Positions 1 through 64,000 of a stretch of DNA of 64,000 nucleotides are shown here, piece by piece (the first letter of the stretch is position 1; each line of letters opens with the position of its first letter). The position numbers and the translations under genes are program-made. This stretch comes from Hoeflea prorocentri (lineage in GTDB: Bacteria > Pseudomonadota > Alphaproteobacteria > Rhizobiales > Rhizobiaceae). The stretch spans positions 2,108,001 to 2,172,000 of the forward strand of contig NZ_JAPJZI010000001.1 in assembly GCF_027944115.1 (NCBI RefSeq). The letters run 5' to 3'. The notes under the pieces are model-generated. The model was not told the origin of the DNA. It ran no database searches and saw only the letters and a program-made list of their open reading frames with translations.

Positions 1-1
1 G

Positions 2-589
2 CTTGATCCGCATGATCTGCAAGCGCCGCTGGCCGGCATGGCGGTCAACGCCGTCGCCGCCGGTATCAACGGTTTGTGGGCGTGGCTCCTGATATCGGAA
101 GGACGAAAATCGCGCTCTCCGGCCCTTGCCGCCGACGGTCGTCACATTCTTGTCGACGTGGTGACATCGGCGAGCGTCATCATCGGCCTTATCCTGGTGC
201 TCGCAACAGGCTGGATTTTTTTGGATTCGCTGATTGCGATGGCCGTGGGAGTGAATGTTCTGCTTGAGGGCTGGCGGGTCACAGTTTCTTCGGTAGACGG
301 ACTTATGGACGGTGCCCTGGACGATGAGAAAACTGACCGCATCCGTCAAACCATTCTGAAGACGGCATCCGGCGCGATCGAGGTTCACGACATCAAGACG
401 CGCGGCGCCGGCCACGTGTCGTTCATCGAATTCCATCTGGTTGTTGACGGCAAAATGAGCGTTGCCGATTCACATACCATCTGCAACCGTGTCGAGGACG
501 CCCTGCAGGCGGCCATACCGGGTGCGAATGTCACCATTCATGTCGAGCCTGACGATGAAAGCACCCGGGACGGAATTGCGATCGGCTAG
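2..589 (+). CDS. Cation diffusion facilitator (CDF) transporter, 5'-truncated
   Basis: The frame is open from the left edge, so the N-terminus lies outside the window. The visible part covers the last transmembrane helices and the cytoplasmic C-terminal domain of a CDF family metal/proton antiporter. Two features support the call: the helix carrying DGRHILVDV, the H-x3-D metal site of helix 5, and the C-terminal ferredoxin-like domain with EVHDIKTRGAG, FIEFHLVVD and NVTIHVEP. Family members export divalent metals such as Zn, Fe, Mn or Co from the cytoplasm; the metal cannot be told from this part. It converges on the peptide ABC operon with only 28 bp between the stop codons. A second, shorter CDF-like protein is at 27497-28138. 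Confidence 0.9.
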   Translation, partial: LDPHDLQAPLAGMAVNAVAAGINGLWAWLLISEGRKSRSPALAADGRHILVDVVTSASVIIGLILVLATGWIFLDSLIAMAVGVNVLLEGWRVTVSSVDGLMDGALDDEKTDRIRQTILKTASGAIEVHDIKTRGAGHVSFIEFHLVVDGKMSVADSHTICNRVEDALQAAIPGANVTIHVEPDDESTRDGIAIG

Positions 590-617
590 GCTCGCAATCG
601 AGCGGCAATGACCTTCA

Positions 618-1610
618 TCAGGCACGCCCTTCTTCGACCGCGAAACAGGCTGCTTCCGTTGAACCGTAGGGCTGAAGTTCAGGCATCTCGGTACGGCAGC
701 GGTCATTGGCCAGTGAACAGCGCGGATGGAAAGCACAGCCGGACGGAGGATCGATGGGGTTTGGAATTTCGCCTTCCACCATCTTACGGGCGCGCCCGGT
801 CATTTCCAGATCGGGAACCGAGTCGAGCAGCATGCGTGTATAGGGATGCTGCGGGTCCCGGAACAAGGTCTTGCCTTCCGCGACCTCGACCAGCCGCCCC
901 AGATACAGCACACCGATGCGGGTCGCCATATGCCGGACAACCGAAAGGTCATGGCTGATAAAAAGATATGTCAGGCCGAATTCGTCCTGAAGATCACGCA
1001 TCAGATTGAGGATTTGTGCCTGCACCGACACATCGAGCGCCGACGTCGGCTCATCGCACACGATGAATTCGGGTTTTGCCGAGAGCGCCCGCGCGATCGC
1101 GATACGCTGGCGCTGCCCGCCTGAGAACTCGTGCGGAAACTTGGCGCCGTCGCCGCTGGACAGACCAACGGTTTCCAGCAGTTCGTCGACGCGTTTTTCC
1201 CAGCGCACGGTCTCGCCGTTCAGGCCGAACGTGCGGATCGGCTCGGCTATGATGTCCTTGACGCGCCAGCGCGGATTGAGGCTTGCAAAGGGGTCCTGAA
1301 AGATCATCTGGAACCGGCTTCTGAGCTGGCGCATGGACGCGCTGCTCTGCGTGGCGACGCTTTTGCCGTCAAATCTGATCTGCCCATCGCTCGGGTTAAG
1401 CAGGCCCACGATCAGTTTGGCGATTGTTGACTTGCCCGATCCCGATTCGCCAACGAGTGCAAAGGTTTCTCCGCGGCGAATCTCGAAGGTCACATCATTA
1501 ACGGCAACAAGAAATTTCTTTTCATCGCGTTCGAGCACGCGGTTGAGCCATGGTTTGGACACGTCAAACACGCGGCTCAGATTCTCGACACTGACCAGAG
1601 CTTCAGTCAT
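618..1610 (-). CDS. Peptide/opine ABC transporter ATP-binding protein (DppF/OppF type)
   Basis: 330 residues. An ATPase subunit that would power inner-membrane import of di/oligopeptides or similar solutes. Walker A is GESGSGKS at residues 54-61. The signature FSGGQRQR and a Walker B ending in CDEPTSALD follow. The cysteine-bearing C-terminal oligopeptide-transporter domain (CAFHPRC) is also present. The ATG at 1608-1610 overlaps the stop of the upstream ATPase gene by 4 bp (ATGA), which argues for this start although the frame is open further upstream. It is the last gene of the operon read leftward: binding protein, permease, permease, ATPase, ATPase. The solute is not evident. Confidence 0.93.
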   Translation of the reverse strand: MTEALVSVENLSRVFDVSKPWLNRVLERDEKKFLVAVNDVTFEIRRGETFALVGESGSGKSTIAKLIVGLLNPSDGQIRFDGKSVATQSSASMRQLRSRFQMIFQDPFASLNPRWRVKDIIAEPIRTFGLNGETVRWEKRVDELLETVGLSSGDGAKFPHEFSGGQRQRIAIARALSAKPEFIVCDEPTSALDVSVQAQILNLMRDLQDEFGLTYLFISHDLSVVRHMATRIGVLYLGRLVEVAEGKTLFRDPQHPYTRMLLDSVPDLEMTGRARKMVEGEIPNPIDPPSGCAFHPRCSLANDRCRTEMPELQPYGSTEAACFAVEEGRA

Positions 1611-2584
1611 GGCCGGTCTCCTTCGCCATAGAGCAGGCAGGCGATATCGCGGCCCTCGTGTTTCAGACATGGAGGCTGGTCGACAAAGCAACGATCGAAG
1701 GCCTTCGGACACCTTGGGCTGAAGGCGCATCCGGGCGGAATATCCGTCAGCCGCGGCATCGATCCGGGAATTTGCGTCAACCGTTCTGAATCGTGAAGCA
1801 GCGTCGGGATCGATCCCATCAACCCTTCCGTATAGGGGTGACGGGCATCCTGGATCACATCCTTGACAGGGCCGATTTCCGCGACACGCCCGGCATAAAG
1901 CACGGCAACACGATCGGCAGCCTCGGCAATCACACCCATGTCGTGCGTGATCAGCATGACCGAAGTGCCATGCTCCGAACACATGCGCTTCAGAACATCG
2001 ATAATCTGCGACTGGACGGACACATCGAGCGCCGTTGTCGGCTCGTCGGCGATCACCAGTTCCGGTTCGGCACACAGGGCCAACGCGATGACAACGCGCT
2101 GGCGCATACCGCCTGAGAACTGGTGCGGATAATCGTCAATCCGCCGCTTTGCTGCGGGGATTCCAACCTCGTCAAGCAGGCCGATGGCGCGGTCGCGGGC
2201 CTCGCGCTCATTGAGATCAAGATGGGTCTTTATAGTCTCAATGAGTTGCTCCGCAATCGTGTAGAGCGGATTGAGCGACGTCAGCGGGTCCTGGAAGACC
2301 ATGCCGATGCGCCGGCCCCTTACCTTGCGCATCGCATCGGGCGAAAGATTGTCGATACGCTCACCGGCCAGATGGATCGACCCGCCGGCAATATGGCCAG
2401 GCGGCTCGATCAGGCCAATGATAGCCGACCCGGTCATGGACTTACCGGCGCCGGACTCGCCGACGACACCCAGAACTTCGCCGCGGCCAATTTCAAAGCT
2501 CACCCGGTCGACAGCCGTCAGCACGCCTTTCCGTGTGGGGAACTCGACGACAAGATCGCGAATTGAGAGAACAGCATCACTCAT
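1607..2584 (-). CDS. Peptide/opine ABC transporter ATP-binding protein (DppD/OppD type)
   Basis: 325 residues. Partner ATPase of the downstream subunit; the two should form the nucleotide-binding heterodimer of a Dpp/Opp-type importer. Walker A is GESGAGKS at residues 42-49, the signature FSGGMRQR and Walker [10 protein letters not shown] follow, and the C-terminal oligopeptide domain has CAFSPRC. It starts 4 bp after the stop of the upstream permease gene and overlaps the downstream ATPase gene by 4 bp, so translation is probably coupled. Confidence 0.93.
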
Positions 2585-2588
2585 CGGA

Positions 2589-3530
2589 TCACCTCAACCG
2601 CGGGTTAAGCGCATCGCGCAACCAGTCGCCCAAAAGGTTGACGGCAAGGACCAGTACAGCAAGCGTGATGCCGGGGAATATGGTGATCCACCACTCACCC
2701 GAAAACAGGAAATCATTTCCGATACGGATCATCGTTCCGAGCGACGGCTGGGTCGGCGGTATGCCGACGCCAAGGAAGGACAAGGTCGCCTCGGTGATAA
2801 TGGCAAGCGCCAGATTGATCGTTGCAATCACCAGAACCGGACCCATTACATTCGGCAGAACATGACGGGCCATGATCTTGATGGGATGCAGGCCGATCAG
2901 CCGCGCAGCCTGCACATACTCCTTGTTCTTCTCAACCAGCGTAGAGGAGCGCACCGTGCGTGCATATTGCACCCAGAACGAAAGACCGATCGACACAACA
3001 AGCACGTAAAAGGCTGACTGTTCGCGATCAATGCCGCCAAGCGCGCCGCGCACCGATCCATCGATCAACAGGGCAATCAGGATGGCCGGAAAGGTCAGTT
3101 GTATGTCGGCGATCCGCATGATGATGGAATCGGTCCTGCCTCCGGCATAGCCCGCCAGCAGGCCCAGCGAGATGCCGAGAACGGCCGCGAAAACCACCGA
3201 GGCAAATCCAACCGCAAGCGATATGCGCGATCCGTAAAGGATAGTCGACAAAATGCCGCGCCCCTGGTCATCCGTACCCAGCAGGAACCGCGGGTCACCG
3301 CCTTCTTCCCAGGCCGGCGGGGTGAGTGAATCAAGAAGCGAAAGCGTTGCCAGGTCGAACGGATCGTGCGGCGCAATCAGTGGTGCGAAGAGCGCGCTGA
3401 GAAATATGATCAGCGTGACGATTGCAGCAACAATGGTGATCTTCGATCTTTTAAAGGAATACCAGATGTCTGAATCGGTGATGCGCGTCCAGAAACCGGG
3501 GCGCTGGGCGTCTTGCGATTGAACGCTCAT
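2589..3530 (-). CDS. Peptide/opine ABC transporter permease (DppC/OppC type)
   Basis: 313 residues with about six membrane helices. The first is near residues 30-50 and is preceded by a cytoplasmic N-terminal stretch typical of DppC. The ATPase-contacting EAA-like loop reads QAARLIGLHPIKIMARHVLPN in this family's position. Its start overlaps the stop of the DppB-type gene by 4 bp. It should pair with that gene to form the translocation channel in the inner membrane. Confidence 0.92.
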   Translation of the reverse strand: MSVQSQDAQRPGFWTRITDSDIWYSFKRSKITIVAAIVTLIIFLSALFAPLIAPHDPFDLATLSLLDSLTPPAWEEGGDPRFLLGTDDQGRGILSTILYGSRISLAVGFASVVFAAVLGISLGLLAGYAGGRTDSIIMRIADIQLTFPAILIALLIDGSVRGALGGIDREQSAFYVLVVSIGLSFWVQYARTVRSSTLVEKNKEYVQAARLIGLHPIKIMARHVLPNVMGPVLVIATINLALAIITEATLSFLGVGIPPTQPSLGTMIRIGNDFLFSGEWWITIFPGITLAVLVLAVNLLGDWLRDALNPRLR

Positions 3531-4504
3531 GCTTCAGCCCCCCCGATGCGAATGCGCGGATCGACCACGACATAGAGCAGGTCGACGATCAGGTTGATCA
3601 CGACAAACAGGAAGGCGATCAGCAGCAGATACGCCGCCATGATCGGTATATCCACATTTTGCACGGCCTGGAGGAACAGCAGCCCCATGCCCGGCCACTG
3701 GAATACCGTTTCGGTAATGATGGCAAAGGCAATGATCGAACCCAGTTGAAGTCCGGTGATGGTAATGACCGGGACCATCGTGTTCTTGAGAGCGTGCCCG
3801 AAATGCACGGCGCGGTTTTTCAGCCCCCTCGCCCGGGCAAACTTGATGTAGTCGGTCCTGAGCACTTCAAGCATCTCAGAGCGGACCAGCCGCATGATCA
3901 ATGTCATCTGGAAAAGACCAAGCGTAATCGAAGGCAGGATCAGCGCCTTAAGACCGGACGCCGTCAGGAACCCAGTCGTCCACCAGCCAAGATCCACCAC
4001 CTGCCCGCGTCCGAAACTCGGCAACCATTGAAGGTTCACTGAGAATATGAATATCAGCAATATGCCAATCAGGAAGGTGGGCAAGGATATGCCCACAAGC
4101 GAGACCGTGAGAAACATTTTCGACAGCCAGCTCTCGCGGCGAAGTGCCGTATACACACCCATCGGTATGCCGGCGACCAGCGCAAAAACAGCAGAAACAA
4201 AAGACAGTTCCAGCGTTGCAGGCAATCGCTCGCCGATCATCTGCGCGACCGGGCGCTTGAACTGGTACGAAATTCCAAGGTTCCCCTGAGCGGCTTTGGA
4301 GACAAAATGCCAGAACTGGACGGGTAGCGGATCGTTGAGGCCGAGTTGCTCACGCAGCTGAGCGCGCTCCTCAAGCGTCGTCTCCAGGCCGACCATCTGG
4401 TCCACCGGATCCCCGATAAAACGAAACATAACAAAGGCGATGAGGCTGACAACCAGCATCACCACCACCGACTGAACAAGACGTCGAATTACAAAAGCAA
4501 GCAT
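3527..4504 (-). CDS. Peptide/opine ABC transporter permease (DppB/OppB type)
   Basis: 325 residues. It starts directly with a membrane helix (MLAFVIRRLVQSVVV) as DppB proteins do, has the N-terminal TRAP-like domain ending in NLGISYQF, about six helices in all, and the EAA loop ARARGLKNRAVHFGHALKN. It is separated from the upstream binding-protein gene by about 50 bp that carry a strong hairpin, and overlaps the downstream permease gene by 4 bp. Confidence 0.92.
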   Translation of the reverse strand: MLAFVIRRLVQSVVVMLVVSLIAFVMFRFIGDPVDQMVGLETTLEERAQLREQLGLNDPLPVQFWHFVSKAAQGNLGISYQFKRPVAQMIGERLPATLELSFVSAVFALVAGIPMGVYTALRRESWLSKMFLTVSLVGISLPTFLIGILLIFIFSVNLQWLPSFGRGQVVDLGWWTTGFLTASGLKALILPSITLGLFQMTLIMRLVRSEMLEVLRTDYIKFARARGLKNRAVHFGHALKNTMVPVITITGLQLGSIIAFAIITETVFQWPGMGLLFLQAVQNVDIPIMAAYLLLIAFLFVVINLIVDLLYVVVDPRIRIGGAEA

Positions 4505-4518
4505 GTGAAAATAGTCTT

Positions 4519-4543
4519 GGGCCCCGTCCTGAGGACGGGGCCC
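4519..4543 (-). terminator. Intercistronic hairpin between binding protein and permease genes
   Basis: Perfect inverted repeat GGGCCCCGTCC-TGA-GGACGGGGCCC, 11 bp with a 3-base loop, just after the binding-protein stop codon. No immediate T-run follows on the minus strand. It is therefore better read as an mRNA-stabilising or partial-termination element that keeps the binding protein more abundant than the membrane subunits than as a full terminator. Confidence 0.6.
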
Positions 4544-4555
4544 GAAGAAAGCTCT

Positions 4556-6148
4556 TTAATTTTTGTTGACGTGATAGAGCATAAGCGTGTTGTCAGCGCG
4601 CTGGGTCACTTTAAACCCATCGGAAACACCCCACGCGAGACCCTGCTGATGCAGCGGGATGTAACCCGATTCACCGGCAACAATCTGGTAGGCTTGCGTG
4701 ATAAGGTCGAGGCGCTTGTCGGGATCGTTCTCGACGAGAACCTGCGCTGTCAGGGCGTCTACGTCCTCATTGCAATAGCCACCGAGGTTGAACATGCCGC
4801 CATTGCCTGCGTCATCCCGGCACCCGATCAAGTTGCTCAAGACATTCCAGGAGTCGAACGAGCCCGGGGTCCAACCCAGCAGGTAGAATGAGGTGTCAAA
4901 ACCGCCGGACGCCAGAACCTTGGCGAAATATTGCGCTTTCGGCTGGGCATTCAGGTTCACCTTGACGCCGATCCTGGCAAGCATGGCGACAACGGCCTGA
5001 CAGATCGCTTCATCGTTGACGTAGCGGTCATTCGGGCAGTCCATGCCGACCTCAAAGCCGTTTTCGTAACCGGCTTCTTTCAGCAGTGCCTTGGCGGCAT
5101 CCGGATCGTAGTCCAGACGCGAGATCTTCGCGGCGTTGTCGAACATGAACGGCGAAATCATGATCGCCGACGGGGTCGACAGATCGCGCATGACCTTTGC
5201 CTTGATCGCTTCGATGTCGATCGCGTGATAGAACGCTTCACGGACACGCTGGTCCTTGAACGGGTTCTTGCCCTTCACATCGGAATAGAGCAACTCGTCA
5301 CGCCTCTGGTCCATGCCAAGGAAGATTGTACGCAGTTCCGGTCCTGTCAGGGCGGAAGTCGCGCCGTTGTCGTTGACCCGTTTGATGTCCTGGACGGGGA
5401 TCGGATAAACCATATCCATCTCACCGGAAAGCAGCGCGGCTACGCGGGTGGCATCCGATGAAATTGTCGAAAACTCAACCGTGTCGACATTGTAGTTCTT
5501 GTTGGCTGCATCCCACCAGTCAGCATTGGACGTGAACGTGGTCTTCACGCCGGCATCGTGGCTTTCAATCTTGAACGGTCCGGTTCCATTGGCCTGAAGC
5601 GAGATCGTCGTCGCGGACTGATCGGAGGCCGATGTTACGCGTACGGAGTCGTTTGCCTCAGACCATTCCTTGTCGACGATGCCCCATGTATCCCATTCAA
5701 AATGAAGGATCGGATTTGGCGACGTCAGGACGACATCGACCGTGTGATCGTCCACGATTTCGAACTTGGCATCTGCAGGGATACGGGTCTTGAGGTCAGA
5801 CCCCTCAGAGCGAACCCGGTCCGCAGAGAACACCACATCTGCTGCAGTGAAGTCGTTGCCGTTGTGGAACTTTACGCCTTTGCGCAAGTGGAAACGCCAA
5901 CGGGTCGGCTCGATGACTTCCCATCTTTCGGCAAGCGCCGGCATGATCTGAAGGTCGGCTCCGCGTCTGGTAAGCCCCTCATAGACGTTGTTGAGGGTGC
6001 CCAAAGTAAATGTTTCATTCAATGAATAAGGGTCAAGAGACTTCAAGGTCCCCTGAAACGCGAATTTAAATGTGTTCTCAGCAAAGGCCTGTGTTGCGAA
6101 CAGGCTTGTAAGAAGCGTTGCCCCTAGTAAGCTTCTACGAAGTGACAT
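4556..6148 (-). CDS. Peptide ABC transporter periplasmic substrate-binding protein (SBP_bac_5)
   Basis: 530 residues. Sec signal peptide MSLRRSLLGATLLTSLFATQAFA, cleaved after about residue 23, then a family 5 extracellular solute-binding domain. Typical family segments are LDPYSLNETFT near the N-terminus, LRKGVKFHNGNDFTAADVVFS, and DQRVREAFYHAIDIEAI. It captures the solute in the periplasm and delivers it to the DppB/DppC channel. First gene of the operon. Family 5 proteins bind peptides, opines, nickel, glutathione and sugars, and nothing here fixes which. Confidence 0.92.
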   Translation of the reverse strand: MSLRRSLLGATLLTSLFATQAFAENTFKFAFQGTLKSLDPYSLNETFTLGTLNNVYEGLTRRGADLQIMPALAERWEVIEPTRWRFHLRKGVKFHNGNDFTAADVVFSADRVRSEGSDLKTRIPADAKFEIVDDHTVDVVLTSPNPILHFEWDTWGIVDKEWSEANDSVRVTSASDQSATTISLQANGTGPFKIESHDAGVKTTFTSNADWWDAANKNYNVDTVEFSTISSDATRVAALLSGEMDMVYPIPVQDIKRVNDNGATSALTGPELRTIFLGMDQRRDELLYSDVKGKNPFKDQRVREAFYHAIDIEAIKAKVMRDLSTPSAIMISPFMFDNAAKISRLDYDPDAAKALLKEAGYENGFEVGMDCPNDRYVNDEAICQAVVAMLARIGVKVNLNAQPKAQYFAKVLASGGFDTSFYLLGWTPGSFDSWNVLSNLIGCRDDAGNGGMFNLGGYCNEDVDALTAQVLVENDPDKRLDLITQAYQIVAGESGYIPLHQQGLAWGVSDGFKVTQRADNTLMLYHVNKN

Positions 6149-6243
6149 GAAAAACTCCCAGTTTTTTGGTGATCCGCATTACCCATTGCGGACCTTGCCG
6201 GGAGTATAGACACGAAGCTTCAATGAAATCCAGATGAATTGTC

Positions 6244-6260
6244 ACGTATCGTGAATACGT
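6244..6260. promoter_or_regulatory. Possible operator upstream of the peptide ABC operon
   Basis: Perfect 6-bp inverted repeat ACGTAT-CGTGA-ATACGT about 95 bp upstream of the binding-protein start, in a stretch richer in A+T than its surroundings. It could be a regulator site. No regulator gene sits beside the operon, so the assignment is weak. Confidence 0.3.
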
Positions 6261-6371
6261 ATTGCCGCACGAAATTTTCTTAGGAATTATCGGTCCTTAC
6301 GGACATTTTCCAATAAACGACTTAGCGAACGCCGCAATCGGGCGCCGGTAACGACGCCCGCCGCGCTTTTT

Positions 6372-6686
6372 TCAGGTCGCCAGCTTTAGACCAACGATGC
6401 CCAGAACGATCAGGCCGATACAAGCCAGACGTATCGCCGTCACCGGCTCGCCGAAAAGGACCATACCGACGGCGACGGTCCCGATCGCGCCAATTCCCGT
6501 CCAGATCGGATATGCCGTACCCAGCGGCAGGTATTTCAATGAAAGTCCGAGCAAAAAGACACTGGCGGCCATAGCGCTCACGGTCAGTACTGTCGGAACC
6601 GGCAGGCGGAAGCCGTTGGTGAATTTCAGACCCACGGCCCATCCGACTTCCAGAAGGCCCGCGAGCAGCAACAATATCCAGGACAT
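6372..6686 (-). CDS. gdx: Guanidinium exporter, SMR family (Gdx/SugE type)
   Basis: 104 residues, four membrane helices, the usual size of small multidrug resistance proteins, which work as antiparallel dimers exchanging substrate for protons. Residues diagnostic of the guanidinium-exporting Gdx subtype are present: G10, E13, W16 and S42, plus LPLGTAYPIWTGIGAIGT. The start is the ATG at 6684-6686, with AAAGGAG about 6 nt upstream. A longer open reading extends to 6740, but those codons lie inside the riboswitch-like hairpins and should be untranslated. The upstream guanidine-II element independently supports the substrate. It removes toxic guanidinium from the cytoplasm. The older name is sugE. 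Confidence 0.92.
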   Translation of the reverse strand: MSWILLLLAGLLEVGWAVGLKFTNGFRLPVPTVLTVSAMAASVFLLGLSLKYLPLGTAYPIWTGIGAIGTVAVGMVLFGEPVTAIRLACIGLIVLGIVGLKLAT

Positions 6687-6705
6687 GCCTGTCTCCTTTA
6701 CGGTC

Positions 6706-6754
6706 GACAAGGTCGTCCTTATCCGTCTTTTCGGGAACATGCGGCCGTCCGCAT
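6706..6754 (-). promoter_or_regulatory. Guanidine-II (mini-ykkC) riboswitch
   Basis: Read on the minus strand there are two small hairpins whose loops are both ACGR, the defining feature of guanidine-II riboswitches. The first is ATGCGG-ACGG-CCGCAT (6754-6739, 6-bp stem). The second is GATAAGG-ACGA-CCTTGTC (6723-6706, 7 bp with one G-U). They are joined by a 15-nt linker, and the second ends 6 nt before the ribosome-binding site of the exporter gene. Both loops are closed by GG/CC pairs. Established for the class: guanidinium binds each loop, the hairpins dock and the Shine-Dalgarno becomes accessible. Confidence 0.88.
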
Positions 6755-6801
6755 CATCCTTATCTGGTCATTGGCCTGATCGATTTCAATAAGGGCGGCG
6801 G

Positions 6802-7449
6802 CTAGAAGGACAGTCGCCCGTAAAGCTCGTCGAACGGGACCATCACATGCTGGCGATAGGTTTCGCGTTGCTGGAGCCGGTCGTACCATTTGCGCACGTT
6901 CAAAATCTCCGGTCTTTGAATCTCCAATTCGAAATACCGGTACAGATGCGTCCCGATCACAATGTCTGCGAGCGTCGGCTCCGGTGCGAGCAGCCAGTCT
7001 TTTTCCTCAAGTAGTCTGTCAACTAGTTTGAAGTGGGACGCACAGCGTTCCACGGCCTTGTCAATCGCATCGCAGTCGCGATGTTCTTCCGGCGTTCGGT
7101 AGAAACCCCAAAAAACGCCTAGCAGAAAGTCCGGCTGCAGAACCGTTTGCGCCCAATCCACCCATTGATCCACTTGTGATCGCTCACCGGGGTCTTCGCT
7201 CCAAAAACGCCCGGCCCCATAGGCGGCTGCAAGATAATGCAGGATCGCATGCGATTCCCAGACAACCAGATCGCCATCTTTGAGAACCGGCACTTTCCCA
7301 TGCGGGTTCATCATGCGAAACTCCGGCGTATCGAGGCCACCGAACGCGCCGCCAAGTTCAATATGGCGATGCTCGATATCAAGTTCGGCGAGCAGCCAGG
7401 CAACTTTCTGCACATTGGAAGAGGTTCGGCGGCCCAGAAGTGTCAGCAT
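6802..7449 (-). CDS. Glutathione S-transferase family protein
   Basis: 215 residues from the ATG at 7447-7449, which has GGAG 8 nt upstream; an in-frame start 10 codons further up lacks this. The N-terminal thioredoxin-like domain has LLGRRTSSNVQKVAWLL, NPHGKVPVLKDGDLVVWESHAIL (the cis-Pro and ESxAI glutathione-binding motif) near residues 50-75. An all-helical C-terminal domain with APEPTLADIVIGTHL follows. Cytosolic. Such enzymes conjugate or reduce electrophiles with glutathione. The substrate is unknown, and the neighbouring guanidine exporter gives no obvious link. Confidence 0.9.
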   Translation of the reverse strand: MLTLLGRRTSSNVQKVAWLLAELDIEHRHIELGGAFGGLDTPEFRMMNPHGKVPVLKDGDLVVWESHAILHYLAAAYGAGRFWSEDPGERSQVDQWVDWAQTVLQPDFLLGVFWGFYRTPEEHRDCDAIDKAVERCASHFKLVDRLLEEKDWLLAPEPTLADIVIGTHLYRYFELEIQRPEILNVRKWYDRLQQRETYRQHVMVPFDELYGRLSF

Positions 7450-7505
7450 TGTTTCTGCTCCAGATTTCATCAGGACCATAGCATGTCATCAATCCGGATT
7501 GATTC

Positions 7506-7842
7506 ATGAAACAAGTGATCGTGGTCAATAAATCGCTCGATCTTCCGGCGGGCAAACTTGCCGCAGGTCGCCCATGCCTTTGTTGCGGCCCTTTTGGTGG
7601 CCGCCCTGCCCGACCGTCAGGCCCGGATCGAGCAAGCCATACCAAAAATCGTTCTCGCCACGCCTTCAACCGAAATTCTGGAAGAGCTCTTGTCTCTAGC
7701 GACCGCTCGCGGCCTGCCGGCCGAACTCGTCCGCGATTCAGGAAGAACGGTGCTTACCCCCGGGACCACGACCTGCCTCGGCCTGGGACCGGCAAAAGAG
7801 CAAGATATCGACCGGCTGACGAGCCGGCTGACGCTTTACTAG
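7506..7842 (+). pseudogene. Type 2 peptidyl-tRNA hydrolase (PTH2), frameshifted
   Basis: The N-terminus MKQVIVVNKSLDLPAGKLA is read from the ATG at 7506. The rest of the protein, QVAHAFVAALL, PKIVLATPSTEILEELLSLATARGLPAELV, RDSGRTVLTPGTTTCLGLGP and the end DIDRLTSRLTLY, is in another frame from about 7560. PTH2 proteins have K-x-AAQVAHA at the junction. The sequence lacks about two bases near 7563 (CTTGCCGCAGGTC) needed to read KLAAQVAHA. The intact fold would cleave peptidyl-tRNA; the conserved RD-GRT and PGT motifs are kept. It may be a real frameshift mutation, a sequencing error, or a protein restarted at the TTG at 7558. Its stop overlaps the stop of the converging deiminase gene. Confidence 0.75.
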
Positions 7843-8942
7843 ACCTGTGGCTGCTGCTGCGTGGCGCAATGGATCCCGCCACCCGTTTCACCGATGGGGT
7901 CGATGTCGAGCATGACGACCTCCCTGTCTGGATAGAGCTGGCCAAGAATACGCCGGGCCTCGCTGTCGGTCTCTGCATCGCCGAACTGTGCTGCAACAAT
8001 CGCACCGTTGCAGACATAATAATTGACATAGGACGCGACAAAGTCCGCTGATTTGACACGTGTGCGTTCGGGTTCCGGTATAACCGTTATGTCGAGATGG
8101 CGGCCGGACGCATCCGTAGCGGAACGCAAGATATCGTAGGTCTGGAAGGCGGCAGCGGACCATGGTTCGTCCGGGTCCAGAGTTTTCGGCAGCTGAATCA
8201 GGATCATCCCCGGAGCGACGAAGCGGGCAAGGGAATCTATATGATAGTCCGTGATGTCAGCGCCCGCGATACCCGGCGCCCAGATCATCTTTTCGGCGCC
8301 CAGCGCTTGGAGCAGGTCGTGTTCGACCTTCTGGCGGCTGACAGAATTCCGGTTCGGATTCACCCAACTGCTCTCATGGGCGATCAGCGTGCCCTCGCCA
8401 TCAGCTTCCAGGCCGCCAAGTTCCCCGACAACCGGGTTGTCAAAGATATGCAGGCCGAGGCGGGCGGCGACCCGTTCGGCAACCTTCGCATCATTGTTGT
8501 GGACCTGCTTGTTTCCCCAGCCGTTGAAATTGAGCTGTGTTACGGCCAGACCACCCCTGCCGTCCGTCAGGAATACAGGACCTGAATCCCTGCACCACAG
8601 ATCGTCTGTTGCTATCGGCCAGATTTCCACGTCAGAGCTCAGATACCGGCGGGCGGCATTTTCCTGCGATGCATCCATCAAAAGGACAACCGGTTCGAAT
8701 GCTGAAATTGTGTTGGCTATCTCTGCGATGGATTCCTGCAACATGCGCAGAAACACCGGATCGCTGTGCACCGTTCTGTTGGACGGCCACTGCATGAAGG
8801 TGCGCAGGTGAGGATGCGCTTCCTCCGGAAAATAATATCCATTCTCCCGGGCAGATCCTTGCATTGCGGCAGTTCCTTGTGATGACAACAGTGTGGCCGC
8901 CGATATGGCGCCCGCTCTAAGCAAACTGCGTCTTGTGATCAT
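7839..8942 (-). CDS. Agmatine deiminase family protein (peptidylarginine deiminase-like), Tat-exported
   Basis: 367 residues from the ATG at 8940-8942, preceded by AAGGTGG. The N-terminus MITRRSLLRAGAISAATLL is a twin-arginine signal, so the protein should act in the periplasm. The mature part is a pentein-fold guanidino-modifying enzyme. It has WCRDSGPVFL (substrate-binding Asp), NFNGWGNK, GGLEADGEGT, DYHIDS (catalytic His) and, at the end, GGGIHCATQQQP with the nucleophile C359. The family hydrolyses agmatine to N-carbamoylputrescine or deiminates arginine residues. Most bacterial agmatine deiminases are cytoplasmic, so export is notable. It is divergent from the MBL-fold gene, which also carries a Tat-like signal. 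Confidence 0.9.
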   Translation of the reverse strand: MITRRSLLRAGAISAATLLSSQGTAAMQGSARENGYYFPEEAHPHLRTFMQWPSNRTVHSDPVFLRMLQESIAEIANTISAFEPVVLLMDASQENAARRYLSSDVEIWPIATDDLWCRDSGPVFLTDGRGGLAVTQLNFNGWGNKQVHNNDAKVAERVAARLGLHIFDNPVVGELGGLEADGEGTLIAHESSWVNPNRNSVSRQKVEHDLLQALGAEKMIWAPGIAGADITDYHIDSLARFVAPGMILIQLPKTLDPDEPWSAAAFQTYDILRSATDASGRHLDITVIPEPERTRVKSADFVASYVNYYVCNGAIVAAQFGDAETDSEARRILGQLYPDREVVMLDIDPIGETGGGIHCATQQQPQV

Positions 8943-9059
8943 ATGCCCACCTTTCAGCAAAGCCGGCGGCACTCGGTCTTGCCGCCGGGCGTGACCGCGC
9001 TACCTGCACATCTGGATGCTCTGGCCAACCAATATAATAGCATTTTGAAAGGGAACAGT

Positions 9060-10010
9060 ATGTCTGAAGTCATCATCACACGGCGTTCGGCGCTCATCGG
9101 CGGCGCGGCACTGCCACTCGCAGCCAGTCTTGCGGCAACTGGTACAGCCAGGGCGGCGGCGCCGATGCAGACCAGCGCCCCACTGCCGTTTGCACGCTTC
9201 AAGGTCGGTGGGTTCGAGGTCAATACGCTTCTTGACGCATCGATGATCCGCGACAACCCGAAAGGCATTTTCGGATTGAATGTGTCGGCGGAAGAATTTG
9301 GGAAAGTATCATCGGACAACTTCATCCCGACCGACAAAACCAGGTTCTTCTTCACGCCGACCGTCATCAATACCGGCAGTGAACTGGTCCTGTTTGACAC
9401 CGGATTGGGTGGCGACAACGGCGGCATCGTGGCAGCCCTCGGAAGCGCCGGCTACACGCCGGACCAGATCGACATCGTGGTCATTACCCATATGCATCCC
9501 GATCACATCGGCGGCCTGATGACGGACACAGGACCGACATTCCCCAACGCGCGTTATGTGACGGGAGAAACGGAATACAATTTCTGGACGACCGAAGGCG
9601 CTGAGGGAGGCGCCGGCCCGCTCGTCGCAAAGAATGTAAAGCCGCTTGCGGAAAAGACGACGTTTATCAAGGACGGTGACACGGTTGTGTCCGGCATCAC
9701 TGCCATGGAAACCTTCGGCCACACTCCCGGACATCTCATTTTCATGATCGAAAGCGAAGGTAGCAGCATGCTGCTCACCGCAGACCTTGCGAACCACTAT
9801 GTGTGGTCGCTTGCCTACCCCGACTGGGAGGTGCTGTTCGACATGAACAAGGAAGCCGCGGCAGCGCAACGCCGCAAGATATTGGGCATGTTGGCAACGG
9901 ACAAAATTCCGTTTGTCGGCTACCACATGCCCTTCCCGGCCCTCGGCTATGTCGAGACGCGGGGCAACGGCTTCCGCTACGTGCCGGCGTCCTACCAACT
10001 GCAACTCTGA
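9060..10010 (+). CDS. MBL-fold metallohydrolase with Tat-like signal
   Basis: 316 residues from the ATG at 9060, with AAAGGGA upstream; the longer open frame starts inside the divergent promoter region. The signal MSEVIITRRSALIGGAALPLAASLAATGTARAAAP, here running to about residue 35, carries an RR motif and an AxA cleavage site. The metallo-beta-lactamase fold shows THMHPDHIGG with H144, H146, D148 and H149 as the dinuclear zinc site. Later motifs are GHTPGHLIF and TADLANH. It resembles the lactonase/quorum-quenching-like and alkyl-hydrolase-like subgroup of this superfamily, but the substrate cannot be assigned. A hairpin follows the gene. Confidence 0.88.
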   Translation: MSEVIITRRSALIGGAALPLAASLAATGTARAAAPMQTSAPLPFARFKVGGFEVNTLLDASMIRDNPKGIFGLNVSAEEFGKVSSDNFIPTDKTRFFFTPTVINTGSELVLFDTGLGGDNGGIVAALGSAGYTPDQIDIVVITHMHPDHIGGLMTDTGPTFPNARYVTGETEYNFWTTEGAEGGAGPLVAKNVKPLAEKTTFIKDGDTVVSGITAMETFGHTPGHLIFMIESEGSSMLLTADLANHYVWSLAYPDWEVLFDMNKEAAAAQRRKILGMLATDKIPFVGYHMPFPALGYVETRGNGFRYVPASYQLQL

Positions 10011-10023
10011 CATAATGACCGAC

Positions 10024-10048
10024 CGGAGGGGCCGGTTCCGCCCCTCCG
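10024..10048 (+). terminator. Terminator-like hairpin after the MBL-fold gene
   Basis: Perfect 9-bp stem CGGAGGGGC / GCCCCTCCG with a 7-base loop, 13 bp after the stop codon, followed by a short pyrimidine-rich tract (CTCTTGCTTCC). There is no continuous T-run. Confidence 0.5.
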
Positions 10049-10147
10049 CTCTTGCTTCCGATCCGGCAATCTGTTGACGGTGCGTAACCGGCGAGGCCGT
10101 TGAATGCGTGCCTGCGACGCTCATATTGATCCGAAAGGAGACTGACG

Positions 10148-11080
10148 ATGAGCTGGAACCCGTCCCTCGACGCGCAATGCCCACAAACAGGCGATGCCGA
10201 CAGCATTGAGACCATTATTGTTCCGCGCGCCCGCGATCTCGGCGGGTTCGAGGTGCGGCGCGCCCTGCCCGCGCCGAGGCGGCAAATGGTCGGGCCATTC
10301 ATCTTCTTCGATCAGATGGGTCCTGCGGAGTTTATCACCGGACAGGGCATCGATGTGCGCCCGCATCCGCATATCGGGCTTGCAACCGTGACCTATCTTT
10401 ACCGGGGCGAGTTTCATCATCGCGATTCCCTTGGGACCGACCAGATGATCTATCCCGGGGAGGTCAATTGGATGATCGCGGGCAATGGCATCACCCATTC
10501 GGAGCGCACCAGCGCGGCGACACGGCAAGCCCCAAGCAGCCTTTTCGGTATTCAAACCTGGGTTGCACTGCCGGATGATGCCGAAGAGACCGATGCCGCA
10601 TTCGAACATCATGGCAAGGGAAACCTGCCGTTGCTGGAAGGTAACGGCAAGACTGTACGCCTGATACTGGGCAATGCGTGGGGCGAGCGCGCGCCGGTCA
10701 AGACATTCACCAACATGTTCTATGCGGATGCCGTGCTTGAAGGCGGGGCGCTTCTGCCCTTGCCCGATGACCATGAAGATCGCGGTATCTATGTGGTTGA
10801 GGGATCCATCGAAGTTGCCGGAGACCGTTTTGAAAGCGGCAAGATGATGGTCTTTCGTCCCGGTGACGCGATCACCGTCAAAGCTGGTGATATGGGCGCG
10901 CGCATCATGCTCCTGGGCGGCGATACGCTCAATGGACCGCGCCATATCTGGTGGAACTTCGTCGCATCTTCAAAGGAGAAGATCGATGCCGCCAAGGAGG
11001 CCTGGGCTCAAGGCGACTGGGCTCACGGCCGGTTCCAGCTTCCGCCCGGCGATACGGACGAGTTTACTCCGTTGCCCTGA
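10148..11080 (+). CDS. Pirin family protein
   Basis: 310 residues, the usual length, with a strong AAGGAG site 8 nt before the ATG. A cupin-fold protein whose N-terminal barrel carries the metal ligands H73, H75 (RPHPHIGLATVTYL), H117 and E119 (GNGITHSERT). The flanking MVGPFIFFDQMGPAEF is the pirin family signature. The C-terminal domain has GGDTLNGPRHIWWNFVASS. Bacterial pirins act as quercetin 2,3-dioxygenases in vitro or as redox-sensitive regulators; the role here is unknown. It probably has its own promoter between 10050 and 10140. Confidence 0.93.
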   Translation: MSWNPSLDAQCPQTGDADSIETIIVPRARDLGGFEVRRALPAPRRQMVGPFIFFDQMGPAEFITGQGIDVRPHPHIGLATVTYLYRGEFHHRDSLGTDQMIYPGEVNWMIAGNGITHSERTSAATRQAPSSLFGIQTWVALPDDAEETDAAFEHHGKGNLPLLEGNGKTVRLILGNAWGERAPVKTFTNMFYADAVLEGGALLPLPDDHEDRGIYVVEGSIEVAGDRFESGKMMVFRPGDAITVKAGDMGARIMLLGGDTLNGPRHIWWNFVASSKEKIDAAKEAWAQGDWAHGRFQLPPGDTDEFTPLP

Positions 11081-11386
11081 ATTCGATTATTCCAAGCATG
11101 CAAGACCGAACGCCGTCGCCGGCGTCCGGTCTCCCCACCGGCGTGATCATGGCGGCGATCACACCGGCTCTCCTGCACGATCCGGCCACGCCGTGATTTG
11201 CCCCAGCGACGTAGCGGATCGTGAAGGTCTATGGCGATGTGTGATGAGCCCCATGCCCGGAAACCTTCGCAAGCGGTTTCAGGCGCCTGCAAAAACAGGC
11301 TCAATGCTCCACCACCCGTTGCTCAGGTCGTTGTTGCACAGTCAAGCTGAATGCCGCCCGAACACGCTAGTGGATATACATCTGAT
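11081..11386. other. Intergenic stretch with one strong hairpin
   Basis: No gene recognised. A 12-bp imperfect hairpin at 11104-11131 (GACCGAACGCCG-TCGC-CGGCGTCCGGTC, one mismatch) starts 23 bp after the pirin stop and probably ends that transcript, though no T-run follows. The rest shows no convincing coding frame or repeat. Confidence 0.5.
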
Positions 11387-11884
11387 TTAAATGTCGGACA
11401 GGATTCGCAACAGGCGTAACAGTTCCTGACGCTCGTCAGGATTGAGCCCGCGGGCGAAAAGGTCCTCACATGCTTCGATCTTCGGCCGCAAACCCTTGAA
11501 CCAGAGTTCTCCGCTTTCTGTCATATGGTAACAGATAACACGCCGGTCTCTGGTCGATGGTGTTACGGCAATCGTGCCGTCGACAAGCAAGGGTTTGAGG
11601 GTTGTTGTGACAACCGACGGGGCAGCACCCACGCCACGGCTGATGCGCGAATGCGAGATACCGGGATTTCGCGAGATGAGTTCCAGGATCATGAACTGCA
11701 GCGATGTAATGCCGTCGCCGTCAAAAACTTCCGCAAACGTCGCCTGGCCCCTGTTGAACGCGTGCCGTAGCAGATGTCCGACAAGATCGTGGAGCATACC
11801 GTGATCGATTTGTGTACCGGGCTGGTCCTTTGTGGCGATCATGTTTGGCTTCAGTCCGTTTACTGGATAAACAATATTTGACAT
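11387..11884 (-). CDS. MarR family transcriptional regulator
   Basis: 165 residues if the first ATG (11882-11884) is used. ATG codons at residue 15 (11840-11842) and residue 30 are alternatives, and none has a strong ribosome site. The winged helix is seen in GITSLQFMILELISRNPGISHSRISRGVGAAPSVVTTTLKPLLVDGTI, followed by the wing TPSTRDRRVICYHMTESG. MarR dimers bind palindromes and are released by small aromatic or oxidising ligands. The gene is divergent from a flavin monooxygenase, and two related palindromes lie at its start, which suggests it represses itself and that neighbour. Confidence 0.9.
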   Translation of the reverse strand: MSNIVYPVNGLKPNMIATKDQPGTQIDHGMLHDLVGHLLRHAFNRGQATFAEVFDGDGITSLQFMILELISRNPGISHSRISRGVGAAPSVVTTTLKPLLVDGTIAVTPSTRDRRVICYHMTESGELWFKGLRPKIEACEDLFARGLNPDERQELLRLLRILSDI

Positions 11885-11901
11885 TCGTTTATCACATAAA
11901 C
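11858..11901. promoter_or_regulatory. Two operator-like palindromes between the MarR and monooxygenase genes
   Basis: GTTTAT-CAC-ATAAAC at 11887-11901 is a perfect 15-bp dyad. GTTTAC-TGG-ATAAAC at 11858-11872 is the same element with one mismatch, starting 29 bp away. The pair lies in and next to the divergent promoter. The second copy falls inside the longest reading of the MarR gene, which favours the start codon at 11840-11842. Confidence 0.55.
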
Positions 11902-11962
11902 TAATTTCAATTCAACAAACGGATGAGCCAACAGAAGGACGGATCACAGATCCGAACAGCCC

Positions 11963-13231
11963 ATGACGGTCTTGATTGCCGGAGCCGGCATTGCCGGGTT
12001 GTCGCTGGCCCTCACCTGCGAACAGATCGGGGTGCCTTTCAAGGTCTTCGAGACAGCAGAAGAGCTAAAGCCGCTCGGTGTCGGGATTAACCTGCAACCG
12101 AATGCGGTTCGCGAGCTCTTCGACCTTGGGCTTGAAGACGATTTGTCCGACATTGGCGTTGCAACCCGCGAATACGGTTTCTTCTCCAAATCCGGCCTTG
12201 AAATCTGGACCGAGCCCCGCGGAAAATGGGCCGGATATCATTGGCCGCAATACTCCGTTCACCGCGGTGCCCTGCAGATGCTGCTTTACCGCAAGCTTGT
12301 CGAACGGGCAGGTCCTGATTGTGTCGAAACCGGCTGGCGGGCCGTCGGCTTCGAGAATACGTCTGAAGGAGCGGTTCTACGACTTGTTTCGACGCGAGAC
12401 GGCGGCGAACGCAGAGAAGCGGCACGTCTGGCCGTTGGTGCGGACGGTATTCACTCGGCCATCAGGGCTCAGATGGAGCCTGATGAAGGCCCGCCAAAAT
12501 GGGCGGGCGCGGTCCTGTGGCGCGCGACAACGAAGACCAAACCGTTCAGGACCGGGGCCAGCATGGCCCTCATCGGACACGCAACGCAGCGCCTCGTCGC
12601 CTATCCGATCTCAAAGCCGGATCCGCAATCGGGCCTTGTCACCGTGAACTGGATCGCGGAACTGACTTTCGATCCGGACGCCGTCTGGAACAAGGAGGAC
12701 TGGAACCGCAAAGCCGATATCGGCGATTTCCTGCCCGCCTTTGCCGACTGGACCTTTGATTGGATCGATGTTCCCGCCCTCATCACCGGCGCCGAGACGG
12801 TCTATGAATATCCAATGGTCGACCGCGACCCGATCGAACGATGGACCGATGGCGCCGTTGCGCTGATGGGCGATGCCGCCCATGCCACCTACCCCGTCGG
12901 CTCAAACGGAGCGAGCCAGGCCATTGTCGATGCCCGCAAGATCGGACGTGCCTTTCTTGATCATGGCGTAACGCCCGAGGCGCTGCTGGCCTATGAAGAT
13001 GAGATATTGCCGGCTACCCGCAATATCATTCTGACCAACCGTGGCAGCGGACCGGATGCGGTCCTGCAGATGATCGAAGATCGGTGCGGCGGCTCCTTTG
13101 ACCGGATCGAGGATGTCGCCAGCCATGCCGAGTTGGCCAGCCATGCGGAGAAGTACAAGAAGATTGCCGGCTTCAGCGTTGATGAGTTGAACGCCCTGCC
13201 TGTAACAATTCCGGATGGCGCGCGCGTGTGA
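11963..13231 (+). CDS. FAD-dependent monooxygenase (PhzS/hydroxybenzoate hydroxylase-like)
   Basis: 422 residues. The class A flavoprotein monooxygenase fold is shown by the N-terminal Rossmann motif LIAGAGIAGLS (GxGxxG, residues 7-12), a central sheet segment AVGADGIHSAIR (the DG motif), and GDAAHATYPVGSNGASQAIVDA (the GD motif that binds FAD ribityl). Such enzymes hydroxylate aromatic or quinone-like rings using NAD(P)H and oxygen in the cytoplasm. The fit is closest to the PhzS-like subgroup in alphaproteobacteria, by eye. Divergent from the MarR gene, which probably controls it. Confidence 0.88.
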   Translation: MTVLIAGAGIAGLSLALTCEQIGVPFKVFETAEELKPLGVGINLQPNAVRELFDLGLEDDLSDIGVATREYGFFSKSGLEIWTEPRGKWAGYHWPQYSVHRGALQMLLYRKLVERAGPDCVETGWRAVGFENTSEGAVLRLVSTRDGGERREAARLAVGADGIHSAIRAQMEPDEGPPKWAGAVLWRATTKTKPFRTGASMALIGHATQRLVAYPISKPDPQSGLVTVNWIAELTFDPDAVWNKEDWNRKADIGDFLPAFADWTFDWIDVPALITGAETVYEYPMVDRDPIERWTDGAVALMGDAAHATYPVGSNGASQAIVDARKIGRAFLDHGVTPEALLAYEDEILPATRNIILTNRGSGPDAVLQMIEDRCGGSFDRIEDVASHAELASHAEKYKKIAGFSVDELNALPVTIPDGARV

Positions 13232-13436
13232 GACGCGGCAAATCGCATTGCGGGATTTTATTTAGCTGTGCAATCATACCAATACGTCCGCAGGCACGTC
13301 TCGCCCACCCGTGTGTGCTTGCACCAATGGAAAAGACAATTTGAGGCGCAGTGCGCTCGCGAATGCACCAAGATTTCCGCCGGCGAACATCAACACCGGT
13401 GAGCACCGGCAGGCAGCAAGCACAGGAAACGCAACA

Positions 13437-15464
13437 ATGAAGCAGATCAAAGCCACCGCACGCATATGCATCTCATTTGCCGTCCTCGTCTTTGCGTTAC
13501 CCCTCACCCAGCACGCCAATGCTCAAAGTCAATGGACCCCTGAACTCAGCCTTCAGGTGAAGCGGCTGTCGGACCTGTCGTTCTCACCCGACAACAAAAG
13601 CTTGCTCTACGGAATAAACTCCGTTGATCTGGATGGCGATATTTACCTGACCGAGTTCGTTGTCTCGGACCTTTCGGGGAAAAACATCCGCACGCTTTTG
13701 GCCCCCTCTGCACACATCTCCAGTGCCCAATGGTCCGCCGACGGTAAAACGGTCGCCTATCTGTCCTCTGAATCCGGTGTGAACAATATCTGGATGATTG
13801 ACGCCGGGGGCGGAAAAGGCAGGCGGATAACCGATGTGAAAAACGACATATCGAGTTTTCAATGGGCGCCGGATTCTCAATCCATTGCATTTGTCATGAC
13901 CGACCCGGATTTCAACGCACCGGATGTTCAGGATCCAGAAATCTTTAACAAGAACCGCCTTTGGCAACTCAAGCTGGATGATGCCAGAACGGGTGGGCAG
14001 ATCATAAATCTGACAAAAGATCAGGACTTTACTGTCAGCGACTGGGCAGGCAGCTGGGCGTATGATTGGTCCGCCGACAGCCGGAAAATTGTGTTTGCCT
14101 ATCAGGATGATCCGGGGCTTGATGCATGGACAAAGGCGCAGCTCGCCGTTGTGGAGACCGACACCGGGAGCCTGACCAAAATCGCTACGGAAAATGACCG
14201 GTGGAAGTATTTTCCGAAGTTCTCTCCCGATGGCAAGTGGATTGTCTTCATTAATGCGCCCGGCGCGTTCAAGTGGTCGTTCCTTTGGGATATGAAACTT
14301 GTTCCCGCCGATGGCGGAAGCATGATCAGCCTCGCCAGCTCAAACCGCCGCTTGCCATTTCCGTGGCAATGGGCGTCAGATTCCAAGAGTATCTATTACG
14401 TCGAGAATGATCGCGCGACTTACTCGTTCTTCAGCATGCCGGTCGACGGTGGGGCACCCGAAAGGGTTTTCGGTTCACCAAGCGATCTCGATGTCCCGGG
14501 GCTGAACACCTACCTCGTGTCCTCCTTTGTCGATGTCAGTTCAGACAATGAGAAAGTCGCCATCATTGGCCAGACCTACAACAAGCCGCCGGAGATATAT
14601 GTCAGCGACCTCAAGCCCTTTTCGCCGGAGAAAGCAAGCGACGCCAACGCCGCGTTTTATGATGTGCCGATTGGAAAGACGCAACTGATTGAATGGCATT
14701 CGCTGGACAATACAAAGGTCGAGGGAATTTTCACCTATCCGCAGAACTTCGTTGACGGACAAAGATACCCTCTGGTCGTCCAACTCCATGGCGGACCGAA
14801 TGGCGCAGACTTTAACGAGTACCTGCCGCTGATGAAGTTTTTCTCGACGGCGGCTTATTCAGCAAAAGACTATTTTGTCTTGCGTATAAACTATCGGGGC
14901 TCACTTGGGTACGGCAAGAAATTCCGGGAGGACCTCATCGGCAAGTTCGGTGTTGTGGATATCCAGGACATCATGTCCGGCGTTGCGCATACGATCAATC
15001 TGGGGCTTGTCGATCCCGAACAGCTTTTTGTTATCGGCCAAAGCAATGGCGGCACGCTGACAAGCTGGATCATCACACAGACTGATATGTTCAAGGCCGC
15101 CTGCCCGATCGCAGGCGAAACGGATTACATCAGCCTGGAGGGAACAAACGGGTATTTTCAGACAAGCTGGTATCTGGGCGGCAGCTTTACGGACAATCTG
15201 CAGCGTTTCCTGGAACGCTCACCGATTTTTCATGTCAAGAACGTGCGAACTCCGACACTGGTCCAGGGAGGCCTGCTCGATGACAACGTTCCCCACACGC
15301 AGTTGCAGGAATTCTACCGGGCGCTGAAAAGGGTCGGCGTTGACGCCCATCTGGTTGGATATCCGGGATCGGACCATGATGAATACCCACCGAAGCTTTA
15401 TCTCAGGCTGCTTCAGTCATGCCTGGAATGGACGGACCGGCACAGGGCATCAGCCGGAAAGTAG
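13437..15464 (+). CDS. S9 family serine peptidase (prolyl oligopeptidase/acylaminoacyl-peptidase type)
   Basis: 675 residues from the ATG at 13437 (AGGAA upstream); the open frame begins 42 codons earlier but the signal peptide starts here. Sec signal MKQIKATARICISFAVLVFALPLTQHANA predicts periplasmic location. Residues of about 40-420 form a TolB/WD-like beta-propeller with repeated segments such as FSPDNKSLLYG, WSADGKTVAYLS and FSPDGKWIVF. The C-terminal alpha/beta-hydrolase domain has nucleophile S536 in IGQSNGG, acid D615/D616 in LLDDNVP and H647 in GSDHDEYP. Such enzymes cleave short peptides. It overlaps the converging matB stop by 15 bp. Confidence 0.92.
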   Translation: MKQIKATARICISFAVLVFALPLTQHANAQSQWTPELSLQVKRLSDLSFSPDNKSLLYGINSVDLDGDIYLTEFVVSDLSGKNIRTLLAPSAHISSAQWSADGKTVAYLSSESGVNNIWMIDAGGGKGRRITDVKNDISSFQWAPDSQSIAFVMTDPDFNAPDVQDPEIFNKNRLWQLKLDDARTGGQIINLTKDQDFTVSDWAGSWAYDWSADSRKIVFAYQDDPGLDAWTKAQLAVVETDTGSLTKIATENDRWKYFPKFSPDGKWIVFINAPGAFKWSFLWDMKLVPADGGSMISLASSNRRLPFPWQWASDSKSIYYVENDRATYSFFSMPVDGGAPERVFGSPSDLDVPGLNTYLVSSFVDVSSDNEKVAIIGQTYNKPPEIYVSDLKPFSPEKASDANAAFYDVPIGKTQLIEWHSLDNTKVEGIFTYPQNFVDGQRYPLVVQLHGGPNGADFNEYLPLMKFFSTAAYSAKDYFVLRINYRGSLGYGKKFREDLIGKFGVVDIQDIMSGVAHTINLGLVDPEQLFVIGQSNGGTLTSWIITQTDMFKAACPIAGETDYISLEGTNGYFQTSWYLGGSFTDNLQRFLERSPIFHVKNVRTPTLVQGGLLDDNVPHTQLQEFYRALKRVGVDAHLVGYPGSDHDEYPPKLYLRLLQSCLEWTDRHRASAGK

Positions 15465-16964
15465 ATCACCGAACTTTTCGCGCAACACGTTCTTCTGCAC
15501 TTTGCCCATGGTGTTACGCGGCAGTTCGTCGACAATGACCAGCCTCTTGGGCTGCTTGAAGCGGGCAATCTGTCCATCGATGGCGGCCATGATCTCTTCT
15601 GCAGCGAGGTCGCGCCCCCGTTCCGGCACAACAAGGCCGATGACGCCCTCGCCGAAATCGGGATGCGGTACGCCGATCACCGCCGATTCCAGGACGCCGT
15701 CCTGTTCATCAAGCAGGAGTTCGATTTCTTTCGGGTAGATATTGTAGCCGCCGGAGATGATCAAATCCTTCTGGCGGCCGACAATGTGCACATAGCCGTC
15801 CTCATCGACCCGGCCGAGATCGCCCGTAATGAAAAACCCGTCATCGCGGAATTCCTCTTTCGTCTTTTCAGGCATCTGCCAATAGCCCACAAAGACGTTC
15901 GGTCCGCGCACCTCGATCACGCCAATTTCGCCGGTGGCAACAGGCTTGCCACTTTCCGGGTCAGCAACGCGCAGTTCGACACCTGGCAGCGGAAAACCAA
16001 CGGTTCCTGCCCGGCGCTCGCCATCGTACGGATTGGACGTGTTCATATTGGTCTCGGTCATGCCGTAACGCTCGAGAATGCGATGTCCCGTGCGGCCTTC
16101 GAAAGCGATATGCGTTTCGGCGAGCAACGGCGCGCTGCCCGAAACGAAAAGGCGCACATGCGAGGCCAGTTCTCCGGTGAAACGCCCGTCATCCAGCAAG
16201 CGCGTGTAGAATGTCGGCACGCCCATCATCGACGTGGACTTCGGAAGATGTTCCACCAGATCATCGACGTTGAAGGCGGGCAGGAAGATAACCTGACAGC
16301 CGGCAAGCAGGCTGACATTCATGGCCACAAACAGGCCATGGGTGTGAAAGATCGGCAGCGCATGGAGCAGCACGTCTTTTGAGGTGAAGTGCCAAAAATC
16401 CACCAGGGTTTGCGCGTTCGACAAAAGATTATTCTGGGTGAGCATTGCGCCCTTCGAGCGACCGGTCGTGCCCGATGTGTAAAGCAGAGCCGCCAGATCG
16501 TCCCCGCTCCGCTCAACCGTTACGAACTCAACCGATTTTTCTTTCGCAGCCTGAGCAAAGCTTCCACTTCCATCGGCATTCAGCGTCATCAGCGATGCAC
16601 CGGTTTTGGCAGCGATAGGCGCAAGCGCTCCGGCAGCGCCGTCGTCGCACAAAAGCAGCTTCGCACCGGAATCATGCAGAAAATATTCAATTTCCGCTGG
16701 GGTGTAGGCGGTGTTGAGCGGCAGGAAGACGACACCAGCGCTTACGCAGGCAGCGTATACGGCAAAGGCCTGCGGCGATTTTGCGACCTGTAAAGCGAGG
16801 CGATCACCGGGCTCAAGGCCGGCATCACGGATCGCGTTGGCGAAGGTTCCGGCCATAAGCAAGAACGCCTCGTATGTGATTGCGCTGCCGTTTTTCAGGT
16901 GAAGGAAAGTGCCGGAATTGCCACGATGGGGCGCAAAGAGGGAATCATAGAGCGGGTTAGCCAT
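15450..16964 (-). CDS. matB: Malonyl-CoA synthetase
   Basis: 504 residues, the length of rhizobial MatB. The start ATG at 16962-16964 lies inside the last codons of matA, so the genes are translationally coupled. ANL-superfamily adenylating enzyme: AMP-binding motif LLYTSGTTGRSKG near residues 161-172, GYGMTE-type motif as ERYGMTETNM, hinge GDLGRVDEDGYVHIVGRQKD, and the C-terminal catalytic lysine in NTMGKVQKN. It joins malonate and CoA with ATP, supplying malonyl-CoA to MatA or to biosynthesis in the cytoplasm. Operon matA-matB under MatR. Confidence 0.93.
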   Translation of the reverse strand: MANPLYDSLFAPHRGNSGTFLHLKNGSAITYEAFLLMAGTFANAIRDAGLEPGDRLALQVAKSPQAFAVYAACVSAGVVFLPLNTAYTPAEIEYFLHDSGAKLLLCDDGAAGALAPIAAKTGASLMTLNADGSGSFAQAAKEKSVEFVTVERSGDDLAALLYTSGTTGRSKGAMLTQNNLLSNAQTLVDFWHFTSKDVLLHALPIFHTHGLFVAMNVSLLAGCQVIFLPAFNVDDLVEHLPKSTSMMGVPTFYTRLLDDGRFTGELASHVRLFVSGSAPLLAETHIAFEGRTGHRILERYGMTETNMNTSNPYDGERRAGTVGFPLPGVELRVADPESGKPVATGEIGVIEVRGPNVFVGYWQMPEKTKEEFRDDGFFITGDLGRVDEDGYVHIVGRQKDLIISGGYNIYPKEIELLLDEQDGVLESAVIGVPHPDFGEGVIGLVVPERGRDLAAEEIMAAIDGQIARFKQPKRLVIVDELPRNTMGKVQKNVLREKFGDLLSG

Positions 16965-18297
16965 TGACCGTCTTCCGTGTCTTGTTGTCGGGCGGACCGG
17001 CCCGCAGAATGGATTGAACCGCGCGCGACTGGGCAACAACCTGTCTGGAAGCAAACTCCTCGTGGTTCTGCTCGACACGCGAAAGGTCGTAGAGATAATT
17101 CACCATGACTCCGCCCGATTGCCTCAGGCCGTTCGGCGAGATGTCAGCCAGCGCATGGATATCGTGGACGGACGCTCCATTGCCGAGATGAAACCGTGCG
17201 ACCGGATCGCGCGGCAATCCATTTGAGCGTTTTTCTTCGATGAGATACCAGGCTGCAAGATACCGCAGATCATTCGAAAGCTGTTCCAGTTCTGTCGTAT
17301 CACCGGTGTCAGCCGCACGCTCGACGGCGCCGACAATGTCTTCGGGACCTGGGTCCGGCTCATCGCCGTCCAGTTCCTTCAGCCATGCTTTCAATCCGGG
17401 GATCGGAGACAGCGTCACGAATGTCTTCAGATGCGGCAGTTCGCGAGACAGATCCTCTACGACCTGCTTGATCAGGGAGTTGCCGAAGGAGATGCCGCCA
17501 AGACCGCGCTGGCAGTTGGAGATGGAATAAAAAACCGCCGTATCTGCCTGCGATTCATCGAGAATGTCCCGTTCTTCGGCAAGAACATCCTGAACCGAGG
17601 CCGGAATACCTTTAGAAAGCGCAACTTCCACAAATATCAGCGGCTCGTCGGGCATCACAGGATGGAAAAAGGCAAAACAGTGCCGGTCCTGCGGTTCGAT
17701 CCGGCGGCGCAGATCATCCCAGTCGTCGATGGCGTGGACGGCTTCATACTGGATGATCTTCTCGAGGATATTGGCAGGCGTATCCCAATCGATCCGTCGC
17801 AGCACAAGGAACCCCCTGTTGAACCAGGATGAAAACAGGTGGACGAAATCCAGATCGGTTCGACCGAATGAGGGCTCTGCGTCCAAGATATCAAGAAGGT
17901 CAAGACGCATGGCGACAAGTTTCGCCGTTGCGCCAGGGGCCTGATTGATACGGCGCAGCAGTTCCTGGCGCACCGGCTCGGCGGTGCGCACAAGTACTTC
18001 GAGGTGCTCTGGTGTACGCTCTCGGCTGTAGTTCTCAGCGGCTGCTGCAACAGTGTCGGTATCGACGTCGAGTTCATCGTTGAGGAATGTAAAAAACGCC
18101 TGCTTCTCGTCCCGATCCAGCAGTGCGTATCGCGACACGACCGCACGGGCCAGTTTGAGTCCGGTGACTTCACCAGTCCCGCTGAGCAAAGACCGGCAAA
18201 GTTCCTCGATCGGGCGCTTGTCGACATCGGCTGAAGCGGAATATCGGCGCTCGAAGATGGTGGACAATAGATCCGACAGAAAGCGTGACCGGTTCAT
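16957..18297 (-). CDS. matA: Malonyl-CoA decarboxylase
   Basis: 446 residues from the ATG at 18295-18297, preceded by an in-frame TTG. It matches the MCD family throughout: an N-terminal helical domain, then a GNAT-like catalytic domain with CFAFFHPVMPDEPLIFVEVAL, FYSISNCQRGLGGISFGNSLIKQVVEDL, TFVTLSPIPGL, and the conserved end RFHLGNGASVHDIHALADIS with NGLRQSGGVMVNYLYDL. It converts malonyl-CoA to acetyl-CoA and CO2, the second step of malonate use. First gene of matAB, divergent from matR with a perfect operator between them. No malonate transporter (matC) is seen in the window. Confidence 0.95.
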   Translation of the reverse strand: MNRSRFLSDLLSTIFERRYSASADVDKRPIEELCRSLLSGTGEVTGLKLARAVVSRYALLDRDEKQAFFTFLNDELDVDTDTVAAAAENYSRERTPEHLEVLVRTAEPVRQELLRRINQAPGATAKLVAMRLDLLDILDAEPSFGRTDLDFVHLFSSWFNRGFLVLRRIDWDTPANILEKIIQYEAVHAIDDWDDLRRRIEPQDRHCFAFFHPVMPDEPLIFVEVALSKGIPASVQDVLAEERDILDESQADTAVFYSISNCQRGLGGISFGNSLIKQVVEDLSRELPHLKTFVTLSPIPGLKAWLKELDGDEPDPGPEDIVGAVERAADTGDTTELEQLSNDLRYLAAWYLIEEKRSNGLPRDPVARFHLGNGASVHDIHALADISPNGLRQSGGVMVNYLYDLSRVEQNHEEFASRQVVAQSRAVQSILRAGPPDNKTRKTVNG

Positions 18298-18395
18298 CAA
18301 TCAGTTCCAGGTGGCCTTGAGCCCGGCGAGATATTACGTCGCCCGGTCTGGGAAACATGAACCGAGGCTATTCATTTTGCATTCCATGTCAATCA

Positions 18396-18409
18396 TCTTG
18401 TATACAAGA
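18396..18409. promoter_or_regulatory. MatR operator (matO)
   Basis: Perfect 14-bp palindrome TCTTGTATACAAGA between matA and matR. From memory of the rhizobial system, the operator described for MatR differs from this by one base (TCTTGTATACACGA). The site lies 99 bp upstream of matA and 42 bp upstream of the chosen matR start, so it can serve both directions. Confidence 0.85.
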
Positions 18410-18451
18410 ATTCAGATCGAACGAGCCGCGAGAGCAAGCCGGGTATTCACC

Positions 18452-19120
18452 ATGGATCAACAGATGGCAGACAGCGTACGCCAAAAGCTGGAAGAGTTGA
18501 TCATCACGGGAGCCTTCGCCGACGGAGAGCGGCTCGACGAAATGCGTCTTGCACGCCGTTTCCGTGTTTCGCGTACGCCGTTGCGCGAAGCGTTCCGGAT
18601 GCTCGCGGCCTCCGGCCTCCTGGAACTGGTGCCCCGCCGCGGCGCCTATGTACGCCATCCCACCATGGTGGGACTGGTGGAAATGTTCGAAGTCATGGCA
18701 GAGCTAGAAGCGTTGTGCGGCCGGCTCGCCGCGCGACGCATTTCCGATGAAGAGCTTGCCGCTTTGGAAAAGGCAGCAATTGCCTGTGAACAGGCGCTCG
18801 GCGAAGATGACGCCGATGCCTATTATCACGCCAATGAAACGCTTCACACGATCCTCTACGAAGCAAGCGGCAACGGGTTTCTGGCCACCGAAGCCCGCAA
18901 ATTGCAGCGACGCCTGCAGCCCTTTCGCAGAATGCAGCTTCATGTGCGCGGGCGCATGAAACAGTCAATGGGCGAGCACCGCTCTATCATCGCCGCACTC
19001 GAAGCCGGCAATGCGGCTGAGGTGGAACGTTCACTTCGCAAGCACGTAGCCATACAGGGCGAGAAGTTCAACGATCTGGCGGCAAGCTACAGCCGGTCCG
19101 GATTGCAGCGTTTGAACTGA
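18452..19120 (+). CDS. matR: GntR family regulator of malonate metabolism (FCD subfamily)
   Basis: 222 residues from the ATG at 18452. An in-frame ATG at 18386 would place the operator inside the coding region and is rejected. N-terminal winged helix: VRQKLEELIITGAFADGERLDEMRLARRFRVSRTPLREAFRMLAASGLLEL in residues of about 8-60, then the seven-helix FCD effector domain. Its ligands are typically an acid such as malonate, with metal-binding His near HANETLHTIL and EHRSIIAALE. It should repress matAB and itself until malonate is present. Confidence 0.92.
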   Translation: MDQQMADSVRQKLEELIITGAFADGERLDEMRLARRFRVSRTPLREAFRMLAASGLLELVPRRGAYVRHPTMVGLVEMFEVMAELEALCGRLAARRISDEELAALEKAAIACEQALGEDDADAYYHANETLHTILYEASGNGFLATEARKLQRRLQPFRRMQLHVRGRMKQSMGEHRSIIAALEAGNAAEVERSLRKHVAIQGEKFNDLAASYSRSGLQRLN

Positions 19121-19293
19121 CGCTGCCTGCTCAAATCTTTTCCAATGCACCTCGTCCCGCTTTCAGTGCCTGGCATGTGAATATCGCGGCTATTAAATTT
19201 TCAGCCGGCGTTATCCACGCTTGACCGCTCAATAATTTCTATATAACTAGAATATTAGTTTTATTAGATTCGCAGGACCGAGAGAAACCGACT

Positions 19294-20328
19294 GTGGCTA
19301 TCATTTCGACCGACGAAACACACAAACCTTTGTTATTGCCCGGAAAGTTACTCTCTCCGTGGTCCGCGGTGGTCGCCGTTCCTCTCGCCGTTCTGATCTT
19401 GGATCAGCCAAATGCGATACCCGTCGTGGTATTCGCCCTGAGAGCTCTTGCAAACACGCTGCCCTACATCCTCATCGCCGTCATCATGATCGCCTGGCTG
19501 AAGGCGGCGAGTGCGGAAGCCTATGCAACGCGTGTTTTCGAGGGACGCGAAAACCGGATGATCGTCTTTGCTGCCCTGGTGGGCGGGCTTGCGCCTTTTT
19601 GTTCCTGCGAGGTTATTCCGTTCATCGCCGGCCTCCTGGCCTTTGGAGCTCCATTGTCGGCCATCATGGCCTTCTGGCTGTCCTCTCCGCTGGTCGATCC
19701 CCCTACCCTGATCATCACGGCAAGCGCCCTTGGATGGCCCTTCGCGATCGGCAAGGCTGCTGCTGCAGTGTTCATCGGGCTTGCCGGGGGCTTTGCCATC
19801 AAGGCAGCCCGTGCGACAGGCTTTTTTTCCAATCCGACACGGCCACGGGCGGGCAGCACTTGTTGCAGCGCGCCAAAGCCTGCAGAGCAAAGCCCGCGCT
19901 GGACGTTCTGGCACGAAGCGGAAAGGCGTGATGTCTTTCGCTCCGAGTTCATTGCCAATGGGGTCTTCCTCGTTAAATGGCTCGCATTTGCCTATGTGAT
20001 GGAAGCGCTTCTGGTCACCTATGTGCCGGCTTCGCTAATCGCAGCATCTGTCGGCGGCGACGGCGTCGGCTCGATCATAACGGCGGCGGTCGTCGGCATG
20101 CCGGCCTATCTCAACGGCTACGTGGCGCCACCGCTTTTGGCCGGCTTGATGGATCAGGGTATGGGAGCCGGTGCCGCCATGGCCTTCATGGTCGCCGGGG
20201 CGGTCAGTTCAATTCCGGCGATGGCGGCTGTCTGGTCGCTGGTCAATCGCGGAGTTTTCGCAACCTATCTGGCGCTGGGCCTGTCCGGAGCCATTGTGTC
20301 GGGGATCATATTCCAGGCCATTCACTAG
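19294..20328 (+). CDS. ArsP/YraQ-like permease (PF03773 family)
   Basis: 344 residues with a GTG start. About eight membrane helices in two repeats. The family hallmark GLAPFCSCEVIPFIAG places C103 and C105 at the membrane surface. The second repeat has GMPAYLNGYVAPPLLAGLMDQGMGAGAAMAFMVAGAVSSIPAM. ArsP members export trivalent organoarsenicals; others in the family have unknown cargo. The cytoplasmic loop also holds a CC pair (GSTCCSAPKP). No ars regulator or arsenate gene is adjacent, so arsenic is not established. Upstream 19121-19293 is AT-rich and probably holds the promoter. Confidence 0.85.
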   Translation: MAIISTDETHKPLLLPGKLLSPWSAVVAVPLAVLILDQPNAIPVVVFALRALANTLPYILIAVIMIAWLKAASAEAYATRVFEGRENRMIVFAALVGGLAPFCSCEVIPFIAGLLAFGAPLSAIMAFWLSSPLVDPPTLIITASALGWPFAIGKAAAAVFIGLAGGFAIKAARATGFFSNPTRPRAGSTCCSAPKPAEQSPRWTFWHEAERRDVFRSEFIANGVFLVKWLAFAYVMEALLVTYVPASLIAASVGGDGVGSIITAAVVGMPAYLNGYVAPPLLAGLMDQGMGAGAAMAFMVAGAVSSIPAMAAVWSLVNRGVFATYLALGLSGAIVSGIIFQAIH

Positions 20329-20343
20329 GCGACAAAACCCTTC

Positions 20344-21618
20344 CTAGAACCTCAGAAAATGAGCAAGCCTTGCACCGCTTTCATAATAGGCTGCTCTCAG
20401 CGCGGTCGCTGTCTCCGAATGCCTTTCGGATGGTGGAACAGGTAACTCATCCTCGTTGTCCGTTGCAATCGCGGCTGCCAGCCGGATCCCAAACAGAGTT
20501 CCCGGCGCAATGCCTCGTCCTGAATAACCGAAGACGGAATAGGCGCTTGGCCCAAGTCGCATGACTTTCGGCAGATGATCGGACGTCATCGCGATACGTC
20601 CATGCCATGCAAATTCAATCGGCAGGTCTGCCAGATGCGGAAACAACTGCAAAACCTTCGCCCTTGCCCAGTTGCGGTGGATCCGTTCGCCAATGCCGGC
20701 CAAGGATCCGACAGCGCCAACCAAAAGCCGTCCGGCTGCGTCCCGTCTGAATGATGACATGACCGGTGCTGTATCCCAGCATCCCTCAAGACCCGGCAAA
20801 ATGGCGGCGGCACTGGCGTTTTTCATAGGGGCCGTTGCCACCTGAAAGTAGTGAACAGGCACAAAGGCCGGCTGAGCGACGCCATCGACGGCCTCATGAT
20901 AGGCGTTGGTTGCGAGCAACATTGCGCGTGCCGAAACCGAACCACCATCGGTGTGCGCGATCCAGCGGTCGCCCTTGCGCCCGACGTTCTTTACAATCGT
21001 TTCGGTAAATATACGGGCGCCGGCCTGATTTGCTGCTCGCGCGAGCCCGTTGCAATAGGCCGATGGCTGGATGGTTCCGGCACGCCTGTCAAATAATGCC
21101 CCATGATACCTGGAGGTGCCGGTGCGGGCGGCGGTATCGAGAGGATTGAGAAGCCTGACAGGCGCGCCCCGCTCAATCAGTTGATCAAAACGGCGGCGCA
21201 GATCGGACATGCCAGCCCGCGAATGTGCGCAATGCAAGGTGCCTTTCCGCGTCGCCTCGCATTGGATGTCATGTTTATCAACAAGGGAGAAGACTGTTTC
21301 CGGCGCTGCGGCCAGCAGTGCATTCAACTTGGCCCCGACCTCCCGGCCAAGTTTCTTTTCAACCTTTTCCGGCGGGGTCCACAGGCCCGCATTGACCAGG
21401 CCGACATTTCGCCCGGAGCCGCCATGGGCAATGCGGTCGGCTTCGATCAGGCATACGTCGAGACCGCGCCCGGATGCCTCCAGCGCCGCCGCGCAGCCAG
21501 TGAAACCGCCTCCAATGATTACCAGATCCGCTGCAAGGCTCCCCTCGAGCCTCGACCCTGTGTATTTTTCAGCAGTCGTTACCTGCCAAAGACTGCTCTC
21601 CAAAATTTTAACACTCAT
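20344..21618 (-). CDS. FAD-dependent amine/amino-acid oxidoreductase (DAO family, PuuB-like)
   Basis: 424 residues. The DAO fold begins with LVIIGGGFTGCAAALEASGRGLDVCLIEADRIAHGGSGRNVG around residues 32-75 (GxGxxG plus the GGSGRN motif). The end has FGYSGRGIAPGTLFGIRLA, the second FAD contact. It resembles gamma-glutamylputrescine oxidase and glycine/sarcosine-oxidase-like proteins that oxidise a C-N bond to an aldehyde or oxo acid, releasing H2O2. The substrate is unknown. It is divergent from the glutamate symporter across 243 bp (21619-21861), which suggests a glutamate- or gamma-glutamyl-linked substrate, but that is inference. Confidence 0.87.
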   Translation of the reverse strand: MSVKILESSLWQVTTAEKYTGSRLEGSLAADLVIIGGGFTGCAAALEASGRGLDVCLIEADRIAHGGSGRNVGLVNAGLWTPPEKVEKKLGREVGAKLNALLAAAPETVFSLVDKHDIQCEATRKGTLHCAHSRAGMSDLRRRFDQLIERGAPVRLLNPLDTAARTGTSRYHGALFDRRAGTIQPSAYCNGLARAANQAGARIFTETIVKNVGRKGDRWIAHTDGGSVSARAMLLATNAYHEAVDGVAQPAFVPVHYFQVATAPMKNASAAAILPGLEGCWDTAPVMSSFRRDAAGRLLVGAVGSLAGIGERIHRNWARAKVLQLFPHLADLPIEFAWHGRIAMTSDHLPKVMRLGPSAYSVFGYSGRGIAPGTLFGIRLAAAIATDNEDELPVPPSERHSETATALRAAYYESGARLAHFLRF

Positions 21619-21861
21619 AAAAATAAATCTTTAGTTGTGTCGACTACACCAGACTAACCGATAAAACCAAGCGTTTTCCGCCGCAATACCCATGACTCGG
21701 TACGAACTTCTTCCGCACCTTTCATCAGGATTGTGTTCGTTTGCCGGATCACGGAATGTAATTGAGTTCAAAATCGCACACCCTTTCCGGGCCTTTCGCT
21801 TTGCAAAATACTGTCATTTTAGGCAAGGGTCTGCGTTGAATGTCCGGCAAGGAGAGAGCCG

Positions 21862-23085
21862 TTGGATAATCTGGCGACCAGAACATACAATATCGATGAC
21901 TTTCCGGCTGTCGCGATCGGCATCATCGTATTTTTCCTTGGCGCCTTTTTGACCCGCCGGGTGTCATTCCTGAAAAACTATAATATTCCCGAACCTGTCT
22001 CCGGTGGGCTTACCGCCGCACTCGTCACCTGGATTATCTTTTCCTGGTTCAATCTCGAAATCACCTTTGACCTGAGCACCCGGGATGAGCTGCTGGTCGT
22101 CTTTTTTGTCACCATCGGGCTTAATGCCCGGGTATCGGACCTGATTTCAGGCGGGCGGATATTGATTATCCTGCTTGCGGTCACTTTGCTTTTCATCGTC
22201 CTTCAAAATGCAATCGGACTCGTCGGGGCGACAGCATTTGATCTTCCCAGGCCAGCCGCGGTCCTGCTTGGTTCCGCATCACTGATCGGCGGACACGGCA
22301 CCGCAATTGCCTGGGGGCCGACCATTCAGGAGATGACCGGTTTTGACGCTGCGGCTGAAATCGGAGTGGCGGCGGCGACGCTTGGTCTTGTCTGTGCCGC
22401 GCTAATTGGCGGACCGATTGCAAAGCACCTGATCGACCGCAACCAGTTGGAAGCCTCGGCATCCGCCGGACCGATTGTCGGCCTGCCTTACCGGACCGAC
22501 AACAAAGAAGCCGGAGCAGTCAATCACATCAGCATCATGCGCTCGATCCTTGCCATCTATATCGCGATCATTATCGGTTATGGTGTCAATGAGGCGATCC
22601 TTTCAGCGGGGCTGAAACTACCGTTGTTCGTTTCCTGCCTGCTTGTTGCGATCGTCATGTCCAACACGATTCCGCTTGTTTTTCCCGACCTGCCCTGGCC
22701 GGCGCGCACCCGAGCCCTTGCCGTCATCTCCGACTATTCGCTGTCCGTCTTTCTCGCCATGTCACTGATGAGCCTGAAGCTTTGGTCGCTCGCCGGGCTC
22801 GGCGGCCCTTTGATCGGTGTGCTTGTACTTCAGGTTGCCGGAACAGCCGCGTTCATCGTTTTCATATTTTTCAAGATCATGGGTCGCGACTATACGGCAG
22901 CGGTGCTCAGTTCGGGCTTTGCAGGGTTTACGCTTGGGGCAACGCCGACAGCCATCGCCAATATGTCGTCAGTGACCAAACGATACGGCCCTGCCCCATT
23001 GGCCTTCATCATTCTTCCGATGGTTTCGGCCTTCTTCGTCGATCTTGCCAACGCTGTGATCATCCGTTTTTTCATCACACTCTAG
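21862..23085 (+). CDS. gltS: Sodium/glutamate symporter
   Basis: 407 residues, the usual GltS length. The start is TTG at 21862, with GGAGAG 7 nt upstream; no ATG is available nearby. About ten membrane helices, with family segments NIPEPVSGGLTAALV, the first glycine-rich re-entrant loop LGSASLIGGHGTAIAWGPT and the second AGFTLGATPTAIANMSSVT. It imports glutamate with sodium through the inner membrane. Divergent from the PuuB-like oxidase. Confidence 0.93.
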   Translation: MDNLATRTYNIDDFPAVAIGIIVFFLGAFLTRRVSFLKNYNIPEPVSGGLTAALVTWIIFSWFNLEITFDLSTRDELLVVFFVTIGLNARVSDLISGGRILIILLAVTLLFIVLQNAIGLVGATAFDLPRPAAVLLGSASLIGGHGTAIAWGPTIQEMTGFDAAAEIGVAAATLGLVCAALIGGPIAKHLIDRNQLEASASAGPIVGLPYRTDNKEAGAVNHISIMRSILAIYIAIIIGYGVNEAILSAGLKLPLFVSCLLVAIVMSNTIPLVFPDLPWPARTRALAVISDYSLSVFLAMSLMSLKLWSLAGLGGPLIGVLVLQVAGTAAFIVFIFFKIMGRDYTAAVLSSGFAGFTLGATPTAIANMSSVTKRYGPAPLAFIILPMVSAFFVDLANAVIIRFFITL

Positions 23086-23115
23086 CGCCGCCTTTCAAAA
23101 CAGCAGCTTCAAAAG

Positions 23116-23163
23116 TTGACATAATACCTTTTGGTGTTATTTTAAATAGTACTAAAAGGTATT
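23116..23163 (+). promoter_or_regulatory. Promoter overlapped by a 13-bp inverted repeat
   Basis: A -35 box TTGACA (23116-23121) is followed by a -10-like TATTTT (23138-23143, 16-bp spacer). The arms AATACCTTTTGGT (23123-23135) and ACTAAAAGGTATT (23151-23163) form an inverted repeat with one mismatch that covers the promoter core. This is the expected layout for repression by the ArsR-type regulator encoded in the same operon. Confidence 0.65.
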
Positions 23164-23178
23164 ACATTGGAGGTCGCC

Positions 23179-23619
23179 ATGCATTCCCGGTTTCAAACCA
23201 GAGCCCTGTCCAGCTTTATCGCATTGTCAGCTTGCACCATGCCTGCACTTGCAAGCGAGCCCATAACAAATGCACCACCAGATCAATTTGCCTGGGAGAG
23301 GACAGCTGAAGGGGTTGGATTTGCCGCGCTCGACGGCAACCGATTCGAAGAGGCTTATATGGCCATGGTTCGCTTGCCGGCAGGCCTCGTCAGCCCTGCG
23401 CACACCAAAAGCGCCACTATGTACGGCGTCGTTGTTTCTGGGGTGCTGGTACATACCGAGGCCGGTGTTGGCAAAAATGAAGAGACACGGCTCCCGCCGG
23501 GATCCTTCTACAAGATTCCCGCGGATTTACCGCATGTCAGCAAATGCGTCTCCAGCACGGACTGCGTGACGTTCCTTTATCAGGACGGACGTTTCGACTT
23601 CCTGCCGGTGCAGCCATGA
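23179..23619 (+). CDS. Exported cupin-domain protein
   Basis: 146 residues from the ATG at 23179 (TTGGAGG upstream). Sec signal MHSRFQTRALSSFIALSACTMPALA predicts periplasmic location. The mature part is a single small cupin barrel: MVRLPAGLVSPAHTKSATMYGVVVSGVLVHTE and GSFYKIPADLPHVSKCVSSTDC, with a His in each conserved motif and two cysteines close together. First gene of a three-gene operon with an ArsR regulator (4-bp overlap) and an SRPBCC protein. Function unknown; it resembles ChrR-like/DUF4437 cupins. Confidence 0.8.
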   Translation: MHSRFQTRALSSFIALSACTMPALASEPITNAPPDQFAWERTAEGVGFAALDGNRFEEAYMAMVRLPAGLVSPAHTKSATMYGVVVSGVLVHTEAGVGKNEETRLPPGSFYKIPADLPHVSKCVSSTDCVTFLYQDGRFDFLPVQP

Positions 23620-23948
23620 ACGGCGGCATACAGGGAGCATTTCGGGCGCTGGCCGACCCAACGCGGCGGGAGATCCTGATCAAGCTCAGCGAACGGGAGA
23701 TGACCATTGCGGAAGTTGCCGAAAATTTCGCCATAACGCGAGGAGCGGTCAAAAAACACCTCACCATTTTGGAGGAAGGTCGTTTGATCAGTGTCCACAC
23801 ACACGGACGCGAACGGATCAATCGCCTGGAGGCGGACGCACTGCGCCCCGTTTCCGATTGGCTTTCCTACTTTGATCGCTTCTGGGGCAGCCGGATGCTC
23901 GATCTGAAAAGTGCCGTTGAAAAACATGAAAGGAATTCAGATGAGTAA
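23616..23948 (+). CDS. ArsR family transcriptional regulator
   Basis: 110 residues. The ATG overlaps the cupin stop (ATGA). Winged helix: AFRALADPTRREILIKLSEREMTIAEVAENFAITRGAVKKHLTILEEGRLISVHTHGRERINRLEADALRPVSDWL. It lacks the ELCVC metal-binding box in the recognition helix, so it is probably a non-metal-sensing member. Members of this kind usually sit beside AHSA1/SRPBCC genes, as here. Likely autoregulates the operon through the inverted repeat at 23123-23163. Confidence 0.9.
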   Translation: MNGGIQGAFRALADPTRREILIKLSEREMTIAEVAENFAITRGAVKKHLTILEEGRLISVHTHGRERINRLEADALRPVSDWLSYFDRFWGSRMLDLKSAVEKHERNSDE

Positions 23949-24363
23949 TGCCGAGATAATCAAAACGATTTTTCTTGCTGCTTCGCGAGAGACGGTTTGG
24001 GACTTCCTGACAAGGAGTGAGAAACTCGCCGAATGGTTTCACCCAGCAGAGCGTGATCTTGCAGAGGGCGAGGACTATGCCTTGATGGGGCAAACCGATG
24101 ACGGCGCACCGGCCAGGCTTTGTTGGGGTACCGTCGTTGAAATGGACAAGCCGTCAAAAATGGTCTGGACTTTCACCATTCGTCCCCTTGATGGCGCAAT
24201 GACCACCGTCACGTGGCTGCTCGACGACGTCGCGGATGGCACACGCCTTACCCTGCATCACACGGGCTTTACGGACATCGCAGCGCCATTTGAACTGATG
24301 AGGGCTCTCGATTCCGGATGGGACAAACACCTCTCTGATTTGCGCGCTGCAGACGCACTTTAG
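23941..24363 (+). CDS. SRPBCC (AHSA1-like) domain protein
   Basis: 140 residues. It starts inside the ArsR gene (8-bp overlap), with GAAAGGA upstream. START-like fold with family segments IFLAASRETVWDFLTRSEKLAEWF, GTVVEMDKPSKMVWTFTI and TRLTLHHTGFTD. Small hydrophobic-ligand-binding or Hsp90-activator-like domain; the ligand is unknown. Last gene of the cupin-ArsR-SRPBCC operon; a strong terminator follows. Confidence 0.88.
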   Translation: MSNAEIIKTIFLAASRETVWDFLTRSEKLAEWFHPAERDLAEGEDYALMGQTDDGAPARLCWGTVVEMDKPSKMVWTFTIRPLDGAMTTVTWLLDDVADGTRLTLHHTGFTDIAAPFELMRALDSGWDKHLSDLRAADAL

Positions 24364-24381
24364 ATTTCGGTAGGTATGCGG

Positions 24382-24411
24382 ACCTCCTGACAATTACTGT
24401 CAGGAGGTTTT
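24382..24411 (+). terminator. Rho-independent terminator of the cupin-ArsR-SRPBCC operon
   Basis: Perfect 11-bp stem ACCTCCTGACA / TGTCAGGAGGT with a 5-base loop ATTAC, then TTTT, 18 bp after the SRPBCC stop codon. Confidence 0.88.
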
Positions 24412-24484
24412 CGGTCGGCACTTGAACCTGACTCTGCACCGCGCAATTGCTATTTAATAATTCAGTTAAATAGTGGAGGAGCCG

Positions 24485-24790
24485 ATGCACTGCATAACGA
24501 TTACTTACAAATATTCAGGTCCGGAAGATGCCTGGCGGCATGCAATGCAGACCTTTATCTCCGCCATTGATAAAGACGCGGATATCGCCGGCAAATTCAC
24601 CTACCAGGTCTCGGTTGCGGATGATGGAGAAACCCGCATTCACTGGGGCCGTTGGGATACGCAGGACACACTCAAGACCCTGCAGTCCCGCGACTATTTT
24701 GCCGCCTTTGCATCCAGGGTGCGCGTTTTCGCAGGCGGGCAGCCGCAAAACACCGGAGCCGACGTTCACTTCAAGACAGCAGGTTGGTGA
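24485..24790 (+). CDS. Small protein, possible dimeric alpha/beta-barrel domain
   Basis: 101 residues from the ATG at 24485, preceded by GGAGGAG; the GTG 12 bp upstream would place this site inside the gene. No family recognised with certainty. The pattern (strand MHCITITYKY, helix EDAWRHAMQTFISAI, strands FTYQVSVAD and TRIHWGRW, helix DTLKTLQSRDYFAAFASRVRVF) looks like a single ferredoxin-like ABM/dimeric alpha-beta barrel unit. Stand-alone gene, converging on the TPR gene with 4 bp between stops. Confidence 0.65.
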   Translation: MHCITITYKYSGPEDAWRHAMQTFISAIDKDADIAGKFTYQVSVADDGETRIHWGRWDTQDTLKTLQSRDYFAAFASRVRVFAGGQPQNTGADVHFKTAGW

Positions 24791-24794
24791 AGCC

Positions 24795-25454
24795 CTAATT
24801 CGTTCCGGTCGACTTGAGTTTCATCCGTCGGTCAATCTGTATCTTCTGCTGAATGATGACCTTCTGGGTCCGGTCGATCAGTTCGAGATAATAGGCAGCC
24901 TCTTTCGAGCCGAACTGATCGCTCGCGATCTTCAAGTGTTTCTCCGCCTCGTCGAAACGCTGCGTCAGGAAATAGAGCTCTCCGAGATTGCTGTGAACCG
25001 CCCCTTCGGTATAGGTGTCTGTTCCCTCGGTCAGCTTCTCGGCCTGCAAGAGCAAACGCTCGGCACGCGGAAAATCACTGTTCTTCAGACTGGACCATCC
25101 GGCCGTGTTTATCAGCGTGAAATCGTCTATCTGCTGTTCCTCGCGAATCCGCAGGGCAGTATCGAACGCGTCCGCCGATTTCTCATAGTCGCCCAATTCA
25201 TGATAGGTCAGACCGAGATTGAAATAGGCGCGATAATAATCAGGTTTGCGCTCGATGACCTTCAGCAGAAGCTGTTCCGACTTTTCCGGATCATATTTGT
25301 CCTTCTGATATGGAAGGCGCATCAGCCGCGCCTGCAACACTTGGCGTTCGAGCGCTTTAGGCACGTCCTGGCCAAATTTGTCCGGCGCAGCCGTGGCCGG
25401 CGAGCCGAAGAGAAACGCCGCTGACAGTGCAAGCCCGATAATACGCATATACAT
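24795..25454 (-). CDS. Exported tetratricopeptide-repeat protein
   Basis: 219 residues from the ATG at 25452-25454, which follows a GGGGGG site; the open frame starts five codons earlier at GTG. Sec signal MYMRIIGLALSAAFLFGSPATAA. The mature part carries about three TPR units. The clearest are YYRAYFNLGLTYHELGDYEKSADAFDTALRI near residues 75-105 and the unit GAVHSNLGELYFLTQRFDEAEKHLKIA. Likely a periplasmic scaffold. Overlaps the upstream membrane-protein gene's reading region end to end, so the two form an operon. Function unknown. Confidence 0.82.
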   Translation of the reverse strand: MYMRIIGLALSAAFLFGSPATAAPDKFGQDVPKALERQVLQARLMRLPYQKDKYDPEKSEQLLLKVIERKPDYYRAYFNLGLTYHELGDYEKSADAFDTALRIREEQQIDDFTLINTAGWSSLKNSDFPRAERLLLQAEKLTEGTDTYTEGAVHSNLGELYFLTQRFDEAEKHLKIASDQFGSKEAAYYLELIDRTQKVIIQQKIQIDRRMKLKSTGTN

Positions 25455-25458
25455 GGCG

Positions 25459-26028
25459 CTACCCCCCACTCAGGATGCGAATGTCTGCCACTGGAGGCGG
25501 CGCCAGCAACCTGTCCTCATCCGGTGCGGTTGTCGGGGCATTATTTCCCCCGCCAATCGGTCCGCGCGCGGCTTCGTTGATCACGGTTAGTTGAGCCTGG
25601 ATCTTACGGATAACGGTCGCCACCCTTTCGGCGTTCAACTGTATCTCATCATCCTCACCGTAGACGCCGACATAGGGATTGTTGATGAGTGCATGGGTCT
25701 GACCTTTGTGGACAAGCAAAATGTCGCCATGTCCCTCGTCCCACTCCGGGTGAGTCATTGTGATGTGAAGCTCGACCTCCTTGGTGGACATGTGATTTTC
25801 AAGGGCCAGTGTCACCCATTGCAGCGGCCCGGCGCACACCATGAAAACAAGTGCGATCTTCAAAAAGAAACGGCTGAGATTGACAGCCGCTTCATTCGGA
25901 TCAGGCTGGCTGACGATTTGCTTGACGTTCAGATAGCCAAGAACGACAAATACCATCGACAAGCCGAGAAAGCCAAAGCCGAGTATCGTCGCGGCATTAT
26001 CAAATAAACCTTGTATTGCAGGATCCAT
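25459..26028 (-). CDS. Membrane protein of unknown function
   Basis: 189 residues. Two membrane helices, at about residues 14-34 (ATILGFGFLGLSMVFVVLGYL) and 52-75, then a soluble domain of about 110 residues with HITMTHPEWDEGHGDILLVHKGQTHALINNPYVGVY and a Pro-rich tail (TTAPDEDRLLAPPPVAD). No known family recognised. First gene of a pair with the exported TPR protein; together they suggest an envelope-associated module. Confidence 0.72.
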   Translation of the reverse strand: MDPAIQGLFDNAATILGFGFLGLSMVFVVLGYLNVKQIVSQPDPNEAAVNLSRFFLKIALVFMVCAGPLQWVTLALENHMSTKEVELHITMTHPEWDEGHGDILLVHKGQTHALINNPYVGVYGEDDEIQLNAERVATVIRKIQAQLTVINEAARGPIGGGNNAPTTAPDEDRLLAPPPVADIRILSGG

Positions 26029-26357
26029 GGCCGCCCTTTCCAGTCACCGATCTGGCCCATGCAGCACAGCCTGTGCGCACGGTTTTTTCGGGCGAATGCC
26101 GGGAATTTATTTTTTTTATATTATCTTCTTACTTGCCTGCTCTTAACCAGAACATATCCGCCCACTACACTCATCAGTATAGCAAACCTTCACAGAGAAC
26201 ATAGTGCTAGTTTTCAACCTGCCGTTCTTAGTGAGGCAGATCCTTCCTCGTGTGTCTGAGGTCGATCATCCCATGCAGGACTGACTCAGACCGCTTCCCC
26301 GTTCTGTTCAGGGGATTTGGCGGCGACGGGCAAGGCCGCCGCCGCATGGAAGACTTG
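26029..26357. other. Intergenic stretch with promoter-like AT-rich DNA and a hairpin
   Basis: No gene recognised. The part from 26100 to 26220 is markedly AT-rich with long T runs and should hold the promoter of the membrane-protein gene at 25459-26028. GGCGGCG / CGCCGCC (26319-26343) forms a 7-bp stem just past the peroxiredoxin stop and may end that minus-strand transcript; no T-run follows it. Confidence 0.5.
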
Positions 26358-27020
26358 TTATTTCGGCTGCGGGACAACTCGAAGATAGGGCTTCAGTGTC
26401 TTCCAGCCATCCGGATATTGCTTTTCCGCTTCTTCGTTTGAGACAGCCGGCACGATGATGACGTCTTCGCCATCCTCCCAGTTCACCGGTGTCGCAACCT
26501 TGTGTTTGGCGGTGAGCTGCATTGAATCGATGACCCGGAGGATTTCGTTAAAGTTCCGGCCGGTGCTCATCGGATAGGAGATCGTCAGCTTGATGGACTT
26601 GTCGGGTGCAATCACAAAAACCGTGCGCACGGTCTGATTGTCCACGGCGGTACGGCCTTCAGACGTTTCACCGGCGCCGGCAGGAAGCATGCCGTACGCC
26701 TTGGCAACCTTCAGGTCGGTATCGCCGATCATGGGATAGTCGGGCATGAAGCCTTGTGTTTCCTCGATATCGGCAGCCCATTCGGCGTGATTTTCAACCG
26801 GGTCAACACTGAGACCGATAATCTTGACGTTGCGCTTTTGGAACTCCGGATTGATGCGTGCCATGTAGCCGAGTTCCGTCGTGCAGACCGGCGTAAAATC
26901 CTTAGGGTGCGAAAACAATACGCCCCAGGAATCACCCAACCATTCGTGAAAACGAATTCTTCCCTTTGTCGTATCTGCTTCAAAATCAGGTGCGATATCG
27001 CCAATTCTCAGATTTGTCAT
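26358..27020 (-). CDS. 1-Cys peroxiredoxin (Prx6 subfamily)
   Basis: 220 residues from the ATG at 27018-27020, preceded by GGGAGGT; the 33 codons of open frame upstream are rejected. Peroxidatic C46 lies in DFTPVCTTEL. The Prx6-type extension is present: FQKRNVKIIGLSVDPVENHAEWAADI, TVRTVFVIAPDKSIKLTISYPMSTGRNFNEILRVIDS and the C-terminal arm GEDVIIVPAVSNEEAEKQYPDGW. It reduces hydroperoxides in the cytoplasm using one catalytic cysteine. Confidence 0.95.
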   Translation of the reverse strand: MTNLRIGDIAPDFEADTTKGRIRFHEWLGDSWGVLFSHPKDFTPVCTTELGYMARINPEFQKRNVKIIGLSVDPVENHAEWAADIEETQGFMPDYPMIGDTDLKVAKAYGMLPAGAGETSEGRTAVDNQTVRTVFVIAPDKSIKLTISYPMSTGRNFNEILRVIDSMQLTAKHKVATPVNWEDGEDVIIVPAVSNEEAEKQYPDGWKTLKPYLRVVPQPK

Positions 27021-27260
27021 AACTGACCTCCCTTGCTGGATAGGCGCGAAAACGGCCCGAAATGTCCGCTTCAATGTCTGCGCCGGCTGGCGGGAGTGAA
27101 CACCAATGAGCATCGACAATCAATAGATTATGGAGCCGTGAAGGCCTTATTACGCGTAAGTGGCGGGAACACCCCGCCGTCCCGCACAGTTGGTTTTTGC
27201 TTGCGGAATATTTCCATTGGCGCGCACAATATCGGTCTCAACAAACCGAGGATGCGGACG

Positions 27261-27491
27261 ATGAAAAGGAAAAGACTGCCGTTACCCAAACGATTTTCAG
27301 CGGCCCTTACTGACGACGCTTACGGCAGGCTGCGTCGGCTGAACGATCAATGGGCGCTCGGCAACAACTATCTCCTGGTCGTCCTTTTGGAAAATCTCGA
27401 CCGGTTCGCCGATCCGCAAAAGCTTGATGCGGTCTTCCGGGAGTTCATTGATGAGTATGGCGCGCCATCGGCGCCAAAAGCCGGGGACTGA
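27261..27491 (+). CDS. Small conserved-looking protein of unknown function
   Basis: 76 residues from the ATG at 27261, with GAGG 9 nt upstream; the frame is open far upstream but looks non-coding there. A basic N-terminus (MKRKRLPLPKRFSAALTDDAYGRLRRL) followed by NNYLLVVLLENLDRFADPQKLDAVFREFIDEYG recalls the strand-helix-helix plan of ribbon-helix-helix DNA-binding proteins. I cannot name the family. It converges on the metal exporter gene with 5 bp between stops. Confidence 0.6.
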   Translation: MKRKRLPLPKRFSAALTDDAYGRLRRLNDQWALGNNYLLVVLLENLDRFADPQKLDAVFREFIDEYGAPSAPKAGD

Positions 27492-27496
27492 CCGTT

Positions 27497-28138
27497 TTAC
27501 TCGGCGGGTGCGACCGGAACAGGTGCACGCGCTACGTCCCGCTCACGCAGGCTCTGGCGGACAATCTGAAAGGCCGATGTCAGAAAAAGACCCGCCATGA
27601 TCGCCGCAACGGCGAGATCCGGCCAGCCGGATTGTGTGCCCCAAACGCCCAATGCAGCAATCATCACTGCAATATTGCCGATCGCGTCATTGCGCGAGCA
27701 CAACCATACGGAGCGCACATTCGCGTCCCCGTCCTTGTAACGCACGAGCAACAAAACACTGACAAGGTTTGCCGCAAGGGCAAGAAAGCCGATCACGCCC
27801 ATCACATGAGCCTCCGGTACCTCAACAAAGAATACATGCCAGAGTGTCGAACCGAAGACCCAGAGCCCCATTAGAAGCAGACTGAAGCCCTTTGTCAGGG
27901 CGGCTGTGGTGCGAACGGCGATGGACGAACCGATGACGGCGAGTGAAATGCCATAGGTCATTGCGTCTCCAAGAAAATCGAGGGCATCAGCCTGCAGAGC
28001 TTTTGAACCCGCCATCTGACCCGCAACGATCTCGACCGCAAACATCGTGGCATTCAGGATGATCACGATCCAGAGCCGGCGTTTGTAATCATCGGACATT
28101 CCGTCAAAATTCTGGTTCTGTCCGCAGCAGGCACTCAT
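27497..28138 (-). CDS. CDF-like cation efflux protein lacking the C-terminal domain
   Basis: 213 residues, AGAGGTGG before the ATG. Six membrane helices with the CDF metal-site helices recognisable as ALQADALDFLGDAMTYG and SRNDAIGNIAVMIAALG. It ends just after the sixth helix, so the cytoplasmic metal-sensing domain typical of CDF proteins is absent. The N-terminus has a CC pair (MSACCGQNQ). The gene is read from a MerR-type promoter with a 19-bp spacer, divergent from a MerR regulator with cysteines, so it should export a soft divalent metal (Cd, Zn, Pb or Co). Confidence 0.87.
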   Translation of the reverse strand: MSACCGQNQNFDGMSDDYKRRLWIVIILNATMFAVEIVAGQMAGSKALQADALDFLGDAMTYGISLAVIGSSIAVRTTAALTKGFSLLLMGLWVFGSTLWHVFFVEVPEAHVMGVIGFLALAANLVSVLLLVRYKDGDANVRSVWLCSRNDAIGNIAVMIAALGVWGTQSGWPDLAVAAIMAGLFLTSAFQIVRQSLRERDVARAPVPVAPAE

Positions 28139-28168
28139 AAATCCACCTCTTGTCGTCTAGCGGAACAG

Positions 28169-28199
28169 ACTATAATCTCTCTAGTGACTATAGGTTCAA
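28169..28199 (-). promoter_or_regulatory. MerR-type promoter with 19-bp spacer
   Basis: On the minus strand a -35 box TTGAAC (28199-28194) and a -10 box TATAGT (28174-28169) are separated by exactly 19 bp. Inside the spacer is the dyad CTATAGT-C-ACTAGAG, with one mismatch. The over-long spacer with a central dyad is the known architecture of promoters activated by MerR-family metal sensors through DNA untwisting. Confidence 0.85.
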
Positions 28200-28207
28200 G
28201 AGGGTAA

Positions 28208-28627
28208 TTGAATTTGTTCACGATAGGCCAGATCTCGCGGGAAACCGGCGTCAAGGTTCCGACAATCAGATACTACGAGCAGATGGGGCTGATCAGCGCA
28301 CCGGAGCGCTCAGCCGGCAATCAAAGGCGGTATTCACGTAGTGAATTGCAGCGCCTCGGCTTCATCAGGCACGCTAGGGATCTCGGACTTTCAATCGACG
28401 CAATCCGCGATCTTATAAAGTTGAGCGCAGATCCGGATATGCCGTGTAGCGACGCAGACCGCATTGCAGGCGAACATCTAAAGGAAGTGCGCACACGGAT
28501 CCGAAAACTCAGGCGCCTGGAAAAGGAACTCGCCCGCATTACCAGTTCCTGTAAATCTGGAACGGTCAAGGACTGCTATGTTCTACATTCGCTCCTGGAC
28601 CATTCGTTGTGCGAGGGCGAACACTGA
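28208..28627 (+). CDS. MerR family metal-responsive regulator (CadR/ZntR-like)
   Basis: 139 residues from a TTG start with AGAGGG upstream. N-terminal winged helix: TIGQISRETGVKVPTIRYYEQMGLISAPERSAGNQRRY, then the long dimer helix and a C-terminal metal loop. C80 (DMPCSDAD), C115, C123 and C135 (SSCKSGTVKDCY, HSLCEGEH) fit the three-cysteine site of Cd/Pb/Zn sensors of this branch. It should activate the divergent CDF-like exporter when metal is bound. Confidence 0.92.
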   Translation: MNLFTIGQISRETGVKVPTIRYYEQMGLISAPERSAGNQRRYSRSELQRLGFIRHARDLGLSIDAIRDLIKLSADPDMPCSDADRIAGEHLKEVRTRIRKLRRLEKELARITSSCKSGTVKDCYVLHSLLDHSLCEGEH

Positions 28628-28686
28628 AGATCATTGCGGGCCGGAAGATTCCTCATCTCGAGGCAATGGATGGGCGCGCCGCCCGA

Positions 28687-29064
28687 TTATACCTCGACAA
28701 GGAGCATGCCCGCGCTGGTCCGCTCCTGCGATATTTCGTTGCACTCAGCCCCGAGCTCATCATACGGATCGCTGTAATCGCGCAGAAACTCCAGAAAGGA
28801 GTCCCGCGACTTCCAGTAATCGCCGGTCCGATAGCGCGTCGGATCATCCGGGTCCCGGAACAGTTCAGTCCTTATAAATGCATCGGAACGGCTGTAGAGC
28901 TGCGCCCAACGGCCACTGGCGCCGTAGAAGGCTTCAAATTCCGCGGCCTTTTCAGGCGCAACCTTGTATTCCCAGAAGAAAGCGCAGGGTGCGCGATCCC
29001 AATCACGCTGCTTTTGTTGTGTCATACCAGGCCGCCCACCTAAGACTTCAATATCGCTAAGCAT
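28687..29064 (-). CDS. ABM-like (dimeric alpha/beta barrel) protein
   Basis: 125 residues. Residues of about 25-110 show the ABM/EthD-like pattern: FFWEYKVAPEKAAEFEAFYG, AFIRTELFRDPDDPTRYRTGDYWKSRDSFLEFLRDYSDPYDELG. A later ATG at 29023-29025 (MTQQKQRDWDRA) is a possible start. Enzymes of this fold are small monooxygenases or decyclases; nothing here fixes a substrate. It converges on the MerR gene. Confidence 0.75.
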   Translation of the reverse strand: MLSDIEVLGGRPGMTQQKQRDWDRAPCAFFWEYKVAPEKAAEFEAFYGASGRWAQLYSRSDAFIRTELFRDPDDPTRYRTGDYWKSRDSFLEFLRDYSDPYDELGAECNEISQERTSAGMLLVEV

Positions 29065-29743
29065 GTCTCCGTACGAATTAATTTAAACTTAACCGGCTAT
29101 GCGATCAATCGCATGTTTATCCAGCAACAACCTGTCCATAAACGCTGGATGGCGGCCCCTTTCGAGGCCGCCATCCCAAGGGTCTTGGCAAAGACCGTTA
29201 TATTGATCGCCGCAGGTCGCTCCGCCCATCAAAGCAACCTGCAGCTTAGGGACCGCCCACCCGGGTACGGCCTCGCTTCGCCCCTCATTAGTTTGTTACC
29301 GCTTCTTGAACAAAGCCGGCAGAACACACCGCAGCGGGCATGTTCCTTGCCAGCCTCATTACTCAAACTGGCCTGCGAACATCGAGCGTTGAGCCCCTGG
29401 CCACAGAATTCAGTCGCGGCGCCCCATCAGCTGCCTGCCCACACTCTGCATTACATGTCTCGATGCCCTGGCTCCTGACGAAGCGGCAACACTTGTCGGC
29501 GCCGTAATCGATCAATCATGGTTCGCAAACCGGCAATGCCAGCGAAATGTGCAAAGGCGCGTTTGAATTCCTTTGCCTGTCCCGACAACCGGGTCGCCCG
29601 GACGAACATCGCAGGCCAGCCATTCGACCCCGTGGATATTGCGATCCCTTCGAGACTCGGTACTGACGCCAACAAAAGTTAGATGCCGGCATTCAAACAA
29701 TAAATTGCTCGACCGGCACAATATTCATGCGTAGTTTGCATGA
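29065..29743. other. Long stretch without a recognisable gene
   Basis: About 680 bp with only short, compositionally poor open frames. One perfect hairpin, GGATGGCGGCC / GGCCGCCATCC with an 8-base loop (29147-29176), stands out. The minus strand between 29450 and 29720 has two overlapping open frames that could be remnants of a decayed gene, but I could not match them to a family. The right end holds the LysR promoter. Confidence 0.5.
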
Positions 29744-29745
29744 AT
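29723..29745. promoter_or_regulatory. Palindrome overlapping the LysR start codon
   Basis: Perfect 8-bp inverted repeat ATTCATGC-GTAGTTT-GCATGAAT. The right arm includes the first two bases of the LysR ATG (29744). Binding here would block transcription or translation of the regulator gene, consistent with autorepression. Confidence 0.5.
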
Positions 29746-30646
29746 GGATATTGAAGCGCTGAAACTCTTCGTAGAAGTTGCGAAACGCAATAGCTTTGCC
29801 GCGGTCGCCCGCATCCACAATCAGGACCCGTCAACGATCTCACGGGCGGTGGCCAATCTGGAAACCGAGCTTGGCATACGCCTTTTCCAGCGCACAACAC
29901 GAAGCATGACGCTGACGGAAGCCGGAGAAATCTATCTGAACCGGATGGAAGCGCTGATCGACTATATGGACAATGCGCGTGAAGAGGCACATTCCGTCAG
30001 CGCCCGTGCGACCGGAACGATACGCATCACCGCGACGCTGGCATTCGGACAAATCTGTCTCACGCCTCTCATCCCGAAGTTCAGGGAGATGTTTCCGGAT
30101 CTGAAGTTCGAATTTCACCTGACAGACGATCAGATTGACCTGGTTGCAAACCGCATCGATCTTGCCGTTCGCCTCGGCTCGAAGATTGAGGGCGACGTCA
30201 TCGCCACAAAACTCTTCGACGCCCGCTATATCGTCTGCGCCAGCCCGCACTATCTCCGCGACAGCCGCCCAATCGCGCACCCAAGCGACTTGACCGAGCA
30301 CAAATGTCTGCTTTTTCGCGCGCCTGTGCACAACCAGAACTGGATGGCCCGCGACGCTGACGACAACACATTCGCGGTTCCCATCGACGGTGACATCTAT
30401 ATCTCCTCGCTGGTTGCCCTGCAGCAAGCCGCCTGCAACGGGCTGGGGCCGGCGTTGATGGCCGACTGGATGGTCCAGCGCGATCTCGATGAAGGCCGCC
30501 TCGTCAATATTCTTCCGGACTACGATTTCAGCGGTGGCCATACGCAGGCCGCGGCATGGCTGGTCTATCCCAGCCGGCGCTACCTGCCCTATAAAGTCCG
30601 CGCGATGGTCGACGTTCTCAAGCGACACTATGCGCACGGGCAGTGA
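29744..30646 (+). CDS. LysR family transcriptional regulator
   Basis: 300 residues. N-terminal winged helix MDIEALKLFVEVAKRNSFAAVARIHNQDPSTISRAVANLETELGIRLFQRTTRSMTLTEAG in the first 60 residues, then the two-lobed periplasmic-binding-protein-like effector domain (TGTIRITATLAFGQICLTPLIPKF, DLAVRLGSKIEGDVIATKL). It belongs to the subgroup that includes DmlR/AaeR-like regulators. No divergent target gene is present; the nearest gene is the aminotransferase 175 bp downstream on the same strand. Confidence 0.93.
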   Translation: MDIEALKLFVEVAKRNSFAAVARIHNQDPSTISRAVANLETELGIRLFQRTTRSMTLTEAGEIYLNRMEALIDYMDNAREEAHSVSARATGTIRITATLAFGQICLTPLIPKFREMFPDLKFEFHLTDDQIDLVANRIDLAVRLGSKIEGDVIATKLFDARYIVCASPHYLRDSRPIAHPSDLTEHKCLLFRAPVHNQNWMARDADDNTFAVPIDGDIYISSLVALQQAACNGLGPALMADWMVQRDLDEGRLVNILPDYDFSGGHTQAAAWLVYPSRRYLPYKVRAMVDVLKRHYAHGQ

Positions 30647-30821
30647 AAGCCAGACAATGCCCGATGGACCGTGTCACGGGCATGGCAACATCTGGCGTCA
30701 TAGAGCTGTGTGAACTGGGGCTATCGTGTTTGGGCGCGGTCATGGGACTGTCAGCGCAACAAAGAAGCTAGGCAATCAGGCTGTGTTCAACAATGATCGC
30801 GGCCTTGGCGGGAGTTTGGCA

Positions 30822-32207
30822 ATGAACATATCACCAGGCAGCAACGATTTCGGTGAAGCCGTAGAGAGCGATCGCGCGCATGTTTGGCATCATCTGAGCC
30901 AGCACAAGCGCTACGAGACATCCGACCCCCTCGTCATTATCGAGGGCAAGGGCATGCGCGTGTGGGATGCCAATGGCAGAGAGTTCCTGGACGCGGTCTC
31001 GGGGGGCGTTTGGACGGTCAATGTCGGTTATGGACGTGAAAGCATTGCCGACGCGGTCCGCGAGCAGCTGGTCAAACTGAACTATTTCGCCAATTCAGCC
31101 GGCAATGTTCCGGGCGCTCTCTTCGCGCGCAGACTGATCGAAAAGATGCCGGGGATGAGCCGGGTCTATTTTTCGAACTCCGGCTCCGAGGCCAATGAAA
31201 AGGCCTACAAGATCGTGCGTCAGATCTCGCACAACAAACACGGTGGCAAGAAACACAAGATACTCTACCGCGAGCGCGACTATCACGGCACGACGATTAC
31301 GGCACTGAGCTCCACCGGTCAGAACCAGCGCAAGGACCAGTACGGGCCGTTCACGCCGGGCTTCGTGGAAGTGCCGCACTGCATGGAGTACCGTTCCCAG
31401 TACGGACCTTGCGACGATTATGGGGTGCGCGCAGCAAAGGCGATCGAGGATGTGATCCTGCGCGAAGGTCCCGATACGATCGGCGCCATTGTGCTGGAAC
31501 CCATTACAGCGGGCGGCGGGGTTATCACACCGCCGGACGGTTATTGGGAAACCGTTCAGGACATCTGCAGGAAATACGAGATCCTGCTCCACATCGACGA
31601 GGTTGTCTGCGGCCTCGGGCGTACCGGCACATGGTTCGGATACCAGCATTACGGCATCCAGCCGGACATCGTGACGATGGCAAAGGGCGTGGCGTCGGGC
31701 TATGCCGCCATTTCCTGCACGGTGACCACAGAGGACGTATTCAACCAGTTCAAGGCGGACCCGTCGGATCCCATGAGCTATTTCCGCGACATCTCAACCT
31801 TTGGCGGTTGTGCAGCCGGCCCTGCGGCGGCGCTTGAGAACATGCGCATCATCGAGGAAGAGAACCTTCTGGATAACGTCACCGCCATGGGTGAATACCT
31901 CCTGACACGGTTCAACGAGTTAAAGGACCGCCATGAGCTCATCGGCGATGTGCGCGGCAAGGGCCTGTTCTGCGGTATTGAGCTCGTGAAGGATCGCGAG
32001 ACCCGTGAGCCGGTGCATGAAAGTATCACCCAGGCGGTTGTAGCTGACTGCATGGCCAACGGCGTCATCATCGGTGCGACGAACCGGAGCTTTGATGCTT
32101 ACAACAATACGCTGTGCCTGAGCCCGGCCCTGATCAGCACACCGAAGGAGCTTGATGAGATTGTCGACGCAATCGACAACGCTCTGGAACGCGTTGCCGT
32201 CGACTGA
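30822..32207 (+). CDS. tpa: Taurine-pyruvate aminotransferase-like class III aminotransferase
   Basis: 461 residues from the ATG at 30822 (GGGAG 9 nt upstream); the open frame starts 32 codons earlier. PLP fold-type I: PLP lysine K288 in VTMAKGVASGY, the DEV motif LLHIDEVVCGLGRTG, and the substrate-domain segment DAVSGGVWTVNVGYGRESIA. By recollection the full sequence follows alphaproteobacterial Tpa closely, including YFANSAGNVPG, ILYRERDYHGTT and ATNRSF near the end. Tpa transfers the amino group of taurine to pyruvate, giving sulfoacetaldehyde and alanine. No xsc, pta or taurine transporter is nearby, so the substrate is probable but not proven. Confidence 0.82.
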   Translation: MNISPGSNDFGEAVESDRAHVWHHLSQHKRYETSDPLVIIEGKGMRVWDANGREFLDAVSGGVWTVNVGYGRESIADAVREQLVKLNYFANSAGNVPGALFARRLIEKMPGMSRVYFSNSGSEANEKAYKIVRQISHNKHGGKKHKILYRERDYHGTTITALSSTGQNQRKDQYGPFTPGFVEVPHCMEYRSQYGPCDDYGVRAAKAIEDVILREGPDTIGAIVLEPITAGGGVITPPDGYWETVQDICRKYEILLHIDEVVCGLGRTGTWFGYQHYGIQPDIVTMAKGVASGYAAISCTVTTEDVFNQFKADPSDPMSYFRDISTFGGCAAGPAAALENMRIIEEENLLDNVTAMGEYLLTRFNELKDRHELIGDVRGKGLFCGIELVKDRETREPVHESITQAVVADCMANGVIIGATNRSFDAYNNTLCLSPALISTPKELDEIVDAIDNALERVAVD

Positions 32208-32230
32208 TCGTCCTCACAACACGATATTGA

Positions 32231-32259
32231 AAAGCCGCGGTTCTGCCGCGGCTTTTTTT
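32231..32259 (+). terminator. Rho-independent terminator after the aminotransferase
   Basis: Perfect 10-bp stem AAAGCCGCGG / CCGCGGCTTT with a 5-base loop, running into a T7 tract, 23 bp after the stop codon. Confidence 0.93.
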
Positions 32260-32353
32260 GTTTGGCTCCCGAATGCGGCCCCGCAGCCATGTCAAATGCG
32301 GCGTATGAGGCTATAGTCCGCTGAAACTACGAGGGAATCGGATTGCCGATCAA

Positions 32354-32734
32354 ATGGACACGACGACCATAGAAAACTGTACGCCATTTGTGCGTGTCGC
32401 TAGCATGAAACTGGCCATACCGTTTTACAGCAGTATCGGCTTCAAGGAGGACTGGCGCCGGCAGTTCGATTCCGCATTTCCTATTTTCTTGTCGGTGAGC
32501 CGCGACGGCGTTCGGCTCTTTCTTTCCGAACATGCCGGAGACGGCGTTCTTGGAACGCGACTGTTCCTCAACGTATCGGATGTCGACCATTTCCACGCCG
32601 AATGTGTCAGCAATGGCGTTTCAGTCGACGAAGCGCCCCAGGACATGGCCTTCGGCGTCCGGCAGATGAGCTTGCGTGACGTGGATGGGAACGTGCTGGT
32701 GTTTGCGACACCCCTGCCGCGCAGACTGTTTTAG
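32354..32734 (+). CDS. VOC (glyoxalase/bleomycin-resistance) family protein
   Basis: 126 residues. Segments FVRVASMKLAIPFYSSIGFKEDWRR, VRLFLSEHAGDGVLGTRLFLNVSDVDHFHAECVSNGV and RQMSLRDVDGNVLVFATPLPRR match the paired beta-alpha-beta units of the vicinal oxygen chelate fold, close to bleomycin-resistance-like proteins. Such proteins bind or sequester small molecules. No strong ribosome site is seen before the ATG. It converges on the Anbu gene with 10 bp between stops. Confidence 0.85.
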   Translation: MDTTTIENCTPFVRVASMKLAIPFYSSIGFKEDWRRQFDSAFPIFLSVSRDGVRLFLSEHAGDGVLGTRLFLNVSDVDHFHAECVSNGVSVDEAPQDMAFGVRQMSLRDVDGNVLVFATPLPRRLF

Positions 32735-32744
32735 CTCCGCATTA

Positions 32745-33479
32745 TCAGAATATATGCGGCAGGTCGTGAAAGGCCGAATTCAGTGCCTTTGACCAGGCAT
32801 CCGACAAACGCTCGAAATCCTTGTCGTCCGGTTCGATACGCCGGCGCTCTGTAATCTTCAGGGCGTCTGTTTCAATGATTGCAAGATCCAGCGGCATGCC
32901 GACTGAAAGATTGCTTCGCAGGGTGGAATCCATGGACACACAGGCGGCAAGCTTGGCCTTCTCCAGCGGTGTGTCCGGCGTAATCACGCGATCGAGGATC
33001 GGCTTACCGTATTTGTGCTCCCCGATCTGGAAGAACGGCGTGTCTCTGGTCGCCTCGATGAAGTTGCCAGCGGAGTAGACGAGAAACAGCCGGGTGGAGC
33101 CTCCCTTGCGCTGACCGGCAACCAGCACCGTTGCATCAAAGGACGCGCCCTGCGCTTCCATTCCTTCGCGGTGGCGCTCTTGTACGTCGCGCATCGTTTC
33201 CCCGACCATCTGGGCCACCCGGAACAGACTGTCCGCGTTGAGGATCGTTTCGCATTCGGGATCGATGGCGGCCATTTCGATGCGCTTTTCTAGCCGCGTA
33301 ATGACCCCTTGGGTAATTGAGAGGTTTCCAGCGGTCATCAGCACCACGGCGCGCTCGTCGGGCACTTCCCAGGAATGCATCTTTCCGTACCGGGAAATAT
33401 TGTCCAGACCGGCGTTGGTTCGTGTATCGGAGAGCAGCACCAGGCCGGCGTCCAACTTGATGGCAACACAATATGTCAA
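32745..33479 (-). CDS. Anbu proteasome-like peptidase (proteasome-type protease)
   Basis: 244 residues. Proteasome beta-like Ntn-hydrolase fold starting MTYCVAIKLDAGLVLLSDTRTNAG. After Met removal T2 would be the N-terminal nucleophile, and D18 in SDTRTN corresponds to the conserved Asp. Other family segments are LMTAGNLSITQGVI and RLFLVYSAGNFIEAT. This is the ancestral beta subunit (Anbu) group, which forms large ring or helical assemblies; its substrate is unknown. It is the last gene of the characteristic four-gene operon ATP-grasp, alpha-E, transglutaminase, Anbu. Confidence 0.93.
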   Translation of the reverse strand: MTYCVAIKLDAGLVLLSDTRTNAGLDNISRYGKMHSWEVPDERAVVLMTAGNLSITQGVITRLEKRIEMAAIDPECETILNADSLFRVAQMVGETMRDVQERHREGMEAQGASFDATVLVAGQRKGGSTRLFLVYSAGNFIEATRDTPFFQIGEHKYGKPILDRVITPDTPLEKAKLAACVSMDSTLRSNLSVGMPLDLAIIETDALKITERRRIEPDDKDFERLSDAWSKALNSAFHDLPHIF

Positions 33480-33488
33480 CGGGTCTTC

Positions 33489-34298
33489 CTACTGCTGCTG
33501 GTTCTCGGAAACCGCGACATCAGCCGTCAATGTAATTTGCGATCCCCCAACGACATGACCTTTTATCGGAGTCGCATCATCCGCGTCCAGTCCGCATGCA
33601 ATCCGTACATAATGATCGGTCGGCGAAATGCCGTTTGACGGATCAAGGCCCACCCAGCCGAAATTCCTGATATGGGCTTCCGCCCAGGCATGGGTCTCCA
33701 GAAGTTCATCTTCATCGTCAGCCGCCTTGAGATAACCGGTCACATAGCGGGCGGGCATCTCGAGCGAGCGGCAGGCCGCGATGAGAATATGGGCATGGTC
33801 CTGGCATACGCCGGCGCCGATTGCCATTGCTTCGGCCGCCGTGGTTTTGCTGTTGGTGGCCTCAGGCCGGTAGTCGACGGTCTCTCGGATCGCCGATGAC
33901 AGGTCATGTACCGTCTTCAGCTCATCATCCTGGCGCGCTGCCTCGGCAAGCGCACGAATTGCATCGTCCGCCTGCGTCAACCGTGTCGATCGCATGAAGA
34001 TGGCCGAAGGCGGTTTGCGTGGAAGATCGCGAATGATGCCGTTTTGGTCTTCGGTCACGATGACCCCTTCGGCAAGCACCTCAACGCTGGACACCTCCCC
34101 GTCGCTTTGCCACAGGCCGGTCTCGTCGCCGTAGCCGGTGATGTAAATCGGCTCGACCGGGTCGCCATTGACTGTCACCGACCAGTTTTCCACCAACTGC
34201 CCGTCATAGACAGACGGATAGAGTTTAAGCCGAAGGGAAACCCGCGCTGCCGCCGGTTCATAGGCATATTCGGATCTGTGACGTACGCTAAGCCGCAT
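33489..34298 (-). CDS. Transglutaminase-like family protein of the Anbu operon
   Basis: 269 residues. An N-terminal beta domain (LSVRHRSEYAYEPAAARVSLRLKLYPS) precedes a papain-like transglutaminase core with catalytic C165 (GAGVCQDHAHILIAACRSL), H203 (ETHAWAEAHI) and D219 (GLDPSNG). Expected to hydrolyse or form amide bonds. It lies 9 bp before the Anbu gene and 12 bp after the alpha-E gene, as in other Anbu loci. No signal peptide. Confidence 0.92.
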   Translation of the reverse strand: MRLSVRHRSEYAYEPAAARVSLRLKLYPSVYDGQLVENWSVTVNGDPVEPIYITGYGDETGLWQSDGEVSSVEVLAEGVIVTEDQNGIIRDLPRKPPSAIFMRSTRLTQADDAIRALAEAARQDDELKTVHDLSSAIRETVDYRPEATNSKTTAAEAMAIGAGVCQDHAHILIAACRSLEMPARYVTGYLKAADDEDELLETHAWAEAHIRNFGWVGLDPSNGISPTDHYVRIACGLDADDATPIKGHVVGGSQITLTADVAVSENQQQ

Positions 34299-34310
34299 CA
34301 GCGTTCGCAG

Positions 34311-35234
34311 TCAGAAATGATAGGCATCCGACACCTCCTTGCTGATGCGCGCCGTCTTGGCGATCTGGTCGTTGATGAACTCGTGCAGCCCGTCGCTGAA
34401 AACCGCGTGAATATCGAGCCGGCTCAGCCGGTTCAGTTCGGCCCGGGCCGTGCGCTGGCAATTGTGAGCGCCGCCGTAGTTCTTTTCCAGCTTCGCAAGA
34501 CAGCCGTCGATCTGGCCATAGCTGAAAGCGACCGAGCGGGGAAACGCCTGATTGAGCAGCAGGAAGTCGGCAATGTTCCAGGGAGCATAATCGCCGGCAT
34601 AGTTGTGATGATAGGCGCGCAGGCCCGAGACGGCATGCAGCATCGACATCCACTGGTGATGGTCCCTGCCCCCGCCGACCACTTCGGTCTCCGGCAAAAG
34701 CAGGAAATATTTCACGTTCAGCAGGCGCAGTGTCATATCGGCGCGCTCGATATTGCTACCAAGGCGAAGGAAGAAATAGCCTTCCGTGCGCAGCATCGAT
34801 GTCTCGACGGCGCCGCGAAAAATCGCCGCCTTGTTGCGCACCCATTCCAAAATCTGGACCAGCTGGCGGCGCGCGGTCTGCGTGTCCATCGATTCCAGAT
34901 AACGCCAATCCTCGTTGAGACTTTCCCACATCTCCTGGGTGAGCGCGGTGCGCACGGCACGGCCGTTCTCCCGCGCCTTGGACAGGCAACCCTGTACGGC
35001 CGACGGACTTTCTGGATCGAGGATCAGCAGCGCAACGATATCGGCTTCCGTGATCGCCCGTTCTTCGGGAGGCGGCGTACCCGTGGCCTGCATCAAAGAC
35101 GTCCATTCCGATTGCCCTTGCGTTCCGGGCAGCATGGCCATGCGCTGGCCCATTGAAATCATCCGCGCGGTCGCCTCGGCGCGCTCCATATAGCGGCCAA
35201 GCCAGAACAGACTTTCGGCGGCACGGCTCAACAT
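34311..35234 (-). CDS. Alpha-E domain protein of the Anbu operon
   Basis: 307 residues, largely helical. Family signature at the N-terminus: MLSRAAESLFWLGRYMERAEATARMI, then NIERADMTLRLLNVKYFLLLP and the end SRLDIHAVFSDGLHEFINDQI. Alpha-E (formerly DUF403) proteins are always found with circularly permuted ATP-grasp and transglutaminase proteins and are thought to take part in making a peptide-like bond; the activity is not established. It lies 4 bp after the ATP-grasp gene. Confidence 0.92.
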   Translation of the reverse strand: MLSRAAESLFWLGRYMERAEATARMISMGQRMAMLPGTQGQSEWTSLMQATGTPPPEERAITEADIVALLILDPESPSAVQGCLSKARENGRAVRTALTQEMWESLNEDWRYLESMDTQTARRQLVQILEWVRNKAAIFRGAVETSMLRTEGYFFLRLGSNIERADMTLRLLNVKYFLLLPETEVVGGGRDHHQWMSMLHAVSGLRAYHHNYAGDYAPWNIADFLLLNQAFPRSVAFSYGQIDGCLAKLEKNYGGAHNCQRTARAELNRLSRLDIHAVFSDGLHEFINDQIAKTARISKEVSDAYHF

Positions 35235-35238
35235 GGCG

Positions 35239-36645
35239 TTATTCCCTCAAGACCCATGTGTCCTTGACCCCGCCACCCTGGCTTGAATTGACCACCAGCG
35301 ATCCTTCCCTCAAGGCCACTCGCGTCAGGCCGCCGGGTACAAGCCTTATGTTCTTGCCGACAAGACAAAAGGGCCTGAAATCGACATGGCGACCGCAAAG
35401 ATCACCCTCGTGCAATGTGGGTGCGGTCGATAGATCAAGCGTCGGCTGAGCGATGAACTCGGCCGGATCGGCGGCGATGCGCTTGCGGTACTCTTCGATC
35501 TCTTCTTTCGTGCTCTTCGGGCCGATCAGCATTCCGTAGCCGCCCGAACCGTGAACCTCCTTGACCACGAGTTCATGCAAGTTTTCCATCACATAGGAAA
35601 GCTCGTCTTTTTTGCTGCACTGATAGGTCTGGATGTTCTCAAGGATCGGTTCTTCGCCGAGGTAAAAGCGGATCATCTCCGGCACGTAAATATAGATCGC
35701 CTTGTCGTCGGCAACGCCGGCGCCGGGCGCAGAGCAGACATTCACATGTCCTGCCCTATAGGCATCAAAAAGCCCGGCCACTCCCAGCATGCTGTCGGGG
35801 CGGAATGTCAACGGATCGATGTAATCGTCATCAATACGCCGGTAGATCACGTCGACGCGCTGCGGACCGCGTGTCGTGCGCATCCAGACCTTGGCCTCGT
35901 CGACAAAAAGGTCTTGCGGCTCGACCAGTTCAATCCCCATCAGGTCTGCAAGGAAGGAATGTTCGTAATAAGCCGAGTTGAGCGAACCCGGCGTCAGCAG
36001 CACGACGGTTGGCTCGCCGTCACAGGAGGCCGGGGCAACCTCCTTGAGCGTGCGCAGCAACTCGTCCGGATAATGATCCACCGGCTTGACCGGGCCGCCA
36101 CTGAAGATATCTGGGAACATGCGAGCCATGATTTCCCGGTTCTCCAGCATATAGCTGACACCGGACGGTGTCCGGCAATTGTCCTCAAGAACCTGGAAAC
36201 TTCCCTCGCCGGTACGCACGATGTCAATGCCGACAATGTGGCTGTAAACGCGGCCCGGCGGCGCAAAGCCCACCATCTCAGGCAGGTAGGCCGTATTGCG
36301 ATAAACCAGTTCTGCAGGGATGACACCGGCCTTGATGATCTCGCCGCGGTGGTAGATGTCATACAAAAAAGCGTTGAGCGCACGCGCGCGCTGACGGATA
36401 CCACGGTCGAGCTGATCCCATTCGGAAGCCGCAAAGGCGCGGGGTATCAGATCGAACGGTATCAGCCGCTCGGGATCGCCGCCCTCGCCATAGACAGCAA
36501 ATGTGATGCCGATTTTCCGGAAGATCGCTTCCGCCTCGTCACGGCGGCGGCCAAGGAGCTGCGTGCCTGTTTCTTCAATCCAGTCGGCGATGCGCCTGTA
36601 TGGCGCACGCACACCGCCCGGTTCTTCCATCTCGTTAAACGGCAC
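35239..36645 (-). CDS. Circularly permuted ATP-grasp protein of the Anbu operon
   Basis: 468 residues from a GTG at 36643-36645, chosen because AGAAGG lies 6 nt upstream. The frame is open to 36702 (TTG), and an ATG is at 36628-36630. Family segments: FDLIPRAFAASEWDQLDRGIRQRARALNAFLYDIYH, ILEDNCRTPSGVSYMLENR, NSAYYEHSFLADLMGIELVEPQDL, VDVIYRRIDDDYIDPLTF and VVKEVHGSGGYGMLIGP, the last being the ATP-binding loop. Likely an ATP-dependent peptide ligase. First gene of the Anbu operon. Confidence 0.92.
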   Translation of the reverse strand: MPFNEMEEPGGVRAPYRRIADWIEETGTQLLGRRRDEAEAIFRKIGITFAVYGEGGDPERLIPFDLIPRAFAASEWDQLDRGIRQRARALNAFLYDIYHRGEIIKAGVIPAELVYRNTAYLPEMVGFAPPGRVYSHIVGIDIVRTGEGSFQVLEDNCRTPSGVSYMLENREIMARMFPDIFSGGPVKPVDHYPDELLRTLKEVAPASCDGEPTVVLLTPGSLNSAYYEHSFLADLMGIELVEPQDLFVDEAKVWMRTTRGPQRVDVIYRRIDDDYIDPLTFRPDSMLGVAGLFDAYRAGHVNVCSAPGAGVADDKAIYIYVPEMIRFYLGEEPILENIQTYQCSKKDELSYVMENLHELVVKEVHGSGGYGMLIGPKSTKEEIEEYRKRIAADPAEFIAQPTLDLSTAPTLHEGDLCGRHVDFRPFCLVGKNIRLVPGGLTRVALREGSLVVNSSQGGGVKDTWVLRE

Positions 36646-36736
36646 GCTCAGCCTTCTTGCTGTTTCCCCTCGCACTTTAGTGCTTAAAAGCGAGCCTAGC
36701 AAAAGTCTTCGCGATCAGGAAGACGCCAAGATGATT

Positions 36737-36772
36737 GAAAAATGCTTCACGTTCTCCCCGCCCCCGGGGAAC
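36737..36772 (-). terminator. Probable terminator after ubiV
   Basis: On the minus strand an imperfect GC-rich hairpin with arms GTTCCCCG and CGGGGAGAAC (36772-36751, one bulge) is followed 8 nt later by a T5 run (36742-36738). It lies 36 bp after the ubiV stop and before the Anbu operon start. Confidence 0.45.
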
Positions 36773-36807
36773 AGAGCGGGCGCCCGGAGATGTTTCCGCG
36801 CGGGCTG

Positions 36808-37728
36808 CTAAACCAGCGCGCCCGATACGCGCCACTCGACGCCCGGCTTGTGATGGAAGAAGCCGTTGGAAAAGGGCACATCGGGTCCGCAGTCCTGCAA
36901 TAGCCCATTTGCCTCTTCAGCGGTGATCTCATCATCAAGGACCGCGCGAAAGACCTTTGCGGCATGCATGGTCCCGGCACTATGCGGCGAAAGGCGGAAA
37001 TGGCTGATGCCCAGTTCCATCAGTTCAGCGAGTTCGCAAACTAGATTGAGGCGGGTGTAGGACATGGTCTGGATGCCGTTGACCGTCAGGAAGGGCTGGC
37101 CGTCAAGGGTATTCAGTTCCATTCCGTCCGGATCAAGGTCGCAGATGAACTTGCAGCTGTCCTTGGTCCGACCGTGGGCGCGGGCGTGATAGCAGCGCGC
37201 CGAAAGGGCAAGCGGTATCCTGCCGAAGACTTGTGTTTCCAAGGTAACGCCGCGTTCCTGCGCGCGTGCCGTGAGCGCCGCGATACCCTCTTTCGGAAGC
37301 TCGGGCGACAGGCAGATATGGGTGGCGCCCTCGTCGGCAAGAGCGTCGAGGCTGTCTTCATTGTAGACATTCACGAAGGGTCCAATGACATGGGGTTTTC
37401 CCGAAAGGTGCCACAGGGCGGAGATGTCATTGACTTCGATCGCCGCATCGTTGTCTGTCGTTACGGCCTTGACCAGGCGCCTGTCGATCGCGCTGGAGAC
37501 CTCCGCCAGGCTTGAAAAGTACACCTGTTTGCCGCCCGTTTTCAGCCGATCGACAACTGCATCGACATATTTATCGAATAACGGCGCCCGCTTCGAACAG
37601 ACAACCTCACCGACATAGACCCTAGAGACGGGCGCCTCATCGGCGATCTCGAAATAAAAATCCCGCCACACTTCCGGCTGCCAGTTGAACAGAACCGGCC
37701 CGAGCGTCAGTTCACCTTGCATTGTCAT
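36808..37728 (-). CDS. ubiV: UbiV, U32-family subunit of oxygen-independent ubiquinone hydroxylase
   Basis: 306 residues. The first ATG overlaps the ubiU stop (ATGA). A second ATG two codons on (37720-37722) has GGAG at the better 6-nt distance. Peptidase-U32 family without known protease activity. The cysteines C44, C179, C192 and C196 (EVVCSKRAP, SARCYHARAHGRTKDSCKFIC) fit the four ligands of the UbiV 4Fe-4S cluster. UbiV and UbiU form a heterodimer that, with UbiT, hydroxylates ubiquinone precursors without O2, using prephenate as oxygen donor in the best studied system. Confidence 0.95.
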   Translation of the reverse strand: MTMQGELTLGPVLFNWQPEVWRDFYFEIADEAPVSRVYVGEVVCSKRAPLFDKYVDAVVDRLKTGGKQVYFSSLAEVSSAIDRRLVKAVTTDNDAAIEVNDISALWHLSGKPHVIGPFVNVYNEDSLDALADEGATHICLSPELPKEGIAALTARAQERGVTLETQVFGRIPLALSARCYHARAHGRTKDSCKFICDLDPDGMELNTLDGQPFLTVNGIQTMSYTRLNLVCELAELMELGISHFRLSPHSAGTMHAAKVFRAVLDDEITAEEANGLLQDCGPDVPFSNGFFHHKPGVEWRVSGALV

Positions 37729-38729
37729 CTCCAGGTTTTCGAGCGGAATGCGCCCTGTGTTTCGCGCTGGCCTTCGGTCAACGCGAGCAGATGGCTGACA
37801 TCCGGTGTGCGGCCTGCGGCATAATCGTCAACCGCTCCCCGGAACGCCGATACGACAGAACGCACATAGGCGCGCGAGCGCTGCCGGCCCTCGATCTTCA
37901 AGGCCGTCACGCCGACCTGGACCAGATCGGCCAGGAGATGCGTCAGGTTCAGGCTGACAGGCTCCTCAAAGGCATAATAATGCTCGCGGTGTGGGGCACT
38001 GTAACGCCCTTTGCAGATGGTCGGATAACCGGCATGTTCACCCTGGGCGAAACGATCAATTGTCACATCGCGCAGGCTTGATGTGAGATTGCCTTGCCTG
38101 TCTTCTTCATAGTGGACGTCGCCCGCAGGCGAGCACACGCCGTCCAGATTGGTGGAACAACCGGTGACATAGTTCGTCAGGGCGCAGCGCCCCTCTGCCA
38201 TCATGCCGATATTGCCGAAGACGAATGCCTCGATCTCGCAAGGTATCGCATCGTGTATCTGCTTGATTTCAGCGACGGTGAGGATACGCGGCAGGACGAC
38301 CCGCTTGACATCGAACCGGTCACACCAGAACCGGATGGCTTCAGCCGACGATGCGCCGGCCTGAACCGACAGATGAATACGCTGCTGTGGATGGCGGGTA
38401 CTGAGATAACGGGCCATGCCGATATCGGCGATGATAATGGCGTCCACGCCGCAAGCGACCGCTGCATCGACCGCCTCCTTCCATACATGGGTGCGGCCCG
38501 CCGTCGGAAAGGAATTGATCGCAGCAAGCACCTTGGCATCGCGCTCATGGGCGTAGTCCACGGCCTTCGCCATCTGTTCCGGCGTGAAATTGAGACCGGG
38601 GAAGTTGCGCGCATTGGTCGGCCCCTGGAAGCCGCAATAGACGGCATCAGCGCCCGCATCGACCGCCGTCCGAAGCCCGGCCGGCGTGCCGGCGGGACAA
38701 ACGAGTTCCGGTGGCTGGATTGAGCTCAT
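37725..38729 (-). CDS. ubiU: UbiU, U32-family subunit of oxygen-independent ubiquinone hydroxylase
   Basis: 334 residues. Starts MSSIQPPELVCPAGTPAGLRTAVDAGADAVYCGFQGPTNARNF, the U32 TIM-barrel beginning. Cluster cysteines are visible at C182, C191, C199 and C239 (GRCALTNYVTGC, DGVCSPAG, PTICKGRY). Partner of UbiV. Overlaps ubiT by 4 bp and ubiV by 4 bp, so the three are one coupled operon ubiT-ubiU-ubiV. Confidence 0.95.
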   Translation of the reverse strand: MSSIQPPELVCPAGTPAGLRTAVDAGADAVYCGFQGPTNARNFPGLNFTPEQMAKAVDYAHERDAKVLAAINSFPTAGRTHVWKEAVDAAVACGVDAIIIADIGMARYLSTRHPQQRIHLSVQAGASSAEAIRFWCDRFDVKRVVLPRILTVAEIKQIHDAIPCEIEAFVFGNIGMMAEGRCALTNYVTGCSTNLDGVCSPAGDVHYEEDRQGNLTSSLRDVTIDRFAQGEHAGYPTICKGRYSAPHREHYYAFEEPVSLNLTHLLADLVQVGVTALKIEGRQRSRAYVRSVVSAFRGAVDDYAAGRTPDVSHLLALTEGQRETQGAFRSKTWR

Positions 38730-39220
38730 TTTCCATTCCTTCCGCTCACTGCATCAAGAACAACCCGGACTGGACGGGCAAGCGGACCGAAGCAGGACAC
38801 CACATCTTCGGCCAGTGTGGTGTCGAGATCGTCCAGCGCGTTGCGAAGCGCTACCGAAGCTTCCGTGTCGCCTGAGATCGTCAGTTCACGGCTGAAAAAC
38901 AGCGCATCGCTGTCCGTCTGACCGTCGATCATACGCAACAGCGTCGGAAACGAGCCGGAGATGCGGACATCACTGGGCGGCAACCGATGCCTGTTGAAGG
39001 CCTGAAGGCGCGGCGCAGTCCCATCCGGTTGCAAGAGCAGAACCAGCGGCAGGCCGCGTGGATCTATCAGGAAACGTTTCTTCTGGCTGTCGCCAAGCCG
39101 CTCAAAAAGATCCGGATGCTTGCGCGCGACAGTCGTTACGATATGGCGAAGCAAGGGCTGGAGGACAAAGAGCGGCAAAGGGAGGAATAGTCCCTGTGCG
39201 GGTGGACCGGATCCATGCAT
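38726..39220 (-). CDS. ubiT: UbiT, SCP2-domain accessory factor for anaerobic ubiquinone synthesis
   Basis: 164 residues if the ATG at 39218-39220 is used. An in-frame ATG at 39266-39268 gives 180 residues but would coincide with the transcription start expected for an activator bound at the FNR box upstream. The SCP2 lipid-binding fold is seen in FLIDPRGLPLVLLLQPDGTAPRLQAFNRHRLPPSDVRISGSFPTLLRMIDGQTDSDALFFSRELTISGDTEA, shown here only to mark the domain span of about residues 50-135. UbiT binds polyprenyl ubiquinone intermediates for UbiUV. First gene of the operon. Confidence 0.88.
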   Translation of the reverse strand: MHGSGPPAQGLFLPLPLFVLQPLLRHIVTTVARKHPDLFERLGDSQKKRFLIDPRGLPLVLLLQPDGTAPRLQAFNRHRLPPSDVRISGSFPTLLRMIDGQTDSDALFFSRELTISGDTEASVALRNALDDLDTTLAEDVVSCFGPLARPVRVVLDAVSGRNGK

Positions 39221-39302
39221 TCGAACCGGATTTTTGCCGGGACCGGCCGATTCTCGATTGTAGGTCATGGACCGGTTTTAGGGACGCTCTGCGACGGCAG
39301 AC

Positions 39303-39316
39303 TTGATTTATGTCAA
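39303..39316 (-). promoter_or_regulatory. FNR/FixK-type box upstream of ubiTUV
   Basis: TTGACATAAATCAA on the minus strand (TTGAT-TTAT-GTCAA on the plus strand) matches 9 of 10 defined positions of the FNR/FnrL/FixK consensus TTGAT-N4-ATCAA. It lies 35 bp upstream of the outer and 83 bp upstream of the inner possible ubiT start. It predicts induction of oxygen-independent ubiquinone synthesis at low oxygen. Confidence 0.82.
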
Positions 39317-39371
39317 GCGGTAACAAATTTGCTCCGGCTTGCAGGCAGCTCCGACCCAATGTGCCCGAGGA

Positions 39372-42300
39372 CTAAAGGTCGACCCTGATTTTTCCACCGG
39401 CTTCAGCGGCTCTGGAGCAGCACAGGATGACGCGGTCCTTACGCTCTTTTGCCGACAAGACGTGGTCCCGGTGCTCCACCTGGCCATCAACAAGCGTGGC
39501 AGCGCAAACACCGCACAACCCGTCTGTACATTTGACGTCGACATGGATCCCGGCGTCGTTCAATGCGTCTGCCGCCGTCTGGTCCGCTGTTACAACCAAC
39601 TCGCGCCCGGAACGCGCCAGTTCCACGGTGAAGTCGTGATTGACGTAATCTGGCGTTTCCGGGACGGAGAAGTACTCCTTCAAAAGCGCCTCCTCCGGCC
39701 AGCCCTTGGCGGCGGCCACATCGAAGACCCCATCCATGTAGCGATCGGCTCCGCAGGTATAGAGCCTGAAACCGTCCCGGAATTGCGGCACAAGTTCACT
39801 TAGCCTGGCACGCCGTCCCTCGCCTGAAAAATGAAAAAAGACGCGCTCCGACCAGGGCATTGATTTCAACTCATCTGCGAAACCGCACTGCTCCGCGGAC
39901 TTTGCGCTGTAGTGCAGAATAAACTCCTTGCCGAGCGCATGCAGCCGGTGGGCCATGGTCATCAGCGGAGTTACGCCAATTCCCCCGGCCATCAAGAGGG
40001 AAAACTGCGCTGTCTCGTCCAGAGGGAAGTGGTTGCGCGGCTTGGAGATAAAGATCCGCCTGCCCTCCTTGAAGACACGGTGCATCAGCAGCGAGCCGCC
40101 CCGCCCTTTTTCCTCCCGTTGGACGCCCAGGACATACTTATCTGCATCGGCGGGATCGCCAGCGAGCGAATATTGCCGCTGATATTCGGGCGCGATGACC
40201 ACATCGACATGGGCACCGGCCTCCACTTTCGGCAGAGGCTTGCCGTCGGCACGCTCGAGTTCAAAGCGCACGATGTCCGGCGCGGGGTCCGTGCGCCTGG
40301 AGACGACAACAGGAAAGACCTCCGGGTCGGCGGAGGGCGGCTGCGCCTTTGGCGCAAGGCCCTCAGTCTCGCCTTTCGACAGTTTTTCGCGATAGGCTTC
40401 AGGTGTCAGCAAGGAGCGGTAGCGTTCGATACCGGTTTCCCGATCAAGCGGATGCGTCACGGGATAAGGCGGCGGCATCATGTCCGCCGGGTAGACCGCA
40501 AGGGTCTGATCGGCATAGTGAAGCTTCAGGTCCTTTGACAAACCGCGTTCGTTGACGGCCGCGGCAGGCACATAGCGGCCGGCTTCAACATTCAGTTCTA
40601 TATCCCACCACCACTTTTTGACCGGATTGATTTCACCTCTGCCAAGCCGGTCATCGAGGGCTGCCAGTGTCTTGGCACTCGCCGGTGCATTGATCGCAAG
40701 CCAGCGGAAGGCTTCGTCGGCAAACAACCCCTCCAGGTTCCAGGGGCAGGTTTTCATGCAGCGTCCGCACATGCCGCCGGCTGCATTGGTGATACGGTAA
40801 CGGGCGCATTTTTCCGCATCGGACTTCCAGATCTCATAGCCGTTATACATCAGCTTCGGACCCGCGGTGATTGCCCCGGACGGGCATTCACGGGCACATT
40901 TGTTGCATGAGTTGCAGAAGTGCTGGAGACCGAAATCGATTGGCTTGTCATGCACCATCGGCATCGAGGTGGTGACGACCCCGGATTTCAGGCGCGGCCC
41001 CAAAAACGGGTTGAGGATGACTTCGCCGATCCGGCTCACCTCGCCAAGCCCGGACAGCAACAGCAAGGGTGGCTGCAGAACGTCGCCATCCAGCACCGAG
41101 TGCACCCTTGCGGAATAGCCAAGCCGCCTGACCTGCTCGCCGATCACGCCGCCGAGAAGCGAAAACCGCAAATAGGCGCGCATGGACTGGGCAACGGAAA
41201 TCCAGTCGTCTCCACTGGCGCCTTCCATTGTGTCGAAGCCCTGGTCGAGAAGCAGCGAAACACCATTGTCGTGATAGGGCTCAATCGGGTTGCCGCCGGC
41301 ATCATGGGAATAATAGGCCCAGTCGGGTACGCGGCTCAAACCAACCGCATCCGCTGACAGATAGTAGGACGCCGCCTTGAGATTGTCGGCATTGCGTTGC
41401 GGATCGTGCGTGTCCGGAGAAACCGGCCCGCGTGCCTCCCCGAACTGCAAAAGAAGAAGGGCGCCCAGGGCCCGGCGCGCGCAGGCGCCAATTGGGCTCT
41501 TCATCACATACATTCCGCCTTTCGCACCCTCCTGGACCTTGCGGCCGATGTCGCCGAAAAGCGCACGAGCGAAGAAATCTGCTCTTTTGGGAAAGCGCGG
41601 AACGCGCTCCTCATCGATAAAGGTGGTGGGTTTGTCGGTCCGCTTGATTGTCTCAAAAGGATGCGGCCCCATGCGAAAGTCACGGTCCTTGTAGGGTGTT
41701 GCCGTACCTGCCCGGCGCTGTGTTCCGCGGCCCATCCACCAGTCAGGACCGTGGGAGCGCCAGCCGGCTCGCCCGGCATCGGCCCCAAGGGGCAGGTCCT
41801 CATCCAGATCGAGGGTTGTCGTAACAGCGGCCAGACCGAAGCGGGAGCCCACAAACGGATTGATCAGCGCTGCGGTCTCGCCTGCACCTTGAACCGCACA
41901 CAGGCCGGATGAGACGGCAAGCCGGCCAAGATCGACATCACTTGTCGTTGCCGTGTGCGCGCGCGCCTCATGTCCCAGCATCCGGATATAATTTGCGATC
42001 ACAACCGCCACGTTGGAGGTCAAGAGCGCGGCGCGTTCGGCCTGCGTATCAACAAACCATTCGGTGCCCGCCTCGTCCGGCTTCGGATCGCGCGTGTATT
42101 CGACAAGAAACATCAGGGCGTGGGTGTGATGGGCGACCGGTCCCAGCTCCTCGCGTGCCGATTCCAGAACATCCGCGTAAATCGCATCCACTCCGGAGGC
42201 AAAACTCTTCGGCTGCCCTGCTTCCAGTTCTTCCTTCAGGTCGGCGACCATCGGATTGCGGATCGGTTCGGCGAGAAAATGCGCGGGCCCAAGCTTTGCA

Positions 42301-42605
42301 ATGCCGACCATCGACGCGTCAAAATAATAGGCCGCAGCCTTCATGTGATCCGCACGCTCGCGCGGATCGGTCGGGATTTCCGCCGTTTTATGGACAATCC
42401 TGCCGTCACGCACGGTATCGAGCATGCCCTGAAACCTGGCCATTGCGTGGGCGAGCGAAGCGGATGGATGGCGCGAAAAATCCAACGGCCGCATGGACGG
42501 GACCGCAGACAAATCGGGCTGCGTCTCATTCCGTCTCAGCTTTTCAAGTGGAAACGGGCCAAGATGGAACGGACGGTGCTTTGCCGAAAAGAAGTTCACA
42601 CTCAT
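39372..42605 (-). CDS. Self-sufficient reductive dehalogenase: RdhA fused to flavin/2Fe-2S reductase
   Basis: 1077 residues from the ATG at 42603-42605. Residues 1 to about 750 match the catabolic (NpRdhA/BhbA-like) reductive dehalogenases. They have a corrinoid-binding region, then two ferredoxin-type motifs, CNSCNKCARECP (C564, C567, C570, C574) and C600 with CGRCMKTCP (C613, C616, C620). Residues of about 760-980 are a ferredoxin-reductase module: RQYS (810-813) for flavin and GGIGVTP (874-880) for NAD(P)H. The end is a plant-type 2Fe-2S domain (C1026, C1031, C1034, C1062). It has no Tat signal, and no membrane anchor gene is adjacent, so it should be cytoplasmic. Electrons would flow NAD(P)H, flavin, 2Fe-2S, 4Fe-4S, B12, removing halide from an aromatic. 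Halogenated substrate unknown. It lies 4 bp after its MarR gene. Confidence 0.9.
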   Translation of the reverse strand: MSVNFFSAKHRPFHLGPFPLEKLRRNETQPDLSAVPSMRPLDFSRHPSASLAHAMARFQGMLDTVRDGRIVHKTAEIPTDPRERADHMKAAAYYFDASMVGIAKLGPAHFLAEPIRNPMVADLKEELEAGQPKSFASGVDAIYADVLESAREELGPVAHHTHALMFLVEYTRDPKPDEAGTEWFVDTQAERAALLTSNVAVVIANYIRMLGHEARAHTATTSDVDLGRLAVSSGLCAVQGAGETAALINPFVGSRFGLAAVTTTLDLDEDLPLGADAGRAGWRSHGPDWWMGRGTQRRAGTATPYKDRDFRMGPHPFETIKRTDKPTTFIDEERVPRFPKRADFFARALFGDIGRKVQEGAKGGMYVMKSPIGACARRALGALLLLQFGEARGPVSPDTHDPQRNADNLKAASYYLSADAVGLSRVPDWAYYSHDAGGNPIEPYHDNGVSLLLDQGFDTMEGASGDDWISVAQSMRAYLRFSLLGGVIGEQVRRLGYSARVHSVLDGDVLQPPLLLLSGLGEVSRIGEVILNPFLGPRLKSGVVTTSMPMVHDKPIDFGLQHFCNSCNKCARECPSGAITAGPKLMYNGYEIWKSDAEKCARYRITNAAGGMCGRCMKTCPWNLEGLFADEAFRWLAINAPASAKTLAALDDRLGRGEINPVKKWWWDIELNVEAGRYVPAAAVNERGLSKDLKLHYADQTLAVYPADMMPPPYPVTHPLDRETGIERYRSLLTPEAYREKLSKGETEGLAPKAQPPSADPEVFPVVVSRRTDPAPDIVRFELERADGKPLPKVEAGAHVDVVIAPEYQRQYSLAGDPADADKYVLGVQREEKGRGGSLLMHRVFKEGRRIFISKPRNHFPLDETAQFSLLMAGGIGVTPLMTMAHRLHALGKEFILHYSAKSAEQCGFADELKSMPWSERVFFHFSGEGRRARLSELVPQFRDGFRLYTCGADRYMDGVFDVAAAKGWPEEALLKEYFSVPETPDYVNHDFTVELARSGRELVVTADQTAADALNDAGIHVDVKCTDGLCGVCAATLVDGQVEHRDHVLSAKERKDRVILCCSRAAEAGGKIRVDL

Positions 42606-42609
42606 GATC

Positions 42610-43059
42610 CTAAAGGCGCTCGAGTTCGCGCGTTTCGCCGGACGACAGCACATCGATATTCCGCAGCAGGATATTGAGGTCGGCATCAGCGATTTTTGAC
42701 GTGAAATGGTCGTTGAGCCATTCGACATGAACCCGGCACTGCTCCATGACATCTCGCCCTTTGTCGGTCAGCCTGATTTCGATGCCCCTGCCATCACCCG
42801 AGGCGGGCTGCCGGATAATCAGCTCCATTTTTTCCATGGAGCGCAAGGCGCGCGACACTGCCGAACGCGCGACGCCGACATAAGACGCAAGCTCCGAAGG
42901 CGTATGGACCCCCTCCAGGCCGACACCGCTCAGGACACACCACATAAGACGCGTCACGCCATAATGGCTGATTTTTTCTTCAAGCCGCGCCTCCATCAGG
43001 CGTGCGAGCCGCGAGACCTTGTAGCCAAGCCGACCATGCAGACGATAGTTACACCCCAT
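42610..43059 (-). CDS. MarR family regulator of the reductive dehalogenase gene
   Basis: 149 residues from the ATG at 43057-43059 (AGAAGG upstream). Winged helix: VTRLMWCVLSGVGLEGVHTPSELASYVGVARSAVSRALRSMEKMELIIRQPASGDGRGIEIRLTDKGRDVMEQ. First gene of a two-gene operon with the dehalogenase. A strong dyad lies directly upstream. MarR-type regulators also accompany many reductive dehalogenase genes in Dehalococcoides, where they act as repressors released by the halogenated substrate or a product; a similar role here is inference. Confidence 0.9.
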   Translation of the reverse strand: MGCNYRLHGRLGYKVSRLARLMEARLEEKISHYGVTRLMWCVLSGVGLEGVHTPSELASYVGVARSAVSRALRSMEKMELIIRQPASGDGRGIEIRLTDKGRDVMEQCRVHVEWLNDHFTSKIADADLNILLRNIDVLSSGETRELERL

Positions 43060-43086
43060 GTGCCTTCTCTTTCGACCATGCAATCC

Positions 43087-43111
43087 ATATAATTAACTGT
43101 GTCAATTATAT
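43087..43111. promoter_or_regulatory. Operator-like dyad between the MarR/dehalogenase operon and the 2-hydroxyacid dehydrogenase
   Basis: Perfect 8-bp inverted repeat ATATAATT-AACTGTGTC-AATTATAT, about 28 bp upstream of the MarR start and 84 bp upstream of the divergent gene. MarR dimers bind AT-rich dyads of this size. Confidence 0.6.
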
Positions 43112-43194
43112 AGTTATCATTGTTAACTTCAAGACGCTTCAACCGGGCACATTGTCGGTTTATGTACAAGGCTGCATAAAACGGGGACCAGACC

Positions 43195-44157
43195 ATGAAT
43201 GACGCAGACATCTTGATTGCCGGAAGCTTTTCACAATCAGCCGAGGAGATGTTTTCCAAGTCTTTTGTCTGCCATCGTCTCCTTCAGGACGCGGATATCC
43301 AGTCACTACCGGTGGGCGTTGCGGAAAAGATTCGCGCGATCGCGGCCGCTCCAAACGCCTCAGTGCATAGCAATCTGATCAAAAAGCTCCCCGGCCTTGA
43401 GATCATTGCGAATTTCGGTGTCGGTTACGACAATATCGATGTCAGCTATGCCGCAAGACACAAGATCATCGTCACAAACACCCCGGATGTCCTGACCGAA
43501 GAGGTTGCCGACGTAGCAATCGGCCTCATGATCATGACCGCGAGGGAGTTGTCCGCCGCCGAACGATGGCTGCGCGACGGCAATTGGAACGGCAGCTACC
43601 CGCTCACTCGCGGCACCTTGCGATCGAAGCGCCTGGGCATATTCGGCCTCGGGCGTATTGGCCTTGCCATCGCGAAGCGGGCCGAAGCAATGAATATGGA
43701 AATCTGCTACCACAACAGAAACCGCGTACGGGACGTGCGCTATCCCTATTGCGCCAGCCTGCGCGAACTTGCATCTCACTGCGACATTCTGCTTTGCGCC
43801 GCCCCCGGGGGAGATGCAACGCGGCGGGCCATCGGATCGGAGATATTCGAGGCGCTCGGCCCCGATGGCATCTTGATTAATATCGGCCGCGGATCGACCG
43901 TTGACGAGACGGCCCTTATCAAAGCGTTGAAAGACGGCACGATCATGAGCGCCGGGCTCGATGTTTTCCACGACGAACCGCATGTGCCGGAAGACCTCCT
44001 GACAATGGACAATGTGGTTCTGCTTCCCCACGTTGCGTCCGCATCTCAGTTCACGCGTAATGCGATGGGAAAGCTGCAGGTTGACAATCTGGTGTCCTGG
44101 TTCCGGGACGGCTTACCGCTGACACCCGTGCCGGAAACGCCCTGGCCCAGGCCTTGA
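43195..44157 (+). CDS. D-isomer 2-hydroxyacid dehydrogenase (glyoxylate/hydroxypyruvate reductase-like)
   Basis: 320 residues. Nucleotide-binding GLGRIG at 151-156, followed by HNR at 173-175, whose Arg suggests NADPH use. The catalytic triad is R232 (NIGRGS), E261 (DEPHVP) and H279 (PHVASAS). The N-terminal substrate domain has NFGVGYDNIDV. It reduces 2-oxo acids such as glyoxylate or hydroxypyruvate, or a substituted phenylpyruvate-like acid. It is divergent from the MarR/dehalogenase operon across one shared operator-like dyad, so it may act in the same pathway. Confidence 0.92.
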   Translation: MNDADILIAGSFSQSAEEMFSKSFVCHRLLQDADIQSLPVGVAEKIRAIAAAPNASVHSNLIKKLPGLEIIANFGVGYDNIDVSYAARHKIIVTNTPDVLTEEVADVAIGLMIMTARELSAAERWLRDGNWNGSYPLTRGTLRSKRLGIFGLGRIGLAIAKRAEAMNMEICYHNRNRVRDVRYPYCASLRELASHCDILLCAAPGGDATRRAIGSEIFEALGPDGILINIGRGSTVDETALIKALKDGTIMSAGLDVFHDEPHVPEDLLTMDNVVLLPHVASASQFTRNAMGKLQVDNLVSWFRDGLPLTPVPETPWPRP

Positions 44158-44188
44158 ACTTTTCGCATCCACCAGGAGGAGAGCAGCC

Positions 44189-44605
44189 ATGACCCCTACC
44201 CCCTACCTGTTTTTCAATGGCGAATGTGCACAGGCAATCGCCGCCTATGTGGCTATTTTTCAGGCAGAAATACTGGAGCAAATGCCGGCATCCGACATGC
44301 CGCCGGACTTTCCCGTCCCCGAAGATAGAAAAGACTGGATCATGCATGCGCGCCTCAGGATCGGAGACGGCCATATCATGGCCTCCGACAACATTGCGGG
44401 TGACAGTCAACCCATGGCCGGCTCATCCGTCCTGCTGAGTTTCCCGACCGCTGCAGAGGCAAAAACTGTATTTGACAAGCTCGCCGATGGCGGCACCGTG
44501 GACATGCCCTGGGCGCCCACATTCTGGAGTGCCGGTTTCGGAACGCTGACGGACCGATTTGGCATCAGATGGATGATTGGCTGCGACGAACAGCCCGGCG
44601 CCTGA
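44189..44605 (+). CDS. PhnB/YjdN-like VOC family protein
   Basis: 138 residues with AGGAGGAG before the ATG. Segments TPYLFFNGECAQAIAAYVAIFQAEIL, MHARLRIGDGHIMASDN and TFWSAGFGTLTDRFGIRWMIGC are those of the PhnB-like (3-demethylubiquinone methyltransferase-like) VOC subfamily. Biochemical role unknown. Lies 31 bp after the dehydrogenase gene, perhaps in the same transcript. Confidence 0.9.
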   Translation: MTPTPYLFFNGECAQAIAAYVAIFQAEILEQMPASDMPPDFPVPEDRKDWIMHARLRIGDGHIMASDNIAGDSQPMAGSSVLLSFPTAAEAKTVFDKLADGGTVDMPWAPTFWSAGFGTLTDRFGIRWMIGCDEQPGA

Positions 44606-44647
44606 GTGGCCGAAGACCCGGAACCCCATATCCTGGAAAGACCAAAA

Positions 44648-44693
44648 AAGGCAGGACCAGCCCGTTGAGGCGTATAACGGCTGACCCTGCCTT
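44648..44693 (+). terminator. Terminator-like long hairpin after the PhnB-like gene
   Basis: Outer stem AAGGCAGG / CCTGCCTT and inner stem AGCC(C)GTT / AACGGCT with a short gap form one long imperfect hairpin about 42 bp after the stop codon, followed by CTATTT. Confidence 0.6.
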
Positions 44694-45077
44694 CTATTTG
44701 CCGAACGAAGTCTGGGCGTAGACCTCGCGCAACCGACAAATCATTTAACAGGACGATCGCCATCCCCTGCGGCTCACGTCCCAAAGCGACGCGCACGACT
44801 ATGCCGCCTCTCATACCCGTCCATTGCAGCGCCACCACCGAAAGGAAATCCGGTCGTGACTTAGGCACGAATCGACAGCCCGTCATCGTGAGCGACAGAC
44901 GGAAATTAGGGGACCGCCACAGCGGGCTCAATCACCCGAATGGGTGACAGGAAACTCCTAACACACTCGTTTGCTTGAGAAATCACTTGCCCCCAATAGT
45001 GGCAAAACCGCCGCAATTTGAATAAGACTAGCAGAACGCAAGTTGGTGCCTGCCGGCATCACGCAGGGGACAATCGC
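44694..45077. other. Intergenic stretch upstream of the hybrid kinase gene
   Basis: No gene recognised; a minus-strand open frame at 44407-44931 runs across the terminator hairpin and into the PhnB-like gene and looks like chance. A small dyad TCACCC-GAAT-GGGTGA (44932-44947) lies about 130 bp before the kinase start and could be a regulator site. Confidence 0.45.
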
Positions 45078-46829
45078 ATGACGCAAGCCGAGGCGCCGGT
45101 TGACGACAGGCTGATCGAAATCAGGATCGCCCAGCAACTGCTTACCCGCTCACCGATCGCAACAACATCCTCTTTTCTGTTCGCCTTGCTGTGCGTTACT
45201 CTGCTTCACGACAGGGTACCGACAGACATCGCAGCCGGCTGGCTGGTCTCGGTTTTTGTCGCCGGCTGCCTGCCTTTCGCATATATGGCCGTGCAAAGAC
45301 GTCATCCGTTCAGTCGCTCGAATATTCGCACATATCTGTTTTTCAACACGCTCAATGCCCTCATATCGGGCCTTGTATGGGGTATCGGGATGTCGGCGCT
45401 GACCGATACATCGTCCGCCCCCTCGATCGCCAACAGTTTTCTTGCAATTTTGGCCTACTCAACGGCCGCCGTGGTCAGCCATGGCGCCTTTCCACGCTCC
45501 TATGCCGCTGCGGCAGGTTCGGCACTTCTCATTTACGGATCTTTCCTCATCGTTTCAGCGCCCGCCCCCGAATGGCGCTTCGGCTTTGTATCGGTCATCA
45601 TGTTCCTTCCGTACATGCTGATTGCGCGCAACATCCATCGCACCACGGTATCGGGTCTGGTCTCCCGGCAGCGACACGATGACATGGTCGAGACCCTGAG
45701 ACAGCAACGCGATGCCATCGAGAAAATCAACGACGACAAAACCCGGTTTCTCGCGGCCACAAGCCATGACCTCGCGCAACCCTTGCATGCGCAGGGCAAT
45801 TACATTGCCGCCTTGCACCGAAAGCTGACACAGCCCGATCAATATGAACTGCTGCAAAAGATCGAAGCCAGTTGGAGAAGCATGGGCAGCATGCTTGAAG
45901 GGCTGGTCGATATTTCCCGGCTTGAGACTGGAAGCGTCGTGCCCAACATCGTGCCCGTGGAGCTGTCAGCACTGGTCTTCGAAATTGTCGACGAGTTCGC
46001 GGAGGTTGCGGACCAGAAACAAATCCAGTTGAGTGCGGATACCTATAAGGCGGTCACCGATACCGACCCTTACCTTTTCAGCCGGGTCCTGCGAAACGTT
46101 GTTTCCAACGCCATCAAGTTCACACCACCTCATGGCCGGGTTATTGCCCGGTTCCGGCAAGACGGCGAAGACATCGTGTTCGACATTCAGGATACCGGTA
46201 TCGGCATCCCGGCTGACAAGATCGGACAGGTCTTCGACGAATATATCCAACTACAAAATGATGAGCGAGATCGCACCAAGGGACTTGGGCTCGGCCTGTC
46301 GATCGTCCGCCGGCTGTGCAACCTGCTCGAAATCGACCACCAGCTCGTATCACACCCGGAAAAGGGTAGCTGCTTCACCTTCCGCCTGCGGCAATCACGA
46401 TCCATTCCGGAAACAACAGCATCAAAAAGTGAGCAGCGCGACGCCTTGCGCATGAGCGTCCTCGTGGTGGATGACGAGCGTACCATCCTGGACAGCATGT
46501 CGGTGATCCTTTCGGACTGGGGCTGTGAAGTGTTTTGCGCGCCGTCGGTTTCGCAGGCGGTCGAGCTGGTCAAAACCTTGAACCTCTCGCCCGATGTCCT
46601 GATAACGGATTTGCGGTTGCCGGGAACTGTCGGCGGCAGCCAACTTGTCGACCTCATCCGCACGACTGTAAAACGAAACCTTCCCGCTATCATCATGACC
46701 GGTAATATCAAGGGCGTCAGCAAGAGCGACCTGCCCTCAGACGCCCTTTTGCTGACAAAGCCGGTCGACGCGGGAACGCTCTATCATGAGCTGTCGCAAA
46801 TCAACGCCTGCGGATCAGATGTAGCGTAA
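45078..46829 (+). CDS. Hybrid sensor histidine kinase/response regulator, membrane-bound
   Basis: 583 residues from the ATG at 45078 (AGGGGA 7 nt upstream); an upstream TTG reading is less likely. About six membrane helices in residues 30-190 without a periplasmic sensor domain, then a HisKA domain with phospho-acceptor H230 (ATSHDLAQPLHAQ). The HATPase domain has SNAIKFTPPHG and DTGIGIPADKIGQVFDEY. The C-terminal receiver has phospho-acceptor D511 (VLITDLRLPG) and a KPVD lysine. It senses something in or near the membrane. The NarL-type regulator encoded tail to tail with it is a probable partner. Confidence 0.92.
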   Translation: MTQAEAPVDDRLIEIRIAQQLLTRSPIATTSSFLFALLCVTLLHDRVPTDIAAGWLVSVFVAGCLPFAYMAVQRRHPFSRSNIRTYLFFNTLNALISGLVWGIGMSALTDTSSAPSIANSFLAILAYSTAAVVSHGAFPRSYAAAAGSALLIYGSFLIVSAPAPEWRFGFVSVIMFLPYMLIARNIHRTTVSGLVSRQRHDDMVETLRQQRDAIEKINDDKTRFLAATSHDLAQPLHAQGNYIAALHRKLTQPDQYELLQKIEASWRSMGSMLEGLVDISRLETGSVVPNIVPVELSALVFEIVDEFAEVADQKQIQLSADTYKAVTDTDPYLFSRVLRNVVSNAIKFTPPHGRVIARFRQDGEDIVFDIQDTGIGIPADKIGQVFDEYIQLQNDERDRTKGLGLGLSIVRRLCNLLEIDHQLVSHPEKGSCFTFRLRQSRSIPETTASKSEQRDALRMSVLVVDDERTILDSMSVILSDWGCEVFCAPSVSQAVELVKTLNLSPDVLITDLRLPGTVGGSQLVDLIRTTVKRNLPAIIMTGNIKGVSKSDLPSDALLLTKPVDAGTLYHELSQINACGSDVA

Positions 46830-46865
46830 GGTGCCTGCACCAGCCCGCATTCCGGCACATCGGGC

Positions 46866-47525
46866 TTAATCAATCAGTCCGAGTGATTGCGCCCTTCGAA
46901 CACAGGCCGCCCGCGTGTTGACGTCGAGGATCTGAAATATTCTTTTGACATGGGTCTTGATCGTGTTCTCGCTGACCTGGAGCACCCCCGCCACGCGGCG
47001 GTTTGAGTACCCCTCCGAAACCAGCTGGAGCACTTCAAGCTGACGTTGGCTGAGCTTGACCGATGTCTCATCCGCCCCTTGTCTCATCGCGGCCGGAGAG
47101 CGGCTATTGTGTTCATAAATATCCCACAGCTTCGGCGGCAGAAATATGTCACCGGCAAGAACAGTGTCCAACGCTTCGTCAAGCATGGCCGACGAGGCGG
47201 TTTTCGGGATGAAACCCTGAGCACCAAGGCGTAAGGCCTCTTCCACCGGCGGCGCTGTGCTGATGCCCGAGATGATGAGCACAGGCATGCGGGCACCGCG
47301 TGCGCGCAATGCCTTTACGAACGCAATGCCATTGATGCTGTCCATGATGAGGTCGGAGATCACGAGGTCGAACCGCCTGCCCTCCTCAAACATGCGTAAC
47401 GCTGTGAGAGGCGATGCGATGGATGTGCACCTATAATGATCGCCGATCCCGCTAATCAGCCCTGCGAGCCCATCTGCAAACATCTGGTGATCATCTACGA
47501 TCACGACTTCGACCGGTTTCGCCAT
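46866..47525 (-). CDS. NarL/LuxR-type response regulator
   Basis: 219 residues from the ATG at 47523-47525 (a TTG precedes it). Receiver domain with D11, D12 and phospho-acceptor D58 (LVISDLIMDS), and the conserved Lys in GFIPKTAS. The C-terminal LuxR helix-turn-helix is LSQRQLEVLQLVSEGYSNRRVAGVLQVSENTIKTHVKRIFQILDVNTR. Ends 36 bp from the kinase stop, in the opposite direction. Its targets are not evident. Confidence 0.93.
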   Translation of the reverse strand: MAKPVEVVIVDDHQMFADGLAGLISGIGDHYRCTSIASPLTALRMFEEGRRFDLVISDLIMDSINGIAFVKALRARGARMPVLIISGISTAPPVEEALRLGAQGFIPKTASSAMLDEALDTVLAGDIFLPPKLWDIYEHNSRSPAAMRQGADETSVKLSQRQLEVLQLVSEGYSNRRVAGVLQVSENTIKTHVKRIFQILDVNTRAACVRRAQSLGLID

Positions 47526-47756
47526 CAAATCGGTTTTCCCTGCCCCGCCCCCGTAGTCGCATGTTTGTAGGCCACGGTCAAAGCCGTAAAACTGCGGTAG
47601 AGCGCAGCTAGGCGACGGCTTTCAATCACGGAAAAGGCAGACAGTTTTCTCTTCGGTCTTAACCTAAAATAAGCGCTCTTGTGCTACCCAAAGGGACAAA
47701 ATCCGACATCAAAGCCGCAATCATCGGCAAATCAAACGCATGACCATCTAAGAAAG

Positions 47757-49064
47757 ATGAATACTTCGAACGCATCCCAGGAACGGCATAACCTGTCCAT
47801 CCTCACCGGTCAGGGCACGCTCTCCACCATCGCGTGGACGATGGCAAACCCATCCATCGTGCTGACATATATCGCGATCTCACTGGATCTTCCGGTTCTT
47901 CTTGCCGGATTGCTTGTCACATTCAGCCAGGCCGCACGGCTTTTTACCGCCACATTCGGGACGCCCGTCGCAGAAAGGCGCATTCAGAAGAAACGAGATC
48001 TTGCCATAACCGACATGGCCTTGGCTTTCAGCTTCATCGTTGCATTGACAGCAGCGGCTTTCGGCACTCAGACCATCGTCGCCATATCATTTATCCTCTG
48101 CATATTGATTGTAGGGGCCGCTTCCGAGTATCAGGCCATTATCACCGCTGGATTTTATGGCAACGTTCTGAATTCAAATTCGCGCAATATCCTCATGTAT
48201 TCGGTGATGACGCTCGGAGGTATTCTTGCATCCGGTCTGGCCTGGTGGGCGCATCGTGCGTTCTTCCATGACCCGCCGTTCGAGCGCCATGTCGTCCTGG
48301 TCTCGATCGGTGTCGTGTGTTTTGTTGTCGCCAGCATCGTCATCCTGCTGGTTCGTGAATACACCATCCGGTCCGAGCAGGAAGACCACCACGGGCACCA
48401 GCCGCATCAAAGACGGTCTTTCATCGCAATTGTGGAAACGCAGCTACGCGACGTCTACGACAAATTTAGCCTCCTCCTGACCATGGAATGGTTCCGCAGC
48501 TATTTAAGGATCCGGCTCGCTTTGCTGACGGTTGAGTTGTCAGTTCCGTTTTATGCGATCCTGGCTGCACTTTCGCACCATGAATCTCCAAAAGGGCTTG
48601 CCGCACTGATTATATCCTCGGCGACCGCGCTCATCGTATCGGGCCCGCTTTGGGGCGCTATCGGCACCAAATCGACCCGATTGGTCATGGTCCTCGGAGC
48701 CATGATGGCAGCGTCGGCTGGCCTGCTGCTGATCGTGGATCATTTCATCCAGCTTGCAAGCGCTCCCTATATCCACGCAGTCGCGCTGTTTCTCGTTACA
48801 ATTGCGGTTCGCGGCGTTACCACGGCACGCTATCTCTATTTCATTGATATCGCACCGGAAAAATATGTTGTTACGGGTATTGGAGTTTCGAAGGTCGCCG
48901 TTCGGATCGTTGGTATAGGCCTATCGTTCGTATTGGCATCCGTTGCCCATATCCAGCACGTCCTTTGGGCGATCCTTGCGCTCGCGCTGATCAACGGTGT
49001 TACCGCGATACTGGCCATGCGCGCGCCGGAGGCGCCAAGAAACGGTGAAACGGCCAACGCCTAG
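47757..49064 (+). CDS. MFS-type transporter
   Basis: 435 residues from the ATG at 47757 (AAGAAAG upstream). About twelve membrane helices in two halves joined by a long cytoplasmic loop rich in His (REYTIRSEQEDHHGHQPHQ) around residues 200-220. Not close to any named MFS group that I recognise; the substrate is unknown. Its stop overlaps the converging glutamate-synthase-family gene by 4 bp. Confidence 0.8.
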   Translation: MNTSNASQERHNLSILTGQGTLSTIAWTMANPSIVLTYIAISLDLPVLLAGLLVTFSQAARLFTATFGTPVAERRIQKKRDLAITDMALAFSFIVALTAAAFGTQTIVAISFILCILIVGAASEYQAIITAGFYGNVLNSNSRNILMYSVMTLGGILASGLAWWAHRAFFHDPPFERHVVLVSIGVVCFVVASIVILLVREYTIRSEQEDHHGHQPHQRRSFIAIVETQLRDVYDKFSLLLTMEWFRSYLRIRLALLTVELSVPFYAILAALSHHESPKGLAALIISSATALIVSGPLWGAIGTKSTRLVMVLGAMMAASAGLLLIVDHFIQLASAPYIHAVALFLVTIAVRGVTTARYLYFIDIAPEKYVVTGIGVSKVAVRIVGIGLSFVLASVAHIQHVLWAILALALINGVTAILAMRAPEAPRNGETANA

Positions 49065-50638
49065 AACGCTTGCGCGCTGGCCCGGGCCCAGTGATCCGCA
49101 TAGGCAGGGTTGATTTTCTTGCCCAATAATTCGCCTGGCTCAAGCAACGGATAGATTTCGTCATAGGCGCGCTCGGTTTCATCGGCCACACGCTGATAAA
49201 TCAAGTCGGGTGAAAGCTGCGCCGGCGAGGTCAGACCCATGGCTCCGACAAGGTCAAGGAAACTCTCGATCGTTGCGTTGTGGAAATTGGCGACACGTTT
49301 CTGCCGGGAACGAATGTCGACGGCCTTTGCACGTCTCCGGTCCTGCGTCGCAATGCCGGTCGGGCAGGTGTTGGTGTTACAACGCACAGCCTGAATACAA
49401 CCAAGCGCAAACAGCATGGGCCGGGCCACGTTGCACATGTCGGCTCCAAGCGAAATCTTCTCGACCATGTTGAAGCCGGTGACAACTTTACCGCTGGCAA
49501 TGAGGCGCAGTTCGTCCCGTAAGGAAGCCCCGACGAGACAGGACTGGACAAAAGACAATCCCTCGTTGATTGGCACGCCCAACCGGTCGGTGAATTCAAA
49601 CGGGGCAGCTCCCGTTCCGCCTTCCGCCCCATCGACCGTGATAAAATCAGGCAGGATACCGGTCTCCAGCATCGCCTTGACGATACCCATGAACTCATGC
49701 CGCCTGCCGATGCAGAGTTTGAAGCCAATCGGCTTGCCACCGCTCAGCTCGCGCAGCCGCGCCACCCATTGCAGCAGCCCCTCGGGCGTGGAGAAAGTGG
49801 TGTGAGCCGGCGGCGAAATGACATCTTGGCCCATAGGCACGCCACGAATGCGGGAAATCTCCTCATCCACCTTGGCGGCGGGAAGGACACCGCCATGGGC
49901 GGGCTTGGCACCCTGGGACAGTTTAATCTCAATCATCCGCACAACTTCGTTGTTTGCGATACCGACGAACTTGTCCTCGTCAAATTTGCCCTCCGGCGTG
50001 CGGCAACCGAAGTAACCGGTGCCAATCTGGAAAATAATGTCGCCGCCGCCCGCCAGATGGTAGGGGCTCAGCCCGCCTTCGCCGGTATTGTGGGCAAAGT
50101 TCCCCCGACGCGCGCCGGCATTAAGGGCGTGAATCGCCGTCGGGCTGAGCGCGCCGAAGCTCATTGCCGAAATATTGAGGCGTGAGGCGGAATAGGGTTT
50201 CTTGCATTCGGTTCCACCGACAACGATACGCGCCTCACTGTCCGGAACTTCTTTCGGAGCCAGAGAATGGCTTGCGCGGATAAAGCCGACATCCATCAGA
50301 TCCCTTTGCGTGCCGAAGGGCTGGGTGTCCACGGCCGCTTGTGCCCGCGCGTAAACGAGATGCCGCTGCAGACGGTTATAGGGTTTACCGTCCTCATTAC
50401 TCTCAATGAAGTACTGGTGAATCTCAGGACTGATGAACTCAAGCGCATAGCGCAGATGACCAATCACCGGATAGTTGTGGAGAACGTTGTGGCCCGCCCA
50501 AAGGATGTCATAGATGCCGATGAGGATCAGCGGCACGACGATGACGAGGGCCCACAAGATCGGCGGCCAGGCAAATGAAACCAATCCGATAACGACCAGC
50601 GCGACGGCTGAAACGATATAGAAGACTGTCCGCATCAT
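49061..50638 (-). CDS. FMN-binding glutamate synthase family protein, membrane-anchored
   Basis: 525 residues. Two N-terminal membrane helices (residues of about 5-50, TVFYIVSAVALVVIGLVSF and ILWALVIVVPLILIGIYDIL), then the TIM-barrel FMN domain of glutamate synthase (GltB central domain). Motifs: NISAMSFGALSPTAIHALNAGA, GEGGLSPYH, QGAKPAHGGVLPAAKV, DFITVDGAEGGTGAAPFEF and, near the end, the cysteines of RCNTNTCPTGIATQ. The glutaminase domain is absent. Its role in vivo is uncertain; stand-alone members have been linked to methylamine/N-methylglutamate synthesis and to unknown oxidoreduction. Confidence 0.9.
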   Translation of the reverse strand: MMRTVFYIVSAVALVVIGLVSFAWPPILWALVIVVPLILIGIYDILWAGHNVLHNYPVIGHLRYALEFISPEIHQYFIESNEDGKPYNRLQRHLVYARAQAAVDTQPFGTQRDLMDVGFIRASHSLAPKEVPDSEARIVVGGTECKKPYSASRLNISAMSFGALSPTAIHALNAGARRGNFAHNTGEGGLSPYHLAGGGDIIFQIGTGYFGCRTPEGKFDEDKFVGIANNEVVRMIEIKLSQGAKPAHGGVLPAAKVDEEISRIRGVPMGQDVISPPAHTTFSTPEGLLQWVARLRELSGGKPIGFKLCIGRRHEFMGIVKAMLETGILPDFITVDGAEGGTGAAPFEFTDRLGVPINEGLSFVQSCLVGASLRDELRLIASGKVVTGFNMVEKISLGADMCNVARPMLFALGCIQAVRCNTNTCPTGIATQDRRRAKAVDIRSRQKRVANFHNATIESFLDLVGAMGLTSPAQLSPDLIYQRVADETERAYDEIYPLLEPGELLGKKINPAYADHWARASAQAF

Positions 50639-50919
50639 GGCTGGTTCCTTTCGTCCTTGCGCAACTCTACCCGTCGCTCAAAATGACGATCAAGGAGTAA
50701 TCTGCGCAAAACACATCTATATCCGACGATTGTAGCGCGTTGCGCCCGCCGGATGGACGTGTCCTGTCGCATTTGTCTCCATATTGCCTGCTAAGCACCA
50801 CAATGCCGGCCCACTTTGGCCGCGAATCTGCATTTCCTGTTGATTGTTGATTTTGCGCTCCGGACAGGCCCGTGGCCGGTAGCCGCCGATCAGCACACAC
50901 AAACGGCAGGAGTGAAAAA

Positions 50920-51465
50920 ATGTTCACCAAAAACTTACAAACAGTTCTGGCTGCAACGATTGCGGCAGCCTTTTGCACGGGCGTTGCCGGAGCGGCGGAC
51001 ACACCTCTACAGGAGATTGCTCCGGCACCGGCACCGGCGGCCAAGCAGCACTTCACCAAAATCGGCGTCCTGAGCTGCACAAGCAATGGCGGCATCGGCT
51101 ATGTCATCGGTTCATCCACCGATCTGTCATGCTCATTTCGCAGTCGCAGCCAAAGCAGCGACTTCGAATACTATTCCGGTTCAATAACAAAGGTCGGGCC
51201 GGACATCGGCTTCAAGCGCAGCGAGCGGGTCATATGGGCCGTTTATGCACCGACTTACCAGGTTCCCCGGGGTCGGCTGGACGGGACCTATGTGGGCGTT
51301 TCAGCGGCGGCAGGACTTGGCATCGGCGTCGGCGCAAACGTGCTGGTCGGCAATCTGAAGAACAATCTCAATCTTGTTCCGGTCAGCGTGAGCGGCAATA
51401 TCGGCCTTAACGCATCAGCCGGCATCGGCGCGCTGACACTGTCGAGCAGCACCGCATCGCGCTGA
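50920..51465 (+). CDS. DUF992 family exported protein
   Basis: 181 residues from the ATG at 50920, with AGGAG 7 nt upstream. Sec signal MFTKNLQTVLAATIAAAFCTGVAGA. The mature part follows the DUF992 pattern: KIGVLSCTSNGGIGYVIGSSTDLSCSF (paired cysteines), YYSGSITKVGPDIGFKRSERVIWAVYAPT and GTYVGVSAAAGLGIGVGANVLVGN. The family is common in Hyphomicrobiales; its function is unknown. The 281 bp upstream (50639-50919) hold no other gene. Confidence 0.9.
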   Translation: MFTKNLQTVLAATIAAAFCTGVAGAADTPLQEIAPAPAPAAKQHFTKIGVLSCTSNGGIGYVIGSSTDLSCSFRSRSQSSDFEYYSGSITKVGPDIGFKRSERVIWAVYAPTYQVPRGRLDGTYVGVSAAAGLGIGVGANVLVGNLKNNLNLVPVSVSGNIGLNASAGIGALTLSSSTASR

Positions 51466-51531
51466 TGGAGGTTTTGGTGTGAAGCCGGTCGCACACCATG
51501 TGTCCGGCTTCATACGGCCCCTGTCGCGTAG

Positions 51532-52059
51532 TCAGCCAAGCCGTTTCAAAACGCTTTCGCACCAGGTAATCCAACCCTGCTCGTACTGGATACCAAGTTC
51601 GAGTCCCATCAGCTTGCCCAGGTCTTCCGGCCCGGGCTCTCCGTCGCTGAAACGCACGTCGCGGATATGAAAATACTGCTCGAGCTGCTCTTTGTGCACT
51701 TTGAGGCGTCCGCAAATCTGTTGACGCAACGCATCGCGATCCACGTGTTCGATTGCCTGCAGACGCACCAGCAAGTCGTCCTTTATCAAAGGCGGGCCGA
51801 CCGGCTCCCTTGACCACTCTTTCAGGGCCCGCCTGCCCGCTTGGCTTATGCTGTAGACAATACGGTTTGGTTTGCCGGACTGTATTTCTTCGCTCGACGT
51901 CACGTATCCCTTTTCGCCAAGCTTCTTCATTTCACGATAAATCTGCGGGTGGGTCGCGCGCCAGAAGAAGCCGATCGAGGTATCGAAGAACTTGGCAAGG
52001 TCATAGCCGGACATCGGCCGCTCGGTGAGACAGACCAGAATGGCGTGGGATAAGGCCAA
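51532..52059 (-). CDS. PadR family transcriptional regulator
   Basis: 175 residues from a TTG at 52057-52059, chosen because GGAG lies 8 nt upstream and the protein then begins with the family's usual ALSHAILVCLTERPMSGYDLAKFF. ATG codons at 52102-52104 and 52120-52122 would include or overlap an operator-like dyad. Winged helix: FFWRATHPQIYREMKKLGEKGYVTSSEE; the C-terminal helical dimer domain is PadR_C-like (QICGRLKVHKEQLEQYFHIRD). Divergent from the NTF2-like/FadH operon, its likely target. Confidence 0.9.
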   Translation of the reverse strand: MALSHAILVCLTERPMSGYDLAKFFDTSIGFFWRATHPQIYREMKKLGEKGYVTSSEEIQSGKPNRIVYSISQAGRRALKEWSREPVGPPLIKDDLLVRLQAIEHVDRDALRQQICGRLKVHKEQLEQYFHIRDVRFSDGEPGPEDLGKLMGLELGIQYEQGWITWCESVLKRLG

Positions 52060-52104
52060 CAGGCAAACTCCATTTTCTCTTGTCACACCTATTAAACTTT
52101 GCAT

Positions 52105-52124
52105 ATATGTGTCAACGCACATAT
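52105..52124. promoter_or_regulatory. PadR operator candidate
   Basis: Perfect 7-bp inverted repeat ATATGTG-TCAACG-CACATAT between the PadR gene and the NTF2-like gene. The pattern of ATGT and ACAT half-sites is what PadR family dimers are known to bind. Confidence 0.65.
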
Positions 52125-52160
52125 GAAGCGCTGTGATGATACGGTTAAGGGAGGATCACC

Positions 52161-54672
<2,512 letters not shown>

Positions 54673-54684
54673 AACCTATCCGGT

Positions 54685-55380
54685 TCAGACCTGATGAAAG
54701 CCGTGTTTGCGCAAGAGTGAGATCATCAGCGACTTGGCGGCGATACGGTGATCACGGTGGATACGGCGGGCCAGCGGGCCGTCCCCCTTCTCAAGCGCAT
54801 CGATCAGCGCCAGGTGATCCGCATTCGATTTTTGTGGAGCCGGACGTATGTAAAGGGTCAGTGCACGTGCGCGCCGCACCTGATCATTGAAATTGGCGAT
54901 GACCGATTTCAGGCGTTCGCTGCCTGAGAGGTCCAAGAGCCTGCTGTGAAAGTCTTCATCGGCTTTGGCCCATGCCTCGCGGTTATCGGCCTCCAGTGCC
55001 GTTTCCATGCGCCGGGACGCCTCGCGCAAAGGCTCAAGCATAACAGGATCGTCACAGCGTTCGGCGACACGCTCAGCCGCCAGGCACTCCAGTTCCGTCA
55101 GGATCTGATAGATTTCTTCCATATCGTCCGGCGAAATCGACAGAATTCGAACGCCGCGGCGCGGCCTGACTTCGACAAGTCCCTGCGCTTCCAGCATCAG
55201 CGTCGCTTCGCGCACCGGTGTGCGCGACATGCCAAGCATTTCCGCCAGTTCGGTTTCAAGATAGCTGGAGCCGGCGGGCAGTTCGCTGGAGACGATCATG
55301 CGCTTCAACTCAGACACGGCGCGCTGTGTCTGCGATTGCGCTTTTGGCTCCTGAGTGACTGCCTGCTCGCTCTGCTGCAT
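54685..55380 (-). CDS. GntR family regulator (FCD subfamily)
   Basis: 231 residues. Winged helix: TQRAVSELKRMIVSSELPAGSSYLETELAEMLGMSRTPVREATLMLEAQGLVEVRPRRGVRI near residues 18-80, then the FCD effector domain with the metal-binding acidic/His pattern DEDFHSRLLDL and NADHLALIDALEKGD. Last gene of the minus-strand group isopropylmalate-type dehydrogenase, Gfo/Idh/MocA, GntR. It probably controls both that group and the divergent TTT transporter operon through the dyad at 57586-57595. Confidence 0.92.
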   Translation of the reverse strand: MQQSEQAVTQEPKAQSQTQRAVSELKRMIVSSELPAGSSYLETELAEMLGMSRTPVREATLMLEAQGLVEVRPRRGVRILSISPDDMEEIYQILTELECLAAERVAERCDDPVMLEPLREASRRMETALEADNREAWAKADEDFHSRLLDLSGSERLKSVIANFNDQVRRARALTLYIRPAPQKSNADHLALIDALEKGDGPLARRIHRDHRIAAKSLMISLLRKHGFHQV

Positions 55381-55383
55381 TGT

Positions 55384-56406
55384 CTAAAGGTTGATCCGCT
55401 TTCCGGTTTCGTTCGACCTGTAAACCGCTTCGACCAATTTGATGTTCCGGAGATAATCCTCCGCCAGATTCTCGATCGGTGTGCCGCTTATCAGCCCTTG
55501 GATAACATGTTTTTGCAAGGCGTGGACGCAATCGCCGCCAAACCCTTGATATTGCTGGGGTTCCAGTAGAATTTCTTCTTCCTGCGCACCGAATCGCCGA
55601 AAGCGGACAGCGCCCGCACCATCGAGGAACAACGTGCCATCAGTGCCTTCGGCTGCTGCCTCACCCAGCGTGACGCGATGGTTTTCGGCATTGTGGTCCA
55701 AAAGCCGATTGCCGTCGAAAACAGCGCGGCTGCCGTCGGCAAAACCCATGATGAAATGGCCGGCATCCTCTCCGGCAATCACCGGATTGTGCCGTCGCAG
55801 ATCGGCATAGATTGTATCGGGTTCGCCAAGCATGTAGCGAAAGACGTCGATAAAGTGGACGCCCGTCTCATGGATGAGCAGACGCGGCATGGTCTGAAAG
55901 TAGGGTTGGCGGTCAAGATAGGCATTTTCGCCCTGCCCATCCCCGGTGCGCAGCCGGAACGTTAGCTGCAGCAGAGTGCCGATACGCCCGTTTTCGATCT
56001 CCTCGCGCATCAGCCGATACCAGGGCTGAAAGCGGAAATTCTCATGCACAACGAGAATGGTTTCAGCCTGTTTGGCTATGGCAACAGCTTCCTTCGCCTC
56101 TTCAAGATCGCGGCAGAAGGGCTTTTGGCAGATGATGACACGAACACCCTTTGCCGTCGCGCGCCTGATGGTGTCCAGATGGGTTTCGGGCGGCGTGATG
56201 ATGTCCAGCAGGTCCGGTGCATGGTCATCCAGCGCCTGTTCGAGATTATCGTAAGCTGCAAGGCCGGTTGCCTTTGCCTTTTCAATATCCCGGTTCACGG
56301 ACGCAACGGGCAGCGCATCGGCAATGCGCTGCCAGGCATCGTAGTGAAAACGGCTGAAATATCCCGCGCCCTGGCAGACCACCTTGATCGGGCTCTTGAA
56401 ACTCAT
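55384..56406 (-). CDS. Gfo/Idh/MocA family oxidoreductase
   Basis: 340 residues. The N-terminal Rossmann fold begins KVVCQGAGYFSRFHYDAWQRI; the catalytic lysine motif appears as CQKPFC instead of the usual EKP. The C-terminal sheet domain has LLIHETGVHFIDVFRYMLGEP. NAD(P)-dependent oxidation or reduction of a sugar or sugar-acid hydroxyl. It overlaps the upstream dehydrogenase gene by 4 bp. In this cluster it could oxidise a four-carbon or larger acid before OtnK/OtnC. Confidence 0.92.
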   Translation of the reverse strand: MSFKSPIKVVCQGAGYFSRFHYDAWQRIADALPVASVNRDIEKAKATGLAAYDNLEQALDDHAPDLLDIITPPETHLDTIRRATAKGVRVIICQKPFCRDLEEAKEAVAIAKQAETILVVHENFRFQPWYRLMREEIENGRIGTLLQLTFRLRTGDGQGENAYLDRQPYFQTMPRLLIHETGVHFIDVFRYMLGEPDTIYADLRRHNPVIAGEDAGHFIMGFADGSRAVFDGNRLLDHNAENHRVTLGEAAAEGTDGTLFLDGAGAVRFRRFGAQEEEILLEPQQYQGFGGDCVHALQKHVIQGLISGTPIENLAEDYLRNIKLVEAVYRSNETGKRINL

Positions 56407-57497
56407 GCAGCCACATCCTCCAGCATGGTGACAACCGCCGCGCCTGCCTCCTCGGTCGAGGCCTGGCCGCCAAGATCGCGGGTCAACGCCAACGAACGGG
56501 AAAGCGCCTCATCGACCGAACGCCTCAAGGCGCTGCCTGCCTCAACCGCCGCCCCGATATCATTCTGGTGACCCAGCCACTCGAGCATCATAGCAGCCGA
56601 CAGGATCATGGCGAACGGATTGGCCGCGCCCTGACCGGCAATATCAGGTGCGGAGCCATGACAGGGCTGGAAAACGGCATGGCGGTCTCCAATATCCGCA
56701 GACGGCGCAAGGCCGAGCCCACCCATCAGGCCGGCCCCGAGATCGGACAGGATATCACCGAACATGTTTTCGGTGACGAGCACATCAAGATCCCATGGCG
56801 CCTGGACCATGCGCAGCGCCATGGCGTCGACATAGGCATGATCGGCTTGAAGGTCGGCATGGCGCGCCGCCTCTTCGTCGAAAATCGATCGGAAAAAGGC
56901 AAAGGCGCGGAATACGTTAGCCTTGTCGACACAGGTCACACGCCCCTTGCCGCGGCCATTGACTTTTCTTTGCGCGGCTAGATTGAAGGCAAAGCGAAAC
57001 AGCTTCTCGGATGTCTTGCGCGTTATCACAAGGGTTTCGCGGGCCTCGTCTTCGCTGACCTCGCCTTTACCCAGCGACCAGAACAAGCCTTCGGTGCTTT
57101 CGCGTATCAAAACGAAATCGACCCGGCGGCCCTTTGCCCCGGCAATCGGAGAGCTTTGCCCCGCAGCCAGCGTGACGGGTCGCACACCAGCATAAAGATC
57201 GAGTTCCTTGCGCAGGTCGATCTGCGGTGAAATCTCCGTTCCGTCGTCATAGCGCACGTCCGGCAAGCCCATCGCTCCCAGCAAAATCGCGTCCGCAGCG
57301 CGCGCTGCCTCCAGCGACGAAACGGGAAGCGCCTCCCCGGTTCTTGCGTAATGCGCTGCACCCGCCGGCACCTCGTTGAAGCTGAGCGAGAGGCCGTGCC
57401 TGCCGGCGATCCGATCCAGAAGCTCCAATGTGGGCTTCATGATTTCCGGACCGATCCCGTCTCCCTCAAACACGGCAATCTCAAACGAAGGTTTCAT
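56403..57497 (-). CDS. Isocitrate/isopropylmalate dehydrogenase family protein (tartrate-dehydrogenase-like)
   Basis: 364 residues. Beta-decarboxylating dehydrogenase fold: IAVFEGDGIGPEIM at the start, the substrate arginine region LDLYAGVRPV, FVLIRESTEGLFWSLGKG, metal ligands in DAMALRMVQAPWDLDVLVTENMFGDILSDLGAGLMGGLGLAPS and the nucleotide loop FQPCHGSAPDIAGQG. Members oxidise (R)-2-hydroxy acids such as isopropylmalate, malate or D-/meso-tartrate. The catabolic context favours a tartrate- or hydroxyacid-type substrate over leucine synthesis. First gene of the minus-strand group. Confidence 0.9.
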   Translation of the reverse strand: MKPSFEIAVFEGDGIGPEIMKPTLELLDRIAGRHGLSLSFNEVPAGAAHYARTGEALPVSSLEAARAADAILLGAMGLPDVRYDDGTEISPQIDLRKELDLYAGVRPVTLAAGQSSPIAGAKGRRVDFVLIRESTEGLFWSLGKGEVSEDEARETLVITRKTSEKLFRFAFNLAAQRKVNGRGKGRVTCVDKANVFRAFAFFRSIFDEEAARHADLQADHAYVDAMALRMVQAPWDLDVLVTENMFGDILSDLGAGLMGGLGLAPSADIGDRHAVFQPCHGSAPDIAGQGAANPFAMILSAAMMLEWLGHQNDIGAAVEAGSALRRSVDEALSRSLALTRDLGGQASTEEAGAAVVTMLEDVAA

Positions 57498-57567
57498 GGA
57501 TTTTTCCCGTTGTTCTTTTTGTGAGCCGATAGCGACGCGACCTTGTTGATAGCGACAACGGCTCTTG

Positions 57568-57596
57568 TTGACAATGTATTTGTTAATGTATACATA
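57568..57596 (+). promoter_or_regulatory. Promoter with GntR-type operator for the TTT operon
   Basis: -35 TTGACA (57568-57573), 17-bp spacer, -10-like TACATA (57591-57596). The 10-bp palindrome ATGTATACAT (57586-57595) covers the -10 region. It shares the core TGTATACA with the MatR operator found elsewhere in this window, fitting an FCD-type GntR repressor. A related half, TTATACAT, follows at about 57600-57607. Confidence 0.7.
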
Positions 57597-57631
57597 AATT
57601 TATACATCGCAACACCGGTTCGGGAGGAATC

Positions 57632-58642
57632 ATGAAAAACCTTGCAACTTCAATTGGATTGGCGGCGGCACTCGCGGCCTCTGTTGCCGTGGCACCGGCT
57701 ACCGCGCAGGAATATCCATTCAGGGACATCACCACCGCAGTGGTCTGGGGCGCCGGCGGCGGCACTGACAGCATCAACAGAATGATCATGGCGGAGATGG
57801 AAAAACATCTGCCGGTCAGCATTTCTGTGATCAACCAGACGGGCGGCGTCGCCGGTTCGAACGGCATGACCTATGTCATGAACCAGCCGGACGACGGTTA
57901 CACGCTGGTCGGTCTTTCGGAATCGAATGTCACCGCCGCAGTTCAGGGCGGATGGGACAAGCGTTTCAACTACTGGCATCCCTTCATTGTCGGCGGCTCG
58001 CCGGACCTGATCTCCGTTCCGGCCAACAGCCCGTACAATACGCTTCAGGAACTGGTGGAAGCCGCAAAGGCAGAGCCCGGATCAATTCCCGCGGCCGCGT
58101 CCGGCTCCGGTTCGATCCACCATCTCAACCTGCTTGCCATTGAAAACGGCACCGGCGCCAAGTTCAAATTCGTGCCCTACAAGGGATCGGCGCCCGGTCA
58201 GGAAGCCGCAGTTGCCGGCGAGGTCGCCCTTGTCGTGACATCGCTTGCGGAACAGGCACCGCTGATCGCAGGCGGCCAGTTGAAGCCGCTTGCCATGTTG
58301 ACGCCGGAAGACGCCGAGTTCAACGGCCAGAAGATCCAGTCGGCATTTTCCATGTATGAGGGGCTCGACAAGTACCTGCCGCTCAAACAGGCCATCGGCT
58401 TTGCCGTGCACACCTCGGCTCCCGATGACGTCAAGGCCAAGTTGACCGACGCCTTCGACAAGGCCATCGCGTCCGATGTCGTTGCGGAATGGGCGGCCGC
58501 CAACAATTACGATATCGGCGGGCAGTCAGGTGACGATGCAACAGCGATCTTCGACAAGCTGGAAAGCACATTCGCCTGGACCCTTTGGGACCTTGGCGCT
58601 GCAAAGGTCGATCCGTCCACGCTGAATATCCCGAAGCCCTGA
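57632..58642 (+). CDS. tctC: Tripartite tricarboxylate transporter substrate-binding protein (Bug/TctC family)
   Basis: 336 residues. Sec signal MKNLATSIGLAAALAASVAVAPATA, mature protein in the periplasm. Bug-fold segments: FRDITTAVVWGAGGGTDSINRMIM, VINQTGGVAGSNGM, NSPYNTLQELVEAAKAEPGSI, KFVPYKGSAPGQEAAVAGEVALVVTSLAEQ. It captures a carboxylic acid for the TctA/TctB membrane subunits encoded next. The local context suggests a sugar acid or its lactone-derived acid. Confidence 0.92.
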   Translation: MKNLATSIGLAAALAASVAVAPATAQEYPFRDITTAVVWGAGGGTDSINRMIMAEMEKHLPVSISVINQTGGVAGSNGMTYVMNQPDDGYTLVGLSESNVTAAVQGGWDKRFNYWHPFIVGGSPDLISVPANSPYNTLQELVEAAKAEPGSIPAAASGSGSIHHLNLLAIENGTGAKFKFVPYKGSAPGQEAAVAGEVALVVTSLAEQAPLIAGGQLKPLAMLTPEDAEFNGQKIQSAFSMYEGLDKYLPLKQAIGFAVHTSAPDDVKAKLTDAFDKAIASDVVAEWAAANNYDIGGQSGDDATAIFDKLESTFAWTLWDLGAAKVDPSTLNIPKP

Positions 58643-58672
58643 TACAAAGGCTCAGGATCCATTCAAACGGAT

Positions 58673-58700
58673 GCTCCGGCGAGGATAACCTCGCCGGAGC
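58673..58700 (+). terminator. Intercistronic hairpin between tctC and tctB
   Basis: Perfect 12-bp stem GCTCCGGCGAGG / CCTCGCCGGAGC with the 4-base loop ATAA, 30 bp after the binding-protein stop and 30 bp before the tctB start; only a weak T stretch (CGATTTATCC) follows. Likely a partial terminator or stabiliser giving excess binding protein. Confidence 0.6.
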
Positions 58701-58730
58701 CGATTTATCCGCAAATGCGAGGATCAGTCT

Positions 58731-59486
58731 TTGACCGACCGGACCATCATGCGCAGGCGCGATTTCTGGACGTCGATCTTTCTCATTGTCGTCAGTGCCT
58801 TCTTTCTTTACCGAACAAGCCTCATCCCCTTTTTCAAGGCGGACGCCGCAGGTGTTCAGGGCGCCTGGTTCAATTCAGCAGCGCTTGTTCCATTCGGCAT
58901 TTTCTCCGCGCTTTTGCTTCTTGCGTTCGTTCTTCTGGCCATTGCCGTCAAGGATGGCGGAATGGTGGGGGCTCTCAGCGCGCGCGCCATGGGCTTTACC
59001 CGTTCAGAAGCCGAGAGGTTGGCCTGCGTTGCGCTGATCCTTTGCGCCTATATCTTCGCCCTTGTGCCGCGTACTGATTTCATCGCCTGCTCGGCGCTGC
59101 TCATTACAGCACTGATCTGGGGTTTTCATTCGGGCAACCGCACGGCCATGCGGCTTTCGGCCTTGATGATCCTTTTGCCGTCGGCTTATGCACTGATTGT
59201 CCACTTCCCGCGCGATCAATGGACCAAGCCGCACGACGACGACATCATCGTTCTTATCGCATTTCTTGTCCTCACCGCGCTGATGTTCTTATTGTCGCGG
59301 CGCCTCGGCATCATGGGCCGCGTCGTGCGCATCACGCCCGTGATCGCCGTGCTGACACCCTTGCTTCTTGTCATCGCCATGGCGTTCGGTTTTCGCCAGA
59401 ATGTACCAAACCGCCAGGGGCTGATCTTTTCCAAGATTGAATACCATTACTATGTCACGCTTAAGCCGTTCTGGAGCGGCAACTGA
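58731..59486 (+). CDS. tctB: Tripartite tricarboxylate transporter small membrane subunit (TctB family)
   Basis: 251 residues from a TTG at 58731 with GAGG 8 nt upstream; an ATG at 58749 lacks a ribosome site. About six membrane helices, somewhat more than the usual four of TctB. The N-terminal segment RRRDFWTSIFLIVVSAFFLYRTSLIPFFKADAAGVQGAWFNSAALVPFGIFSALLLLAFVLLA, shown to mark the first two helices, fits the family. Acts with TctA in the inner membrane. Confidence 0.85.
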   Translation: MTDRTIMRRRDFWTSIFLIVVSAFFLYRTSLIPFFKADAAGVQGAWFNSAALVPFGIFSALLLLAFVLLAIAVKDGGMVGALSARAMGFTRSEAERLACVALILCAYIFALVPRTDFIACSALLITALIWGFHSGNRTAMRLSALMILLPSAYALIVHFPRDQWTKPHDDDIIVLIAFLVLTALMFLLSRRLGIMGRVVRITPVIAVLTPLLLVIAMAFGFRQNVPNRQGLIFSKIEYHYYVTLKPFWSGN

Positions 59487-59487
59487 C

Positions 59488-61008
59488 ATGGAATTCGTCA
59501 CCACGCAGATCGCCGGATTCTGGATCGCGCTCGCCGAGCTTGCGAGTGATCCGGTCACCTATGTCTATCTCATTGCTTCGGTTTTCCTCGGCATCGTCTT
59601 CGGCGCCCTGCCGGGTCTGACCGCTACGCTGGCGGTCACGATCCTGACCGGTTTCTTCAGCAACAAGTTTCCACTAGAGCAATCGCTGATCGCGCTCATC
59701 GGCGCCTATGTCGGGGCAATCTATGGCGGATCCTATCCATCCATACTGCTTAATATCCCAGGCACCGCCGCATCGGCTGCAACGGCCATGGACGGCTATC
59801 CGCTGACAAGGAGCGGTCGCGGCGGCGAAGCGCTGGGCATCACAACAACGGCCTCCTTCATCGGAACGCTGTTCGGCACGGTCTGCCTGCTGATCTTCGT
59901 CTGGGTGCTACTTTTGATGTCGAAGAACATCGCTTCGCCGGAAAAGGCGCTTCTGGCGCTTTTCGGTATCCTCCTGTCAGGCACGCTGATGAGCCAGGAT
60001 CTCGTTGTCAAAGGCTGGATCGCCGGGCTCATCGGCCTCGCGATGGCCATGGTCGGCCTCGACCCGATCCTGTCGGAGGACCGTTACACATTCGGCTGGT
60101 CCTACCTGCTGTCAGGTTTCCAGATCGTCCCGGTCCTGATGGGCGCATTCGCCATCCCACAGATCATGGACGGCTTGCGGGCAACGACAATGGCCGCGCA
60201 AATTCCCCAGGTCGGCCGGATCGTTCCGAAATTCGGCGAGGTCCTGCGCCGGCTGCCCGGCATCACCCGCTCCGGCGCGATCGGTACCGGCGTCGGCGCC
60301 CTGCCCGGCGTCGGCGAGGATGTCGCCGGATGGGTTTCCTACGGCGTCGGCAAAGCGTCCTCCAAGGAAGGCTCGAAATTCGGCCGCGGCTCGGTTGACG
60401 GCCTGATCTCGGCGGAAGCCGCCAACAATGCGGCGATCGGCGGCGCGCTCATTCCGCTTCTGGTGCTGGGTATTCCGGGCTCTCCCCCGGCCGCCGCGCT
60501 CCTCGGAGCGCTCAAGATCAACAACGTCATTCCCGGCCCGACGATTGATCCGGCGCTGATCCTGAGGGTTGTGGCGATCCTCGTGATGGCATCGCTCACC
60601 ATGTTCATCATGGGGCTTTTCACGGCGCGCATCTTTATCATGATCCTGCGCATCCCCCAGACCGTTTTCCTGCCCGTTGTCATGGTACTGACGACGATTG
60701 GCTCATTCTCGGTTGGCGGCGGCGTCAACGATCTCTTCCTGATGATCTGCGTCGGCCTCGTCGCCTATGCCATGAACGTGATGAAATATCCGATTGCGCC
60801 ACTGGTCATCGGAGCCATTCTCGGCGGCCTTTTCGACGAAACCTTCCGCCGATCCCTGCTGATCTCCGATGGCGACCCGTCAGTCTTTTTCAGCCGTCCG
60901 GGCGCCGCCATATTGCTGACATTGAACGTTCTCCTCATAATGAGTCAGCTTCCGTTTGTCAGACGCCGATTTTCACGGCTAAGACGCAACAAGGAGACCC
61001 CGGCCTGA
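59488..61008 (+). CDS. tctA: Tripartite tricarboxylate transporter large membrane subunit (TctA family)
   Basis: 506 residues from the ATG at 59488. About twelve membrane helices. The family hallmarks are both present: VFGALPGLTATLAVTILTGF with GAIYGGSYPSILLNIPGTAASAATAMDGYPL in the first half, and GTGVGALPGVGEDVAGWVSYGVGKASS with GALIPLLVLGIPGSPPAAALLGAL in the second. It forms the transport channel and is sodium- or proton-coupled. It ends in a TGATG overlap with the next gene. Confidence 0.95.
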   Translation: MEFVTTQIAGFWIALAELASDPVTYVYLIASVFLGIVFGALPGLTATLAVTILTGFFSNKFPLEQSLIALIGAYVGAIYGGSYPSILLNIPGTAASAATAMDGYPLTRSGRGGEALGITTTASFIGTLFGTVCLLIFVWVLLLMSKNIASPEKALLALFGILLSGTLMSQDLVVKGWIAGLIGLAMAMVGLDPILSEDRYTFGWSYLLSGFQIVPVLMGAFAIPQIMDGLRATTMAAQIPQVGRIVPKFGEVLRRLPGITRSGAIGTGVGALPGVGEDVAGWVSYGVGKASSKEGSKFGRGSVDGLISAEAANNAAIGGALIPLLVLGIPGSPPAAALLGALKINNVIPGPTIDPALILRVVAILVMASLTMFIMGLFTARIFIMILRIPQTVFLPVVMVLTTIGSFSVGGGVNDLFLMICVGLVAYAMNVMKYPIAPLVIGAILGGLFDETFRRSLLISDGDPSVFFSRPGAAILLTLNVLLIMSQLPFVRRRFSRLRRNKETPA

Positions 61009-61295
61009 TGTTCGCCGTTGTCGTGACTTTTCAAATCAAAACAGAGCATTGGGACAGTTTTCTGGAGATCATGCGGGACAACGCCCGGGCTTCGAAAGAG
61101 CTGGAGCCGGCTTGCAGGCATTTTGATGTCTGTACAGATGATAGCCGGCCTTACGAGGTTTTCCTCTACGAACTCTACGATGACGAAGCGGCCTTTGAAA
61201 CTCATCAGCGGATGGCGCACTTCAAGGAGTTTTCCGCCGCGGCCGCTGACATGATCGCCGACAAGAGCGTCATCACCTTCGGATCGGTCACATGA
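61008..61295 (+). CDS. Antibiotic biosynthesis monooxygenase (ABM) domain protein
   Basis: 95 residues, one ABM unit: FAVVVTFQIKTEHWDSFLEIMRDNARASKELEPACRHFDVC and EVFLYELYDDEAAFETHQRMAHFKEF are the putative quinol-monooxygenase/LsrG-like pattern. The ATG overlaps the tctA stop and its end overlaps the next gene by 4 bp, so it belongs to the catabolic operon. LsrG-type relatives isomerise a phosphorylated sugar, which fits this context better than quinol oxidation, but this is inference. Confidence 0.9.
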   Translation: MFAVVVTFQIKTEHWDSFLEIMRDNARASKELEPACRHFDVCTDDSRPYEVFLYELYDDEAAFETHQRMAHFKEFSAAAADMIADKSVITFGSVT

Positions 61296-62098
61296 GCGAC
61301 GATATCTGGCAGGTCTTTGCCCTTAAATATGCAGAGCGCAACGCCCGCACCCGGGCGAACAGTTTTATCTTCGACGATGATCACGCCAGTCCGCACGACA
61401 TGGACTACTTCATCTGGGTTGCGCGCAACAGCAAACGGACCATTCTGATCGATACCGGTTATGACACCGAGGAGGCGAACCGGCGCGGCCGGCCCGTGTT
61501 GCGTCATCCGGTCGAGGCGCTCAAAGTGCTCGGCATTCGGCCCGAGGATATCGACACGATCATCATTACCCACCTGCACTATGACCATGCCGGCGGACTT
61601 GATGAATTCCCCAACGCCGTTTTCCATCTTCAGTCCGCAGAGATGGCCTTCGCGACAGGACCATGCATGTGCCACGGCACGCTGCGCATGCCCTATACGG
61701 CGCAGCATGTGTGCCAGATGATCCACCATGTCTATTCGGGCCGGGTCATCTTCCATGACGGCGAAGGGATTGTTGCACCGGGCATCACCCTGCACCACAT
61801 CGGCGGTCATTCGCGCGGCCTGCAATCGGTGCAAATCAAAACGGCTTCCGGTCATTTATGCCTCGCCTCCGACGCCTCCCACTATTATGAGAATTTCATC
61901 AGCCAGAAACCGTTTCCCATCGTCGACAGCATCGCCGACATGCATAATGGCTGGCAGACTATTCAATCCCTCGCCAGCCATCGCGACCTTGTCATTCCGG
62001 GACACGACCCGCTGGTAACCCGCCACTTTCCGGCTTTGGACAATACCGACTTCGGCTGGCGCCTTGATGTCGGGCCGCACAAACCCATCGAGATTTGA
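61292..62098 (+). CDS. MBL-fold lactonase-like protein (N-acyl-homoserine-lactonase family)
   Basis: 268 residues. Zinc motif HLHYDHAGG with H94, H96, D98 and H99; later metal ligands in HHIGGHSRGLQSV, LASDASHYYENF and IPGHDPLV. The layout is that of AHL lactonases (AttM/AiiA branch). It sits inside a sugar-acid operon, overlapping the ABM gene by 4 bp and 3 bp from otnK. A sugar-acid lactone such as a tetronolactone is therefore a more natural substrate than a quorum signal. Confidence 0.9.
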   Translation: MSDDIWQVFALKYAERNARTRANSFIFDDDHASPHDMDYFIWVARNSKRTILIDTGYDTEEANRRGRPVLRHPVEALKVLGIRPEDIDTIIITHLHYDHAGGLDEFPNAVFHLQSAEMAFATGPCMCHGTLRMPYTAQHVCQMIHHVYSGRVIFHDGEGIVAPGITLHHIGGHSRGLQSVQIKTASGHLCLASDASHYYENFISQKPFPIVDSIADMHNGWQTIQSLASHRDLVIPGHDPLVTRHFPALDNTDFGWRLDVGPHKPIEI

Positions 62099-62101
62099 TT
62101 T

Positions 62102-63352
62102 ATGCTTCTAGGCTGTATCGGCGATGATTTCACCGGCTCAAGTGATATCGCAAACACGCTGGCAAAACGCGGCATGCGCGTGGCGCAGTATACCGGCGTC
62201 CCGGCGCGCAGCGCCTCATCGGATGTCGAAGCCGGCGTCGTCGCGCTGAAGACACGCACGGAACCGGTCGCCGAGGCCGTGTCAAAATCGCTGGCGGCGG
62301 CGGACTGGTTGCTGGACCAGGGATGCGGGCAGATCGTTTTCAAATACTGCTCGACATTCGACAGCACGCGCCAGGGCAATATCGGCCCGGTCGCTCAGGC
62401 ATTGGCGGAGCGTCTTGGTGAAGACCGGGTGATCGTGTGCCCTGCATTCCCGGCAACGGGGCGTTCAATCTACAAGGGGCATCTCTTTGTCAGCGATCAA
62501 CTCCTGAGTGAAAGCGGCATGCGCGACCACCCGCTGACGCCGATGACGGATTCCGATATCCGCCGGTGGCTTTCCCATCAGACCGGTTGGCCGGTTGACC
62601 ATATCGATGCGTCGACCGTGTTTGACGGCAGCGATGCGATCCGCGCCGCCTTGGCGCAACCGAAACGGGCCATGGTTGTTGTCGATGCGATCCGTGACGA
62701 GGATCTGGTTGCAATCGGCAAGGCGGCAAAGGATAGAAAACTGCTGACCGGCGGTTCGGGCATCGCGCTCGGCCTTCCCGACAATTTTGCAGATCTCATC
62801 AAGGGCAATGACGGCGCAACGGTCTGGAAGGGTGCTGACGGACCAGCCATCGTGCTTTCCGGCTCCTGCTCACTGGCAACGCGCGGGCAAGTCACCCATC
62901 ACATCAAATCACATCCGTCGCTGGAAATCCGTGTCGAAGCCCTGGTGTCCGGAGAACAGACCGCCGACAGTATCGCCTCATGGCTGATCGAGCATCAGGA
63001 TCACGGCCCGATTGCCTATTCCTCCGCCGATCCGGGCGTCGTGCGGCAGGCCCAGGATCTATTCGGCCGCGAAGCATCCGCCGAGCAGGTCGAAGCAACC
63101 TTTGTATCGGTAGCCCGAAAGGTCGTAGGAAGCGGTATCCGCAAGATTATCACCGCCGGCGGCGAAACCTCGGGGGCGGTGGTGGAAGGCCTGGAGATCA
63201 ACAGTCTCGCAATCGGTCCGGAGATCGCTCCCGGTGTTCCGGCTGTGCATGATCCGGATCAAGATCTTTACCTGGCGCTCAAATCCGGCAATTTCGGCCA
63301 GGAGGATTTCTTCGCCCGGGCAATGACAATGCTCGAAAGAGGCAGCACATGA
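62102..63352 (+). CDS. otnK: 3-oxo-tetronate kinase
   Basis: 416 residues. Four-carbon acid sugar kinase family (formerly DUF1537): LLGCIGDDFTGSSDIANTLAKRGMRVAQYTGVP at the N-terminus, VFKYCSTFDSTRQGNIGPVAQALAE, VCPAFPATGRSIYKGHLFV, and the nucleotide-binding C-terminal half with VLSGSCSLATRGQV and ITAGGETSGAVVEGL. It phosphorylates 3-dehydro-L-erythronate or D-threonate at O4. It overlaps otnC by 4 bp. Confidence 0.93.
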   Translation: MLLGCIGDDFTGSSDIANTLAKRGMRVAQYTGVPARSASSDVEAGVVALKTRTEPVAEAVSKSLAAADWLLDQGCGQIVFKYCSTFDSTRQGNIGPVAQALAERLGEDRVIVCPAFPATGRSIYKGHLFVSDQLLSESGMRDHPLTPMTDSDIRRWLSHQTGWPVDHIDASTVFDGSDAIRAALAQPKRAMVVVDAIRDEDLVAIGKAAKDRKLLTGGSGIALGLPDNFADLIKGNDGATVWKGADGPAIVLSGSCSLATRGQVTHHIKSHPSLEIRVEALVSGEQTADSIASWLIEHQDHGPIAYSSADPGVVRQAQDLFGREASAEQVEATFVSVARKVVGSGIRKIITAGGETSGAVVEGLEINSLAIGPEIAPGVPAVHDPDQDLYLALKSGNFGQEDFFARAMTMLERGST

Positions 63353-63990
63353 GCGACACCAAGCTGCGCGATGCGATATGCCGATTAGCCCGGTCACTTT
63401 ATGATCGTGGGCTCGCTCACGGCTCGACCGGCAATATCTCCACCCGAACGGAAGATGGCGGACTTCTGGTCACACCGACAGGCAGCAGTTTCGGCTGGCT
63501 CGATCCGGAACGCATATCCTGTTTCGACGCCGAGGGCAGACATATCGCCGGTGATGCGCCGACCAAGGAGATGCCGCTTCATGCGGCCTTTTACGACACG
63601 CGCGGAACCCGTGCCGGTGCGGTTGTCCATCTGCATTGCCACCATGCCGTGGCACTGTCGACGCTGCCGGACACGGACCACGACAATGCCCTGCCGCCCT
63701 ACACCCCCTACTCCATCATGCAGCTGGGGCGGGTGAAAATCCTGCCCTACTTTCAGCCGGGCGATCCGGCAATGGGAGAGGCGGTGCGATCTCTGGACGG
63801 GCAGCGATCGGCGGTCATCCTTGCCAATCACGGACCTGTCGTAACGGCAGGCACGCTTGAAAAGGCCGTTTATGCGATGGAGGAACTGGAAGAAACCGCC
63901 CGGCTCGCCATCACATTGACGGATCGCCGGGCGGCTATGCTGGATGCAGCGCAGATCGCCAGCCTTATCCAGACCTTCAACATCGATTGA
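63349..63990 (+). CDS. otnC: 3-oxo-tetronate 4-phosphate decarboxylase
   Basis: 213 residues, class II aldolase/adducin fold. GLAHGSTGNISTRTEDGGLLVTPTGSSFGWLDPERIS is the phosphate-binding region and VVHLHCHHAVALSTL the zinc-binding His motif. It decarboxylates the product of OtnK to dihydroxyacetone phosphate and CO2, linking the pathway to glycolysis. Last complete gene; the partner isomerase (OtnI) and a threonate/erythronate dehydrogenase (LtnD-type) are not seen and may lie beyond the right edge. Confidence 0.93.
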   Translation: MSDTKLRDAICRLARSLYDRGLAHGSTGNISTRTEDGGLLVTPTGSSFGWLDPERISCFDAEGRHIAGDAPTKEMPLHAAFYDTRGTRAGAVVHLHCHHAVALSTLPDTDHDNALPPYTPYSIMQLGRVKILPYFQPGDPAMGEAVRSLDGQRSAVILANHGPVVTAGTLEKAVYAMEELEETARLAITLTDRRAAMLDAAQIASLIQTFNID

Positions 63991-64000
63991 GACCTTGAAA

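Follow-up and report, generated by a model that had tools for sequence, protein, structure and literature searches.

The fused gene and its domains

The window, i.e. the whole 64,000-nucleotide stretch of Hoeflea prorocentri DNA that was analysed, contains rdhA, a minus-strand gene of 1077 codons that starts with the ATG at 42605 and stops at 39374-39372. The original prediction placed it exactly (39372-42605) and gave no strand; the plus-strand frame across this interval is interrupted by stops. The features of the locus are as follows.

39372..42605 (-): whole rdhA gene, encoding the fused reductive dehalogenase RdhA-PDOR of 1077 aa
41676..42605 (-): residues 1-310 at the N-terminus, a vestigial duplicate of the corrinoid-binding domain (internal duplication and a second weak TIGR02486 match)
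40926..41675 (-): residues 311-560, the functional domain for corrinoid and active site, containing F345, S474, M475, R476, Y478 and K540 (approximate boundary)
40686..40925 (-): residues 561-640, both 4Fe-4S motifs plus catalytic R604 (Cys alignment; Pfam Fer4_7, Fer4_16)
39681..40322 (-): residues 762-975, reductase module binding FMN and NAD(P)H, with RQYS and GGIGVTP (approximate boundary)
39375..39638 (-): residues 990-1077, C-terminal 2Fe-2S domain of plant type (Pfam Fer2, E 1.8e-9)
42610..43083 (-): marR (Pfam MarR and MarR_2)
43113..43127 (-): putative MarR operator GTTAACA-A-TGATAAC, a 15-bp inverted repeat in the marR promoter
43195..44157 (+): divergently oriented gene for a D-2-hydroxyacid dehydrogenase of the glyoxylate/hydroxypyruvate/hydroxyphenylpyruvate reductase type

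By its sequence, the gene product is a self-sufficient reductive dehalogenase of a known type, with an NpRdhA-like half fused to a phthalate-dioxygenase-reductase half. Both halves of this previously proposed fusion were matched by phmmer: the first to NpRdhA (4ras, E 6e-169), best over residues 159-743 with a further N-terminal stretch at 5-108, and the second, residues 769-1069, to phthalate dioxygenase reductase (2pia, E 6e-55). The whole protein passes TIGR02486, the NCBIfam model for reductive dehalogenases (187 bits, cut-off 160.35). In a six-frame genome search with this model the two protein halves were scored apart (145.9 and 38.3 bits) and neither passes the cut-off alone. The corrinoid domain is internally duplicated, as found by blastp (25.5% over 298 columns, E 9e-16) and hhalign (probability 99.7%, E 1e-26). 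The gene is under purifying selection, judging from a dN of 0.14 and a dS of 1.5 against its two nearest relatives.

Closer kinship to epoxyqueuosine reductase (QueG), the concern raised with the original prediction, is ruled out by the TIGR00276 score of 27.9 bits (cut-off 200). The corrinoid/two-4Fe-4S character predicted for the first half agrees with the TIGR02486 match and with both 4Fe-4S motifs, whose eight cysteines (C564/567/570/574 and C600/613/616/620) are kept in 95/95 aligned rows. In the proposed alignment with NpRdhA, the catalytic Tyr and Lys and the pocket residues are retained: F291, S422, M423, R424, Y426, K488 and R552 are identical to F345, S474, M475, R476, Y478, K540 and R604, the last six being present in all 95 rows. 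Outside this catalytic set the pocket differs from NpRdhA (K307 to A361, A419 to V471, N452 to V504, F310 to Y366), as might fit an enzyme that has shifted to a non-halogenated substrate, like the QueG-type class III corrinoid enzymes. Such a shift is very unlikely, since the halophenol-binding set (S422/K488/R552/Y426 of NpRdhA) is complete in every row, the QueG score is far under its cut-off and JtRdhA, a fusion of the same type from Jhaorihella thermophila, is described as a true debrominase (PMC10463259).

In the reductase half, residues 810-813 read RQYS and 874-880 read GGIGVTP, and the 2Fe-2S cysteines are residues 1026/1031/1034/1062, in agreement with the flavin/NAD(P)H module and C-terminal 2Fe-2S domain initially described. 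The four cysteines are kept in 94/95 rows, the remaining row being without reductase. A pattern search found no twin-arginine (Tat) motif in the first 80 residues, consistent with the claimed lack of a Tat signal. This and the fused reductase led us to reject a respiratory RdhA; the fused reductase also excludes a truncated catabolic RdhA of the NpRdhA type. The genes adjoining rdhA, where an RdhB anchor was considered, are marR and ubiT. The AF2 model of the protein (mean pLDDT 77.9, pTM 0.79) gave a target-normalised TM of 0.83 to NpRdhA and 0.64 to PDR, and its 4Fe-4S region is poorly predicted (574-596 and 609-614 under pLDDT 50).

Relatives, regulator and neighbours

One genome scan yielded the 80 relatives that were kept, every one a full-length fusion, and of the eight plasmid records with 80% query coverage five were taken in. 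The 95-row alignment and tree left out the entries that are the window itself (L001, L082, L084, L085) and those on the same contigs as L005, L002 and L003 (L086-L088). In the tree, the window protein groups with alpha- and betaproteobacterial sequences in a well-supported clade that excludes BhbA and the Ruegeria-type clade. At the position of F290 (NpRdhA numbering) it has the phenylalanine of NpRdhA, where most of the other clade has methionine.

The MarR gene is present as first described. It runs in the same direction as rdhA and stops 4 bp short of its start, so that the two genes probably form one transcript. Translation of marR may start at the ATG at 43059 rather than at the TTG at 43083. 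The inverted repeat lies between sigma-70-like TTGAAG (43132-43127) and TATAAT (43110-43105) elements with a spacer of 16, a promoter identified by eye. The same MarR type occurs in 12 other rows of the 95 within the fetched flank and was not seen in the fetched flank of 82, where flanks vary and some span only 1.5 kb. We found this MarR subfamily in 7 of 10 genomes bearing rdhA and in none of 27 others; three genomes (G002, G005, G011) have the fusion without it.

The repeat matches at 14/14 positions in the window and L089, at 13/14 in L134, L135, L136, L050 and a locus on the second replicon of the window genome, and at 12/14 in L005 and L133. It was not better than shuffles at L002 (37/200), L008 (36/200), L109 (25/200), L017 (162/200) and L026 (91/200), and no site of at least 11/14 was found in L137. 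Within its own genome, allowing up to two mismatches, we found 12 matches against 16 for a reversed control pattern. Therefore, only the two best sites are meaningful, and a regulon beyond them is unsupported; about 0.6 single-mismatch sites are expected by chance in this genome. At the second-replicon locus the near-identical repeat is flanked by genes for a MarR paralogue and a divergent TRAP importer; the importer is thus unlinked to rdhA in this genome. No rdhA remnant was found there (best E 0.26). In six other loci (L008, L018, L050, L107, L136, L137), which come from both main clades, the window's among them, and from a plasmid, this TRAP importer is divergent from marR-rdhA itself.

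The 2-hydroxyacid dehydrogenase gene noted earlier is indeed present; in the window, as in L002 and L005, it is divergent and adjacent. Relatives sharing 44-52% identity occur within 8 kb in L007, L012, L029, L032 and L034, and weaker ones in L014 (29%) and L042 (37%). A role as rdhA partner is possible, with a weak link because the genome's own next-best paralogue reaches 42% and the family is common; on these grounds we rejected a dedicated partner. Other members have Rieske demethylase, SDR and TctC-receptor neighbours, to which we gave no weight because they are patchy and ORF picking is noisy in GC-rich loci.

Directly downstream of rdhA, on its strand, lie ubiT, ubiU and ubiV, with an ATP-grasp gene beyond them. 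These oxygen-independent ubiquinone genes hint at an anaerobic, respiratory-type role, which we regard as extremely improbable: the protein carries its own NAD(P)H reductase in place of a quinol path and has no Tat motif, and ubiTUV looks like a local, lineage-specific insertion. The three genes were not found in any fetched relative's flank, and in L002, L003, L005 and L089 the ATP-grasp gene directly follows rdhA. Hence, ubiTUV was also rejected as a functional partner.

Proposed function and substrate

The domains, residues, duplication, gene order, repeat and clade found here are very probably best explained by a cytoplasmic self-sufficient catabolic RdhA, encoded in an operon probably governed by MarR, and most likely with an imported halogenated hydroxyaryl carboxylate as substrate. 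Cofactors, electron path, chemistry and oxygen tolerance are taken from characterised relatives. By analogy, the C-terminal reductase would take a hydride from NAD(P)H onto its FMN, and electrons would then move singly, by way of the 2Fe-2S domain and both 4Fe-4S clusters, to a corrinoid in the base-off state. An ortho-halogenated phenol would dock with its halogen on the cobalt, its phenolate held by K540, R604 and S474; Y478 would give a proton and halide would be released.

Regulation and substrate class come from gene context only. MarR probably represses its own operon, of which rdhA would be the second gene, at the 15-bp promoter repeat. The TRAP importer would bring in the substrate, in this genome from the second replicon. 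The distribution of the MarR subfamily, the shared repeat and the divergent importer thus suggest that the natural substrate is probably an imported ortho-halogenated hydroxyaryl acid. The genome also encodes CobS, 4-hydroxybenzoate 3-monooxygenase and 4-hydroxyphenylpyruvate dioxygenase. The TRAP binding protein matches PDB 4p56, whose ligand we take to be of mandelate type; a literature search did not confirm that ligand, and we dropped it as a candidate.

Alternatively, the enzyme could detoxify freely diffusing simple halophenols such as 2,6-dibromophenol, the TRAP link being incidental. The importer is not adjacent to rdhA in this genome, three genomes have the fusion without this MarR, and JtRdhA is described as taking bromo- and iodophenols that lack a carboxylate (PMC10463259). 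Yet the same account gives 2,6-dibromophenol 6.8% and bromoxynil 13.6% of the activity on its best substrate, 3,5-dibromo-4-hydroxybenzoate. Further arguments against detoxification are the divergent importers at six loci across both main clades and a plasmid, and the near-identical repeat beside the importer on the second replicon; we consider detoxification possible and clearly the less probable reading.

Self-sufficient RdhAs dehalogenate in air with NADPH alone, and for this reason are sought for the clean-up of brominated and chlorinated phenols. How reductive dehalogenases are understood to work is unchanged by this protein; it represents a separate clade whose gene context suggests a testable inducer and import system. 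Through these, the long-open question of the natural substrate could be approached directly, with MarR and the TRAP binding protein serving to probe for ligands. More speculatively, and rather doubtfully, this clade might be a second functional lineage among the self-sufficient dehalogenases, dedicated to imported halogenated hydroxyaryl acids, for example breakdown products of halogenated tyrosines from marine animals and algae. The MarR pair and one 15-bp operator would then tie the chromosomal dehalogenase to the second-replicon importer, and dechlorination, of which JtRdhA is incapable, might be made possible by the phenylalanine at F290.

Comparison with known systems

The RdhA-PDOR layout is not new, as it defines the published class of 'self-sufficient catabolic RdhA' (BhbA; JtRdhA, JBC 2023); what is new here is the likely link of rdhA to a regulator and an organic-acid importer. 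A literature search on the combination of MarR, TRAP and RdhA turned up a single paper, on Dehalococcoidia. The characterised fusions described in PMC10463259 are BhbA and JtRdhA only. For JtRdhA (WP_104007082) that paper already reports an oxygen-tolerant, cytoplasmic fusion, and it describes the class as dependent on NADPH and able to work in air; JtRdhA debrominates and deiodinates without dechlorination. Going by the paper's description, JtRdhA resembles the window protein in its duplicated corrinoid domain, two 4Fe-4S clusters, PDOR with FMN and 2Fe-2S, lack of Tat signal and key residues.

Both relatives named in the original prediction, BhbA and NpRdhA, are similar to the window protein, but NpRdhA itself is described as naturally truncated, without fused reductase (PMC10463259). 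BhbA (Comamonas sp. 7D-2 plasmid pBHB, WP_015585978, L105) has the same fused architecture, with 51% identity along its entire length and the same catalytic residues in the 95-row alignment. It differs in its clade, in having S at the positions of A361 and V471, and in its location: its gene lies on an IncP plasmid, next to transposases and genes for protocatechuate 4,5-dioxygenase. NpRdhA (Nitratireductor pacificus; PDB 4ras, 6zxu, 6zy1) is identical to the dehalogenase half at 234 of 502 aligned positions and shares its fold and all catalytic residues, but lacks the insert at about residues 109-158, the gap between the two phmmer stretches. Finally, the self-sufficient P450 CYP116B46 (6laa) and phthalate dioxygenase reductase (2pia) have the same PDR-type module as in-built electron supply, whereas their catalytic half is unrelated (a haem P450, or none).

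The fused dehalogenase-reductase

The coordinates originally predicted for rdhA are exact: the gene lies on the minus strand, with an ATG at 42605 backed by relatives whose alignment begins at residue 1, and has 1077 codons. Matches to solved structures also confirmed that a reductive dehalogenase is joined here to its own reductase. NpRdhA, the Nitratireductor pacificus enzyme without a fused reductase, is the best solved relative (4ras, 6zxu; E about 1e-169, stretches 5-108 and 159-743), and the remainder (about 755-1072) matches self-sufficient P450s and phthalate dioxygenase reductase (6laa, 6kbh, 2pia). A protein closer to QueG than to RdhA would have been the alternative; the window protein falls below the QueG cut-off and, taken whole, above the curated reductive dehalogenase cut-off. 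In a six-frame search of its own genome its two halves were scored separately and neither alone exceeded the cut-off; the same search gave a weak match to a 383-residue frame on replicon C1 (C1:4088954), perhaps the genome's QueG. The observation behind the original prediction is sound and its reading is correct.

An AF2 model built on a 25-sequence alignment (mean pLDDT 77.9, pTM 0.79, with weak stretches near the 4Fe-4S motifs) placed NpRdhA chains at Foldseek ranks 1-14 (target-normalised TM 0.82-0.84) and 2pia at TM 0.64, with no QueG entry among the 50 matches listed. Residues 1-310 form a diverged duplicate of the corrinoid domain that comes next (blastp E 9e-16; hhalign 99.7%), and such a vestigial duplication is a stated mark of catabolic RdhAs in the available text of PMC10463259. 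As predicted, no Tat signal was seen, a pattern search finding no twin-arginine motif in the first 80 residues. Comparison with its two nearest kin gave a dN of 0.14 and a dS, close to saturation, of 1.5; the protein is thus constrained.

Alignment with NpRdhA (234/502 aligned positions identical) showed that its F291, S422, M423, R424, Y426, K488 and R552 are retained as F345, S474, M475, R476, Y478, K540 and R604, whereas K307 and A419 are replaced by A361 and V471. According to the available text of PMC7565698, the Y426/K488 dyad of NpRdhA donates the proton, and K488, R552 and S422 touch the hydroxyl group of the substrate. All 95 rows of the alignment share the same residues at the S, M, R, Y, K and R positions and have the eight 4Fe-4S cysteines; 94 retain F345 (the other row is partial), and 94 have the four 2Fe-2S cysteines (the exception being a truncated NpRdhA-like protein). 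By analogy with NpRdhA and JtRdhA, the self-sufficient enzyme of Jhaorihella thermophila, hydride would pass to FMN in the reductase module and electrons through the 2Fe-2S and two 4Fe-4S clusters to cobalt, where the substrate halogen would sit, with Y478 as proton donor. The genome has the late cobalamin gene cobS. Some Paracoccaceae (loci L006, L009, L010, L012, L033) carry cobT- and cobS-like genes, of cobamide lower-ligand assembly, a few kb upstream of the fusion; one member of each cluster was Pfam-confirmed and the others were assigned by clustering.

The putative operator and the MarR/TRAP association

The marR gene ends 4 bp before rdhA, and its promoter holds a putative operator with a near-identical counterpart elsewhere in the genome.

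Putative operator and second-replicon locus
43113-43127: putative operator GTTAACA-A-TGATAAC, an inverted repeat in the marR promoter, between -35 and -10 elements read by eye
L117:3216-9907 (G000:C2 about 403200-409900, second replicon of the same genome): paralogous MarR, divergent TRAP importer, second DctM-like gene and GMC-type oxidoreductase, with a putative operator near-identical to that of the rdhA operon

The repeat is the sole such site in the window at ≤2 mismatches (0.05 expected). Genome-wide there is one perfect site, that of the window, and one single-mismatch site (about 0.01 and 0.6 by chance); two-mismatch sites show no excess (12 vs 16 for the reversed control). Against simple shuffles of 14 upstream regions, the repeat was clear in the window and in relatives L089, L005 and L093 (0/200 as good), moderate in L004, L018 and L107 (2-4/200) and not above shuffles in L002, L008, L050, L003, L109, L017 and L026 (25-200 of 200), although in L050 and L003 the scored stretch missed the right place and wider, unshuffled looks gave 13/14 and 11/14.

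The single-mismatch site lies between the paralogous MarR (55% identical to the window MarR) and the divergent importer (DctP, DctQ, DctM), beyond which stands the oxidoreductase, called GMC by eye. No rdhA remnant was found at this locus. The MarR/TRAP block occurs without rdhA in the stretches fetched from genomes G003, G004 and G006 (the G004 MarR has one internal stop), and adjoins rdhA in G001, G014, Maritalea, L008, L018 and an Aminobacter plasmid, fewer than six independent cases since L008 and G014 have near-identical proteins. At E 1e-20 the MarR subfamily occurs in 7/37 genomes, all among the 10 with the fusion (Fisher p 1e-5, overstated because the genomes are related), and is missing in three fusion-bearing genomes (G002, G005, G011). 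The window's MarR type lies within the fetched flank in 13/95 rows, the window counted, some flanks being only 1.5 kb.

Neighbouring genes and substrate

Between rdhA and an ATP-grasp gene lie ubiT, ubiU and ubiV (36808-39268), of oxygen-independent ubiquinone synthesis, all above NCBIfam cut-offs. They seem to have been inserted locally and not to be a partner of rdhA, because in four kin (L002, L003, L005, L089) the ATP-grasp gene directly follows rdhA and ubiTUV was found in no other fetched flank. Also near the dehalogenase, at 45018-47528, a NahK/ErcS-like hybrid histidine kinase (under the subfamily cut-off) lies in convergent orientation to a response regulator of the LuxR type, most similar to ErdR.

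Organic acids are the general cargo of TRAP importers. Two enzymes encoded in the genome, a 4-hydroxybenzoate 3-monooxygenase and a 4-hydroxyphenylpyruvate dioxygenase, could take products on; HpaD had no match above its cut-off there. The best JtRdhA substrate is 3,5-dibromo-4-hydroxybenzoate, according to the available text of PMC10463259. On these grounds we prefer an imported ortho-halogenated hydroxyaryl acid as substrate, giving it about an even chance. Glyoxylate/hydroxypyruvate reductases are the best matches of the divergent hydroxyacid dehydrogenase, followed by hydroxyphenylpyruvate reductase; it would suit an aryl-lactate or aryl-pyruvate substrate, its link to rdhA being weak.

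Distribution and relation to described enzymes

The fusion occurs widely. A single scan found relatives of the query, of whatever kind, encoded in 275 stretches; the 80 that were kept are full-length or nearly so and come from Rhizobiales, Rhodobacterales, Burkholderiales and a few further bins. All seven other genomes of the genus have a full-length copy. A quick 95-row tree placed the window protein within clade A (39 rows: 18 mainly alphaproteobacterial, 21 mainly betaproteobacterial), outside which fall BhbA with a Nitratireductor OM-1 relative, and the Ruegeria/Maritimibacter-type clade B. In a careful 33-row tree, support was 99/99 for clade A, 99/100 for its alphaproteobacterial part and 100/99 for the BhbA pair; the rows of both trees exclude JtRdhA. 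Phe occupies the position of NpRdhA F290 throughout clade A (39/39), in BhbA and in the truncated enzyme; in 49/51 clade-B rows the residue there is Met. Several Ruegeria-type clade-B loci (L047, L059, L062, L063, L066, L068, L072, L077-L081 and similar) carry, just downstream of the fusion, a block of three genes that by eye resemble the FAD, 2Fe-2S and Mo subunits of a molybdenum hydroxylase; a LysR regulator stands divergent alongside, and this is possibly a different pathway.

The window locus differs from the BhbA-type fusions on plasmids L105 (NC_021077) and L106 (NZ_CP029209), which have protocatechuate/gallate-type extradiol dioxygenase genes and insertion sequences alongside. Fisher et al. 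(2023) described the self-sufficient catabolic RdhA class, and the window protein has all the sequence-level features listed in the available text (PMC10463259). The class is already described; what this analysis adds, all of it computational, is where the protein falls among the clades, the putative operator and, as far as a limited literature search showed, the link between rdhA and the MarR/TRAP block.
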